The notes under the pieces are model-generated. The model saw only the letters and a list, made by a program, of their open reading frames with translations, searched no databases and had not been told where the DNA came from. Shown here in pieces: positions 1 through 64,000 of a stretch of DNA of 64,000 bases; position 1 is the first letter of the stretch; the number at the start of each line of letters is the position of its first letter. Source of the DNA: Halisarca cf. caerulea (taxonomy: Eukaryota > Porifera > Demospongiae > Chondrillida > Halisarcidae); contig CAUJGJ010000040.1 in assembly GCA_963170055.1 (NCBI GenBank), positions 1,552,301 to 1,616,300 on the forward strand, read 5' to 3'. Both the position numbers and the translations under genes were made by a program.

Positions 1-73
1 AATTACAACGTATATAGAGTTGACTTGTGTGCTTCCACACAGGAAGACAGTTATATACTTAGTATTGTGTATA

Positions 74-252
74 TATAGTCACACCTGGTTTATCCGACAT
101 GGGTTTATCTGAAAACCTCATTTACCCGACACTCTGCTGTGAATCACCACCACCACTCTGTGTACTGTTTACCCTGATTTATCCAACATCTGGTTTATCT
201 GACACATTTTATGAGGAACAAACGTGGTCGGATAAACCAGGACCCACTGTAT
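74..252. mobile_element. pogo/Tigger-like MITE
   Basis: The ends form imperfect inverted repeats. Both share CCTGGTTTATCCGAC, preceded by TATAGTCACA on the left and TACAGTGGGT on the right (reverse complement). TA flanks both sides, which fits a TA target duplication. The interior repeats 'TTTATC.GAC' variants and has no open coding frame. The end style resembles pogo/Tigger-type Tc1/mariner termini; this is inference from the terminal pattern only. A decayed relative lies near 17,587-17,665. Confidence 0.6.
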
Positions 253-875
253 ATGTATGCACAGTGGTGTTTGTGATTTTGCAGGAAACAGATCTATTAG
301 TAACGTCTAAGGGTGATTGTATTTGGTAGCCTAGTTGTTTGGAGACTGAGTAAGTGCAGCAGGGATCACAATGAATTATGTGGAACCCCTCTAATCCAGA
401 CCGCTGAATTAAAGAAACCCCTCTACACATCCCACTGGAAACCAAATGATTATCTATGCTTGCCACACACAGGTAGGGTTAAGTGCACGTTGAACATAAA
501 AGGGGCATTTCTGAAGAAAGACGGAATGTGATTACCTTGTAATGTCTTAGCGAGCTAGATCATGCGTGATCTGCTTCACCAAATAAGTATGAAGTTGTGA
601 TGCACTAGTGAATGCCTGTCTAAAAATAGATCCAAACCAGTGCTACTACTGCATGACAGTTAGGTTTTGTACTTTATTGTGAATTGTTAGGTTAGATATT
701 ATCCATGTGGTTTGGAGGCCCAAATGACCTTGAAACCCCATACAGGTTTGAAGTTCTCCTGGTATCCTGAGGTTATTTGTATATTACACAAACATGTACT
801 TGATGGTTAACTTGACTCTGTAATATTTACACTGTATCATTTATTGACATGAATGTACATGTTGTATGTACATGT

Positions 876-901
876 ACACACACACACGCACACACACACA
901 C
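876..901. repeat. CA microsatellite
   Basis: A run of CA dinucleotides with one CG interruption. The short reading frames across it are artefacts. From 253 to about 930 I see no other recognisable feature. Confidence 0.9.
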
Positions 902-934
902 GATTTACACAGCCATCTTGCGAGTAGCATGTCG

Positions 935-1603
935 CATGTGGGACATGTTCAGATTTGTTATGATAGGGCTCTTCAGTTTGTATAGTGATGAAATGATATT
1001 TTTGGGCGCCTATACTAGTCACGCAGTTATCTCATGATCCTGGCTGAAATTTGGGTGTATATGATAGCCTAATCGTGTTTAGTAATGTTTACTGTTGTCA
1101 CTGCTGGTTTGTCACATGCTCGCATGTGATCCAACATGCTGGTCTTCTTCTGGGTGCAACACACAGAATTGCCGAGGAAACATTTCGTTACTTCGTATCA
1201 GGAGTTCACAACTCAACTTTTCCATGTATGAGAAATTGTACTGCGCTTCGTGTCCGAAGTTATGGGAGTTTAAAATTTTGCTGGTAAGCCCTGTTTTGCT
1301 AATACTTGAGTTTTGTAAAGAGATGCTAGATCCCATGCATGGAGATTTTTAGTAAATCTTCTGGTATAGTGTTATGCCAGCTTACTCACCCTTGGGGGTG
1401 TTCCTGTGCTTTGTACCCAACCCATTTTGGTCTTAAGTAGGGGTCAGGAAACTGGTCATATTTCACCGATGAAGGGCAGAGACGTTGTTCTCCTAGAAAT
1501 GTGTTTAGTGATCCTTCTCAGAGCCACAAAGACTAAGAACAAACCTTTGAAAAATCGACGCAAATTTCACACCTATCAATTAGCGCGGACATGTCCCACA
1601 TGC
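935..1603. mobile_element. MITE family gamma, near-complete copy
   Basis: It is bounded by inverted repeats around GCATGTGGGACATG. The left end continues as AGATTTGTTATGATAGGGC. The right end, read inward, continues as TCCGCGCTAATTG. The same two end types recur at 6,541, 12,205, 14,680/15,400, 32,698/33,992 and 57,281/63,750. Inside is the subterminal motif GTCACATGCTCGCATGTGA, a near-palindrome also seen in other copies. No protein-coding capacity was recognised; it is a non-autonomous DNA transposon. Confidence 0.6.
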
Positions 1604-1904
1604 GGTGACTGCGCATGTGTAGTCATCATACTATGACCGAGGAAAAGGTAGGTACAGTTGACAAGAAAATCTATGGGGAAATGAGTTGGAAAAGAAAAGT
1701 AGCTCTCTCCATTGTATGATTAGTCAGCAGCCATTTTGGAATTCTGGTGTTATTACACCTAGACACTTGCCATATCACCCCTACAGACGCGGCTCTCCTT
1801 ATCAACCTGGTCAACGTATGCGCCAGCCACAACATGCACTCCTCGAGCAGCGAATAAATTCTCCTTTGCCGTTGATTTGCAACCCTCCTCCAGTATTTAA
1901 CAAA

Positions 1905-2367
1905 TCTTGCACCATAAGAAACCGGAAGTAAAAAGCACCTCATTCTAAATACCACAAGATTTGACACCTTCACGCGACTCATGACTTTAGTAGAGAGAGG
2001 TAAAATGTACTAACCACGCTAACCAGAGACGAAGCATCGCTGTTTTGCCAATGTGCTATAAGGCCTTTGTCTGGGAATTCCACCCTTCATCAGTAGCACT
2101 GGGCAGAGCAGTAACGGATGTTCCTTGGAAACCTCCCATCATGGGATTGGTCAAGGAAAATCCGAAACCGCTAGATGGTATTAAACAGACATCTTCAGAG
2201 AGTTCACAGAACTCGATTATGTTACAACTACAATCCTTTTGTTTAGTAGAGAGAGTTCAATTTTTCGTTGTAACTCTTATTTGAATATCTTTGTATAGTA
2301 CCAAGTTGTGTTCCATTTACACTTCGAAAGCCAAGGATTACAGATATCAAGTCACAGAAGGGGTTTA
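1905..2367 (+). repeat. Interspersed repeat epsilon, interrupted copy
   Basis: It shares the block ATAAGAAACCGGAAGT and, further in, the block AGTCACAGAAGGGGTTT with copies at about 24,117-24,460, 40,280-40,600 (inverted) and 63,880-64,000. This copy is split by repeat delta at 2,000-2,242. It is cut on the right by a beta-type MITE end at 2,368. No coding potential was seen. Confidence 0.55.
2000..2242 (+). mobile_element. Repeat delta, short copy with 13-bp target duplication
   Basis: This 243-bp insertion is flanked on both sides by TTAGTAGAGAGAG (1,987-1,999 and 2,243-2,255). It splits repeat epsilon, whose other copies are continuous at this point. The sequence from TAAAATGTACTAACCACG to ACAATCCTTTTGT is shared with the complex copy at 32,811-33,540. 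A 13-bp duplication is typical of target-primed retroposition rather than cut-and-paste transposons. There is no poly(A) tail and no recognised tRNA-like promoter, so the class is unknown. Confidence 0.55.
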
Positions 2368-2515
2368 CGCAGGAATAACATGTGCCTTTTCAGGAAGAGG
2401 GGCGTTATTTGGTTTATAAAGGAATTTCATTTACTAATCACACGTTTTACTGATATGCACGCGTTAGTCACATGTATGTTTGCATGAAGATAATTATATA
2501 GGCCTAGAACAGAAC

Positions 2516-2880
2516 AGGTGTACCCCACACAACCCGGAATGCTCATCAGCCCATTGTGCTTGGACCCCAGTCATCTACACATATGAATACTCCTGTGTCA
2601 ACAGGTATACCCCACACAACCCAGAATGCTCCTCAGCCCCCCTTGTGCTTGGACCCAAGTCATCTACACATATGAATACTCCTGTTTCAACAGGTATACC
2701 CCACACAACCCAGAATGCTCCTCGGAGTATTCAACAGGTATACCCCACACAACCCAGAATGCTCCTCATCCCCTTGTGCTTGGAACCCAGTCATCTACAC
2801 ATATGAATACTCCTGTTTCAACAGGTGTACCCCACACAACCCAGAATGCTCCTCAGCCCATTGCAGGGTGGTCACCAGAG
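2516..2880. repeat. 87-bp minisatellite, first array
   Basis: Tandem units begin with AGGTGTACCCCACACAACCC at 2,516, 2,603, 2,692, 2,736 and 2,823. The spacing is 87-89 bp except for one 44-bp truncated unit. Because 87 is divisible by three, long frames stay open by repetition. They translate to a Thr/Ser/Pro-rich 29-residue repeat. I see no start context, splice sites or flanking exons that support a gene, so I treat the frames as artefacts. Confidence 0.85.
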
Positions 2881-3139
2881 AAAAAATGAAAGAGGGTGGC
2901 ATTTGCGTAAGCCAGTAGTAGGCTAGTGTACAGCTGCCATATGATGGTTTCACTTCTTGTAATCAGGGAAATTCGCTCAAAAGTACGTATAATATTATTA
3001 TGATATGCACAGTGTCAGTTTTACTTAATCTATCGACTCAAAGTACCTGAACAGAGAAGGAATGACTCTACTAAAATAAAAAAAGTTGGTTTAAGCCAAA
3101 ATTTAAGGAGGGTGGCCCGCCCTGCTTAAAAGGGCTGGC

Positions 3140-3660
3140 GAGAACACAGCATTGTGCTTGGACCCAAGTCATCTACACATATGAATACTCCTGTTTCAAC
3201 AGGTGTACCCCACACAACCCACAATGCTCCTCAGTCCCTTGTGCTTGGACCCCAGTCATCTACACATATGAATACTCCTGTTTCAACAGGTGTACCCCAC
3301 ACAACCCACAATGCTTCTCAGTCCCTTGTGCTTGGACCCCAGTCATCTACACATATGAATAACAGGTGTACCCCACACAACCCAGAATGCTCCTCAGCCC
3401 CTTGTGCTTGGACCCCAGTCATCTACACATATGAATACACCTTATTCAACAGGTGTACCCCACACAACCCAGAATGCTCCTCAGCCCCTTGTGCTTGGAC
3501 CCCAGTCATCTACACATATGAATACACCTTATTCAACAGGTGTACCCCACACAACCCAGAATGCTCCTCAGCCCCTTGTGCTTGGACCCCAGTCATCTAC
3601 ACATATGACTACTGCTGTGTCATGCAATAGGTGTACCACACACAACGCAGAATGCTCCTG
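3140..3660. repeat. 87-bp minisatellite, second array
   Basis: Units start at 3,201, 3,288, 3,364, 3,451, 3,538 and 3,629, mostly 87 bp apart with one 76-bp unit. The units are closely similar to the array at 2,516-2,880. The two arrays are separated by about 260 bp of non-repetitive sequence. Both lie inside the beta-type MITE. Confidence 0.85.
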
Positions 3661-4756
3661 AGGAATATTGCCAGAACCATTCATCTGCATACCGAATGGT
3701 GACAAATGCATCAGTCTGCAGCTGGTACCCGAGTCAATAAGCGTCCGCAGGTATGACATGTGCACTTAAAGGTATTTGAGGGCCGTTTTGTGGTTTAGGT
3801 GGAATTTAATACAATTCTAACACCGAATACAGGGATTGTGCACGCAAGTCATGTGTTCCTCTGAATCTACGAAAATAGTCCAAGTGAATTTGTGGTAATT
3901 TCGACGGAATAGACATCTTGCAAACGAAGAGGATTAGGAAAATTCTCTAACGGTGAAAATTTAGATATTTTGGTTAGTAGTCTTTCAACTTCGTATTACT
4001 CCCTTAATCGAGCATTTACATGACCGCCTTTTCCACTGAAACTTTTTTTATAGGTCCGAATCAACTATTGTTTATTTGGCTTTACGAACACAACAAATAC
4101 AATTCTACCAAGAAATGTAACATTTAATAGTTGTAATGATGTCTGATATCCTTCTCAGGACTCATAATGTAATAGAACGGAAGAAAAAAGGGGGTGATTT
4201 CAGCCGACTTTAGGGGCGCCATTTTGTTTACACCTCACATGTGCACATGTTACACCTGCGTCTGAGACTATATGCATGTAGTTCTTGATACGTTTTATTC
4301 GTTATACAATCCCTATTGTACTTCAGATACAAACAATAGTCAAGCACATGGCCAGTAAACTCTCATCGCGTGATGTATTATACATGGTAAATAATGATAG
4401 AGATTGGTGCATGAGTGATGATGACTTGGTAAACAGTGAAGATGAAGGAGAATTAGACAGTTTTATCCTCTCAAACACAGATGATGCACTTGAGCAGTTC
4501 CAGCAACTTCCAGGTGAAGTAAACATCATGCTCCCTCCGAATATGGACAGCCTTATACTTCCATCAAATACTTTGCCTAGTCCAAGCTCAAACAGATGTG
4601 GATGAGGATGACAGTCTCCAATCACTGCCCCTCTCCACTCATTGACTGAGTAAAGGACTTTTGAGACGTTTCTGGCTCTACAAGTCCAAACCTTCATCGT
4701 CACAGCCTCCCTTATGATTTCTTCCTGGAAATGTGGGGTAGTGATACTTTTCACTA

Positions 4757-5962
4757 CCGTACGCGCTCTAATTTTCAAGGGCCTAAACTTTCGCAGATGT
4801 CGCAAATTCGTGATTTTCGCATTTTTATTCTCGCGGGTCCCCATCCAGTGCCTGTTTTGTTTGCAGGCATAGATTGAGTATCTTGGTCCAAGTTAACTGG
4901 TGATAGACCTGAACTGACCATAGATCGCAATTCCCACTTTAACCCTCTGACCCGCACCCATAGCAAATAGGGTACTAGAATCACAAAACTTCCAGAATAT
5001 TTTCCAGACGAACTGAAAGAGCAACTACTTAACTATTATACCAGTATGAAGGTACAATGGATAGGCTACCTATCGATAGATAACTTGAAAGAATTCGCTC
5101 AGGGAAAACCGAGACAAAGGTTATTTGAAAATCAGACATGTTTGCGTCTTCGCTCAAGAAGACTCAGTAACTCCGCGATAAAAACTTGGAACAGTTCGTG
5201 CTATCTATCAAACAATAGCTAAGAAGACAAGCTTCAAAATGTTACCATAGTTGATATGGTTGCATTGCTGTGAAGGCTGGAAAATATTCGTGAAGATAAA
5301 AAATACGATACGTAACGTGCGCAGCAGACATTTTTAGTTGAGATGGATCTGCCGTTTATCGATTGCTATTGTCTTTGGTACCAGTTTGTAGCTCTATGAA
5401 TTCTGTATAAAATGGTACACAACTCGTATTGATATGAGCTATGGTAAGCCAATAAACGCCGCTTGAAAAACTTCCGGTGTAAATTTCTTTTACTAAGCGC
5501 GCGGTTCAGAGGGTTAAAGTTCTAAAGATTGCCAAGCCAAACAGGGCAATGACACAGAGACGTGAGCGGTTTCTTCCTCTGAAGTGTTGTATATTTCTTT
5601 TCTGACAGCATCTGCCATACTTGATGGGACAACTTGCTCCAAATCTGGAATGTCCAGACGCTTACAAACCAATAACGAATGAATCGATTGCACCATTCTT
5701 TATCACCGTCAGGTACATGGCACATGCGAACGCAAACGAAGATGAAATAATGGCAGCGGACAAGCCGATACCTTCTTTGATAAATACATAGGTATATCAT
5801 CATGGATCTAATAACAATACAACAAGGCGTCAACAGCGCCGCCCATTTTAAGACACCGCGACATTTTATTTCAAACTTTTCACTGATTTAAACTTTCGCG
5901 GATGGCTTTCAATCCACGAAAACCGCGAAAGTTTATGCCTGCGAAAATTAGAGTACGTACGG
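4757..5962. mobile_element. Tc1-like MITE (family theta), nested host of another MITE
   Basis: TA is found on both sides (4,755-4,756 and 5,963-5,964). The inverted ends read CCGTACGCGCTCTAATTTTC on the left and CCGTACGTACTCTAATTTTC on the right (reverse complement). Both continue into AAACTTTCGC. It is inserted in the piggyBac relic. It contains a 579-bp piggyBac-type MITE at 4,939-5,517, which leaves an original theta element of about 630 bp. No coding frame was recognised. Confidence 0.75.
4939..5517. mobile_element. piggyBac-type MITE family alpha, copy 1
   Basis: It has TTAA at both ends and inverted termini TTAACCCTCTGACCCGC / TTAACCCTCTGAACCGC. It is the same length class as, and clearly similar over its whole length to, the copy at 43,907-44,484, which lies in the opposite orientation. 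The TTAA duplication and CCCT-type ends are the hallmark of piggyBac transposition. It is non-autonomous. It lies inside theta, which lies inside a piggyBac relic: three layers. Confidence 0.8.
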
Positions 5963-6056
5963 TATTTAGCTAAGCAGACAAATTTGTATGCCCATCAGAA
6001 GCAGACAATAACCTGAGATAATATAGATGATAAAGAAATGTAGTCATTTATGGGTA

Positions 6057-6394
6057 CCATATGTGCTCAAACTTTCGTGGGATGAAAATTTTGCGGATCA
6101 CCGATTTTCAATATTTTTGCATTTTTTATTTTCGTGGACCCCCCTTTAATCCTTCTTTTATTTAGCCTTTTACTGTCCTAGACTTCATTAGTTTGTGAGT
6201 TTGTGATGAAAGTTTTTGGAGAAACGAGCAAAGGCGCTGCAGTGCTTCTCCACGAGTCCTGTTCTTTTGACGGCCATCTTGGATATTGCACAAGAGCTCG
6301 ACCTAAATTTTCACGGGCTTAAAATATTTGTGCATGGCTTCCAATCTGCAAAAACCACAAAAGATTCATCCCGCGGAAATTTGAGCACATATGA
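6057..6394. mobile_element. Tc1-like MITE (family theta), short copy
   Basis: TA flanks at 6,055-6,056 and 6,395-6,396. The inverted ends are CCATATGTGCTCAAACTTTC and, from the right, TCATATGTGCTCAAATTTCC, each followed by a GGGATGAA block. It interrupts the piggyBac relic in frame. It is 338 bp and non-coding. Confidence 0.75.
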
Positions 6395-6540
6395 TATACA
6401 AATGCCCATGGGGATTGTACATTTGCCTTCAATAAGGCATTATTAGAGCAGACATCCACTACTTGGCAGCCTGGGAATTGTTCAAGATATGAGCCACAAT
6501 AGGTACCAGTCCATTTTATGTCACTTACACCTCAATGATA

Positions 6541-7230
6541 CACATGTGGGACATGTCTGTGCTAATTTGGAGGTGTGAAAATTTCATCTTTTTTACACCT
6601 TTTGTTCTCGACTTGTGGAAGTTTCGAAGTGTCAAACAAGGGATTAACATGTAGGTAAAGGCACAAACATTTTGAGGATTACCATTTTGAAAGATATGCT
6701 TAATTCGCAAAGAAGCTAGTATGGTTTGCTTTAACGTGAAAGTGATAGAAAAATGGTGGAAAGCTTCTAAGAATACTTTTTCACATGCATCGTTATAGCA
6801 AAATATTTACTAACTTATCCATGCGGGGCATTGACAATTCTGCTCTAAAGCCAAGATCTGCAAAAATGACATCAAAAGGCAAAGTTCAATCTGTTGTAAC
6901 TTGGGAGAGGAGTATAAGTTTCCTTGCCTCTATAAAGTTTTATCGTTTTATCCTGCAACTGGCTCAAAGTTGGCACCAGTAAACTGTCTCCAACTTGTGA
7001 TGCATGGATAGATATGTACAATGCAAACCATTAGTTTCCATTTTTGTAACTGCAGTTCTCCGTGGGAAGATTTAAAGGCCTACGGCCAAGTATTGCAAAC
7101 AAGACGGAGACAAAGTACATTTCAGGTCATCTATACCCACCACCTGAGAGTACAATCTATTGAACAACTCTTGCTAAGGAATCAAAATAATAGCTCTTGT
7201 TGCGAGAGTGTACAAGGCTAAGAGAATGCG
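6541..7230 (+). mobile_element. MITE family gamma, truncated copy
   Basis: It starts with ACATGTGGGACATGTCTGTGC and a GGTGTGAAAATTTC block, as in the copies at 14,680 and 57,281. The interior (AGCAAAATATTTACTAACTT, AAAGCCAAGATCTG) matches 14,940-15,010. No right terminus was found. From 7,230 to 8,700 I recognise nothing further. Confidence 0.5.
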
Positions 7231-7239
7231 TATGTATCA

Positions 7240-10200
7240 AAATCCTGTGGGGGATTTTGACATACTTTGTTCCTGAAATGTACAGCTTTTTGTAGCTTTT
7301 ATATAGTGCAAGACACCATAAGAGGCCAATGCGCGTACCTTTCAAAAAAACGCCGTTAGATAGCGAAGGAACTTAAGCGCCCGTAGTGTTAGGTATCAAA
7401 CAACGCAGAAAAGGACACTGATTCTGAATCTGAATTCGGTTTTCTCATATTCAGAATCGTTATTTAGAACAAAGACATTAAAGTTGGTTCTTCATATTGA
7501 CCAATCAGATAACTCGCTCAGGTCACGTGTTGCGTTACTAAGGCCTCAAAACGCAGTAAACAATGAGGTAACACGCATGTATCTATGTCGCAAAATGGCC
7601 GCCGGAAACAAGTAAGCCCCTATTTCGGGAAATTTTGACTCAAAAAGTTGCGGAATCATCAAAATAGCCTTGTTCTCATACTTTTGTTTGGAAGATGCTT
7701 TGATTCTGTGAGTTATGATTAAAATAAAAGTGCTCTTATGCTTAAAGCGACGCAATTTTTCAGATGGTAAGATATGCCTTTGTTTTCGGGCACAATACAC
7801 CTTGATGTCTTTACCAGAGGTATCTAATTCCTTGAATGATCAAGTATATCTAACATGTGACTGTTCGATTTGAAAAGAACTAGCTTTGAAAGGTAATAAC
7901 TCCCATTTCACATTGTAAAAACATCATTGAATAATGATTATTATGTACAAAAATTAAATTAAATACAAAATGAAGGAACTGCATAGCAGTCACCAGGAAA
8001 TGAAAATTTAAGCATATGTCAAGCATATGTACGCACCTAAAAGGAAGAAGCAGAAAAGGTGATCAACTCAGTGTGAGAATTAAGCATATGTCACCAACGG
8101 TAACATAAAGATTCAATAATAGCAATCCTCATGCACACTAAAAAGAACTTATTTTAAGGTCTTAACACAATGTAAATCAAGCAAGGGACCTGTAATGCAT
8201 TGTACTTTTACTAAAATTCCAACAAGACATGTCTTTATGAGGATACAGTCATACTGCAAGCACACAATGGTTAGAGATTTCATGCATCTGATGGGTGCAT
8301 ACCTCAAGGGGGTATGCATCTCAGCATGATGCCAATACTTTCCTACTGGCACAAACACATCTATTAAGGTGCTCATTCAAACAAAAATTGAGGAAATACA
8401 GTATGTAGCAGAATGTCTAAGTATATTTTCAGTGTACTGAGCCCGTCGGTAAAGACAACTCTTGCAGTGTATACATGAGAACCTGTGCATATATCTGCAA
8501 GGTGAATTGAGAAGATGTTATTCTGCACCAATAAAGGTCCAAAAAGTATGATGAAGAGCACAAACACCAAGTGCTGTGAATCCTTCTACGAATATAAACA
8601 TGGTCATTTCTAAGCTTAAATACCATGTATGAATAAAATCATGCTTGAAAATGTAGAGAAGGCTTTTGTCTATATGTTGGTTCTATCAGTAAGCCTGTGC
8701 TCCAAACTGAAAGTCTGGAATTTCTCCGCGAATAAAGTGGGGCGTTTTGCAATGTAGACACCGTAAAACAATAACTAAGGCACTTACCGACAAAATCATG
8801 CTTGATCTACTGCTGTCATGGACTGAAAAGAACATTTCTTGTGCGAATGCCCACGTGCTGTCATACTCGGCCGGAGAAGTCACCAAACTGGGCAATCTCC
8901 TTCCCAAAGTCCATTATGCAACCCAGGAGCTCGCTTCTCATCCATTTGACTTGTTATCATGTGGGTTGCTTTCAAACAGAGGGACCTGTGATCTGCTGGA
9001 GTTGTTAAGATGCTTGGTTCTTGCATAGCATGAGCTACTTGTTACTGATCTATGTGCTGTACTTGTCATGCCATCTCTTCTACAGTTATGCTTGCAAGAA
9101 CTGGATGGTAAACATGGTCCTGACAAGTCAAGGTGGGCTTTTTGAAGCACACTTCCTGACAAATCTCTGTGTCATCAATCTTTACTTCCAGTTCCTCCAC
9201 AGAGTCATTGTCAGCCAGAGAAGTCTCAAAGTACCAGAGAGGAATGCCAAACATTTCTTCAAACCAAGCCTGATGCAGAGAAGATGTGTTGAAATCCACT
9301 TGCAGAACTTGCCATGTCTTTATTATGATTTCAGTACATTTGAATTGTAATTATCATGTTCACGTACATTTGCTCGTTGCCTTTTCATAAGCATTCGAAT
9401 CTCGAAAATTATAAATAGAACCACTATGTCATCTTATCATCTTTGGAAGCCCTATTTTTAGGCTTTCTAATGATGTCAGATTTGAAATTATAGCGTGTTC
9501 CTATTGATCAGTACGAGTGTTTGAATTTCCCTCTCTTTTCACAGGCGCTTTTGGACATCTTGGCGTCTTATGCAATAATATTTGAGGGCGCTTTTGGGCT
9601 TCTCGGCGTTAATGGGTTAACATGTAGGCAGACACATAAGCGTTTCGATGATTCCCCTTTTGAAAGACCTGATTCAAGCGCGCAGAAGCTATATACTAAG
9701 GTTTTACTAGCCTCTACCAAAAAGTGAAACGCTTTGGGTGATAGATGGTGGAGTGCTTTCAAGACTACTTTTTTACATGAATCGCTATAGCAAAACATTT
9801 ACTAACTTTTCCATGCAGCAGCCAAGACAATTCCTCTCCAAAGCCGAGATCTGTAATATTGGCCCTCAGAAGACAAATTAGAAATGCTAAGAAATTTGAT
9901 CAATGTTTGTAAGAGAACAGCTGTAGAGTTCCTTAGAAATCCTGCAGATGACGTTTCAGACAACAACAATGCTGAATGGCTGTGAGTTGATGAATGGCCA
10001 CTATAGAGTTGCTGACCGACAATGATGAAAACTTTGTTGCTAGCACTCCAGTACACTGGGGAATGCTAGCATGCTTCCATAGTTGGTTGCAAATAACTCA
10101 GACACAAATCATTACCAAACTATTTTGCCATCGATTCGAGGCATTTCCACACTTTCCAAAGTGGTGACAAATCTTCAAGTGGACGAATTTATAGGGGAAA

Positions 10201-10419
10201 TAAATATACGGTATTGTATTATGCGATGCCATGCAGTTCTAATTACACCCAGAAAACGGTTCCATAGCTAAAACATGTTTAATCATGATGAAGATGGCAT
10301 GCTTTTTTGCATAATTATATATATCAATTTGTTCTGTAGGTCATGGTCCGAAGTATATCTGTGTCAACTATCTACTAAAACCGTTCTATGAGGATCTGCT
10401 GTAAAGGCTTGAACAGATT
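7240..10419. other. No recognised gene; one repeat fragment
   Basis: Scattered open frames (for example 8,747-9,028 plus and 9,066-9,299 minus) resemble no family I know and lack convincing splice or start context. A gamma-family internal fragment lies at about 9,620-9,880 (blocks GCTTTGGGTGATAGATGGTG and AAAGCCGAGATCTGTAATAT, both shared with 14,890-15,015). The rest looks like unique intergenic DNA. Confidence 0.4.
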
Positions 10420-11223
10420 TTAACCTTTTAACGTTTGCGTTTGTGCGATTTTTTTGTCCCCAAACGTTTTTAGGGCCATAAAGTGGCTCTTGAAGACAGA
10501 ACAGATTAAACGCATTTCGAAGTATGAAACCTATTGGAAAGCTTCGAAAAGTCTTTCAAATGCATGGAAAGACATATCAGAAGACTTTGGGATCAAAAAG
10601 ATGACAAGATTCGCTATTTTATAGACTCAACAAATACTTCAAAATATCCGTAATAGTAATAGAGCAAATATCGATAAAATACTTTCAGCATGGGGGCTAG
10701 TGCACTTTATGTTCCATTCCTGACTGAAATAAGAACAAAGAGTTGCATTCTAAGGCTTATGGTACAGTTCTGATTAACAAAGACGATTATTATCGTTCGG
10801 TAAAACTTTTTTAAGTACCAAAGTTTGCGACGAAACTGAATTAAATCTCACGTTTGACATTTGTAACACCATCAAAAGCTGTTGTAGGATTCTTTCCTGC
10901 TTCGCTTTCTGTCATTTTGTCCAGAAGACTTGTCTACGTTGATTTTCGTGCATTAAATTGCACAAGAAGTTGACGAGACCAGCCATTTTTGTTGAGCTAA
11001 CACCGTATACTTGTTGTATATCTTAGTAATTTCCAGTAAAACTAATATTTTATAAGGCTGTATCTTAGAAAGTACAGAACATATGATGTTCAAACTTCAT
11101 AAAAGAACTCTATTGAGTAGTATCTTGCTATAGTTAACATATTAGTATAAATTCGAAATCGCGTCAAAATGCAAACCATACCACAAAAGCCACTTTATGG
11201 CCTAAAAAACGTTAAAGGGTTAA
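10420..11223. mobile_element. piggyBac-type MITE, 804 bp
   Basis: TTAA sits at both ends. The inverted termini TTAACCTTTTAACGTTTGCG and TTAACCCTTTAACGTTTTTT each lead to GGCCATAAAGTGGC. Its left subterminal block (TTTGCGTTTGTG...CCCCAAAC) is also found inverted at 22,855-22,905, a related copy. It is non-coding. It appears to have landed in an open frame, since removing it with one TTAA leaves the frame from LEQILK into MCTQDLQ open across the junction. Confidence 0.75.
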
Positions 11224-12028
11224 AGACTATGTGCACACAGGACCTTCAGCGTCTTGCTTTTGAATTTGATTTGAGCCTTAATGGTACTGCATCAGTAGAA
11301 GACATACTGCTGTCTTTAAGTATAGTCCCATGGTCTTAGCTGTTATTGCCTTTGAATTTTGACGATTTTTTGGAAAAAAAATTATAATGAAGATTTGTAC
11401 ATAGCATTGCAAGCTTTGCAAGCTGTTCAATCTGAGCATCACAAGAATCCCAAAGCAAAATCTTCTTTTAAGAATGTGTCTGCAAAGTTAGAGGTTGCTT
11501 TCTGTAGACTGAGTGTTGCTTGGAGTCCAGTAACATTTGTACTCAATGGACACTGTATTATACATGTCTGTCCTAATTTCATGGAGTTTGCAATCTATTT
11601 GGAAGAGATATACGAAGAAGCATATTGTGTCGCCTTTGATGAGGGTTGCTTGATGGACATTTTTATGCTTCATACCAAATCTGCCCTTTGCTTGCCGTCT
11701 AAGATTCAACCTCATCTCGTAAAGACGTCAAACCTCGATATTACTGACGTGTATGTATCTAGCGACATAATAATATATACTGGCAGCAGAAAAAAATATT
11801 TTGTGGTTAGTTTAATTTTAATTGGTGTTGTATTTTTAGAACATATAATTTATTAAAAGCTTTTCTGAAGCAGCAAATTTGTCATGCAGGAATTAATATG
11901 AACCTTTTATCTGCATGCAGGGTTCTGAGAAAAATATGAAGAAATGTGTCAGGCCTATGAAGAAAGTCTTAGCATGTATTCTGAACAAAACTTGATCAGT
12001 CGACTTGAGGCTACAAGGGATGTTGTGG
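11224..12028 (+). other. Exon-like open segments of unknown gene
   Basis: There are three open segments on the plus strand: about 11,229-11,338 (MCTQDLQRLAFEFDLSLNG...), 11,359-11,856 (165 codons from an ATG-like start) and about 11,922-12,028. The last is bounded by TGCATGCAG before and GTGGTAAGTAG after, a good acceptor and donor. None matches a family I recognise. They lie just upstream of the NACHT pseudogene in the same orientation and could be its 5' exons; this is inference. Two of the segments could equally be chance frames. Confidence 0.3.
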
Positions 12029-12204
12029 TAAGTAGAATCCTGCATGTGGCATCTTGGCCAATTGGCAATTTTATGTGCAGTGATTACCCTTCAGAAGAAC
12101 ACAGAAGTGGATTGGATCTTGTGTATTCAAATTGGTCTAGCACATGCAGCACTCTATTGTACAGTTGAATGCTCTTGCCAAATCATACACTGTAGTTTAC
12201 CCTC

Positions 12205-12320
12205 AAATGTGGAACATGTCCAGATTGTTATGATAAGGCTCACTGGAGTGCATAGTGATAAAAGTCAATGTTCGCTGCGTGAATTTGTTATTAGTCACAC
12301 GGTTCGCTTATGATTCAGTC
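12205..12320 (+). mobile_element. MITE family gamma end fragment
   Basis: It contains ATGTGGAACATGTCCAGATT followed by GTTATGATAAGGCTC, the 'A-type' end of the gamma family with one mismatch in the terminal core. The partner end was not found. Confidence 0.45.
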
Positions 12321-12789
12321 CTAACTTATCAACCCGGCATCAAGATTGTGTCACATAACATCACAGGGGAAACCTGAATCTACTGCGTGTGCGGTTATAG
12401 ATGCCCTATTGCATCATAATTGTTACATGATATTCTCATGATTAAGCTTCTTGATCACCTTCTTGTTGGACATGTCACAAAAACGTTGGTGGGCGGTGGG
12501 AAAGAGCTTTTGAATGGACAAAATCTCACTTAAAAGTGAGTTTTTGATAAAATCTAGTGATTCCATGTTGGGGAAGTTAAAACTCGAAGGTAGGACGAAA
12601 TTCAGACTTGCAGTAATTTTGTCTTGCCATTTTTTTATAAATTGCTCATGAATGGAGGAGATTTTTTACTTCCGTTGTGCTTAATAATCATGAAGAGATC
12701 CACAAAAAACTTGAATTTCTACGATGCTTCAGAAATTGCAGAAAAGAAGAGCGACAGATTGCAGGCTACATCGATGCCTTTGATATATT

Positions 12790-13880
12790 TCACAAGTCAA
12801 GTGATAGCATTGCGTGGTCTACGGCCAACCTTGAATAGGGAAGACAACTCTCCTCACTCACTTGTGTCGAGCACTAGCCATGAGGGAAGCAGACAGCGAG
12901 TACACACTAGTGCTGTACTTTCCACTGGGGATCAAGACAGTGTCTGGAGCCAAGACTCTCAAAGAACTGCTATCATACTATTGTACCACAGATGATGACA
13001 AGCTTGACCTCTCTGAAGTGAAGCAGTCCCTAGTTGACAGTGAGGATAAACAGATCCTATTCATCTTTGATGGAACACATGAAGTTCGGGAACTGCTCTA
13101 TGTTCCAGACAGCAGTGTAATCCAGAAGATTCTCACAGGCAATACTCTTCCCCAAGCAGATGTAATTGTTAGCAGCTGTCCGGGAAGTTTGTCTTTTCTT
13201 CAGGCTCACAGCTCTTCCTTCTAAGAAATTTACGGGTTTGACCAAGCATCCATAGAGTGCTATGTAGAGGACTTCTTCAAAGGGACGCCTGAGAAAGCAG
13301 AGATGATAAAGGAGCTGCACTCCCGTCCTGATCTTTTAGGAGGTGCTCACATACCAAAGAATCTCTTTATCTACTGCTCTTTCTATGATCACAGTAATTT
13401 TCCTCCCAAAATGACGGAATACCACAAGATAATTCCCTATTATGTTGTAAATGAGAATATAAATAGTGTGGAATCCCCTATCAAGTGGATTCGTCCCCAA
13501 GTCAATTGTCACCCTAGATCAAAGATGTATTCGATTCACTGGGTGCCCTAGCATACAAAGGTATGATGAAGAATCCACCAGTCTTCATGTTTGATGAAAG
13601 CGACATTCGAAAAGTGTTTGCCACTCTCCTACAGGCAAGGTGGTTGAGGAGTCCATATTCAAACGCCTGCTTGTACAGCATTCCTGCAGATTTGGGTATG
13701 AGAAGGTGAACACCTTCAACTTTTCCTACACCACTAATTGTAAATTCTTCGTGGCATGGCATATTTGTCATCTACCCGAGGTCGATCAATTACAGTTTGT
13801 GAGGAAGCATTTCTTGAATCCTAAACTTACCGTTGTCACTCGATTCTACTCAGGTCTGACAGGTCTTTCCACGATTGCGT
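12790..13880 (+). pseudogene. NLR-like NACHT NTPase pseudogene, 3' truncated
   Basis: The plus-strand frame reads a NACHT P-loop, GQP*IGKTTLLTHL, in which the expected glycine codon (GGA) is TGA near 12,836. After it come a Walker B-like LFIFDGTHE, a SSCP in the place of the usual TSRP sensor, and a second in-frame stop at 13,222-13,224. The same frame continues with EIYGFDQASIECYVEDFF and LFIYCSF, as in NACHT C-terminal helices. Frameshifted blocks then resemble the NLR winged-helix and superhelical region (LGALAYKGM, FNFSYTT, FYSGLTGLST). The sequence stops at the TTAA of a piggyBac element at 13,886, so any repeat domain is gone. NACHT proteins are STAND NTPases of innate immunity and many form large families in sponges and cnidarians. 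The family call is firm; its activity is not plausible. Confidence 0.75.
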
Positions 13881-14071
13881 GACTATTAACCTTTTATCGC
13901 CTGAGATTTTTGTCATCATTAGACCCTTAACGCCCGTAAGCCACTATAGTGTCGCAGAGTTTTAGGTAGTGCTTTTTGCTTGATTTGTACACTTTTTGTA
14001 GGAAATAAACCGTCAAGTGTTTAGCCTGAAGCATCTTTGATTAGATGTAGGTCGCCGAATTTGCCGATTCT

Positions 14072-16830
14072 GTGGACCAGATCTGGTTAACTGAGCAGTA
14101 CAATCTGTATGCCTGTCAACAACCTCCAGGATCATCATACAACTGGATGGACACTACAGAAAGTGAGATGAAGCTGTTCTTAGGAATACATCTTGCAATG
14201 GGAGTGCACAAGCTTCCATCTTTGGAAGATTACTGGTCACTGCATCCGCTTCTTGGGGTTCCAGGAATTGTTCAAGGCATGCCCATCCGCCGATTCAAAG
14301 CACTGCAAAGTTGTCTTCATCTGAATGACAATTCCATGGCCCAGAAACGAGGAGAGCCTGGTTAGAATAAACTGCACAAGGTAAGGCCAATGATGGAATC
14401 CATCCGTGCAAACTGCCGTCGGTACTACAGGCCACACCGGGAAGTTTCAATTGATGAGACCATGGTGGCCTTCAAGGGACGCTCATCAATGAAGCAGTAA
14501 TGCTTGATGAAGCCAACTAAGAGGAGGTATAAGGTGTGGGCACTGTGTGATGCACACAATGGCTACCTCTACAATTTGGAGGTTTACTGCAGGGCTACAC
14601 CAGGTGCCACAGAACATGGTTTAGGAGCATCAGTTGTTCGAAACCTGTTCCAAACTCTTCTGGAGAAGGCCACTCGTGTGTGGGACATGTCCACATTAAT
14701 TCGAAGGTGTGAAAATTTCGGTCTTTTTTACAGCTTCTGTTCTCAACTTGCAGAAGCTTCAGAACGTCAAACGTAGGCTTAAAATGTAGGCAGACACATA
14801 AGCGTTTTGACGATTACCCTTTGAAAGACTTGCTTCAAGCACGCACAAGCTACTAAGGTTTTACTAACCTCTGCTAAAAAGCGAAATGCTTTGGGTGATA
14901 GATGGTGGAGCACTTTCAAGACTTCTTTTTCACATGAATCGCTTTGGCAAAATATTTACTAACTTTTCCATGCGGCAGCAAAGACAATTCCTCTCCAAAG
15001 CCGAGATCTGTAATATTGGCCCTCAAAAGACAAACTTCAAGTGTCTATAACTTGGGACAGGAACAAAAGCTTTCTTGCTGCCACATGGAAAAGTTGTATC
15101 CTCCAGATGGCTCAAAGTTGGTACCAAGAAACTGCCTCTAGCTTGTTCCCTCATGCATCACCAAGCCGAAAACTAAAATTCCGAAGAACATTCAGTTTGG
15201 TCACAAGGAAGCATGTGACACAGCAACTGTGACGACACAAAACGTCACTAAACGTGGATTCGGTCTTTGTATACGCCCAAATATCGGCCTAAATCACTAG
15301 ATAAATGCGTGACTAATGATTTATAGGCATCAAAAAATAATATTTTATGATAATACAAACTCTGGAGCGTTATCATAACGAATCTGGACATGTCCCACAT
15401 GCGCTTTGTCTTCTTTGACAATTACTTTTCTTCTGTTCCCTTGGCAGCATACTTGTGTACAAAGAACACCTACTGTGTTGCAACAACATGCATTGATTGA
15501 GTAGACTGGCCAACATCGTTGAAAGCAAATAAGCAGCTCGATCGTCAACTGCAAAGTGGGGAACATCGCTCTGTGATTGTTTCTTCAGGGGTGCAGTGCC
15601 TAATATGGAAGGATAAAAAGGCCATCCAGAATGACCACTGTGACGCAGAAGAATGAGGATGGATCTAGAATCACCGTGCCCTGTCCACAGTCTGTACAGC
15701 AGTATAACTCCTACATGAGGGGAAGTAGATGTGGCAGATCAGCTAAGGGAGAATTACAGTTGTATAAGGAAGTCAAGAAAGTGGTGGCTTCCACTTTTTT
15801 ATTCCTTGGTGGATATCAGTGGGGTAAACAGTTACGTCCTCTATCGCGAAACACCACACACAACGAAACTCACCCTGAAAAAGTTTATTCTTGAACTTGC
15901 ACCCAGTGCTCCAGGAAGCATTTGGCTTAGTCCTCGCTTGAAGCGCCGCTGTCGGCTCAATTCTGTGGGGGGCATTTCCTTTCGTGGCTCGGATATTTAG
16001 AAGATTCGTTTGGTCAGGAAAATCGCTGAAATTGTTTTGTTTCTGCCACATTACTCACTGCTGTCCTCAAGATACGAGAATGGATGCTACTACAGTTTAT
16101 GATTTTAAGGTTCTTTTGAAAGAGTATGTACATGCGTTATTTCGAGTTGTCTAAATGTTGGTCGCTTGAAACATTTCGAGCGGTGATTGTACAATACGAA
16201 GTTTGGGTTGACTTTTAAGGCTTAAAGTACGCACCAGTCTTCAAGGGAGACACTTTAGTCAAATGAACGAGAAGAATTTTTAGTTCTGTGTGTGATGGAA
16301 ATGGAAAAGAACAACATATTTGTGCACGAAAGTTACAAGAAGAGTTCTGTTCCACTCTTTGTTGCGCTTTGCTTCAATATTGATCAAGCAAAGGCAAAAT
16401 ATGACACTATACCCAAGAAATAATGCATTGTTTCTTTGAGCAACTTTCGGCGGAAGCCATTTTTGTTTGTATAACTTAGTAAAATGTTTGTATAACTGAG
16501 TGTTAGTGTGTACAATTGCGTTTCTTGTAGAATTTCTTAGACTTTATATACACTCGTACAGCTATGTATGACTATAAAATTTGGCTTGGCAACTACATAG
16601 ACAATGCCCTTTCTGCCACACTAACTTTTGTGGCAATTGCACAGTTTTCGCACCTCGCAGTCTTTAAGTATACTTGTTGTTATAAGCCACTAAAGTGGCT
16701 AACGGACGTTAAAAGGTTAAAGGATGGCATCCGACGAAGGGTGGTCTACTACTGCTTGGAATGTGATCTGAAAGGCCATGTACTTTTGTGCGCAGAGCCC
16801 TGTTTTCGCTTCTTCAACACAAAAGTCTAA
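14072..16830 (+). pseudogene. piggyBac-like transposase pseudogene
   Basis: The segments collinear with piggyBac transposases are as follows. LTEQYNLYACQQ to LHLNDNS lies at 14,090-14,340. SIDETMVAFKGRSSMKQ, with the first catalytic Asp region, is near 14,448. WALCDAHNGYLYNL, with the second Asp region, is near 14,535. FFDNYFSS is at about 15,415. A frameshifted C-terminal half (QNEDGSR..., SYVLYRETP) lies at 15,630-15,900. The cysteine-rich tail YYCLECDLKGHVLLCAEPCF is at 16,750-16,812. Several stops and frameshifts and a MITE between the second Asp and DNYFSS inactivate it. The third Asp (GGVD in the copy near 58.4 kb) falls in RGSRCG here and appears lost. Confidence 0.8.
14676..15405. mobile_element. 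MITE family gamma, copy inside piggyBac relic
   Basis: The left end is GTGTGGGACATGTCCACATTAA and the right end is GGACATGTCCCACATGCG. The interior carries the family blocks GGTGTGAAAATTTCGG, AAAGCCGAGATCTGTAATAT and ATTATCATAACGAATC-like. It splits the piggyBac transposase between LLEKATRV and FFDNYFSS, collinear with the uninterrupted protein elsewhere in the window. Confidence 0.7.
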
Positions 16831-17186
16831 AGCACTAACGTTCGCATCTGCCATTTTTTCCATAAACCTAGTAATGTTTCTCTCCGTTTTTCCGTTTGTA
16901 TAACTTAGTAAACTGTTTGTATAACTGCATGTTAGTGTTCAGACGTTCGTTTCTTGTAGAATTCTTTGACTTAAGACTTAATATACACTCGTACAGCTAT
17001 GTATGACCATAAAATTTGGCCTGGCAACTACATAGACAATGCCCTTTCTGCCATGCTAACTTCTGTGGCAATTGCGCAACTTTTGCAGTCTGCAGTCTTT
17101 AATAAACCCTTAATTGTTCCAAATCCCATTTAAGGGTTAAGTATACTTGTTATTACCACTAAGGTGGCTAACGATTGCTAAAAGAT

Positions 17187-17400
17187 TAAAATATCTGTTC
17201 TGTTGTTTTCTGACTAGCTGTTTTCTCAAAAAAATGCCTCATTCCAACTAGGAAAGTAGAGTAACTCAAGGTTAGCGTTCTGCCTAAAAGCATCCCAGAT
17301 GAAATTTGCATGACACACTATGAGTAAGCCTGTGCTAGTAAATTCACAGCGATATTACATAAATTTAAAAGACAAAGTAATTTGTAGTAATTTGTTGTGA
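17187..17400 (-). repeat. Orphan copy of a receptor gene 5' flank
   Basis: It is clearly similar to 19,021-19,230, the sequence immediately upstream of the minus-strand receptor at 18,024-19,019. Shared blocks include TTCCAACTAGGAA, TTTGCATGACA and AGATAATTTGTAGT-like. The match begins at the TTAA that forms the right end of the piggyBac element and corresponds to a TTTAAA a few bases upstream of the intact gene's ATG. The coding part of this duplicate is missing. Confidence 0.6.
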
Positions 17401-18023
17401 ATCTCTATCACCAAACTGTACTGTACTGTTATTGGAATCTTTGTACTTCCTCCGTGTTTCTTTAGTGTTTTGCCTTTGTCCCTTTTTGCCCCCTTTTTTC
17501 TCTTCTGGGTGCCACTTATAGTAGCCTCTGGCTAAAGGTTCCCTAAATTAATAACAATACCTGATATCTGATACCTGATACACAAATCTACTTGATTTAT
17601 CCAACACCTGTTTTTTCAGACACATTTATGGGTAACAGATATTTTAGGATTAACCAGATCTCATACATTTAACCAAGTACACAATTCAATAGTTTCATAA
17701 TAAAACATTCTGCAAGTATCAAATAACCTGTGAGAAAATGGAGGTTGTTAGAATACCGCGTGATTCTTGATATAATGTGTACAGTGAGTGATTATCAGTA
17801 ACACAGTGAATTACTGAGTTCTACAGTGTTTAGGAATATTTACAAAAACAAGTGAAGCCATGCAATCTGAAAATTGTGCCCATCGCGAGTCATTAAACAA
17901 GCATACAGTAAATTTCATGGCGTTCTGGTTACACAAACATGCAGAATCAACTACACAAACAGAGTTCTGTATGAAGAAGGTGGATACAACAAATGACTCT
18001 TGAAAGAAATGTACATGCACTTG

Positions 18024-19019
18024 TCAAATGGTATCTTGTGCAGTTCCCGGTGTGTGGGAGGTTGGAACTCTTTGGTCCTTTCTGACTTTTGATTTTATGC
18101 AGATGAAACATACCAGTTCCAGTAAACGATGTCGAATTGGTTTGAAGAAAACTAGGAGAATTATCGGAGTGGGAATGAGTGACAGCATGAGCAAAATGCC
18201 TTCAACATAGTTGACTGCCTTCTCTAAAACATAATACTCATTGCCATGGGGTGCAAATGTTGCAAACAGTATGGGAATCGATATACCCATGAAGTTTATG
18301 CTGTTCCCTACCAGTAAGAAGATGGCAAACTTCACCATGCCTCTGATCATTGGGAAATTGTCTGATATTGTGTTTTTCTTGATGTAGCATATGGTCAGTA
18401 TGGGAAATATGATTCCTACTATGAAACTGCAGCAACCATATATGGCTATGTAGCTGAATGTATAAATGGGAGTGGTGACGTTTCGTCCATGTGGGGCACA
18501 AGATGCATTGTCATGAAAAGTAATCTCAAGGAAATCTGAAGAAAACAACACCATATTTGGCACAATGGCAAAGAGCCATAATAGCAATCCTGCCACAAGT
18601 GAAGGGACTAATTTTAGTCTAGAATTCAAAGCGCCTCGCCTCACAAGCACATACACAGACACAGCAAATTTGGCCATGTACAGAAGTCTTGCTGCAGCAC
18701 CTGACGCAAGAGAGACGAAGGTAAGCTGACAAACAACAATTGATGATTCCAAATGTGTGTGTGCAGAGAGGATAGCATTCTGAAGCAAAATGACAGCCAT
18801 TCCAATGATAACTATGTCAGATGCAGTCACTATGTTGGCCAAAATGAACCTGATGGCAGCTGGTATTGTTTTCTCCATCACAATGGATACCAAGAGAAGG
18901 ATGTTGAAAACAAAGGCAGGCACAAGGAAGAACAGTGTTATAAGTATGCTGTATAAGTACCCAGAGAGTTGAGGATGCATTGCGGGATCTTCAGTTACCT
19001 CAGTACTGTTGTTTGCCAT
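18024..19019 (-). CDS. Seven-transmembrane receptor, intronless
   Basis: This is a 331-residue membrane protein encoded in one exon. The predicted helices lie at about 24-48, 56-80, 94-125, 137-160, 186-213, 228-255 and 268-292. The N-terminus is short and carries the glycosylation sequons NNS and NST. Cys97 at the start of TM3 and Cys174 in the second extracellular loop could form the disulfide common in G-protein-coupled receptors. The DRY motif after TM3 is absent (KFAVSVYVLV), and TM7 has PTPIILLVFFKPIRHRL instead of NPxxY. The ligand is unknown. Paralogues in this window lie at 25,776-26,702, 46,742-47,740 and 50,854-51,829. The ATG at 19,019 is the first methionine after an upstream stop. 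Seven helices are clear; coupling to G proteins is inference. Confidence 0.88.
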   Translation of the reverse strand: MANNSTEVTEDPAMHPQLSGYLYSILITLFFLVPAFVFNILLLVSIVMEKTIPAAIRFILANIVTASDIVIIGMAVILLQNAILSAHTHLESSIVVCQLTFVSLASGAAARLLYMAKFAVSVYVLVRRGALNSRLKLVPSLVAGLLLWLFAIVPNMVLFSSDFLEITFHDNASCAPHGRNVTTPIYTFSYIAIYGCCSFIVGIIFPILTICYIKKNTISDNFPMIRGMVKFAIFLLVGNSINFMGISIPILFATFAPHGNEYYVLEKAVNYVEGILLMLSLIPTPIILLVFFKPIRHRLLELVCFICIKSKVRKDQRVPTSHTPGTAQDTI

Positions 19020-20088
19020 CTTTAAATATGTTCTGTTGCTTTCTGACCACCTGTTCCCTCAAAAGTGCTTTATTCCAACTAGGAATGGAGAGTAACTTGA
19101 AGTCAGGGTTTACATTTAGGATGACATTTGCATGACATACTATAGTGAGCCTTCCAATTGACAGTGATGTTACATCAATCAAGTTCACCATCAAATGACA
19201 AGATAATTTGTAGTTTCATTGTTACTCCATAATATTCAGTATCAGTATTTTAGATTCACAAAACTTTCAAGAAACAACTTACTTGCAGTAGGGTCACATT
19301 TCCCACAGCCATCCCAAGAGGAAAAAGGCAGCACAGCTGTGTGACTCAAACTATGATCTCTGGATTTTGGATAAACTAGTATCAAGTTACACTGTTCTTG
19401 CAGTTATACTCTACAAACTAAGCCATTGTAATGGATAATGTATACATATATACATGTATAATATTATATAAATACATATAATATAATATAATTACATATA
19501 ATATACTACAGCCCAATGATACAAGCGTCCATATAAGAAGACCTACATCTTCCAAACACTATGGGTAATCGCTATCAAATTTGTACGGCCATTTGAACAT
19601 AACATCATAAAGCTGTGTACAAAAAACGAGCTAACTTGAACATTTTAGCAATATGCTGGGTTTAAGCAAATCCGGTCATATATATATAAGTGCATTCTTC
19701 ATCTGTCAGTCTCAAGCAACCGTATACACGATCGCATGTAGGTTATGTGCACTTTTCACATAAAACACAATAACGTTTGTCTACTTTGTTTGCTTGTTAA
19801 ATATCCCAAATCAAAATAATGGGAGTCCAAGTAAAGTATACAAAATTGTGGCTGAAAAAGGCAGCTTACGATGCAAATATTTGCAAGTTGGAAATTTGCA
19901 GTTATTCTTGCCTTTGTTTGTAAAAGTAATCAGAGTAGACGTAGTTCTATAGTGCTTAATTCAATAGTGTATTCAGACTTGGTGAAAACATTTCCTATAA
20001 CAAATACTGTATAGTGAATGAATAGAATAAAATAACAGTGTCCTCAGTTCTGTTGTCTTTTTGCCTGCCGTTGCAGTTGAGATACACT
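19020..20088. other. Receptor 5' flank and AT-rich intergenic DNA
   Basis: 19,021-19,230 is the promoter-proximal region of the receptor and is duplicated at 17,187-17,400. 19,440-19,505 is a TA-rich imperfect microsatellite (ATATAATATAATATA type). I see no gene up to 20,088. Confidence 0.5.
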
Positions 20089-21210
20089 AGGACCTCTATA
20101 AAGTGGACACCTTGCAGACCACGAATAGTGTCCAGATCACAAAGGTTTCCAGATTTCCGTACAGCATTTCCCCTATACTATCATTAACATATTAATGAGA
20201 AATTGGGATCATAACATAATGTCCAGTTTATACATGATTACAAATTTTAATAAAGTGCCTTGAATAGTAGGTTTGCTGTTTAGCATATTATTCAGATGAT
20301 TTATCATGAATGCTGTCCTCATGAGATGTTCTTGGAGTCCATTCTCAGCAAAGGCCTATCCATGAGCACTGACATATTATTCTGACATTGCAATGTTTTC
20401 ATAGATTCTTTTTCTTCTGTGTCACTTTCAAAGAACACATAATTTGAGTTAACAACTCGTGGGGGCTGCCGCCCCACTCACTCAAATCACTTGTAAAGCA
20501 TTGAGGTGCGAGTGCACAGCTGAACAGTCATTGAACATACTGTTTATTGTAATTGGACGATTGTTTTGAACACAATTGCCATATTTGGCCATTGTTTTGA
20601 AAACAATTGGTATAACTCATTTCAGTATACTGTATATATATATATACTTCTCTATTACCATTATACAAATTCTCTATTATAAGACTTTCCTTCGAATCAA
20701 TATAATATATATATATATATATGACCGTACTTGGGAAAAGGGGTACTTTGGTGGGTAGGCATAATTAGAGGTAAGCGCTAAAATAACCAAGTTAGTGTCA
20801 ACTTTTCGAAATCATTTTTTCACTTCGTACACCTTAAAGTACCATTTTTTATTGTTTCTGAAAGTTTCAGTGCGATCCATTCCTTTTTGCGCTGAGTTTT
20901 GGCACCCATTATTCACGTAGCAACTTTGATTACGCCATTTTTTCTGTACACGTTATACTAATGAGCGGAAGTAAAGCTATAATGTGTCGTTCATAACTGA
21001 AAGTTTACGTAAAATCGATATTTTTCACATATAACTTCTGACAGGAACCTTGTATGAAGCCACCGTTATCACCTCGTTAGAGAGCGTTCACTGTGCGTTC
21101 GAATGATACCAAAAGCGCATGTTCGATTAAAACCACCAAAATACCCCTTTGTATATATAATATATCGGACGAGCGTTACATACCAGAAGTCCAAATGAAA
21201 ACAATATAGA
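20089..21210. mobile_element. Dispersed repeat zeta, copy 1, interrupted
   Basis: The left edge CACTAGGACCTCTATAAAG is preceded by TA, like pogo-type termini. The central blocks TGTTTTGAAAACAATTG, ACAGCTGAACA.TCATTGAACA and GGGGCTGCCGCCCC recur inverted at 52,610-53,045. The right edge, with CGGACGAGCGTTACA...AGTCCAAATGAAAACA, also matches there. A second element (20,736-21,150) sits inside its TA-rich stretch. No protein was recognised. The reading frame at 20,576 is a TA-repeat artefact. Confidence 0.5.
20736..21150. mobile_element. MITE with AAAGGGGTA(C/T)TTTGGTGG inverted ends
   Basis: The left end AAAAGGGGTACTTTGGTGGG and the right end CCACCAAAATACCCCTTT are inverted repeats of about 19 bp. 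It is placed in the TA-rich part of repeat zeta, whose copy at 52.6 kb lacks it. It is about 415 bp and non-coding. Confidence 0.6.
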
Positions 21211-21404
21211 TGACATGATATAGATGAAAAAAACAAATTGACGTCAGTACATGTCCTGTATGGTATACTGTACTAGATATTTTTTTACAGAAAGGTAACA
21301 CTAAATAAAACTCAAATGTCATGCCATATTCATGAATCATTGCTAACATTCACAATTTTTGCCACTTCCAAAAAGTATATAGAAGATATGCACATCTAAT
21401 TATG

Positions 21405-21751
21405 CAATTCAATCGTTGCAAAAGTCTCTCTCACTGTTTGTCACAAGGCGGTCGTGCGATATGATGGCGTCACCAACCAATGGTAACAATCGGTGAAATC
21501 GATATTTCTTCTAGCATGAACGAATAACTGTTAAAACTTTTTGAAAACACGATATGTGCAGACTATATCGTGTTTTTCGATACAATTCACTTTGGTTTGA
21601 GAACTAGAAGGCCTATATTTCAAGCCGACTTCATAAACATTCATGTGACTAACACATGCACATTAATAAAACATGTTAATATTAGATCAAATTTCTTCGT
21701 AAACCACACAACGCCCCTCTGTTTACGAAATAGGCACATGTTATACCTGCG
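21405..21751. mobile_element. MITE family beta, truncated copy
   Basis: It matches the right-hand 40% of the beta copy at 34,816-35,681. Shared blocks are GTTGCAAAAGTCTCTCTC, CCTATATTTCAAGCCGACTT and CAACGCCCCTCTGTTTAC. It ends in CACATGTTATACCTGCG. The left part is missing. Confidence 0.7.
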
Positions 21752-21952
21752 TAGGTTTATCATGTGTTCATGAATCTTACATACAAACACTGTGTATAAT
21801 CGATATACACAACCTATACACATAATGAATTTTTACATTAATTTGTCTAACAACCATGCTAATAATTTCTATATTTGTTTAGTTATCAGTACATAATATA
21901 ATACACACTATAAACTTCATTAGCTACTCTACCTGTACTAAATAACTGTAAC

Positions 21953-22168
21953 TTACCTATCCAATTGCTTGGCAGCAATGAGATACTTGCCCTTTACTGA
22001 GAATCCTATCCTTAACAAGTTTCTTTCATATTCCTTTATTTGGTTCACTGCATTTGGTAAGACTTTGTTGGCGTAGCATGTGGGATCCAGGCTTGAAACG
22101 CATTTGTATTCTACCAGGAAAAATATTACTGGGTTTGTGTTTATCTGGAATAATGACAAGATATACAA
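21953..22168 (-). pseudogene. PD-(D/E)XK nuclease-like fragment
   Basis: The minus-strand frame contains FFLVEYKCVSS, VLPNAVNQIKEYERNLL and GKYLIAAKQLDR. These correspond to LVVEYKYISS, VLPKAENQLKGYATNLV and GMYLVAAKQMEK in the two-exon gene at 31,609-32,312. The EYK part of the predicted active site is present. The upstream half with the Asp is not found. It is probably a truncated paralogue. Confidence 0.5.
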
Positions 22169-22713
22169 ATTTTTGGCCTGTTTGGTATTCTGGGACCAGT
22201 TTCTAATGGTTATTAAGGGTATTATAAGTGACCCTTGTTACTAACTGCATTGCCCGGCTCCGGTCTGCGCATGTGGGGTGAGTTTAGAATTTCAGCGGAG
22301 GTGTCTAGTAGAAGGAATTTCACAACTTTAGCTGGCTTTGTGATACGATGTCATGTGACCAGCCTGTGACTTTAGCAATAAAAGTTTTGCGTCACAAGCT
22401 GCTTTATCTTGATCCTCGTAAAAGAGTAACAGAAAGGCTTGGCGATGCAACACTAAGCGAACCAAATGCCAAATTGTAATTTGAACACATCAGTAAAAGT
22501 AAGGGTTGCAGTCGCTCGCTTACCAGGTTAGAGTTTCTTCGGGCTTCTTTCCTTCAGAAGAACATTGTCTTTAATCTTTGAAGATGATTTAGTGCGTATA
22601 TGATCTTGCAGCACTAACATTCGAGAGTTTTCAGTCTTTCACAGTGAAGTAAGATTACTTATTAACAATAACAAGGTGTGAAATGAAAGGATTTAGTTTG
22701 AGAATAAAGAAAT

Positions 22714-22908
22714 TTAACCTCTATTCCACTTTACTAGTGACTCCTTTAGGTGAAGTCACTTCCATATACCATGGACGGTCATGTGACAAAATGCTCTCCA
22801 ATAGTTTTCGTGCCTCAAAATGCATTCAATCTGCTCTGTCTTCAAGAGCCATTTTGTGGCCCTAAAAATGTTTGGGGACAATAAAATTACACAAACGCAA
22901 ACGTTAAC
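22714..22908. mobile_element. piggyBac-type MITE remnant
   Basis: It starts at TTAACCTCTATTCC and ends in CACAAACGCAAACGTTAA. Its right 60 bp is the inverted equivalent of the left end of the MITE at 10,420. The left end is less certain. A further TTAACCCCTTATCTACTG begins at 22,905, sharing the TTAA, and suggests a second, adjoining element that runs to the TTAA at 23,312. Confidence 0.45.
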
Positions 22909-23311
22909 CCCTTATCTACTGATGACCACATGTGTGGCGCATACTTTAGACACCCCTCAAATACCGCGAGTATGCAAAAGCAGCCAATTCTCATGAGTTT
23001 GGTACCAATCAATAGCTCTGGTCAAGCTGAATGCAATGGTCCATTTTTTATGGCCATACTACGTATTATAATAATACAAAAGAGGTTGTTATATAACAGA
23101 AAAACCCACATGTTGGCGAAAAAACTCAAGAATACAGAGAGTTTACAATAATTATGCAAAATGTAATGGCGTCGCCTTCTCACAGACGCATAAGTGCAGT
23201 TTGAAGTTGCTCTTCTTTTGTAGTTTTGCTTTGTTGCATATATGTTGAATACGAAAACATGACATGTTGCTGGAAAGTATAAGCTTACTGGAGTACCAAA
23301 TGCGTTAACAT

Positions 23312-24104
23312 TTAACCCTTTAACGTGCAAAAGCCAATTTAGTGGCTTTAGGTGCAACGTGGGAGTTTTTTTCCCCAGCCGATTTTTACGAAAATACACA
23401 CACACAAACTATATGACATAACAATGTCTTTTGTATACTATCAAACCTGTGCGTTGTGTATAACAAAATATACAGCTCATAGAAATTCGTTGGAATACAA
23501 GGGATTACTAGACTTTTTACTAGTATACATTAGTTATACAAATAAAAAATGGCGTCGCCACATTCGTCGTCTTCATCTTTCACGATTTTGTGCAATAAAT
23601 ACGAAAGTAGACACCCGGAGAGAATGCAATGGACCATTTCTTGGTGTTTTCTGAGTAGGCCAAGCTGAAGCGGCATTGTACACGGTCCTAACAACACAAG
23701 CGCACTTCTGATCAATCCTGAAGGGGAAAAGTCACTCTTAATCGCAGCGAAGAAGGAGCAGAAGTAGCAAGAAGGCTTCCTTTCCAGTTTTGAGAACTAT
23801 TTTGATATGTGCTAAGTGTGTGTATACGTTTGTGTTTGCCTCAGCGTTGATCTCTGCCATCCATCAAATCGGCGGTTAGATGCGTATGAGAAAGACAGCC
23901 AGAGCAATTTTGAATCTGTAATTTGACACTCTTTCTAGGTAAAGTCTTCGCATTCTAGGATAATTGTTCGTAATGTAGGTAAAGTTTTAGCATTGTGTGT
24001 TGCTTTATGACCACATTCCTTCTGTTCTTTTTGGTGGCACTAAAGTGGCTTCTGCACGTTTGTGCATGTACAATTTTCGCGTTAGTTGCATGTTATAGGG
24101 TTAA
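23312..24104. mobile_element. piggyBac-type MITE, 793 bp
   Basis: TTAA lies at both ends. The inverted termini are TTAACCCTTTAACGTGCA and TTAACCCTATAACATGCA. Each is followed by an AGCCA..TTAGTGGCT-type short palindrome (GCCAATTTAGTGGCTT left, GCACTAAAGTGGCTTC right). No transposase was recognised. Confidence 0.7.
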
Positions 24105-24116
24105 GGCACTTTCGGC

Positions 24117-24460
24117 TTAACACATCATGTACCATAAGAAACCGGAAGTCATATGAGCACTTTGTCTAAACACCACAAGAATTGACACCTCCACACGCCT
24201 CGTGTCCATTATCGAGGGAGTTCGATTTTTTGCTATAACTCTTAGAATGGCTTTTGATATAGCCAAGTGTTCTTCAATGTAAAAAATCGAAAGCCAAGGA
24301 GTGCAAGTATCAAGTCACAGAAGGGGTTTTTGGTGTTTTCTCCTTAAAAACATGTCTGAATTGAGAATATCGAAGCACATCGAAACGACTAATAACTGTA
24401 ACTTTATGGCTTCTGCGTTCAGTGACAAGAATAGTGCTTTCTGGTTCGAATTGGACACTT
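24117..24460 (+). repeat. Interspersed repeat epsilon, copy 2
   Basis: It shares CCATAAGAAACCGGAAGT, the GACACCTCCACACGCCTCGT block and AAGTCACAGAAGGGGTTT with the copies near 1,905 and 40,600. It also shares CATCGAAACGACT...ATGGCTTCTGCGTTCA with 40,310-40,360. It is non-coding. Confidence 0.6.
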
Positions 24461-25025
24461 TCCATCATGTTTAGTGCTTGGCAAGTGTATATTAGCGGTT
24501 GGCATTTAGTGATTGACCATTGCAAATTAAAGTACCACGCATGAAGCATTGGTGCATTTCAGTTAACATTTTAACATAATCTTTCTTTATGAAGTTAACA
24601 AATCATTTAGATATGAAAGCAAGATGTATCTTGAGGTATATTTGAAGAGAAGATGGCACATTCTTAAACTTTGTGAAGGATATAAGCAATTGTTGTGAAG
24701 ACAAAATTGCACATTTGGAAATTGGCTGCTTAACAAAACTGCTAACAACAATCATTCCTTTGAATTTCTTTCGAACTTATAGAAGTATACATTAACATGG
24801 CAGCTTTTTAATCATAAAGGACAAGGGTGTTGTAGTAATTATGTGTGAACCGAGAAAGGACACATATGTATATCTTTCCATAAATTGCTCAGCGAAGCGA
24901 AATTTTGCTGATGCAACCACTATTCTGTCACTGGATTTATACTAATACCTGCCTATTAAAGAATTTCAGTTGGCGTCACAATTTTCATGAAATGTGCATC
25001 TTGTAAATTGAATGGCCAAATACTT

Positions 25026-25560
25026 TGTAAGGGACCAGGATAACCATGGTTACACCATAATACTACAAAATCAGGGATCGGAATCAAACATTTTTATACA
25101 GGTTACATCATGTAGAAGTATATATACATAATGGTCACACCAATGTACAGCCACAAGGTTTTGACATGTTCAATGAAGCATATGATGAAAATGACCACAG
25201 GAAATAACGGAAGGGGGGGGGGGTATTCCAAGTAGTGGTAAGTACATTAGGTAAGATTTGGCATCGTAGAGGAGAATGAAGGATAATTCTACGGACTTCA
25301 ATACATCTACAAGCACACAAAAAAGTTGTCATTTGGTTACTTCAGTTGCTTAATTTCCCATTCTTTCTCACTCCATTCTTTCTGTTCAATGTTCTACTGC
25401 TAGTCGCAATCTTAAGTGCTCAAACTATTCCTTTTGTGATTCATGTGATCCTTTCTATTGCTTCTCAACTGGTCATCATTGCACCTTGGGTGGTAAAAGG
25501 TGGCAAACACTGCTTGCCTTTAAAAGGTTGCAGGACACCACTGATACTACAAAATCAGGG
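25026..25560 (+). pseudogene. Truncated receptor gene, tandem copy
   Basis: The 5' flank and the first two helices duplicate those of the receptor at 25,776-26,702. The flank block GTACAGCCACAAGGTTTTGA matches GTACAACCACAATATTTTCG downstream. The coding part (about 25,276-25,490) reads FFLTPFFLFNVLLLVAILSA, then ends after the TM2 region. The junction with the downstream copy's flank carries the shared motif ATACTACAAAATCAGGGAT, which also occurs at 25,062-25,080. An 11-base frame-disrupting insertion lies near 25,315. It is non-functional. Confidence 0.75.
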
Positions 25561-25775
25561 ATAGGAATCATACATTGTTTACAGGTTGCATCATGTAGTA
25601 GTATGTGGAATGGTCACACTAATGTACAACCACAATATTTTCGACCTATTCAGTGAAGCCATACAATGAAAACAATCACATTATAGGAAATAACATGAAA
25701 TCTGGGGGAGATGGAAATTCTTCCAGTTTGTGGTAAGTACATCAGGTAGTTTCGGCTGTGACGGTGAGAAAAAGA

Positions 25776-26702
25776 ATGAGGAATAATTCTTCGGACTTCA
25801 ATACATCTATGTACAATAACGAGGACTCATTTGGTTACTTCAGTTGCTTCATTTTCACATTCTTTCTCACTCCATTTTTTATGTTCAATATTCTACTGCT
25901 TACAGCAATCTTAAGTGCTCAACCTATTCCTTTTGTGATACGTATGATCCTCTCTAACATTGTTCTTACTTTGCAACTGGTCATCATCGGGTTAAGTGTG
26001 CACTTTGTCATGACTGTATTACTGTCTGGTCTGGTTCACTTGCCTCCATCAGATATTGTTTGTAGGATAGTGTATGTAACATTGGCATGTGGAGGAGAAG
26101 CACGCCTTGCCTTTATGGCAGTATTTGCTACAACTGTCTATATTTTACGATGTGGAAAAACTAAGGCTAGAATCATTCCTGTGTTTCTAGCTGTAGTGAT
26201 TCTGTGGATTTTTAGCACTCTCCCCAATGTTGCTCTATTCTTTCCTGATGTGCTGGAAATAAATTTTATTGGTAAAAGTGCATGTGCTGCTCACGGAAAA
26301 AGCAAAACCATCATCTACACTTTTGCCTACATTATTGTATATTCACTGTGCATGTTAGTAGTTGGAATCATGTTTCCTTTATTAGCCGTGCGTTACGTTA
26401 GGAAGAAAAGAGTTGCTGATGATTTTCTGAAGAACATGATCAAATTTGCATTCCTGCTACTCATTGGAAACTCGGGTAATCTCATTGGGATAGTCACTCC
26501 AATACTATTCATAACTTTTGCTCCAAGTGGAGAGGAGTACGCTACATTGGAAGCTGCATTCAACTATGCAGAAGGGCTCATTCTTATGGCTTCCCTCATC
26601 CCCACTCCTGTGATAATCATAGCCTTGTTCAAACCAATACGTTTGAAATTGAGAAGGATTAGCTGCTTCTGCTGCAAAAAGAAAGGCGAAGATTTCAGAT
26701 GA
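25776..26702 (+). CDS. Seven-transmembrane receptor, intronless
   Basis: From the ATG at 25,776 it encodes about 308 residues with seven hydrophobic helices. It is a paralogue of the receptors at 18.0 and 46.7 kb. Conserved features include FFLTPFFMFNILLL in TM1, IVCRIVYVTLACGGEARL in TM3, a second-loop Cys (KSACAAHG), MIKFAFLLLIGNSGNLIG in TM6 and SLIPTPVIIIALFKPIRLKL in TM7 and the following helix. The N-terminus has the sequons NNS, NSS and NTS. DRY and NPxxY are absent. The tail ends in a Cys/Lys-rich RISCFCCKKK, a possible palmitoylation site (inference). An upstream GTG in frame was not taken as the start. A truncated tandem copy lies directly upstream. Plasma-membrane signalling is inferred; the ligand is unknown. 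Confidence 0.88.
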   Translation: MRNNSSDFNTSMYNNEDSFGYFSCFIFTFFLTPFFMFNILLLTAILSAQPIPFVIRMILSNIVLTLQLVIIGLSVHFVMTVLLSGLVHLPPSDIVCRIVYVTLACGGEARLAFMAVFATTVYILRCGKTKARIIPVFLAVVILWIFSTLPNVALFFPDVLEINFIGKSACAAHGKSKTIIYTFAYIIVYSLCMLVVGIMFPLLAVRYVRKKRVADDFLKNMIKFAFLLLIGNSGNLIGIVTPILFITFAPSGEEYATLEAAFNYAEGLILMASLIPTPVIIIALFKPIRLKLRRISCFCCKKKGEDFR

Positions 26703-27720
26703 ACCAGAATAGAATGGAAGCAATGTTCATATAATATTTCATTAATGCCTTTTGCCCAAGTGCTGTAGTTAATCGTCTGTGTATGTACATTAATTTTGCA
26801 CGAAGCGTATTATAAGCATTATTGCATTTCACCCACGCTCGCAACTTCATTAAATTCCTCTCAGATCATACACCAATACTAAAAAAAACTTTTACAAGTT
26901 TCAGATACACCACAGAACGTTTAATTTTTATAGATGTTCACTCCACATTGCTAGAGCAAAGTTTAGAGAATTTCCATCACTTAGAACAATTTGGTGCAAG
27001 TTGTTAAGACTGACGAAACATTACAACAATTGGATGAAAAATTAGAATGGAAGTCGAAGAATATAATAATATGAAATGGTGGTTCATAGTCTGAAAGTTG
27101 CAGCGTCTGTCCGTAAACTACATATATACCAAGATGTATGGACCTACATAGAACACGTACATTTGCAGTAGTAATTATCTGGTAAGAAGCTATCTTTAAA
27201 TGTCAAGGACTCTCAGAACAAAACTAAATTTGATCATGGTGGCCATTTTTAACGGGAAGAATGAATAACATGGCGACCGTATATAACTTCTTCATTACAA
27301 GATAGACTACTTTTCTAACAACAAAACAGTGAGTGCATGAAATTATGTATGCCTAAAGGGTTGAAATAAGCGCTATGCCAATTCTCTGTTTGCACAACAG
27401 ATTATCTACAAGACAAATACGCTGTTTCTGCTTACTGAGAAGATGATGGTGATAACGTTAACCTTCAATTCCGTTCTATTGCATTGTCACAATGGTCATG
27501 ACGAGTAATAAGAGCATTTGATTAATAAATACAATGGACTCCTGTTTGTCCATGTTTAGAACGTTTATGGACCCTTCTGAGCAGATGACAAACAATTAGA
27601 ATGACGAAAAATGAGAACATATACGGTATTCATGAATAGTGCCATTCAATATAATATTATACTGCTGTTTGTGGGTGCAGGAAGTCATTTCAATTGATTA
27701 TCATGTCTGTGCAGGTGGTT
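26703..27720. other. No recognised feature
   Basis: AT-rich 3' flank of the receptor followed by unique-looking sequence. No gene, tRNA or recognisable transposon end was seen. Confidence 0.4.
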
Positions 27721-27729
27721 ATATTCATC

Positions 27730-28040
27730 AGATAAATGAAAGTAAATCAGTTGCTGCATTGAACAGAAAGGATGATATCATGATATGATGCCCATCAGTA
27801 ATAATTGTTGAGAATATTGGTCGCATAGTATTCTTGTGATTCCAACTGTTATTTGGGCGTATACAAATGCCGAAACCACATTTAGTGATGTTTTCAGTTG
27901 TCACCAGTGCTCTGTCACATGCCAGCATGTGACTAAACAATGCTAATCTCCAGGATATCAGTTTTCTGCTGAGTGCTAAATGAGGGAACAAGCTAGTGAC
28001 GGTTGTATGGTACCAATCATGAGTTATTTGTGCTATACAA
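27730..28040 (-). mobile_element. MITE family gamma internal fragment
   Basis: Inverted relative to the copy at 14,676-15,405. Shared blocks are GGGCGTATACAAA, the GTCACATGCCAGCATGTGAC near-palindrome and TTGGTACCA...CTAGCTTGTTCCCTCAT. Both termini are missing. It abuts the 3' end of the hAT pseudogene. Confidence 0.5.
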
Positions 28041-28059
28041 CTTTTACATTCTAAGTCTT

Positions 28060-29700
28060 TATTCATGTGTAATAAACTCATTTCCAACAGTTGTTAGATC
28101 TACAGAATCTGTGTCAATGAGCATGCAGAATTTATCATCAAACTATTTAGACTTAGCAATGTCATAGTCGGGCAGAGTTATAGGTTTTTACTATTAAAAG
28201 AGTTGAAAAAGAGTGTTCTGATGCAGTGTTTGCTGCTGGCATGATCAGTAGTATCATCAAGAAAACCCAAACTTGCGGGCATGCTACCTTCTGTGCTTCA
28301 GAGAGACATGAGATTCGTTGAGATATGGCAGAAATAGTAATTTCTGCGTTATTCTCAGCAATGAAACCATGTAGCACAGGCAGCTGTGCTTGGAGCTGTA
28401 CCATGATGAGATCCTGCTTGCATAAAGTACAGACATACTATATAATTCCGGGTCATGTGTGACCACTGCAGGTCTTTAAGAACAATTCTTGAACATTCTT
28501 ATAGACCTGATAAACTAGCTGATCAAATCTAGTAGTGATGCTTGCAATGACTAGATCAAGAGCTACATAATAGACCTGCCAATGGTGGTCTTCCACTGAT
28601 GCATGGGAGTGAGTCTCTGTAGACCCAGTCTTCAGGTTTATGGGGTGGAGTAGGAGGTGGAACACCAAAGCTCTCTTGAAGCCTGAATGCCTGTTCAAAA
28701 GATAACGGAAACTGTTCTGGTTGGTGAAGTGATTGGAGAATTTCCAGTGTAAATTGGACTGTCTGTTGGCACTCTGCTGCTGACATGCTCATTCTGTAAG
28801 AATTTAACCCCTTATCTTGCATGGGCCAATATTTTGGCTCTTCCTGCAGCCTTGCACTATTGCATAACCTCGGCTGATTGCAAAAGGGAAAACGTCATTC
28901 AATAGAGCGTCTTTTACTGCATCGATTTGTACTGTCTTAGTTCTTTTTTAACCAGCAAAACGAACAAAATTTCCTTGAAAATCAACTGAACGATGTTGTG
29001 TTATAGCTTCTAGACCAAAACAAAACAGTTTCCGTTGTTAACGTTTGAAATAGAAGCAGTTTCCCAACCTTAAAGTTCGCAGCCAATATATTGGGGGATG
29101 CGAAAAAACGTAACGCAAACGAAAAAAAGTTAATAAGATTGTCACTATGTTGCAAGATCAATGAACCGAGGGATGTGCCAAAGAAGAAGTCTAATGTGCA
29201 CATTTGAGCTTCACCCCAATGACTCTGGCTTTGACATCACTGCTAAGGCATCACTGCTAAGGCTTTCTTTTTGCAATTCTTTCCAAACTCCAAAAGAAAC
29301 TCATAGTTGTCCAGAACACTCTGCAAGGATGCTGCCTGCACTGCCCTCGGCCCCCCATCTTGTTGGACAAACTACATGAAAGCCAGGTTTATCTGGGACA
29401 AGGTCATACTTAAGTTTCTGAAAAACAGCATCCCTCATGAGTGACTTCTTTGAGTTTTCATATACTGTGTCCAAAGAGCATCATCTCATCAGATTTCATT
29501 GTTTGACGGTGTCACCAACAGCAAGACTTGAGGCATGGCATAACATTGTGACAAACTGCACAAGGCTCGTTATCACTAATAATTTTAGCCTCTCCACCTT
29601 TGGCCCCACTCATATTGCTTGCTCCATCTTAGCATTGTCCTCGACAGTGAGTTGTAGTGGGTCATCAACTCCATAGCAAGCTCCAAGACGAACTCCATGA
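28060..29700 (-). pseudogene. hAT-family transposase pseudogene
   Basis: Read on the minus strand from 29,700, the order is HEVRLGACYGVDDP, CHASSLAVGDTVK, KYDLVPDKPGFHVVCPTRW, then a MITE insertion, MSAAECQQTVQFTL, HHWQVYYVALDLVIASITTRFDQ, and the dimerisation-domain signature ILLIMPAANTASEHSFSTL with IVKTYNSARL. This is the order of motifs in long hAT-like (zf-TTF/DUF4371-type) transposases. CPTRW and SE.SFS are their best-known landmarks. Multiple stops and frameshifts and the MITE at 28,804-29,133 inactivate it. The N-terminal zinc finger was not found. Confidence 0.75.
28804..29133. mobile_element. piggyBac-type MITE inside the hAT pseudogene
   Basis: TTAA at both ends. Left TTAACCCCTTATCTTGCATG with GGGCCAATATTTTGGCTC. 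Right, inverted, TTAACTTTTTTTCGTTTGCG with CCCAATATATTGGCTG. Removing it with one TTAA brings DNLIKFLQ next to the MSAAECQQ region (after a small frameshift), as expected for a hAT protein. Confidence 0.75.
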
Positions 29701-30424
29701 ACATCAAATCTAAGTTTGTACTGTGCATAAAGCATGCATTTCAACCATCTTTTTCAGTTACCCTGGAGGATCAATGTTTTTAGTTATCCATATTCTTGAA
29801 AGATGTATATAAGTCCATGGGATGTCAAATTGTTTACTGCAATTACTACTATGTTTGGATCCACTTTCTTGTCTCTTAATATGGCACTAGTGAGCAAGGT
29901 GTCCATGACAATGTATCCATGGCAATGCCTATGTGTTAGACTAATAATTATTGGTAGTTGCCCTATTCAATTTTGTTTCTGATACACATTGCATGTTAGC
30001 CATGAAGATGAATCAACTACATCTTCCCTTCAGCAATGACCTTACTACAACAGAGATATTAGGATACATATTTTTAGTTCTTATAAAATGACCCTAGAGA
30101 GAAAAAATATATCCATGACAATCCCTATCCCCATGGCAATGTCTCCCTCTCAAAATAATTGGCATTTGTTCAGACCATATTGTTTCCTATACCCTCAGTG
30201 AGCATTGAAGATGAATCAAATGAATCAAACTACAACTACCTTTCAGCAAAGACCTTCCTACTGCAGACAATTGACGATCTTGCTTTTTCATTTTATTCAT
30301 CACTGTAAGGAATCATATTTTGCATGATGTAGGAAGTGATTCAGCATGTTGGAAAGCACTATTGAACGAAATCCTATTCTAATTGCTTGCTAAAACAACT
30401 TTCTTGTGCAACTTAGAAACTTTC
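29701..30424. other. No recognised gene
   Basis: Unique-looking sequence with two similar segments (29,880-29,990 and 30,100-30,290). Both contain a CCATG(G/A)CAAT.CCTAT.CCATGGCAAT-like block and a TGAAGATGAATCAA block, suggesting an old local duplication. No coding signal was recognised. Confidence 0.4.
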
Positions 30425-30467
30425 CTACACATGTTGCATGCTAACATTGTTATATACCTGTTGACAG

Positions 30468-30745
30468 TTAGAGACCCTGTGCATGGTTGCTAGGGACTGA
30501 TTGGTAAATTGTTCTGTGGCCATAATGCACATAAACTTATTCAATGGAGGCTTTCCTGAAACAGCGGGCATAGTGACATTCAAGGCATCTTTGACAAGGA
30601 AAATTTCTATATATGCAATTATAATGTGACCTGGAAATGCTTGGGACAAACCTTGAGGCATTGCTGGGAGATTTTCCGTTTCACATGCTGAAACTGCCAA
30701 TACAGTATAAATGCAAGTGTAGCACAAGATGAAAACAACTCTCAT
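30468..30745 (-). other. Possible first exon of a secreted protein
   Basis: A minus-strand frame starts at ATG 30,745 with MRVVFILCYTCIYTVLAVSA, a good signal-peptide-like sequence. It continues for about 70 residues to CQQ followed by GTATATA, a possible splice donor. NVT and NQS sequons are present. No domain was recognised and no downstream exon was identified. It could be a chance frame. Confidence 0.3.
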
Positions 30746-30914
30746 GAAGTTTGTGCATTGACCAGTGATAAGATGACAGTTTCAGTCACACTGCTTTGTT
30801 GGGCATACTTGCTTGGAATTGGTGAGGAGATTTGTATTTTCCACTAGTTGAAATTCATGCTCTCTATGTAATATCCAGCATTAACAAATGCCCTGCACTA
30901 AATGTTCTGGATGC

Positions 30915-30935
30915 ATAGATAGATAGATAGATAAT
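30915..30935. repeat. GATA microsatellite
   Basis: Short run of ATAGATAGATAGATAGATA. Confidence 0.9.
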
Positions 30936-31190
30936 TATCATTATTGTATTTCAACAAGAAAGCCCCAATCAGCAACTTGCTGGTCTCCTGGGGGGAGTCC
31001 GATCCTGCACAAAACTCATAGTTATGTAATAATATATCAAAATGCAAACTTTAATGGATAAATTATTGTCTAGATATAACGAATAATTTGGCAAGTTTCT
31101 TGAAGTACTTTTGATAGCTATTTGTTGCGCCTTCTAAGTGGTAGCCATTTTGTTCATTGACAAAAAGTGCTATAATGAGCCTGTGTGCGT

Positions 31191-31260
31191 GTAAGGGTTA
31201 GGGTTAGGGTTAGCACCGTAGTGTTACAGTTAGGGTTAGTACTGTTGTGTTAGGGTTAGT
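31191..31260 (+). repeat. Interstitial telomere-type repeat
   Basis: Three consecutive TTAGGG-type units (AAGGGTTAGGGTTAGGGTTAG) are followed by degenerate GTTAGGGTTAGTACCG-like units up to the TA that starts the theta MITE. TTAGGG is the ancestral animal telomere motif. Here it is internal. Confidence 0.75.
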
Positions 31261-31261
31261 A

Positions 31262-31594
31262 CCGTATGCATACTATTTTCGGCAGGTTGAAACATTGGCG
31301 AGTTTTACAGATTAGAAGCCATGCATGAAAACTTTATGCCCGCGAAAATTTTGTGAAGGCTTGTGCATTGACCAAAATGGCCAATCTAAAGAGCAGGAGA
31401 TGTCAAGAAGCAAGTCAGCACCTTCACTCGTTTCTTTCATGGCTTTCTTCCAGAAACAGAGGAAGATTATAGCAATTTAAGTCTAAAATTAGGCAGGATT
31501 AAATGGGGATCCACGAAAATAAAAATCTCCAAAAATGTTACAATCGGCCATCTGTGAAAGTTTCATCCCGCAAAAAAAGTTTGAACATGTACGG
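31262..31594. mobile_element. Tc1-like MITE (family theta), copy 3
   Basis: The left end CCGTATGCATACTATTTTCG is preceded by TA. The right end, inverted, is CCGTACATGTTCAAAC with GCGGGATGAAACTTTC. It has family-typical GCCCGCGAAAATTTT and TCCACGAAAATAAAAA segments. It lies between the telomere-type tract and the nuclease-like gene. Confidence 0.6.
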
Positions 31595-31608
31595 TTATAG
31601 TTTAAACA

Positions 31609-32312
31609 ATGGCAACTCAAAGTTGTGGAGTCAGTGAGATGCGAATGCAGGGAATATTGGATGTTTTTATTAATTATGTACTTCAGGTTCAGCAAGTTCA
31701 AGGGACCATGGAAAGTACACTGGTGATAGTAACAGGGTTACAGCACGTGAGTTGTTGGTACAAACTTGATTATTATAGAAAAATTAATAAGAAGAACTTT
31801 ATACTAATGAGCTTTGTATTTTTTTCGCAGAGAAATTCTTTGCCTTTGCATACCGTGACGTTTCTGTAAATTTGCATAACTATTTTCAGAATTCAAATCC
31901 AATGAAAATTGGTAGTGCACTGCATCACTTCTTTGAATTGAAAGCGGATCCAAAGCGAAGCCACGCGCTGCAGCAGGTAACAAATACTGCCTTTGAAATG
32001 CTCACAAAGTATGCGGAACTTACCGAAAGATCCCAATTGGAGCCGGAATACAGGGTGGGTGAGAAATTTGCTGATCTCATCATTACTCCGGATGTGCGCA
32101 GTCCCAGAAATATTTTGGTGGTTGAATACAAGTACATTTCAAGTCAGGATAACAATTATTACGAAAAAACAGTCTTACCCAAAGCAGAGAATCAACTAAA
32201 GGGATATGCAACAAACTTGGTCAAGAGAGGATTCAAAGTGAATGGCATGTATCTCGTTGCTGCCAAGCAAATGGAAAAGAAAGTTGTGGTTATTCTGTAT
32301 GGGGTAGATTAG
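31609..32312 (+). CDS. Two-exon PD-(D/E)XK nuclease-like protein
   Basis: Predicted exon 1 is 31,609-31,746 (MATQSCGVSEM...VTGLQH), with donor CAC/GTGAGT. Exon 2 starts after TATTTTCAG near 31,890 and runs to the stop at 32,312. The junction is phase 0 and keeps one frame of about 187 residues. Exon 2 has GEKFADLII followed about 12 residues later by LVVEYKYIS. This D-x(n)-E-x-K spacing is that of PD-(D/E)XK nuclease folds. A following AENQLKGYA and MYLVAAKQ resemble the C-terminal part of the PDDEXK_9/DUF1703 type, a domain family often found beside AAA ATPase-like domains and in mobile elements. A substrate cannot be given. A broken paralogue lies at 21,953-22,168. The splice model is inference. 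Confidence 0.5.
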
Positions 32313-32697
32313 CTAATGAATTTGATACAGTATGTATGCATAATATGTACTGACTACTAAACATAATAGGGAATTGTTAACATAGTTGCTAATTATACAC
32401 ATGTAAAAGCTAATTAGGTGTAAAAGTTGTGTATGTCACATATTGTTTTTTTGCTAATGAAAACTTGTGACAAATTTGAGTGTTTGTGTGTAAGGTTCAT
32501 GAACACATGATAAACCCCAGAGTAAAGTGATATTTGTCTTTGCTAAGCAAGTTTGTGCATACATAAGTTTGATGTGTGTATCTTTGTATATACTTGTTTG
32601 AAAGAAAAATAAAAATTATTGCCTTTCTGTACAAATCATTACTAGTAGAGGATGCCATAGTTACAGGACATTTTTCTTGGAATGTGATGCTATATAC

Positions 32698-33992
32698 GCA
32701 TGTGGGACATGTCCGTACACTAATTCTGAGTTGTGAAAAATTTTGTCTTATTACATATCTTCTGTTATCAACTTGTAGTAGAAACCGAGCGTCAAACAAG
32801 GGAAGAAGATAAAATGTACTAACCACGTTAACCAGAGACGAAACATCGCTGTTTTGCCAATGTGCTATAAGGCCTTTTCTGGTAATTCCACCCTTCATCA
32901 GTAGCACTGGGCAGAGCAGTAACGGATGTTCCTTTTTACCTACCCTAGCTTTAGTTGGAGCTTTTAGAAGTTGAGAAGAGAATTCTTCTTTACGCACTGA
33001 AGTCCTCTCTTCTTACTGTGAGTATTCGCCACCGTGATGGTGCTTCCTATAGTATGGTCAATAGAGTTCACGTAACTCGATTATGTTACAACTACAATCC
33101 TTTTGTCAATAACCTAGACCTGCTAACTAACCAGTACTTGGCGTTAATCTAGGCATTCGGTGAAGATATCTGTTTAATACCATCTAGCAGTTTCGGATTT
33201 TCCTTGACCAATCCCGTGATGGGAGGTTTCCAAGGAACATCTGTTACTGCTCTGCCCAGTGCTACTGATGAAGGGTGGAATTACCAGAAAAGGCCTTATA
33301 GCACATTGGCAAAACAGCGATGTTTCGTCTCTGGTTAACGTGGTTAGTACATTTTACCTACCCTAGCTTTAGTTGGAGCTTTTAGAAGTTAAGAAGAGAA
33401 TTCTAGAGTAGTCGCGTCTTTACGCACTGACGTCCTCTCTTCTTACTGTGAGTATTCGCCACCATGATGGTGCTTCCTATAGTATGGTCAATAGAGTTCA
33501 CGTAAATCGATTATGTTACAACTACAATCCTTTTGTCAATAAGGGAAGAAGATGTAGGTATACACATAAAGTTTGGACAATTACCTTATTCGAACACTTG
33601 CTATTATTGTGAAGAAGTTTTCCAACCTCCTACTAGAAAGCTAAATGCTTTGGGTACTTTATTACATGGTGGAATGCTTCCAAGACTATTTCGCATATGA
33701 ATGGCTATAACAAAACATTTAGTATCTTTCGATGTGGGTGCATTGACCATGCCTCTCCAAAGCCAAGATCTGAAGAATTGGCCCTCAAACGGCAACATTC
33801 AAGCTCCTGTAACCTTTGCTAAACATGAGTCCTGACTGTATTCCACAGTGCTCACAACATTTAGTCTATGAACAAAGTACATTATCACGTGCATGTCACA
33901 TGACTTGATGCCTTACGTAGGAAATTTTTGGCTAAATTCCAGCTCATTACTAATTTAGCACCATTGCGAGCTTTTAGACATGTCCCACATGT
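32698..33992. mobile_element. MITE family gamma, split by repeat delta
   Basis: The left end is GCATGTGGGACATGTCCG. The right end is GACATGTCCCACATGTG. The interior follows the family order (GTTGTGAAAAATTTTG, GAAAGCTAAATGCTTTGGG, CAAAGCCAAGATCTG). A 730-bp repeat delta with a 13-bp duplication interrupts it at 32,811. Confidence 0.65.
32811..33540. mobile_element. Repeat delta, fold-back copy with 13-bp target duplication
   Basis: It is flanked by AAGGGAAGAAGAT at 32,798-32,810 and 33,541-33,553. It contains one delta arm forward (32,811-32,930), an inverted copy of the same about 120 bp (33,225-33,350), and two direct copies of a CCTACCCTAGCTTTAGTTGG...CCTTTTGTCAAT segment (32,940-33,107 and 33,356-33,540). 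The short copy is at 2,000-2,242. The arrangement suggests a palindromic duplication within a retroposon-like unit. Confidence 0.6.
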
Positions 33993-34436
33993 GATCATGA
34001 GTGATTAGAAGATAGTTACTGTTTGTAGGAAATATTTGAATTAGAATATACACTGCTTCTTGTGTGCAGGTAAGTTATGTGTATTTTGCACATAAAACAA
34101 GATGGCGGCCACTGAGCATTACCATTAATGCACCCACCCTAGGTTATTTCTTTTTTCTGTATGTAAGCAAAACAGAGGTACTGTAAAATACCTTTACTTT
34201 ATAACTTTACATTTATACACTTAGAATGTTCACAAAGATCTTATCCAGGGAATATTGGTAGATTCTAAAGTATATAGAAACAAATTCCCAAATAGCAATC
34301 TACTAAACGGCAGCAATGTGATATAATTTTCACTTAAAGAGTTCCTATGAATGGTAGCTAACATTCCTGTTATGTACAGTTTTCAAAAGGAAACAAATAA
34401 CATGTGCACATAGAACAAATGGAATCATATACGGTA
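33993..34436. other. No recognised gene
   Basis: AT-rich intergenic sequence between the gamma MITE and the two-gene transposon. No feature seen. Confidence 0.4.
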
Positions 34437-34655
34437 GGGATGCAAAAAAAGTTTCAATTTCGTAATAGTAATATGTATCGTATTACGCCGTAATCACCAA
34501 GCGTATTGCGGACAAATCACTCTCCGTATTGCGTTGTGTATTACAGTTGCATAAATTGTATTGCGGATAAGCCATGACCCACTTTGACCAATAGAATTGT
34601 AGATTGCGAAGGCGGACTCAGTTGTAGAAGGGCGTGAAATAATATTTCCTATAAA

Positions 34656-36983
34656 ATGGCTGTATCGGCAACCTTAAATTATCGTGCAACAAAGGTGCTT
34701 TACCAGTCGCAGAGGAATCAATTTCAAGGAAGATTTCAGTTATTGTCGATTATGAGTCTACGAAAAGCGTTGAAAGCATCAGCAAAGAAGACGGGTATAT
34801 TCGCTAGTTTGACACCGCAGGTGTGACATGTGCACATGTGCAGTTTTACCAAAATGGCCGCCCTAAAGTCGGCTGAAATCAACCCCCACTTTTCTTGCGT
34901 TTAGTGTATTTATGGAATACAAAAAGCATGCAAAACATCGATATGACTATTTAATGCTACAACAGTTCACTTAACTTTGTTGTTAATACTTCGCAAAGCC
35001 GAAGAAACGACCACAGATTCGGACCTAAAAATAACTTTAACGCAAAACCCGGTCATGTAAACCATCGTTTAGAACAGCCATACTTTGTCAAGACCTTTCT
35101 AACATCAATATCTAAATTTTCACCGTGGTCAAACTTACCATTCTCTTTCGTTCCTGAGATGTGCATCAAAAGGTTGTTTTTGACACAGAGTAAAACCACA
35201 AACTTGTGCACATGTCGGGAATGGAGCATGCTATCAAAATCGACCACGGTGAAAATTTAGTTTTACCTGTTGTGATCCAACTCCCGCGACATGGCTTCTC
35301 TACACAACTGTTTAGATGACCGGGTTTTCGAAAGAAATTCACTCGTTGCAAAAGTCTCTCTCTCGCCGTTTGTCACAAGGCGGTCACGCGATATGATGAC
35401 GTCACCAAGCAATGGTAACGATCGGTGACATTGATATTTCTTCTAGCACGAACGAATAACTATTAGAACGTTTTGAAAACACGAAATGTACAGACTATTG
35501 CGATATTCGATACAATTTACTTCGGTTTGAGAAAGACAAGGCCTATATTTCAAGCCGACTTTATAAACATTCACGTGACTAACGCACGTACATTAGTAAA
35601 ACGTGTAAATTTTGAATCAAATTCCTTTGTAAACCACACAACGCCCCTCTGTTTACAGAATATGCACATGTTATACCTGCGACTCAGAGTTTATGTACAA
35701 CTAGCCTGCTTTTAAGCCGTTTTCGTTTTGTTTAGGAGACCAAATTCAAATTGTTCTAGTATTTTGGCCAGACGAAGGGAGTGTTTCCATCTTGAAGAAG
35801 CGTGATCTTGCCGACTCAACAAACTGCAGCATTGGCCAAGAAACGTCCGCGAAAGTCGGTAAATGCTTGTTTAAAGGTATAATAAAGCAAATTGGAAGTT
35901 TAAGCGATGTCAGAACAGCACAGGAATGTTTTGTAAGAGCTCAGCAGAATGAAGATAGAGGGGAAGCCAAGAGAAGCTCCGTATGCAATGTGACCAAGTT
36001 GACAAAGAGAATATCTGCAGAACAAGAACCAAGCCAGCCTGAGAAGAAGAGGAGGAAGAGGAATTCTCAGAGCAAGGGAATAGAAAAAGAACCAACTGCC
36101 AACATTTTACTTGTGTTATCCCATCCTCCCAATGAGAATCCTATCAGCAGAGATCCTGTTCACCAAATCCCCACCTCGGATCCAGCCAGCACTACATCTG
36201 ACACAATTATTGCATCTGATCAACACAATCACTAACTCATATCCCGCGGCCATAGTATCAAGCTGTCATTCTACCATCACAGTCCCATTTCTGTATCTGA
36301 TATGTCTTCAATGACAGATTGTAGCCTGCGGAATACTTCAAATGCAAGTAGTCACTTTCTTGGTTCTTTGTGTTCTCCTGAATCAAATATTGACATTAAG
36401 ACACACTACATAATACAGCAAACTTGAAATTCTTTCAGCACACTACTACGATCTTCTGACAAAGTACACTCAGCTGCAGGTTAATGACCGCCAGGTGCAG
36501 GAACGACTGGACATGTTAGAAACCTACTGTATGATGGGACAACAGTCAGAAATGCCATCATGTACTTATCCATCCATGGACATAAACATGTCTCTGTCCA
36601 TTCCCATGCCACAGAAACTGTTTCCAGGGCGGATATCCAGTACTCTGGTCAAGGTACACTTTTCAAAGCCTCAAAAATTGATAAGTATTGCTGAAGTTAT
36701 CGGGAAATATCCAAAACTACTCTCGAAGGATAAGGCAAGTCGTTTAGCCATCAAAATGGCCCGAGAATCTGTTTTTGGCAATGAGACAATGAGATGCAGT
36801 ACAGTTCGGGGTACTCAGGACCTACCAGCCCTTAATAGTGATGGAATGGATGCCATTAGAAATGCTCTGTTTTCCCGCCTTCCCATCTCATGGAGTAGTT
36901 TAGCAGAATTTGATGATGTGTGGAAGTGTTGTGCGGCAGCAGTTGGACAGAGCTGCAAGTCATTACGGAAGAAATTTGAGTAG
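34656..36983 (+). CDS. Transposon BEN-domain protein (multi-exon, probably decayed)
   Basis: The model has exon 1 ending at 34,794 (ACGG/GTATAT), with an ATG at 34,656 or, in frame, at 34,752. The TATA-like TATAAAAT near 34,650 makes the second more likely. Exon 2 begins at 35,736 after GTTTTGTTTAG with GDQIQIVLVFWPDEGSVS. It runs through a basic, low-complexity region (KKRRKRN). This exon has an in-frame TAA at 36,233, after which the same frame stays open. The last exon begins at 36,439 after TCTTTCAG. It encodes a short helix (TQLQVNDRQVQERLDMLE) and a BEN domain at about 36,640-36,980 (ARESVFGNETM, ...AIRNALFSRL, VGQSCKSLRKKFE). BEN domains bind DNA or chromatin partners. The middle splice junction is not resolved, and the TAA may mean a pseudogene. 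Confidence 0.6.
34816..35681. mobile_element. MITE family beta, complete copy in an intron
   Basis: Inverted ends CGCAGGTGTGACATGTGC and CGCAGGTATAACATGTGC; 866 bp. It is nearly collinear, inverted, with 45,226-46,093. It lies wholly inside the intron 34,795-35,735 of the BEN gene; without it the intron would be about 75 bp. Reading frames inside it are artefacts. Confidence 0.8.
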
Positions 36984-37289
36984 GAATTTTAGTCTAAGAC
37001 TTGTATTATTGGATTATTCTCATGACTGTGACTTTATAAATGTATTATTATATTACTGTAAGCTACAATAATTATCGCAACCATTTTTTATCTTACTTTA
37101 TTGTATCTTGTACTTAATAATAATATGTTTATTGAATTCTTTGACATTGGTCAAAATAAATGACATAATATACTGAACAAAAGTAAGAAAGTTTTATTCA
37201 CTACTAAATGATACAGTACATATATATACAGTCATGTATTTATTAATATGATTAGCAAAGCAGAATAGTCAATGAACATGCACATGCTT

Positions 37290-38156
37290 TCAGTACCCAG
37301 TTGCATCACCATCATTTGCAATCACAGCTGGAATGACTTTTTTCAAGTGCCCTATGTACTTACGGCACTTAGAAATGTCCACAGTTTTCCAAAACTCTTG
37401 GATCCCATCGATTAGTTGCTGCTTTGTTTTTGGTTTGATCTCTCTTCTAATAAATTTCTTCAATTCATGCCATAAATTCTCAATCGGATTGAGGCAATTC
37501 TGGAGGGTCTTCCACCACAAAATGTTGTTTTCTTCAAAAAATTTGCTGGCATACCTTGAGGTATGTTTTGGATCGTTATCTTGTTGGAAGCGATGGCCTG
37601 CTGGGTAATATTCGCGAATAATAGGGATCAAGGCATTCTCCAACAACTTTGTATACATAGGAGTGTTCATCTTGCCCTCAAAGATACAGACTCCTGTTCC
37701 TCCAGCCCAGCTTTTTCCTCCCCACACATGTACTTTTACGGGATGCTTAGGTTTTGGTTTGTACCTTGGTGTGTGAGTCCTTTTCCTGTAATTGAAGCGC
37801 CTGTGAGTTTCCATCTGCACATTGGTTTCATCCGTCCAGATTACATCGTCGAAATTGTCGTTGCGGTTTTCCAGGGCCCAAGTAAGACGCTTGCTTTTGT
37901 TCTGTCTATCCTTCTGCATTTGGCATTCCACGATCGGGTATCCTGTATCGGGTAACGGGTACAGTTGCTTTCCGAGGCCAGATCCTTCCTTTCTTGCGAC
38001 GCTACCGTTAGCGATACATTTTTGGATGAACTTGAAGATACCTGCCCGCGTACAAACCAGATTCTCCTCTAAGAGACACTTTCTTATCGAAGGAACTTTG
38101 AGCCCTTGCGAATGCCAATATAAAATCCTCTGCTGCTTGCACGAACTGTATGCCAT
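37290..38156 (-). pseudogene. Tc1/mariner-type transposase, internally deleted
   Basis: This 288-residue frame has an N-terminal helix-turn-helix (about residues 5-50). The DDE core comprises Asp109 in VIWTDE, Asp193 in FQQDNDPKHT and Glu226 in NPIENLWHELK. Compared with the copy at 61.6-62.5 kb it lacks about 42 residues between the GSGxG motif and the first Asp, which removes most of the second helix-turn-helix. It also lacks two residues just before NPIE, so the second spacing is 32 instead of 34 and SPD is lost. The C-terminus HLKKVIPAVIANDGDATGY is intact. The frame is open, but activity is doubtful. It belongs with the convergent BEN gene. Confidence 0.85.
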
Positions 38157-38340
38157 GAATACGTACTACATTTTACACACCAACACTTCGAATCACGAGG
38201 CAATACCGTCATCTGTGCTCACGTGAGTACACATTATTACTAATCGCAATTTTTTTCAGTGATTACGTTATTACACACAGTAATATGCTCGTAATGCGCA
38301 CGTATTGCAGATTGTGATGTAAACTTTTTTTGATCAGAAG

Positions 38341-40280
38341 GCCTTGCAGTGAACACTTATTATTGCTCTTTATCAACAACCTTGTAGAGTGTCAGAACTA
38401 CAAGGCACCAATTCCATGACTGTCTTTTACAAATAAAATTATTGATCCTCAAGCTTTTGTCATCTTTCATTTAAATCACACCAATGTCAGGTGACTTCAC
38501 TCGTGATGTTTCAATACATTTACTTCAAAGGTTCTATATACAAAATGTAGCCAACTTTTCCCTGCTTCGGCTTTTGATTTTTATCAATTTATTTCTGTGT
38601 TGTTAAGGTTTTTAAAGATATAGAACGAATAAAAAATATGATGAATTATCCTGTCTGAGCTCATGCAGACTATACATGATCAACCCACACAAAATACGCA
38701 AATGTGAGAATGTTTCATAAAATTTCTTTAAAACTACGAAATGCCCTTGTTCTGGCTGAGTTTGCACATAACCTGTCTGCGTGACTTTGTCACCTGACGC
38801 TTGCGTGACAAAGGCTCCAAGATGCTTAATCTTGAAGCCAAATTTCTTTCAAACAGGCTGGAGGCACCAAAACTTTAAATGATAGGTGACAAAGGATGAA
38901 TACAGCAGACAAGGACCAACCCTTATGTCAATGTCTGTCAAAAGAATGTTATTAAATGGAATATTATTTGTTTCCTCATCTGCAATACAGTATGTAGGAA
39001 TCATGCAAATGTGACTAGATGCAACAAAGAATATGACACCAATAAGTATTGCACATCAAAGCAGATATGCAAAAAACATCAACATCTTGTGTGCTCTAGG
39101 TAATTCACAGTCCCTTTCCGTTCAATAAAGTACAGATCCATATGCTCTGTGGTCCTTTGTCACCATCTAGCCAATTATTGTGGTTTGGATGGGTGTTTAT
39201 CAATACAAATCACTCACCAAACCCTAACACTAAGGCCTTGATGGTTAGATTGTGTATTTGAGAAGCACCCACACCAGACCAAAAATACTGTGAAAGTTCT
39301 ACTTCAATTTAGAATGTTCCGAGTACTATGCTTTGTATACATCCTATTATGTGAATTGAAGAAAGAAAATGCACACACAAATCAAAGAAAGCAGCAGGAG
39401 GCATCAGAAATGGGAATTATCTTCTGAGAATGATTTTTTATGGGTTTCCAAGCCTTAAAAAGGACATATGAAGACTAGTAGGTGGGGTGAAAGTACCTGC
39501 AACAACACCTCCAGTACTTCCATTTCGGTAAAAGAGGAGGTGATGTAACAAGGCATTGTCCTCAACTGTCTTTTGTAGACAATGTGGAGACATGATGTCT
39601 TACGCTGGTAGGTTATGTGCAAACTCAGCAATTTTGAAATAAATTTCGCTTTTAACACATCTTGTACCATACGTCGTATGCACCCTACTCGCAATGAAAA
39701 ATTAGGTCGACTTTTCCCCTGTTATTTTCTATAGTAACCCAGCTAAACATTACATCAACGGAAAGGCTAAAGATAGGGCTATCTAGTGATGTATAGAACA
39801 TGATGCCTCCAATGGAAAATTATCGAGCAAATGAATCTCAAAGAAGGCAAACAAAACTATCGGACGAACTTTGATAAATGATTATGATAACTCCAAAATA
39901 CATCATGTACAAAGGCAAAAGATACAAAACAGATGAAATACTGACAGCAACAGATGATAATAGTCTAGGAGAAGAATGTTCTTTTGCAGAGATAACAGCC
40001 AGTTCTGAACTCTTCGCTGCAGCTCAATTTCACCGAGTTGAACATCGCAAAAGCAGATTAGAGGCGCCAAAATCATCGAGAAGTAGTGTTTGTGTTCAAA
40101 AAAGGACCCTGTGACTGATTTAGGAGAACTACCATTTTCCACTAGGCCGAATTATAAATTGCTGAAAGCGGGCCACAAAGACGACCAGTTCTCAACACAA
40201 AGCTTTTTATCAAGAGTATCGCAGGAGAGGTGCTTTATTACATCTTGTGAACCATCAGGCAGATCTACTGGGTGAGACAA
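38341..40280. other. No recognised gene
   Basis: Open frames such as 39,878-40,114 (MIMITPKYIMYKGKRYK...) match no family I know. There are no clear repeats until the inverted epsilon copy. Treated as intergenic. Confidence 0.4.
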
Positions 40281-40289
40281 GAACTTACA

Positions 40290-40600
40290 AACTTGTCTGA
40301 ATATAGAATATCAAAGCGCATCGAAACGACTGAAGACTGTAACTTTATGGCTTCTGCGTTCAATGAAAATGCCGTAAACCCCTTCTGTGACTTGATATCT
40401 GCACTCCTTGGCTTTTGAACTATAAAAGGAAAAGCACTTAGCTATTTCCAAAGCCATTCCAGAAAGAGAGATAGCAAAAAATCGAACTCCTTTGATAAAA
40501 CATACAAGGTGCGAAAAGGTGCCAAGTCTTGTGGTGTTTAGACAAAGTGCTCATACCACTTCTGGTTTCTTATGGTACAAGATGTGTTAAAAGGTTTATC
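40290..40600 (-). repeat. Interspersed repeat epsilon, inverted copy
   Basis: It reads AAACCCCTTCTGTGACTTGAT through to ACTTCTGGTTTCTTATGGTA, the reverse complement of the copies at 1,905 and 24,117. It is non-coding. From 40,600 to 42,640 I see only intergenic sequence, including a (TATA)n patch near 41,390 and short inverted repeats near 41,345-41,380. Confidence 0.6.
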
Positions 40601-42429
40601 AGGTGGTATCTGTGGCCACTTTGGATCACTTCAGCTGGTTTGTGAATCCATCAGTGCAGTTACGGATGCATGTTATTCCAGGGAGGGCAACTTTCTCACA
40701 AAAGTAGGAGGGAGAGTGAACACTCCCTAATATGGTTCACCCCAAAGAACTCGTAGGATCCCTGGCAGTAGTCTAGCATTTGATTTTCAGTGTGAACTGG
40801 AGATTTGAATGACTCCTGACATTGTGGAGTGTGTTGATCATGTTGTAAACCTTAAAAAATTAATATTATTGTACCAACAGTAAACATTTAAGGGGGATTG
40901 AAGGATTTGTGACAGTGATCTTTATTCTTTTTAATTTGTAGATGCTTCTTTATCCATTCCTCATAAATCTGCCTTTCAGTAAGCTTAGTGTGTATGTGGA
41001 TACAAGTCTAGGGGGGCAAGTGTTCCTCTGCGCCCACCAACTCCCCTGAATGCAGCCCTGATATGGCAACCATTTTTCACTTATATAGCCAACTATTATT
41101 GCTCCATTTTCTCAAGATGTTTCCTTTGTAATTATATTCATTTCCAATAAATGTTTGCCATACTAACGAGTGGAAGTAAATGTAGGCCATGCTGCCATAT
41201 ATAGGAGCAAGTTTACATAGAGGCATTAGAATTCTAGATCACTAATTTCTGGCTTGTACCCACATTTGCAGAGTCAACAAATTGTTTAATATTAGGCTGT
41301 TCACAACTCACCTCTCGGTTAATTGACATTCAGATAATCAGCTTTCTACTAGTATATTATATATACTAGCAGAAAGCTAAACTGATGTCGGTATATATAT
41401 ATACTACTGACGATTCTGTAATCCTATACTCGGCCCAGGTTTTATATCAGGCATAACCACCAGTTAGCAGGTTCACGAACGCATGTACTCCCTCTTCACT
41501 TATGTTTAATGCATTATTAAAGCTTTAGAAAAGCTTTAGGTGTGTGAACACGACAACTTTCTATCTTGTTTCAGCTGTAAATGAAATGGCACTTTGGACA
41601 TAGCTAGGATGTTAGAAAAAAGGGGGCCGAGGAATAAGCAAACTTGTGGTCATGGCAAATGTAAGTAGCAGGTTTCTACTCCATAAAATGTCTGCCACAC
41701 ATACTAGTTGTAATGAGTGATAAAGTGACTCAATAGGGTAGTTTAAAATCTTTCAAGCTCTCTCTGAGGAGAAAAGTCAATGCTTTGCAAGTTTTCTGGA
41801 AGTTTTTCTAACTTTGGGAGAAAAGTAAGGAGTTCCATGTCCTTATTAAAAGATAAAATAAAATTTGAAGTTTTTAAATTCCGAAAAAGGGGGGGGGAGC
41901 ATTTGCCCCTTTTGCACTCCCCCTGGCTACACCCCTGGATTTGATTGTGAAGCAATCATAGGGCAGTCTTCTTAGTCAGTGTATGTATATTATACAGGGC
42001 ATAATTTTAAGGAATTTTTCAGATTGCCCACAGGGCAACCTGAATGTTGTTCTAGAGTTTAGGTTGTCCAAAGAAACTTGGTGTGAAATTCGTGAATATT
42101 TGTGTTCACGGAAATTTCCCTGCTGTATGGTAGGTGATATGCAAGGATACAGTATATATGCATGTAAGGTGGATGGGTATACCAGTAGAAAGTGTTAAAC
42201 TCAAATCTCTATGGATACTAAAAATGTCATCATCATCATTGCAATCTTCACTACTGTCATCAAGGTCATCATCAGGGTCATCCTCTACATGCCTACTCTT
42301 GGGTTAGTGCATAGATACTCTAACCACGCAACCTAGTATCTAGTACAGTATCCAGGGTTTGTGAGGGGCTATATATAATATTGTTGTATGGTTGTGGTCA
42401 ACATCAAAGGGAAAAAGTGTGCATTTGCA

Positions 42430-42475
42430 GCCTATATTGCACACTTTTTGTGACCTTTAGTCAAAAAGTGTGCAG
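42430..42475. repeat. Short stem-loop AAAAAGTGTGCA
   Basis: AAAAAGTGTGCA and its inverse TGCACACTTTTT are separated by about 15 bases. A third copy of the arm (AAAAAGTGTGCAG) follows at about 42,464. The function is unknown. Confidence 0.5.
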
Positions 42476-42641
42476 TATCAAATAAGCGCCCAGTGTTATG
42501 ATAACAATTACCATTTGTCAATTAAGTCAATTCATTTGCCATACACAAGTATAGAGAAGCTAACCAAAACACCTCCCAATGTGACACAAAACACCTCAGA
42601 CTCTCTAATAGAAAAAACAAGTTAGGCGCCCACAACAAGTA

Positions 42642-42756
42642 AGTTATTGTATGACCAACTGTGCATTGGCTCTTCATTGCACTCGCCCTCGGGCGCTTCG
42701 CGCCCTCGGGACTCGAGCAATCAATACGCCAATGCACAGTTGGTCATACAATAACT
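42642..42756. mobile_element. Fold-back element, copy 1
   Basis: Perfect 28-29 bp arms (AGTTATTGTATGACCAACTG... and its inverse) flank a GC-rich centre that is itself palindromic (GCCCTCGGGCGCTTCGCGCC). A shorter related copy lies at 52,216-52,305. It is probably a small fold-back or MITE-type element. Confidence 0.65.
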
Positions 42757-43020
42757 ATTACTTATTTTGCCTTGAGAGCTAGCTGAAGCAACACCTCATC
42801 CTCACATTCACAATTTATTAGTTTTTCATATCTTGTGCCTTCACAGTATAACCTAGTCTTGCGTAGCTAGACCCGCACTTGCCACCATTTGCATATATGA
42901 CCAAAAGGAGAAATTTGGAATGATTCACTGGTACTATCCTTTGAATACACTGTTGATACTTTTATTTTTCCTATATTGTGACTTACTCATATCTGCCACT
43001 GTCCTATAACTAGGTTGTCC

Positions 43021-43260
43021 AGGGGGCAAGCCAGTTGGACATTTATGGTTGCCCACAAGGAAATCGGGTCGTCTCGGCCGAGCGGACGACTGTTAAAAAG
43101 ATTCCCTGTATTATATGAACCATAGATGCAAGGTGTATTGCGCATGTATACGACCTTCAGTTTCGGTCATGGAAGGTTTGTGGATAGATACACCCCTTGC
43201 CCTTGTCTTGGGGAATATCTATCCACACCTGGCTGCCATGGTTAATTATATTACAGAATC
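43021..43260. other. Intergenic DNA with two near-palindromes
   Basis: GTCGTCTCGGCCGAGCGGAC followed by GAC (43,068-43,090) is a near-palindrome. TGTGGATAGATA and TATCTATCCACA (43,190-43,226) form a second hairpin. The first resembles the D-arm of a tRNA, but no T-arm or anticodon stem follows. No gene assigned. Confidence 0.4.
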
Positions 43261-43568
43261 ATCGATCTATTAAATACTTCAGACTGAACGAAGTTTTCTT
43301 GATCAAAAGAGGCTTCCTAGCCTTAAATTAGAGCTTTACATTGATAACTCGACTTTGACTCAGTAGGAACGGTCATTGAACACAGTGTCGAAATGAGTGC
43401 ATTTTCTCAGGAACTGTTAACAGCCTGATCTGCTCTTCTTCCTCGATAAAGACTACAATACTTAATATCATATATATATACATATACAACTGGATGGAAT
43501 GGCGACTAATTATATCCATAGCAAATTAAGTCTATGAGAAGTGACACCATATTGTGGCTTGTAGTGTA

Positions 43569-43846
43569 CCATACAAATGGAAATTGTTTAAGGGACGAAA
43601 CTCTCACAGATGGCCGATTTTCACAATTTTCACAGTTTCATTTTCACGAATCTCCCTTTAAATCTACCTTCATTTAGTCTTTCATTGATATAAACTTCCT
43701 GTTCTTGTGAAACCCATTAGAGGAAAGAGGAAGGCAGCTGTTTCAATGATTGCAAAGCCTCTTGACCAAAGTTTGCAGTGGCTAATTATTATTGTGTATG
43801 GCTGCAAATATATGAAGCCCGTGAAAATTTAATCTTGCTAAAACGG
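43569..43846. mobile_element. Tc1-like MITE (family theta), copy 4
   Basis: TA-flanked ends: left CCATACAAATGG, right (inverted) CCGTTTTAGCAAGATTAAAT. The interior has the family blocks ATGGCCGATTTTCAC and TTTTCACGAATCTCCCTTTA. Confidence 0.55.
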
Positions 43847-43906
43847 TATGCGCATGCTATTTCTGCTCCCACCATGAAAACAAACTGCATACTTACCCAT
43901 ATCAAG

Positions 43907-44484
43907 TTAACCCTATGACTCGCGCGCTTAGAAAAGGAATTTCACACCGGAAGTTTTTCAAACGGCGTTTACTGGCTTGCTATAGCTCGTATCAGTGTGA
44001 GTTGTGTACCATTTTATACAGAATTCATAGAGCTACAAACTAGTACTAAACACAATAGCAAGCCAAAAACTATAGATCAACGTATGCCGAAAATGTCTGT
44101 TGCGCATGTTGCGTATCGTATTTTTTGACTTCACGAATATTTTCCAGACTTCGCAGCTACGAAACAGAGTCAACTTTGGCATCATCTTGTAGCTTATTCC
44201 CTCAGCTACAGTTTGATAGAAAGCACAAACTGTTCCGAGTTCCTATCGCTGAGTTACGGATTCTTTTTGAACGAAGACGCAAACTTGCTTGATTTTCAAT
44301 AAGCTTTGTCTTGGCTTTCTTGGAGCGAATTCTTTCAAGTCATCTATCGAAAGGTAGCCTATCTATTCTACTTCCATACTGATATGATAACTAAGTAGTT
44401 TCTGTTTCAGTTTGTCTCAAAAATATTCAGGAAATTTTGGAATTGTAGTACCCTATTTGCTATGGGCGCGAGTTATAGGGTTAA
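43907..44484. mobile_element. piggyBac-type MITE family alpha, copy 2
   Basis: TTAA at both ends; termini TTAACCCTATGACTCGCGCG and, inverted, TTAACCCTATAACTCGCGCC. It is collinear with the copy at 4,939-5,517 in reverse orientation; 578 bp. Non-coding. Confidence 0.8.
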
Positions 44485-44501
44485 ATAAGAGGAGCAAGAT
44501 A

Positions 44502-46360
44502 TTAACCTTTTAACGCCCACGTTATTTTGTAATCATTAGACCCTTAACGTCTGTAAGCCAATATATTGCCGCAAACTTTTAGTAGTGGTTTTTCCTTGAA
44601 TTGTGATTGTTTTGTAAATGAAAAACAATCAGGTATCTAGCCAGAATCATCTTTGGTTAGGTTTACGTCTCCAAATGTATACAGAGGCAAATTTAGACGA
44701 ATTTGATTGTAAATTGCTGCTCCGGTACATTTAGATTGTGACGACGGCACATTTCACAACATTTACACCCTAATCTCGCTGCTTTGTACCTATTCAAGGT
44801 TTGAAGATGCTCAAATAAGTAACATAAGTCACTTATAAGACTAAACATGTCTAAAGAATAGAGGTAATGGTGATTCAACAAGAAAGAAAGCTAAATATAG
44901 GGATTTAGGCAAGGCATGCAATGCGTCAGAATGCAAACTGGTTAACAATGATATGTAAACAGAAAATAGAAGCACACCAGTAGTCTTTCTGATCCAATTG
45001 CATGCCGTCCTGGCGAATGTTCCCTTGCAGACAAAGTTACAAACTTAAAACAAACTGAAAATGTCAATGAAGAAGACAGAGACGAAGTTTTCTCATCAAC
45101 CGCTCAGGTTTTGAAGTAATACCTCTTGTGCTCTCTCTATGTGATTGAGGGGTACTAGAAAAACCGGTCCTTTGTCTAAAAATGTGCATTTTCTAGTGCA
45201 CCTAACAAACGGTAGACATTTTATTCGCAGGTATAATATGTGCTCTTTCTGTAAACAGAGGGGCGTAGTGTGGTTTACACAGGAATTTGATTCAAAATTT
45301 ACACGTTTTACTGATATCCATACGCTAGTCACATGAATGTTTATGAAGTCTGCTTGAAATATAAGCCTTCTCGTTCTCAAACCGGAGTGAATTGTATTGA
45401 ATATCGCAATAGTCTGCACATTTCGTGTTTTCAAAACGTTCTTATAGTTGTTCGTTCGTGCTAGAAGAAATATCAATTTCACCAATCGTTACCATTGCTT
45501 GGTGACGTCATCATATCGCGTGAGCGCCTTGTGACAAACGGCGAGAGAGAGACTTTTGCAACGAGTGAATTTCTTTCGAAAACCCGGTCATCTAAACGGT
45601 TGTGTAGAGGAGCCATGTCGCTGGATTTTGATCACGATAGGTAAAACTAAATTTTCACCGCTGTCAATTTTGATAGCATGTTCCATTCCCGACATGTGCA
45701 CAAGTTTGTGGTTTTACTCTGTGTCAAAAACAACATTTTGATGCACATCTCAGGAACGAAAGAGAATGGTAAGTTCGACCACAGTGAAAATTTAGATATT
45801 CATGTTAGAATGTTCTTGACAAAGTATGGCTGTTCTAAACGATGGTTTACATGACCGGGTTTTGCACTAAAGTTAGTTTTGAGGTCCGAATCCGTGGTCG
45901 TTTTTTCGGCTTTGCGAAGAATTGACAACAAAGTTAAGTGAACTGTTGTAGCATTAAATAGTCATATCGATGTTTTGTATGCTTTTTGTATTCCATGCGT
46001 ACACTAAATGCAAGAAAAGTGGGGGTTGATTTCAGCCGACTTTAGGGCGGCCATTTTGGTGACACTGGACATGTTACACATGTCACACCTGCGTTATTGT
46101 GCTGCTTAGTAAAACATTGTAAAATAACCAGTGTACTACCGTTTTACTGTGAACAAGTGCGGTAGGTACCCAATTTCTACTGCTCTTTTATACAGTAAGG
46201 ACGCTTGCTATGGGTATAAACTTTGCACGGTATCATACTGATACAATGGGCTATCTTTTGGTATAAAATTTTTTCGATCGTGCAATGTTCACGCATAACG
46301 GGTCTTAAGGGGTGAGGCCTTGTAGAGCCAATAAAGTGGCTTACCGGCGTCAAGGGGTAA
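44502..46360. mobile_element. piggyBac-like relic with internal beta MITE
   Basis: The left TTAACCTTTTAACGCCCACG is followed by GACCCTTAACGTCTGTAAGCCA, as at 13,886-13,960. The right end, inverted, is TTTTACCCCTTGACGCCGG followed by TAAGCCACTTTATTGGCTC. A minus-strand scrap near 44,693-44,790 (YKAARLGCKCCEMCRR) resembles the cysteine-rich tail of piggyBac transposases. The beta MITE at 45,226-46,093 interrupts it. Confidence 0.5.
45226..46093. mobile_element. MITE family beta, complete inverted copy
   Basis: Ends CGCAGGTATAATATGTGC and CGCAGGTGTGACATGTGT (inverted); 868 bp. It is flanked on both sides by TTATT, a possible 5-bp target duplication. It is collinear with 34,816-35,681. Internal reading frames are artefacts. 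Confidence 0.8.
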
Positions 46361-46650
46361 AAACATGCTATTTCAAGGAAATGGCCAAAAGAAATTCGTG
46401 ATGTGAAGTTCATAATATTACATTCAGGTAGAATTGTGTCTCGGCCTTGTCAATAGAATAGGAAATGTGTACCATGAACTGATAAATAAGGAGAGCAATA
46501 CTTTGAAAACATGCTACTATTTCAAGGAAATGACCATGAAAAAATCGTGATGTGAAGTTCATAATGATACATTCAGGTAGAATTGTGGTCTCGACCTTTT
46601 CAATAGAAGAGGAAATGTGTACCATTAACTGAAGTTCCGCTAGAAATACC
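46361..46650. repeat. 146-bp tandem duplication upstream of receptor
   Basis: The block AAACATGCTA..TTTCAAGGAA...GTGATGTGAAGTTCATAAT...AGGAAATGTGTACCAT occurs twice, starting at 46,361 and 46,507. It ends about 100 bp before the receptor start at 46,742, so it may be part of the promoter region. Confidence 0.8.
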
Positions 46651-46741
46651 CACTTTTGGCAACAATTCAATTATTCCTAATATAATGAGCATGTTCACTG
46701 TAATTGTCACTTTGACATAAATTGCTAGTTCAACTAAAGTG

Positions 46742-47740
46742 ATGATGTTGCTGGTGAATGATACTAATGGAACCCTTGCCACTGAAGAAGAGGAGAATAC
46801 CAGAGGATTTGCCTATTACAGTGTGTGTATTGTAGTCTTTTTCATAACACCACTGTTTTCCTTTAATATTTTCCTCATGGTGTCTGTATTTGTGGAGAAA
46901 GGTATTCCAGCTGCAATAAGATTCATACTTTGCAACATATTGGCTGCTTCAGATGTGGTTATACTTGGATTAGGAATATTCTTTATGGACATTATCATTT
47001 TGTCAGCACAACACCACCTTCTCCAATCCGAGTTTGTTTGCCGCCTCATCTACACCACACTAGCAGTCGGCTGTGCTTCTCGTCTTCTTCTCATGCCGAC
47101 ATTTGCGATTACTGTAGTCATCCTGGTGCGTCATGGGATAACAAAGATAAGACTTTTGCCCACAATATTGGTAGTGGGGTTGTTGTGGTTGTTTACAACA
47201 CTTCCCAACTTGGTAATTTTCTCACCTAAAATCTGGGTGATTTCTTTCATTACAGGTGACCAATGCTCTCCACATGCTACAGGTGCCATAACAATAACAT
47301 ATTCCTTTGCTTATATCACTGTGTATGGCTTATGTAGCCTGCTCATCACAACAGTCAGTACCATTTTTGGGGTTGTGTACATCAAGAGAAACACTATTTC
47401 TCAGAACAGAAGTGTCCTAAAAAACATGATCAAATTTGCTGTCTTTTTGCTACTTGGCAATGTAATTAGTTTGGTCGGCACATCAATTCCACTTTTGATT
47501 GGTACTTTCGCACCCATTGAGAATAGGCATACGCAAATGGAGGAAGCTCTAAACTACATAGAAGGCATCACTCTCATGTGTTCTCTGATACCACTTCCTG
47601 TTCTGCTCCTAGTTTTCTTCAAACCTATCAGGATGCGGTTTAGAAGGATTCTTTGCATTGCCTGCTACAAGACAAAAGACAAGACTATTTCCTCAACTAA
47701 TACAACGATGAGTACTGCTGGAGAAAGTAATAATGTTTAA
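46742..47740 (+). CDS. Seven-transmembrane receptor, intronless
   Basis: From the ATG at 46,742 this gives about 332 residues. Seven hydrophobic helices are clear, with the family motifs FFITPLFSFNIFLM (TM1), AAIRFILCNILAASDVVILG (TM2), FVCRLIYTTLAVGCASRLLL (TM3) and NMIKFAVFLLLGNVISLVG (TM6). TM7 onward reads SLIPLPVLLLVFFKPIRMRF. The TM3 Cys pairs with the Cys of TGDQCSPHA in loop 2. The N-terminus has the sequons NDT and NGT. DRY and NPxxY are absent, as in its paralogues at 18.0 and 25.8 kb. The C-terminal tail is Ser/Thr-rich (TISSTNTTMSTAGES), a plausible phosphorylation region. The GTG one codon upstream is not a likely start. Confidence 0.88.
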   Translation: MMLLVNDTNGTLATEEEENTRGFAYYSVCIVVFFITPLFSFNIFLMVSVFVEKGIPAAIRFILCNILAASDVVILGLGIFFMDIIILSAQHHLLQSEFVCRLIYTTLAVGCASRLLLMPTFAITVVILVRHGITKIRLLPTILVVGLLWLFTTLPNLVIFSPKIWVISFITGDQCSPHATGAITITYSFAYITVYGLCSLLITTVSTIFGVVYIKRNTISQNRSVLKNMIKFAVFLLLGNVISLVGTSIPLLIGTFAPIENRHTQMEEALNYIEGITLMCSLIPLPVLLLVFFKPIRMRFRRILCIACYKTKDKTISSTNTTMSTAGESNNV

Positions 47741-50700
47741 CTTATGAATAATATGTGTAATCAATTACTTGTTCCTACACCAATTTACTGGTGTCTTTCT
47801 CCAATATGACCACAAATGTGTGTTTGTGTGTGCAAATTTGCTGGCTATCTTGCAACAAGTACTTCTTGTTTTCTTTACATATTTGTGTTCATTTTACTTG
47901 TTCATTGCACTATTTATATTCTTGTCATAACTCCATTAAATGACTGAATTATTAATGAGAGTTTTAAGTGTTTGTATCCATGTAGCATTGCAATGAAAGT
48001 TTGTGTCACAAATTCGTTCACAGTTGAGTAATAAAGGCACACAGGTATATTATGTCAAATTTGGACATAAAGCAAAATGGTGGACATTATCAAAGCACTG
48101 TAATATATTGCCTTGTTTTCTGCTGGAATGAAATGTACAGTTCAAAAATTACGGTTAGACTGACGCTTGAACACATCATCTATTCTTTATCTGAATTTGA
48201 TCCGGGCCTAATCATTTCTTTCATTTGACAGCATCTACCAACCAACGAAGATGGAAGATGACAGCACAATGATATTTCAACTAAGCTTGCAGTCGTGATG
48301 TTTGGTTTTGAATTGAAACAGAACTTTCAAAGATTGTATCTGAAGACCAAACCCTCAGAATGAAATAAGTGAATCTTCGTATGTTGTTCCATTTGTTTCA
48401 TGTCTGGTGTTTTGTAGCTAGACGGGTGTTTTTCTTGTGGATAAACTTGGATATTGAAGCCTTGGAATGGAGCAACAGAATTTATTCTGTATTTTGATAA
48501 TTTTATACTTTATTGTACATTTTCAGCCTCTTTTATATACACAACCCTGAGTATCACGTGGGACATGAAGAAAGGTCCACAAAGACAAACTTTTAAGTAC
48601 TAACTAAATAGGCCTGTAATGCACTCTGATACAAAACAAAACAGATATGTGGCAGTGGAGAGTAGAAAAGAGACCTTATACATGTTAGCGCAATGTTGAG
48701 AATTCATGTTTCAATTTCCCGTGCAATTCTTTGCATGTGCTCAGCTTTACCCTTAGTGACCTGGGCATCTACTTCAAACCAGCTCGTATACGTTCACTTG
48801 CCACAGGAATCAATGTTTTCCCGCCTTCTTTTGCCGAGGACGAATAATCTTTTGAAGGGCATGCAATGCTCTAAACCGCTTTTCGGACCATGGTCAGACT
48901 TTCTCAGACAGGAATGACACTTAGGGAGATGTTGACGAGGGGCCTCTTCTACCACAGTTCTAGAGCGTTCAAAACACGTTCACAGAAGAGGTAAGCCCTG
49001 TGAGACCACTTTTGACGTATAGAAAGCCTTAGTGTCAGTCGCATCTCCAATACCTCTAGCTATTCTCTTTCCAAATCATCTGTAATTGTTTCACATCTAG
49101 TTTTAATGAAGCTAGAGATATAATAATAAATTTTCACCCATGTTTTTTGGAGTATCTACAGTTCAAAATTGGTCGTTCTTTCTGAGGCAGCCATTGTTCA
49201 TGTTGAGTATACTGAATTTTACTGAGAATTGCTATGGTATACGTGGTCATTCTTCAACTAATCTTACTTTCTGCTCTCCAAATACCTCATAAGTAGTTCA
49301 AATCATCAATTTAAAGTGAAGAAATGTAACGTTAGGATGCAAAATAGTGCATTTGAAGGTAAAACTGAAATTTGACCGACCGTTCCTAAGGCCTCTTTTC
49401 TACCTTCGACTGCCACATATGCCATTGATTTTGTATATTTATTTATATTATAGAACTGTGCAGGGTGGGTAATTTCAGTGCTTCCATAACATACACCATG
49501 TTTATAATACAACCTAAGGGTGGTCTGACACATTAGAGAACTTTAGCACAACATTTTTACGTAACGCTATAGATTAGTGTTAACGTTCGCACGAATGAGG
49601 GAAATAATTTTTAGCATAGTGTTGTATAAGAAAATGGCGTCGTTCACTACAGACAAAGAAATGATTCTGGCAATTCTGGATTCAGACAGTGACTTGGATG
49701 TAGTATTATAATTCATTCTCATTTCCACACTACAAAGGCAGACCGAAAAGACGCAATAAAACGTCATCTCTCGCCTGAAATTGCACCCAAGACTGCTTTC
49801 CTTGTGCCATAGACTCTTGGGCTGACAATAGGGTGTCCGTGAGATCCACCGAATTATTTATGGTAGTGGAGGTTGAGGCAGAAGTGAGTGACTGAGAGAA
49901 TCGATATCAGAAGTCACTGAGAGAATCAATATCAAATGGCAACGGCAAACTGGGCTAAAAAGCGACGTAGAAGACAACAGGGATGTAGCTTGACGAATCT
50001 CAATCACAGAAACAATGATTGGACTAAAATCAACCCTCAAATCTAAGTTGGCCGCTTCGTTGGAGTAGTAAACGCGGCCCCATCGCAATCTTCACTTTAC
50101 CGTGCTAACTCGATGTTACTAGAACCCCTATTGTGTTTGAAACCTTATCAAAACTGCTAAATATTTGCAACTGTAACATTATTAGCTAATAACATAACCT
50201 TTAACGTGATGCTAAAGTTATCTGTCTGGCCATACAAAAAGATATTTGTCTCAGAATCATTTGGCTTTCATATGTTTGTGTCTATATATATACTGTATAA
50301 ATGTCTCTTTCTTTTCAACCATTTTGAAGTGAATTTGATTGCTTTTTGGTCATGACAAGTTTAAAAGAAACACAACTGAACATGTGACTAAAGGAACTTT
50401 CCTCACACTGATCTAGTAACCCTTTGTTTTAGTCAAGAACCTCACTTCAACGAAAGTAGTTTGTTGTAAAATGTTGCAAAATTCCACATATCATCATACA
50501 AGCATCGCCTAGCACAGTATTAGTTATAACTTCATTTCAGTGTGCACCACAGCTTTCAAATTTCTAGCATGTGTGCTTATCACAACATGTAGTCTGCATA
50601 CTAAAGTTGAACAAATTTTGCTTAGATTTGCTTGTGTCACACATCCACTAGTTCAGCACTATACACATTATCATGACCAATATTATGTTGAAGAACATGG

Positions 50701-50853
50701 ATTGACTCTATAATACATTGTTCATTCTAGCAGTGATAGTTGGGGAACAATACATATATAACCAATGAAGTTACTGATGAGAGTGAGATGAGTTGGTCAA
50801 GAGCACTGCTAAGTAAGGACCAACTTTCCATGCAACCCCTATGGTGTCAATTA
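47741..50853. other. No recognised gene
   Basis: AT-rich intergenic sequence. Frames at 48,693-48,917 and 49,858-50,088 match nothing known. A minor tandem duplication of TCACTGAGAGAATC.ATATCA lies at about 49,885-49,935. No repeats of the main families were recognised. Confidence 0.4.
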
Positions 50854-51829
50854 TCAAAGAAGCGTAAGATTCTGTAGCTTGCTCTTGTAGCACCAGCAAA
50901 TTAAACAAGGAATCTTCTTGAAGTCCTGAAGTATTGGTTTGAAGAACACAAGAATGATTATTGGAGTGGGGATCAGAGATAGAATGATGATAAAAGTCTC
51001 CACGTTAGACCACGCTATGTTAAATACTTGAAGATTTGATCCACTAGTTCTTCGTAAAAAGATGGCAAGTAAGAAGGGAATACCTGAGCCGCTGATGTGA
51101 ATCCCATTAGCTATTAGCAGGAAAAGTGAGAACTTTGTCATGCTCTTCAGTGCTTGCTTGTTAGTGGATATGACATTCTTCTTGATGTACACTATGGTTA
51201 ACACAGGGAACACTATACTGATGATGAAAGGTAGCAGACCTAGTAATGCTGCACCCATGAAGAAGGCTACAATACTCCATTGACCGCTACCCTGTGTTAC
51301 GCAAATGGTGTTGTCCTCAAACGTTGTCTGAACAATGTCAGGATGGAAGAATAGTAGGTTTGGTGCTATTGAGATGAGCCAAAATGACTCCATTCCCATA
51401 AACAGAGTACAAAACTTCCATTTAGCAGTTTGAAGATTTCTACCTGTATACCTGGCAATTGCGTATACTGTTACTGCATATGTTGCCATGTAGAGGAGTC
51501 TTGCAGTACTGCCTGTGCCAACAGCTGCTGAAATGGCTCTACACAACTGTGAAGAAGGAGCAAGATGACCTATATATACTGAAAATGAGAACATCATCCA
51601 TGTAGGCCACAGCTAGTCCAACCAACATCACTTCAGAAGCAACCATGATGTTGGACAGAATCAATCGAATTATGATTGGTATTTTTTTTCCAAAACAAAT
51701 GGTCAACAATAGGAGAAAGTTGAATATGATCCAAGGAAGGATGAAAGAAGGCAAAACAAGAACCCTTAGGTAGTGAAGGAGTGACAGGTCACCCAGATTA
51801 TTAACTGTAGTATTGGTACTCAAATTCAT
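50854..51829 (-). pseudogene. Seven-transmembrane receptor with a frameshift
   Basis: Two overlapping minus-strand frames give one receptor. The first runs from the ATG at 51,829 through TM1-TM2 (IPIIIRLILSNIMVASEVML) to MDDVLIFS. The second covers TM3 to the tail (LCRAISAAVGTGSTARLLYM, SMTKFSLFLLIANG, LIPTPIIILVFFKPI) and ends at 50,854. The switch needs a single-base change near 51,570-51,585. No intron with acceptable splice sites fits. The rest of the protein is intact, so this is either a recent pseudogene or a sequence error. The TM3 Cys and the loop-2 Cys (NTICVTQG) are kept. Confidence 0.8.
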
Positions 51830-52215
51830 CCCTAACAATATGAAAATTTAAAACTTAAATGTCCACTTAAACTTGCACATTACTTTGTAGACGCAGAGCA
51901 AAGGTATATACTTGGAAATCTTTCGCGTTCAGCTATATGCCGAAAACATTCTGCATGGTACTCACTGATATGTATGTATTTGCCCTCAGCTTATAAAACT
52001 ACATATTTTTGGGAAATTGTAAAGTACACTGAATTGTAACAATTAGACAATAATGTCATGAAGTCAAAACACCTATTCATTGAACTATATGAATGAACTG
52101 TATTTCCTAATAAAGATCGCAGTTCATATTTGAATGACTACATGGAAATACATTTCACATTGTCTTTTAACCTTTTATATAACAACCATACAAATGGCTC
52201 ATAAAAACAGGTACT

Positions 52216-52305
52216 AGTTATTGTATGACCAACTGTGCATTCGGGTAATTATTGCTCGAGTCCCGAGGGCAAGTTCAATATAATATTCAATGCATAGTTG
52301 GTTCA
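52216..52305. mobile_element. Fold-back element, copy 2 (degraded)
   Basis: The left arm AGTTATTGTATGACCAACTG and the right arm ATGCATAGTTGGTTCA are related to the perfect arms at 42,642-42,756. The centre keeps GCTCGAGTCCCGAGGGC. Confidence 0.55.
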
Positions 52306-52394
52306 GACCTTCTGAGGTGTTTAGTACCAAATTAATGTCTACTGTTTGTTTGGTGGAAATGGACATGCACTTATTATTCAGATGAATAACCACT

Positions 52395-52620
52395 GGTTTA
52401 ACCTTTTAAGGGCGCATGTTTAAGGTCATCGCTAGACTGTTAACGACCGTTAGCCACTAAAGTGGCTAAAATATATAGAAGACACATTTGGTCAAGAAAA
52501 TCACTGAAATCGTTTTGTTCCCACCATATAACTCACTGCTGTCCTCAAGATACTCTCTTTCATCTACTTGAATAGGGATGTTACTAAAGTTCGTGATGTT
52601 GAGGATCTGTATTGTTTTCA
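52395..52620. mobile_element. piggyBac-type terminal fragment
   Basis: It has TTAACCTTTTAAGGGCGC, then GACCGTTAGCCACTAAAGTGGCTAA. This is followed by a block (GAAGACACATTTGGTCAAGA, CTCACTGCTGTCCTCAAGAT) matching 16,000-16,075 inside the piggyBac element at 13.9-17.2 kb. It is probably an internally deleted derivative of that element. Confidence 0.5.
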
Positions 52621-53045
52621 TTTGGACTTCCAGTGTGTAACGCTCATCCGATATAATATATATATATATATATATATAATATAGATTTGAAGAAAAGTCT
52701 TATAATAGAGAATTTATATAATAGTAATAGAGAAGTATGAATTTATACAGAAATGAGTAATAGGAATTGTTTTGAAAACAATTGCCAAATATGACAATCG
52801 TTTTCAAAACAATCGTCCAGTTACAATAAACAGTATGTTCAATGAATGTTCAGCTGTGCAAGTAATTCGAGCGTGTGGGGCGGCAACTCAAATTACTTGT
52901 TTTGAAAGTATTGCAAGAGGGCAGAATATCCATGCAACATTGCAGAGTAAGAATTTTTGCAGTAGTCATGGTGACATTGGATAGGCCTTTACTGAGAATG
53001 AATCTCGTGAGGACTGCAGTACTTGTGTTGCCCTGCAAAGTCGAA
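52615..53045. mobile_element. Dispersed repeat zeta, inverted copy
   Basis: Reverse complement of parts of 20,270-21,210: GTTTTCATTTGGACTTCCAG, a TA microsatellite (52,655-52,680), GTTTTGAAAACAATTGCC and CAATGAATGTTCAGCTGTGC. It lacks the MITE found in the other copy. Confidence 0.55.
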
Positions 53046-53608
53046 GAACATCACATGTCCGTTTTGTTTGCTGCTATGAGACATTGGCTATTTTTTGCTA
53101 TATAACTAATAGGCATTGATGATGAATCACATAAATACATGTCATACAGTGAAACATGCTATCGGAGGTAAGTTATGTGCACACCAGCCAACAATGGGGC
53201 GTTTGATGGTTTTAACCATTTATTGTGGAACGAAGGTTTCCGCAAATAAAAACGCGTTATCGTGGATAAGCCACTATAGTGGCTCAACTAGTAGTTGCCG
53301 GAGATCAGCGTCTCTTAGCGAAATTTGTTCAAATTATATATGCAGACTACGTGTGGTGATAAGGGTACATGCTAGCAATTTAAGAGCTGTGGTGTTCATT
53401 ACAACAAAGTAATAACTAATTGACAATAGTACAAAAAACTAAAATACTGTGTTATGCGGTGATTTATACAATGATATGCGGAATTATGCAATGTTCTACG
53501 AGGAATTGGTTTCGGCAAAATGAGGTTCTTGGCGAAAACAAATAGTTACAAGTTCTTACACCTTGTTACTGCTTGCAACTGTACCTTTCTTATATCCTCT
53601 GCAGAGTA

Positions 53609-54624
53609 ATTACCCCTTAAACGTTCCAAAGCCACGTAAGTGGCTCACGCGCAAAAACCGCAAAAGTTCCAATTTTCTTTGTTTCGTTTTTTATACGTGA
53701 AGTTTGGGCCTAGTTTCTACTATCCATTGGCACATTTTGTTATAGTTTGGTAGTAATGCATTCTGTACTATAGCTGAAACATTCTATGTAAAGATTACTG
53801 TTATACAAGAAATTTCTATGCATATACATGTTATTTTACGGACAATATGCGGTTATGCGAAGTTATAGTCTAGTACACGGATTGTTCTATATGGCGAGGT
53901 ATGGAGAAGGGCAGTGAAGTGCCGGATTGTGGAGATGACCTCCTTGCAGGCAAAGGATATTCTCACACGTTCGTTCTATGAGCTTCAGACAAGACACATC
54001 ACCGTTTTGGAAACTTTGCAAGGGGAAGTGACGATCGTAAAATCGTCCAGATGGTGGGTCATCAGAGGAAATTTGTCCTTTACGTTTCTTGCAGTTGTAC
54101 TGGGAAATGATCTCCTTCGCCAGCTTCAGAGTGTGCTCTTTCAATGTCATCTTGAAGCATTGAGGGGATTTGCATGTCAAAATATGCAAGTTGATGACAG
54201 ACAATCGACGAGGAAGTAGAAGAGACGCATTCACCAATGCCTTGACTTTTGGCTACAACTTTTCGTGTATTTGTTTCTGTCAATGTATTTCAGAGTTAAA
54301 TGTGTAGTTTTGTTGAATTTTGTAACGAAATGATTTTATGCCGAATGATAACGTATGCATATACGAGTTGACAAATTTAGGTACATAGGACTTACAGGTT
54401 TGGAGGCCAATACGAAGCATAGAAAATGGAGCACCAAGACTTGTACAAAGATCTCGCTGGCTTCAAACTACATTTGGGACAAGCTAGAAGTTTCCTACAA
54501 GACAACAGAACAGCAGAGAACTGGTGGTGAAAATAACCTATTTTCGCACCGCAAAAGCCACTTAAGTGGCTTTGGAACATTTGCGCAAAATTTCGAGATG
54601 GGAATTGGAATATTTAAGGGGTAA
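53609..54624 (-). mobile_element. Short piggyBac-like relic
   Basis: The ends TTACCCCTTAAACGTTCC and TTACCCCTTAAATATTCC are inverted. Both lead to an AAGCCAC..AAGTGGCT palindrome (53,630 and 54,555). A minus-strand frame at 53,887-54,237 reads SGRFYDRHFP followed by spaced cysteines (CLKLIERTCENILCLQGG). This parallels AGRLQGRHFP and the cysteine-rich tail of the piggyBac protein at 58.0 kb. Only the C-terminal coding region remains. Confidence 0.55.
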
Positions 54625-55351
54625 TCCTTCGAAATGATGACAAAAATCAGGAAGAAATTTTATCCTTCGACGGAACTCACACCAAAGTTTTCTTACCTGC
54701 TTCCATAAGTGCCAGGACTTTACCTTCAGCTGCTATTGGATGAACTACTCGTTTAGTGCCTGTTTGGTACCCCAAAGTGGATTTGCGATACTTTTGGAAG
54801 GTTTCTGTGGTGAAAGTAACCCGTACGAACAGTGAGTATTTTCAACTGTCGTAGGGACTTTTATACCCTTAGATTAGTTAGATAGTTAGTGTGTTGAAAT
54901 TTACCTAAGTATTCATTTGTGTTTCTTATAAGCTTTGTCAATATGCTGAATACAAAGAGAGAAAATGTGAGTGTGATTATGAGCGGTTTTGTGGCTGCCA
55001 TTTTGCTTCATGTGTAGAGTGCACACAACCTATAGTGCATATCAACATGACATCACGATTTTATTTCTGGTGCACATTTCAGTTGATGACGTCACCAAAG
55101 AAGATGGCCTGTGGGAAGCAAAACGGTTTTTGAGATATTTTGCACTTGCGCTGCGATTTGCCTTTGTCCATTATCTTCGATCTTAAGTATGATTTTGGCA
55201 TTTCGTTCTGTGGCTGCAAAGATTTTTTTTATTTTTATGTTTACGTGTATTGTACCCTTTGTAGAGATATTTTATACTTCCGAGGACAGGTTTAGGCTTT
55301 TTGATTGCATGTATGTGTAGAATTTTACTTTTAGGTAGCTCAAATGGAATG
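54625..55351. other. No recognised gene
   Basis: Intergenic sequence; open frames are short and unsupported. Confidence 0.4.
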
Positions 55352-55353
55352 TA

Positions 55354-55642
55354 CAGTAGGCACAGAAATTATGTTACCATGTGAAGAATACAGTTCGCGA
55401 AGTTCGTTTGAAGTTCGCTTAAAGTTCGAAGTTCGAAGCTAGAGCGAAGTTCGTTTGAAGTTAGAACGAAGTTTCACGTATTTCGGTAAAGGTTTGCATG
55501 AAGTTTGAAGCGAAGTTCCATGTACTTCGGTAGAAGTTGGCACGAAATTCGATGGAAATTTGTTTGAAGTTCAAAGGAAGTTTGCTCAAAGTTTTTTTGC
55601 GAAGTTCGCTTCGAAATGGTAACATTATTTCCGTGCCTACTG
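55354..55642. mobile_element. Tc1-like MITE filled with GAAGTTCG repeats
   Basis: TA lies on both sides (55,352-55,353 and 55,643-55,644). The 27-bp inverted ends start CAGTAGGCACAGAAATTATG and CAGTAGGCACGGAAATAATG. The interior is almost entirely degenerate repeats of CGAAGTTCGTTTGAAGTT. Length 289 bp; non-coding. Confidence 0.8.
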
Positions 55643-57280
55643 TAATCGCCAATGATGTAACAGCATGATTCAGCTTTGCATTTCAATAACTATCAGGAGA
55701 AATGACTAAGTCTGGGACCACTTTTAATGGTGATTCACCTTTATCTGTATTTTAGGAATTGGTTTAGTCAATTGAGCCCAGCATAGCAGTCCACATGCCA
55801 CAGTCTGTAGTGGCAAGCTGCTTTGAAATACTATTTAAATGCATGTACCCTGCTAATCCCCTTCCAGACACATGGAACACAACCAATCATGTACATCCCC
55901 CATTCTTGCAATTTCCCTCTGGTTTGGTAGTGGGAAACCCTAAGGCTTGTACCCACTTTCCATGGATTGTTCACCAGCACCTATAAGGCCACACCAGTCT
56001 GTACTCCCAAATGCCTCTTCTCATTTGCTAATTGAGTCTCTGCTCTTATGGGCATGCTGCTTGTACCTGCAGCAATCTTCAGTGTTGCTCTTACCTCTAG
56101 CAACGTGGATTGGGTCTGATCTTCAGTGTTGCTTGTACTTGTAGTAGAGAGGGTGGTGGTCTGATATTCAGTGCTGCTTTTACCTGCAGTAATATTGAGA
56201 GTGGTGATCTAATAATCAGTGCACACACACATGCACACACACATCAAAACACCTTCACTATTTTCATCCATGACACAGACTAATTCATCCCAAGAAGACA
56301 CTCACCCTCACCACTTCCACCCACACCCTTGTCACATTCACCCTAACTCAGTAACACTACACATTGCACACAGCTTGTAGCATCCTGTTTCCCTGCCATA
56401 CTCTCACACTCTGCCACAGGCGCACACAACACACTCTGACCACGCACACCTTCTCCTCGTGTTTGTGACAGTTGATCCTGTGTTTGGCCCTCTCAATGTT
56501 TGACATTTCTTCGAGTTTAACATCGAATTCTGATTACTTATACATTTTACATTCATACTTTCAGTCGTACAGGTGGGCGGGGTATGGTCTTCAGTGCTGT
56601 TTCTGCTTGCAACAACAACAGAGGGGATGCATGAACATTGAAATTGAAGTTTGTTTCTGTTAGCACCTAATCACGCTGATGTCCACAATGGTACTAATGT
56701 TTGGCTATTGTGAAGGCAAAATTGATTCTAGAGCCAATCCTCTCAACGTTCGAAGTAGTTGTCATTCTTCCCCAATCGACGTTTGTTTCTGCAGAAAACT
56801 GTCGCAATGTTTTCAACATTGTACAAGAAATTTGAAAACTAGAAAATGCACTTTTGTGCTTTAGTCTTGATTTAAGGCAATCGTAGGAAAAGTACATGTA
56901 TCTGTAATTGTTCTTATAGTGTGCGGCCATTGTGACTGCAGTTTTACGCGATAAACATTGCGTTATAACGAGTTCGGGCAATTGCACATGACCTGAGGCA
57001 ATGATTTCATTGGCAAAAACACTGTGTGTGACTAGAGATGTTTTTCCAGGCATGGTTGTGGAGATACAAAGAATCCGAATTCAGAATGATAATAAATGGA
57101 AAATTCTCAAAAGAATGATAGCAAATTTGCTGCATTTGCAACAATTTTGATCTGTATTCTCCAAGAGCGAAAAATTGGCTAACTATGGTGCAATGCACTA
57201 ATCCTGTAATTCAGGACAATCTGAATGCACGTATAAACTGGACATCAGATTATGATCCCAAATTCTCATACACATGATAA
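55643..57280. other. No recognised gene
   Basis: It includes a C/A-rich, low-complexity stretch at about 56,220-56,460 (CACACACACATGCACAC and CACCCTCACC types) and short CTGCTTGTACCTGCAG-like repeats at 56,050-56,200. No coding or transposon signal was recognised. Confidence 0.4.
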
Positions 57281-59627
57281 CGCATGTGGGACATGTCCGC
57301 GCTAATTCGAAGGTGTGAAAATTTCGGTCATTTTTACAACTTCTCAACTTGTACATGTTTTAGAATATCGAAGAAGGACGTTTGTATTTAGTAGACATGT
57401 AAGCTTTTCGTTGAACATGGTTTTTAACGACGGTTGTCTATGTTGAAGCTTCTACGAAGGTTTTCCTTACCCCTATGTGTGAAGGAATTTCTCTGGGTGC
57501 TGCATGGTGAAACGGCTTCTGGGATATATTTTTACATAAATCGCGATAGCAAAGTATTTACTAAGTTTTTCATGCTTCGAAGATGATTAAGAAGGTTTCT
57601 GTCACAAATGCGGAAGGTAAAGAATAGTGAAAGTCAGGTAGCGAGGGTATAGCCAATAAAGTGGTCTTTAGGCAACAACGGGTATGCAAAAAATCGTAAT
57701 GCAGGTATTAACCTTTTACCGACCGTTAGCCACTACAGTGGCTTTTGTAAACAAGTATACTTACCGACCGCGGGTGACGAAATCTCGTGTATAGGCACGA
57801 AATTTATATGGTTCGAAAGGGCTCTTTAAGTATAATGCACATGTCAATTTTTATGGCTATACGTTACAGTATGAGACAAATAAAAAGGTAATAAAATTTG
57901 TTATAAAACGCATTTGTTAACAACAACACGCAAGTATCCAAACAGATTACAGAGTTATACAAACAAAGATGGCCACCGCTCGTAAAGACGTTTAGGGACG
58001 TGGAGTTATTTCCTCGAAATACTCTGCTTAGTATGGTAAATACTGAAGCAGGGAGCAGGGCAAAGTAGAACCGGGGTTTCGGGGCAGCAATCTTTGCAGG
58101 CGTACATCGTTCTCTTCCTTTCCCGGCAAATACGGCACTGGGACGCCTTGTTCGTTTTGTACGGGAAGTGTCTGCCCTGAAGACGGCCCGCTGGTGGTGG
58201 CTGACTGTATGCCTGCCGTTTCCTTGAGCTATGTGACACAAGAAGATGTTCGATAATGGAGAGGACGAACTCTTGGTGAGTTAATTTCTTCGTTGCTGGT
58301 GTCTCCCTGTACAATATGAAGGCGTTCGTGATGGCTGTGTCTAGGAGAAAGAAGTAGATCCTCACCCACCATTTCTTAGATTTACGACTACAAGAATAAG
58401 TCTTGCGTCTAGAGTCGAAGACGTCTACTCCTCCCATGTGCTTGTTATACAAGTTGACGGCCTCAGGGCACAGTATCTGTGATCTTGTCCCATCCTTGTT
58501 CCGCCTCGGGACATGTGTTTGCTTGATTGGGTCGGCAACGTTATTTAGGAAGGCTACACCCTTGTTATCTTTCCAAACAATGCACTGAATTCCCTGAACT
58601 AGCTTGCATACACTTTCACCTCGTTGCATGTTCTTTGTCAGAACTTTAATGTTTTTGAATTCTACTGGCCAGTGCTTACGCCCTGTCCTCATGGTGCCGA
58701 TTGTGTAGGTGCTGTTTTCTGCTAGTTTCAGAGCCAGGGGATGCTACTAAAGTAGTTATCCATGTAGATATGATGGTTGGCACCATATAGTGGCTGTACC
58801 AGATTCTGAACCACTCTAGAAGACAGTGAATCCTCATTGTTGCTGCCTGTAGCCCCTGTGTAGAGTGCCATGTTGTAGAGATAGCCGTTTGTAGAGTCAC
58901 AAAGGCACCACATTTTGTATCCCCTCTTGATCGGTTTCATGGGCATGTACTGCTTCATTACGCTGCGACCCTTGAATAGAATCATGGCCTCGTCCACAGC
59001 AAGTTGCTGGTGGGGTTGATAGCTGGCCTGACTGTTAAGGCGGATCTTCTCCATCAGTGGCCTGACCTTGTATAATTTGTCGTACTCTGGGTCATCACGC
59101 CCTGGCATCCTGGAATTGTCATTTAGATGGAGATGACTGAGGATAGAGTGGAATCTGTTTCGTCCCATTCCAGAGACCATTCCAGGTGCATTGAGAATGG
59201 GATTGGTGCTCCAGTAATCATATGCTGATGGTAGTCGCACCATTCCCATTGCTAGTTGAATTCCTATAAAGGACTTCAATTCCTCGTCACGGACATCCTC
59301 CCACTTTGCTGTGTTTTTTTGTGCAGCATAAAAGTTGGTCTGATGTGCTATTGTAGCAAATTTGTCCTCTCCCCATACAGTACACGTCATAAAAAACATG
59401 ACGGTAAACAGTAACCAAAATCCAGACAATCGTTACCATTAAGGCGTTAACCGCTATCCGGTAATTTTTTTCGGAAAGCCGTCAACATTTAACGGCGTGC
59501 TAATATTAATAATATTCATAACTTCCTACCGCGATATTGTAATAAGGCGCTAAGCTGCCCGATCGAGGTGAAACATCGCGGATTTCGTTGAGAGTCGTAG
59601 CGCTTTTATTCAGTGATTCAGTGGACC

Positions 59628-61184
59628 ATGGACAAAGTTTTACTCAAGTATGAGGATAATGGATCGTCGAGGTATGATGGGAAAGAGTATTTTGAGCTGG
59701 TTTCCAAAGTTAGAAGGGATGAAAATGTTCGAGGCCCACTCAAGGTCGGTGAACGGGTAACGGTGAAGACAAAGACTTGCTTGCGGAAGGCTGTCATAGT
59801 AAATGTCAACCCGGATGCCCTTCCCAAGAAAAGAAGAACGACAGGGAAGCGAGTACCAGCTAAAGAACAAGCATCCAGAGCAGTGCTAGTATCATTTCCT
59901 CCAGCTGAAGCCACCACACCTTCTTCCCCCCCACCTGTCTCACAACCCAACCCTCCATTGGAATCACCCTCACCCATCCTCTTCTCACAACCACCCTCAC
60001 CCATCCTCTTCTCACAACCACCCTCACCCACCCCATTGTCACAACCACCCTCACCCATCCCTTCGCAACCACCCTCACCCATCCCTTCGCAACCACCCTC
60101 ACCCATCCCCTCACTACCACCCTCACCCATCTCACAACCCGCCTCTCTATTCGTACCACCTTCGTCCATGCCTGTCTCACAACCCGCCTCTCTATTTGTA
60201 CCACCTTCATCCATGCCTGTATCACAAACCGCCTCGTTATTTGTACCACCTTCATCCATGCCTGTCTCACAAACAGCCTCTCTATCTGTACCACCTTCGT
60301 CCATGCCTGTCTCACATCCTATCTCAGCACTGACCACATCATCCTCTGTTCTATCATTTCACTCCATACAGCAGACAGCGGCATCCTCTTCTCATATCTC
60401 TTTTCAACCACTTAACTCCACACTAATCACAACATCTCCTCATATCCCTTTCCAACCATTGAACTCCACACATCAGGCCACAACATCTTATACCCTTTTT
60501 GAATCTCAGCCATCCTACCATACTCCCAGTGAACGTCTGGATTCTGCACCAATCATGCCATCTCAGTCAATGCTCGTTCCCCCAATTGCGCCCACACTTG
60601 GCCCTGTAGTGATGCCAGATGAGGACATGCTGGATCATCTGATCTATGACAGGCCAGAACCGACCTTGAATGTACAGCTGGATAGGATTCAGAAGTTTTT
60701 GGAAGCTTTTCAAGCCCAAGTTTTTCAGCGACTAGATAAGCTTGAAGCCTCATTACAAACAAGAAGGCAAGAGACCCCGCGTATCTCCCAGGCCCATACA
60801 GCAAGTGCTTGTCTGCCAAGAAGGCCACTGGCTGATGTAAATGGGCAATACCAACTCACAGCAGCAATGGATGCAAAGCTTCAGGGCATAATCGCGAGCC
60901 CAAGGATTAATGGACCAGTCCATCTCGGCTTAGAACTTGCCAAAGTACTGTATACAGAAGAGGAGATGGCTTCTAGTACCTTGACGGGTAGAAAGGTGAA
61001 CGGCCAATGTAGGCAAATGCTGGATTTGGGGAGACTAAATTTGATAGACCAGCTTGTGCAGAGAAGATTTTCCCTAGGAGAAGCAGAGTTTGCTGGTATT
61101 AGAAGTGGAATTCGAGACTCCATGGCGAATCGCTGCAAGTACCTAAGGTTAAAGTTAGCTCCCAGGAACATTTCCGTTATCTAA
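59628..61184 (+). CDS. Transposon-borne BEN-domain protein
   Basis: 518 residues from the ATG at 59,628, which has a strong context (GACCATGG). An upstream in-frame GTG at 59,613 is less likely. Order: a small N-terminal domain (about 1-62, with KVGERVTVKTKTCLRKAVIV); a basic patch KKRRTTGKR (67-74), a possible nuclear signal; a Pro/Ser-rich linker (95-330) containing SQPPSPIP repeats and four 15-residue repeats of PASLFVPPSSMPVSQ type (171-230); a predicted amphipathic helix (347-380, QLDRIQKFLEAFQAQVFQRL); and a BEN domain (430-511) with LAKVLYTEEEM, CRQMLDLGRLNLIDQLVQRRF and IRSGIRDSMANRCKYLRLKL. BEN domains bind DNA or chromatin partners. A role in target choice, excision control or silencing is inference. 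No frame break was seen. Confidence 0.8.
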   Translation: MDKVLLKYEDNGSSRYDGKEYFELVSKVRRDENVRGPLKVGERVTVKTKTCLRKAVIVNVNPDALPKKRRTTGKRVPAKEQASRAVLVSFPPAEATTPSSPPPVSQPNPPLESPSPILFSQPPSPILFSQPPSPTPLSQPPSPIPSQPPSPIPSQPPSPIPSLPPSPISQPASLFVPPSSMPVSQPASLFVPPSSMPVSQTASLFVPPSSMPVSQTASLSVPPSSMPVSHPISALTTSSSVLSFHSIQQTAASSSHISFQPLNSTLITTSPHIPFQPLNSTHQATTSYTLFESQPSYHTPSERLDSAPIMPSQSMLVPPIAPTLGPVVMPDEDMLDHLIYDRPEPTLNVQLDRIQKFLEAFQAQVFQRLDKLEASLQTRRQETPRISQAHTASACLPRRPLADVNGQYQLTAAMDAKLQGIIASPRINGPVHLGLELAKVLYTEEEMASSTLTGRKVNGQCRQMLDLGRLNLIDQLVQRRFSLGEAEFAGIRSGIRDSMANRCKYLRLKLAPRNISVI

Positions 61185-61635
61185 CCTTATGCATGTTGTA
61201 TGTCTTACTCACTCACTGTACTTTTATATATGTTGCATGAATGACAAACGTGTATTGTAACAAACTTGTTTCCTTTTTGGTTAATATGTTAAATATTTTA
61301 TACTCTATATGCACTATATATTTATATATTTTATACTCTATACTCTATGATTAATAAGAGGGTTCGGACGGCTATGCCTACACGCGACAACATTTAAACA
61401 ACGCTGTACATGACATTGTATGTCAATATCCAAAAAATATTAATTTACATAGCATATAAATGTATCAAAATGTAACATCTCTTACAATAATGCACATGCA
61501 TGACAATATCAACTAGACAATACAACAAAAAGTGGTTCTAAGAAAGTTAGTAACCTGTAGCTTCTCCATTGACTTCTATTACTTTTGGTATAACTTTCTT
61601 TAAATGTTCTATGTACCTACAACACTTCTCCAGTG

Positions 61636-62544
61636 TCACAGTGGCCAGAAAGACTGTATGGCATGCAACAAATCCTCCTTGGTTGTGGGCTTGGCTATCG
61701 ATCGGATGAAGTTCTTCAATTCATGCCACAGATTCTCGATGGGGTTTAAGTCTGGGCTCTCAGGTGGGGTCTTCAAAAGTGAAATGTTGTGCCTTTCGAA
61801 AAAATCGCACGTTGCTCTTGCAGTATGGCAGGGAGCGTTGTCCTGTTGGAAAATTCCGTTTGGAAGACGATCTCGAAGAAAGGGTAAAAGATGGGTACGC
61901 AGTACCTCCTGGTAGACAGCACTGTTTACCGAACAGTTCAAAATGCAAATATTCGTGGCCCCTTTCTTCGAAATTCCAGCCCATACCATAACTTTGTAGG
62001 GGTGCTTCACTCTCGCTTTCCTTTTCGGTTGAGATCCAACTTTTCGATAAGAATAAGTGCGGTTGTTTTCCAACTGAATTGTGGATTCGTCTGTCCATAC
62101 TACGTTATCGAAACTTTCGTGCAGGTTAGCTCTTGCCCACTCCACTCTCTTCTCCTTGTTGGCATGCTGAATTAACTGGCAGTAGCGGCTACCGTGGAAC
62201 GTCCACCCTAGCATCTTCCTAGCTCTCTCCACGGTACTCAGCGAAACTTTCCACCCCCTTTCCTCCAGCATTTTCACAAGTTGAGTTGATGTTGTCTCGT
62301 CGTCTTGCTGCATTCTTTCTTCGATCGCTGTCACCATTGCCCCAGTTAGCTTGAACGGTCTGCCACTTCCCGGGAGACGCAATATTGTCCCGTGCTTCTT
62401 ATACTTTTGTACAGTTGCCCACACGGTCTGCTTGGGTCCTCGAAGCCCTTCCGCTGCAAGAACATGGACCACATTTCCATAGGAAACCCTTCTCTCAAAG
62501 TACAGTTGAATAATTCGCTGCTTACAGTAAGCTGTCAAAACCAT
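61636..62544 (-). CDS. Tc1-type DD34E transposase, C-terminal frameshift
   Basis: 302 residues in frame. A bipartite N-terminal DNA-binding region has one helix-turn-helix at about 5-50, a GSGRPFKL hook at 59-66, and a second helix-turn-helix at about 70-112. The catalytic triad is Asp152 (VVWTDES), Asp235 (IFQQDNAPCHTA) and Glu270 (SPDLNPIENLW), with exactly 34 residues between the last two. The frame ends early at SFWPL. In another frame the homologous tail EKCCRYIEHLKKVIPKVIE...GEATGY continues to a stop at 61,547-61,549. A single-base loss near 61,643-61,645 explains this. The enzyme should cut at its CAGT-type inverted repeats and insert at TA. Loss of the last 30 or so residues may or may not abolish activity. 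Confidence 0.9.
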   Translation of the reverse strand: MVLTAYCKQRIIQLYFERRVSYGNVVHVLAAEGLRGPKQTVWATVQKYKKHGTILRLPGSGRPFKLTGAMVTAIEERMQQDDETTSTQLVKMLEERGWKVSLSTVERARKMLGWTFHGSRYCQLIQHANKEKRVEWARANLHESFDNVVWTDESTIQLENNRTYSYRKVGSQPKRKARVKHPYKVMVWAGISKKGATNICILNCSVNSAVYQEVLRTHLLPFLRDRLPNGIFQQDNAPCHTARATCDFFERHNISLLKTPPESPDLNPIENLWHELKNFIRSIAKPTTKEDLLHAIQSFWPL

Positions 62545-63879
62545 CCCGCGACTTATCGTCTATTGATCTATAATAGATACTCGACCTGTTTAAAAGGCAA
62601 CGGGCGCTAAATTATAGCGAAAAAACGTTAACTTCCGATAACCCTTATCGTTTAGCGTTTAACCGTCAACGCTTAATAGTTATCACTTTTCTTGCAACAG
62701 TTAACTGTTTTTGGATACCGTCACGTTTTTTATGACGTGTACTGTATTTTGCAGATGTCATATGGCTTGCTGTCTTCATCAACATCAATGAGGACTGATC
62801 TTCTTGGACCTGGCACTGGCGTGAATGACTCACTTGCTGATGGAAGCACAGTGGCTGACTCACTGCTTGGTGCAGGAGATGATACAGGCTGAACTGTGGA
62901 TTCCTCAGCCTCCTCTAGGATGGTGTCCTCCTGGCAATCTTCAATCCTGTCCAGAGGGTCCTCAGCTTCGTGGTGCCCAGAGGACACAAAGCTGTCGACT
63001 CCATCATCAAGCGCGTCTGGAACCAAGTCATCGTCAGAATCACACCAATCACTGTCCTCACCGTTCATGTCATCCATTACTTTGTTAAATGCTATGTACT
63101 GTGCCATTGTTCTTTAATTCTGAGTGTGTAGTATAATGAAATTTGCTTGTATAAAACGCTGTGAAGTACTTGATAGCTCGCCGAGATTAACATACATTAA
63201 ACCCGGACTTTGTGTAGCTAAAAGCCCAGAAAGACGGCGTTAACCATCGACGGCCTACCACGAGCACCAAACACTTAAACGCTCGCAATAGAGCTACCGA
63301 AACAGGCATGCAGGATTATCTATGGTAGCTCGAGCAAGAAACCTAACATTCTATGCTAAACAGCATCATGATCACCATTAATGAACATACTGAAGTTATA
63401 ATGGCCACTTGAACGAAAGCGAAGGTCCTTTGAACTGATATACGTACTCGTACGGCAAAACAAAGCTGTCTGTGCTTCTGGCAAGACAGATCAAGAACTG
63501 AAAAGTTAGCGCCACTGTAGTGGCTAATGGTCTTTAACGGGGTTTAGTCACATGTCAGCATGTGACAGAGCATCGGTGACGACAAAAAACATCACTAAAC
63601 ATGGATTCGGCATTCGTATACACCTGAATAACAACACGAATCACGAGATAAAAGTGTGACAAATATTTTATAGGTGCCAAAATATAATATTTCATCACTA
63701 TGCAAACTGAGAAGCACTATCATAACAAATGTGGACATGTCCCACATGCGAATGTTTTCTAATGACATATATTGGGGGAACACTGCAAGGAAATCAGGAA
63801 ACCTCTGTATGCAGGACTATTTTGGTGATTCCCACGGTGTCTGCATTATAGAGATTCTACTGTATCTGCACTTTAACAC

Positions 63880-64000
63880 ATCTTGCACTATAAGAAACCG
63901 GAAGTGGAAAAACAAACCATTCTAAATACCATGAAAATTGACACATTCTCATGCCTCGTGTCTTTAATAGAGAAAGTTCATTTTTTCATTGTAACTCTTT
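63880..64000 (+). repeat. Interspersed repeat epsilon, partial at window end
   Basis: It contains CACTATAAGAAACCGGAAGT and ATTGACACATTCTCATGCCTCGTG, as in the copies at 1,905 and 24,117. It continues beyond the window. Confidence 0.6.

What the first reader, a model, noticed from the sequence alone, without database searches (positions are those of the whole stretch)
59376..62746. A Tc1/mariner-like transposon that carries a second gene encoding a BEN-domain protein
Seen directly: TA target duplication, about 30-bp inverted repeats starting CAGT, a DD34E transposase, and a 518-codon open frame whose C-terminus has the BEN-domain pattern, all inside the same repeats. Known: Tc1/mariner elements usually encode only a transposase; BEN domains occur in chromatin factors and some DNA-virus proteins. 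Inference: the BEN protein is an element-encoded partner, for example for DNA binding, targeting or escape from silencing. I cannot tell without a search whether this class is already catalogued.
Basis: partly seen in the sequence, partly recalled or inferred. Interest (0 to 1): 0.88.

Follow-up and report, generated by a model that had tools for sequence, protein, structure and literature searches.

The report
Two-gene Tc1/mariner transposon with BEN partner
A jumping gene of the common Tc1/mariner type carries, beside its usual transposase, a second gene for a DNA- and chromatin-binding type of protein; the pair recurs and evolves together across a large group of such elements in this genome, which suggests that the second protein is a working part of the element.

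Summary
Window 59376-62746 is a TA-flanked Tc1/mariner element (30 of 31 terminal bases inverted, DD34E transposase, clean empty site in a piggyBac-like frame) with a convergent 518-codon gene. That protein has a C-terminal BEN domain (profile and fold match BANP, BEND3, BEND6) and a probable N-terminal Tudor-like domain. In this 194-Mb genome 89 of 114 transposase loci of the clade have a BEN-type gene within 3.5 kb (70 convergent, 18 divergent, 1 same strand), against 6 of 56 other DDE_3 loci. BEN and transposase trees agree (22 of 30 splits), the BEN domain is under purifying selection, and near-identical 4.25-kb two-gene copies lie at two different sites. Bases 35-134 from the ends hold repeated short words, often palindromes, in 12 of 14 elements tested; no pooled palindrome excess further in. 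Best mechanism (inferred): the BEN protein binds these arrays and helps the transposase at the ends, like the Myb-like protein of PIF/Harbinger. My literature searches listed no such Tc1/mariner class; Repbase and Dfam could not be searched. New variant of a known kind. The window's own transposase lacks its C-terminus and its own array is weak.

The parts
59376..62746 (.). Whole Tc1/mariner element, 3371 bp counting a TA at each end
59376..59377 (.). TA target-site duplication, left
62745..62746 (.). TA target-site duplication, right
59376..59406 (+). Left terminal inverted repeat (TA included), 30 of 31 identical to the right one
62716..62746 (-). Right terminal inverted repeat (TA included)
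59410..59509 (.). Left subterminal zone (bases 35-134); GTTAAC palindrome at 59446-59451; proposed BEN-binding zone
   Evidence: in this copy alone repeated 6-mers are not significant (p 0.11), in its relatives C226a and C290w they are (p 0.003)
62613..62712 (.). Right subterminal zone; GTTAAC at 62627-62632 and 62700-62705
59628..61184 (+). Gene 2: 518-codon Tudor-like/BEN protein
59628..59837 (+). N-terminal Tudor-like domain of gene 2 (probable)
60897..61163 (+). C-terminal BEN domain of gene 2
61636..62544 (-). Gene 1: DD34E transposase, 302 codons, C-terminus missing relative to relatives

Best explanation
This is an autonomous-type Tc1/mariner element of a large clade that carries two genes as a unit: a DD34E transposase and a Tudor-like/BEN protein. 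Shown here: the two genes lie inside one pair of inverted repeats, they have been inherited together through a long diversification, the BEN domain is under purifying selection, and a two-gene unit has moved recently. Inferred: the BEN domain binds, probably as a dimer, the short palindromes arrayed 35-134 bases from each end; this marks or bridges the two ends and brings in or stabilises the transposase (possibly also its entry into the nucleus), as the Myb-like protein of PIF/Harbinger elements does; the Tudor-like domain contacts histones or another chromatin partner so that the complex can work in, or insert into, chromatin.
For: Pairing: 89 of 114 clade transposase loci have a BEN-type gene within 3.5 kb, 96 of 128 BEN-type loci have a transposase, about 0.005 expected per locus by chance. 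Both genes inside inverted repeats in 17 of the 55 stretches held, many of which do not reach both ends; 16 of the 17 have TA at both ends. Trees: Mantel r 0.894, 0 of 5000 permutations as high; 22 of 30 splits shared, label-permutation mean 0.24, maximum 3. Selection: 25 BEN-domain pairs at 60-85% identity have median pN 0.24 and pS 0.86. Mobility: two copies of 4245 and 4263 bp differ by 1 mismatch and one 18-base gap and have different flanks. Arrays: repeated 6-mers exceed shuffles at p 0.01 or less in 12 of 14 elements at bases 35-134 and in 1 of 14 at 235-334; pooled over 13 elements, palindromes of 6, 8 and 10 bases 75, 32, 13 against 41.6, 13.7, 4.5 expected, no excess in three inner zones. 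In the divergent clade, whose gene starts face the centre, the array words are still mostly terminal (the words were picked from the ends). BEN domains bind palindromes: BANP and NACC1 structures on palindromic DNA (PMC11472053, passages); the BANP DNA holds CTCGCGAG, which also occurs in the C290b and C412c arrays. Precedent: PMC9710019 (passages) and PMC2836001 (abstract).
Confidence: 0.6

Rival explanations
1. The BEN/Tudor-like protein is an anti-silencing or chromatin factor: it binds element ends to keep them open or shields them from host repression, and plays no part in the transposition reaction itself.
For: BEN and Tudor domains are chromatin-protein domains (matches); arrays at the ends would let it coat the element.
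Against: The arrays hug the inverted repeats within about 130 bases instead of lying along the element or at the central gene starts of the divergent clade.
Confidence: 0.2
2. The BEN protein is a transcription regulator (auto-repressor or activator) of the two element genes; in the convergent layout each promoter would lie in or next to a subterminal zone with an array.
For: In the window copy the two gene starts lie about 250 and 200 bases from the ends, just inside the zones; BEN proteins with described functions are linked to repression (PMC12367297, passages).
Against: In the divergent clade the gene starts face the centre but the arrays are mostly at the ends.
Confidence: 0.14
3. Chance or passenger: the transposon captured or was nested with a host BEN gene or another mobile element, and the two genes are not functionally linked.
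For: C323 has the BEN half without a transposase hit, and 32 of 128 BEN-type loci have no transposase within 3.5 kb.
Against: Repeated pairing, two fixed layouts, congruent trees, purifying selection, shared movement.
Confidence: 0.03

Closest known systems
Tc1/mariner (IS630-Tc1-mariner) transposons, e.g. Sleeping Beauty, Mos1
   Same: TA duplication, DDE_3 domain, DD34E, HTH region, ends starting CAGT; Sleeping Beauty is the closest solved chain by sequence (1.5e-23)
   Different: Carries a second conserved gene and arrays of short words just inside short inverted repeats; Tc1/mariner elements as usually described (recalled) encode only a transposase
PIF/Harbinger two-gene elements (transposase + Myb-like/MADF protein)
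   Same: Two element-encoded proteins, one a separate DNA-binding protein; the Harbinger3_DR Myb-like protein binds a 9-bp subterminal motif (PMC9710019 passages)
   Different: Different transposase family and an unrelated second protein (BEN plus Tudor-like); a convergent solution at most
BEN-domain proteins BANP, BEND3, BEND6, NACC1, Insensitive, Bsg25A
   Same: BEN fold; palindromic DNA in the BANP and NACC1 structures
   Different: Encoded here inside transposons, with a probable N-terminal Tudor-like domain
Bracovirus Ben genes
   Same: BEN domain at the C-terminus of a protein carried by mobile DNA (PMC4574769 passages)
   Different: Virus-borne proteins with an N-terminal PHA02737 domain; a transposase partner is not mentioned in the passages seen

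Membership tests
Tc1/mariner superfamily | TA target-site duplication | tested here: met
   sites without the insert
Tc1/mariner superfamily | DDE_3 catalytic domain with DD34E spacing | tested here: met
   (PF13358 83.8 bits, cut-off 28.6)
Tc1/mariner superfamily | N-terminal HTH DNA-binding region | tested here: met
   HTH_Tnp_Tc3_2 31.5 bits, equal to the cut-off; HTH_32 30.4, below its cut-off of 33.7
Tc1/mariner superfamily | Single gene (usual description, recalled; not a strict criterion) | tested here: not met
BEN domain (PF10523) | Pfam gathering score on the window protein alone | tested here: not met
   18.5 against 23.2 bits; domain alone 22.8
BEN domain (PF10523) | Family profile and predicted fold match known BEN domains | tested here: met
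   (19 of 19 alignment members hit BEN at E up to 1)
Tudor-like domain | Fold match of the N-terminal 70 residues | tested here: inconclusive
Tudor-like domain | Methyl-lysine binding by an aromatic cage | not testable with these tools
   no binding assay
PIF/Harbinger superfamily | PIF/Harbinger-type transposase | tested here: not met
   Pfam at E up to 10 lists only DDE_3, two HTH models and a weak PepSY_2 hit for the transposase
PIF/Harbinger superfamily | Second element-encoded DNA-binding protein that binds subterminal motifs (works like) | tested here: inconclusive
   second protein and subterminal arrays present; binding not tested

The most novel reading that the evidence does not exclude
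A whole, old clade of Tc1/mariner elements has evolved an obligate two-protein transposition system, parallel to PIF/Harbinger: a Tudor-like/BEN protein reads clade-specific palindrome arrays at the element ends and couples the transposase to chromatin. Such elements would also be a ready source of host BEN-domain chromatin factors.
Probability: 0.45. Interest if true: 0.88.

Novelty: new variant of a known kind. Interest (0 to 1): 0.8.

Why it matters
Tc1/mariner is among the most widespread transposon groups and the base of common gene-delivery tools (recalled); it is usually seen as a one-protein system. A clade that has kept a second, chromatin-type protein through deep divergence would give another natural example, beside PIF/Harbinger, of a DNA transposon with a dedicated DNA-binding partner, and makes it directly testable whether BEN domains changed specificity together with arrays of target sites (about three motif classes in this one genome). 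It also bears on the origin of animal BEN proteins.

Tried and rejected
Rejected: chance neighbours or nested elements (against about 0.005 per locus). BEN gene as a one-off capture (same calls). Promoter-only role of the arrays as the main reading, because of the divergent clade; kept as a rival.

Led nowhere: viral-contig scan with the transposase alignment, 30 stretches matched a pattern and none was a relative. Single-sequence PDB search with the 518-residue protein, no match. Inverted repeats of the second window element, not found. Papers not held. Human BEND5 came to mind as a possible look-alike of the whole architecture; this is recall only and was not tested.

Literature searches in whose listings I saw no BEN-carrying Tc1/mariner element (titles and starts of abstracts): 12 papers; 3; 76, 12 listed; 1; 482, 10 listed; 47, 12 listed; 0; 0. 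One search looked for the PIF/Harbinger precedent (5 papers). Passages seen of PMC11472053, PMC9710019, PMC4574769, PMC5704228 and PMC12367297; abstract of PMC2836001. Repbase, Dfam, preprints and most subscription journals were not searched.

Rows dropped: one search was given 22 BEN stretches and failed on a stop codon in L054; one search used 19, without L054, L090 and L026. From, 19 rows that match only the low-complexity N-terminal part of the query were left out of the BEN tally, and one weak row (C399:784286). The 128 BEN-type loci still hold at least two that match only outside the BEN domain (C150:2739448; C448:1896115, which reaches only its start) and one gene counted as two loci (C12). 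One search kept BEN hits of at least 60 bits, so the weakest clade (C303, C47) is not in the trees; one search used 33 of its 44 pairs (1 same-strand pair, 2 with short transposase coverage and 8 with identical BEN sequences left out); for some loci the joined transposase pieces overlap. Of 17 elements, one search used 14 (without C412c, C79div, C227w), searches used 13 (also without C30s).
Full report
What was checked. The window is G000:C40:1552301-1616300 in a genome of 194.5 Mb and 454 contigs whose name is not given. The element spans 59376-62746, TA to TA, with 30 of the first 31 bases identical between the two ends. It splits a piggyBac-like transposase frame on the minus strand; joined on one TA the flanks read as one 338-codon frame (Pfam DDE_Tnp_1_7 on the two frames downstream of the site), and four other places run across the same point without the insert (95% over the 200 joined bases at C40:3229162-3229360, 86% at C369:7892600, 90% over 37-199 at C40:1448809, 72% at C412:5722619). 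Inside lie a 518-codon frame (59628-61184, +) and a 302-codon transposase (61636-62544, -), convergent. The transposase has DDE_3 at 1.4e-23 and HTH_Tnp_Tc3_2 at its cut-off, closest solved chain Sleeping Beauty at 1.5e-23, and D152, D235, E270 as DD34E. It ends about 35 residues before its 11 aligned relatives, so this copy looks damaged.

The class. Pfam BEN alone finds 50 places in this genome, 35 over the cut-off; 39 of 50 lie within 3 kb of a transposase hit, 32 convergent, 5 divergent, 2 same strand. Adding four element BEN-protein queries and a local profile gives 128 BEN-type loci, 96 of them within 3.5 kb of a Tc1/mariner-type DDE hit: 74 convergent, 20 divergent, 2 same strand. A few of the 128 match outside the BEN domain or are pieces of one gene (see Tried and rejected). 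Seen from the other side, 89 of 114 transposase loci hit by the window transposase have a BEN-type locus near (70 convergent, 18 divergent, 1 same strand; 25 none), against 6 of 56 other DDE_3 loci; those 6 have weak or partial DDE hits and may be decayed members of the clade. About 0.005 per locus is expected by chance. The first tally, before the query from the fourth clade, was 61 of 114 and 5 of 56. Of the 25 without BEN, C369:5648813 runs into a gap of N and C412:7047063 shows none in the stretch held; the others were not read. All counts are lower bounds, as the search tool scores only its best candidates (130 of 501; 150 of 277). Two-gene elements bounded by CAGT- or CGGT-type inverted repeats were found in 17 of 55 stretches held; 16 of them have TA at both ends, C226a lacks it on one side; many stretches reach only one end.

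History. For 33 non-redundant pairs the BEN and transposase trees agree: Mantel r 0.894 (0 of 5000 permutations), 22 of 30 splits shared (permutation mean 0.24, maximum 3); the seven divergently arranged elements form one clade in both trees (support 0.953 and 1.0). BEN domains at 60-85% amino-acid identity have median pN 0.24 and pS 0.86 (25 pairs). Close copies give weaker signals (NG86 omega for BEN 0.32 for window against C323, 0.53 to 1.17 for the eight other close pairs with measurable dS), as expected if copies drift after insertion. Two copies of one family, C30:109873-114117 and C176:1925054-1929316, are 4245 and 4263 bp, 1 mismatch and one 18-base gap apart, with different flanks: the two-gene unit moved recently. 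The window family itself has one more copy with both ends but with insertions and stops (C227), one BEN half (C323) and two short derivatives of 678 and 712 bp on C226 that keep both ends and lack most of both genes.

The ends. In 14 elements with known ends, bases 35-134 from each end were compared with dinucleotide shuffles: repeated 6-mers are in excess at p 0.01 or less in 12 of 14 (not in the window copy, p 0.11, nor C29, p 0.06); words shared between the two ends in 10 of 14; 6-base palindromes singly in 2 of 14; at bases 235-334 repeated 6-mers in 1 of 14 (C290div). Pooled over 13 elements, palindromes of 6, 8 and 10 bases are 75, 32 and 13 at bases 35-134 against 41.6, 13.7 and 4.5 expected (p 0.003, the floor), and not in excess at 135-234, 235-334 or 401-500. 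The motifs go with the clade: in the window's clade GTTAAC (3 of 5 elements) or CG(T/C)TAA words, in the main clade CGAG-centred words (4 to 13 in the outer 300 bases of each of 5 elements; 0 to 2 in the window's clade) with palindromes such as GAGTACTC, CTCGCGAG or GTGTACAC, in the divergent clade GCGGAA (2 of 3). Word-profile similarity is 0.227 within and 0.069 between clades (1 of 5000 permutations), but the inner zone also shows a smaller effect (0.132 and 0.099, 2 of 5000), so shared ancestry contributes. CTCGCGAG is also the core of the DNA used for the BANP BEN structure, and NACC1 was solved on a palindrome with ACATGT (PMC11472053, passages; ACATGT also in the abstract of PMC7764960, listing). 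In the divergent clade gene starts face the centre, yet the array words are mostly terminal (weak in C226div, and the words were chosen from the ends), which argues for a role at the ends and not only at promoters. I could not fetch ends of Tc1/mariner elements without BEN genes, so the arrays are not yet shown to be special to BEN carriers.

Mechanism. The precedent is PIF/Harbinger, where mobilisation needs two element proteins (PMC2836001, abstract) and the Harbinger3_DR Myb-like protein binds a 9-bp subterminal motif and interacts with the transposase (PMC9710019, passages). By analogy the BEN domain would bind the palindromes as a dimer and help the transposase assemble on the ends or reach them; the Tudor-like domain would contact chromatin. 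Steps shown: genes, layout, co-inheritance, selection, mobility, arrays. Steps inferred: binding, dimer, help to the transposase, chromatin contact.

Known or new. None of my literature listings showed a Tc1/mariner element with a BEN gene; three of these listings were cut to the best 10-12, and Repbase and Dfam were not available, so a catalogue entry cannot be excluded. Occurrence outside this genome was not tested beyond one viral-contig scan without relatives. I rate it a new variant of a known kind.

Noticed in passing
window 35738-38165: A second, decayed member of the same two-gene superfamily in this window: BEN region 36675-36974 (+), Tudor-like piece 35738-35890 (+) preceded by a splice-acceptor-like stretch (by eye), transposase frame 37293-38165 (-). 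Inverted repeats not found.
   Followed up: partly
window 58006-59375 and 62747-63107: piggyBac-like transposase gene interrupted by the element; four other places in the genome run across the site without the insert.
   Followed up: partly
G000:C226:2120015-2120692 and 2491862-2492573 (L006-L008): Short non-autonomous derivatives of the window family (678 and 712 bp) with the same internal junction (query 336/3038) and TA at both ends.
   Followed up: partly
G000:C226:2643148-2646385, C290:2365396-2368386, C412:6901043-6904276, C79:1402415-1405405: A clade, monophyletic in both trees, in which BEN and transposase genes are divergent instead of convergent: one rearrangement of gene order inside the element.
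   Followed up: yes
G000:C448:1896115-1897002: A stretch 100% identical to the first 296 residues of the C30-family BEN protein, in a 2001-codon open frame, with no transposase hit within 3.5 kb.
   Followed up: no
G000:C30:113467-113973 (L070, L040): In the C30 family a Tudor-like start is readable (by eye) near the BEN-side end, in a separate upstream frame from the BEN frame 111533-112609, which may mean an intron or a frame break.
   Followed up: no
L011:2520-3371: A frame of 284 codons that looks (by eye) like a PIF/Harbinger transposase lies next to the C40:2802811 transposase.
   Followed up: no
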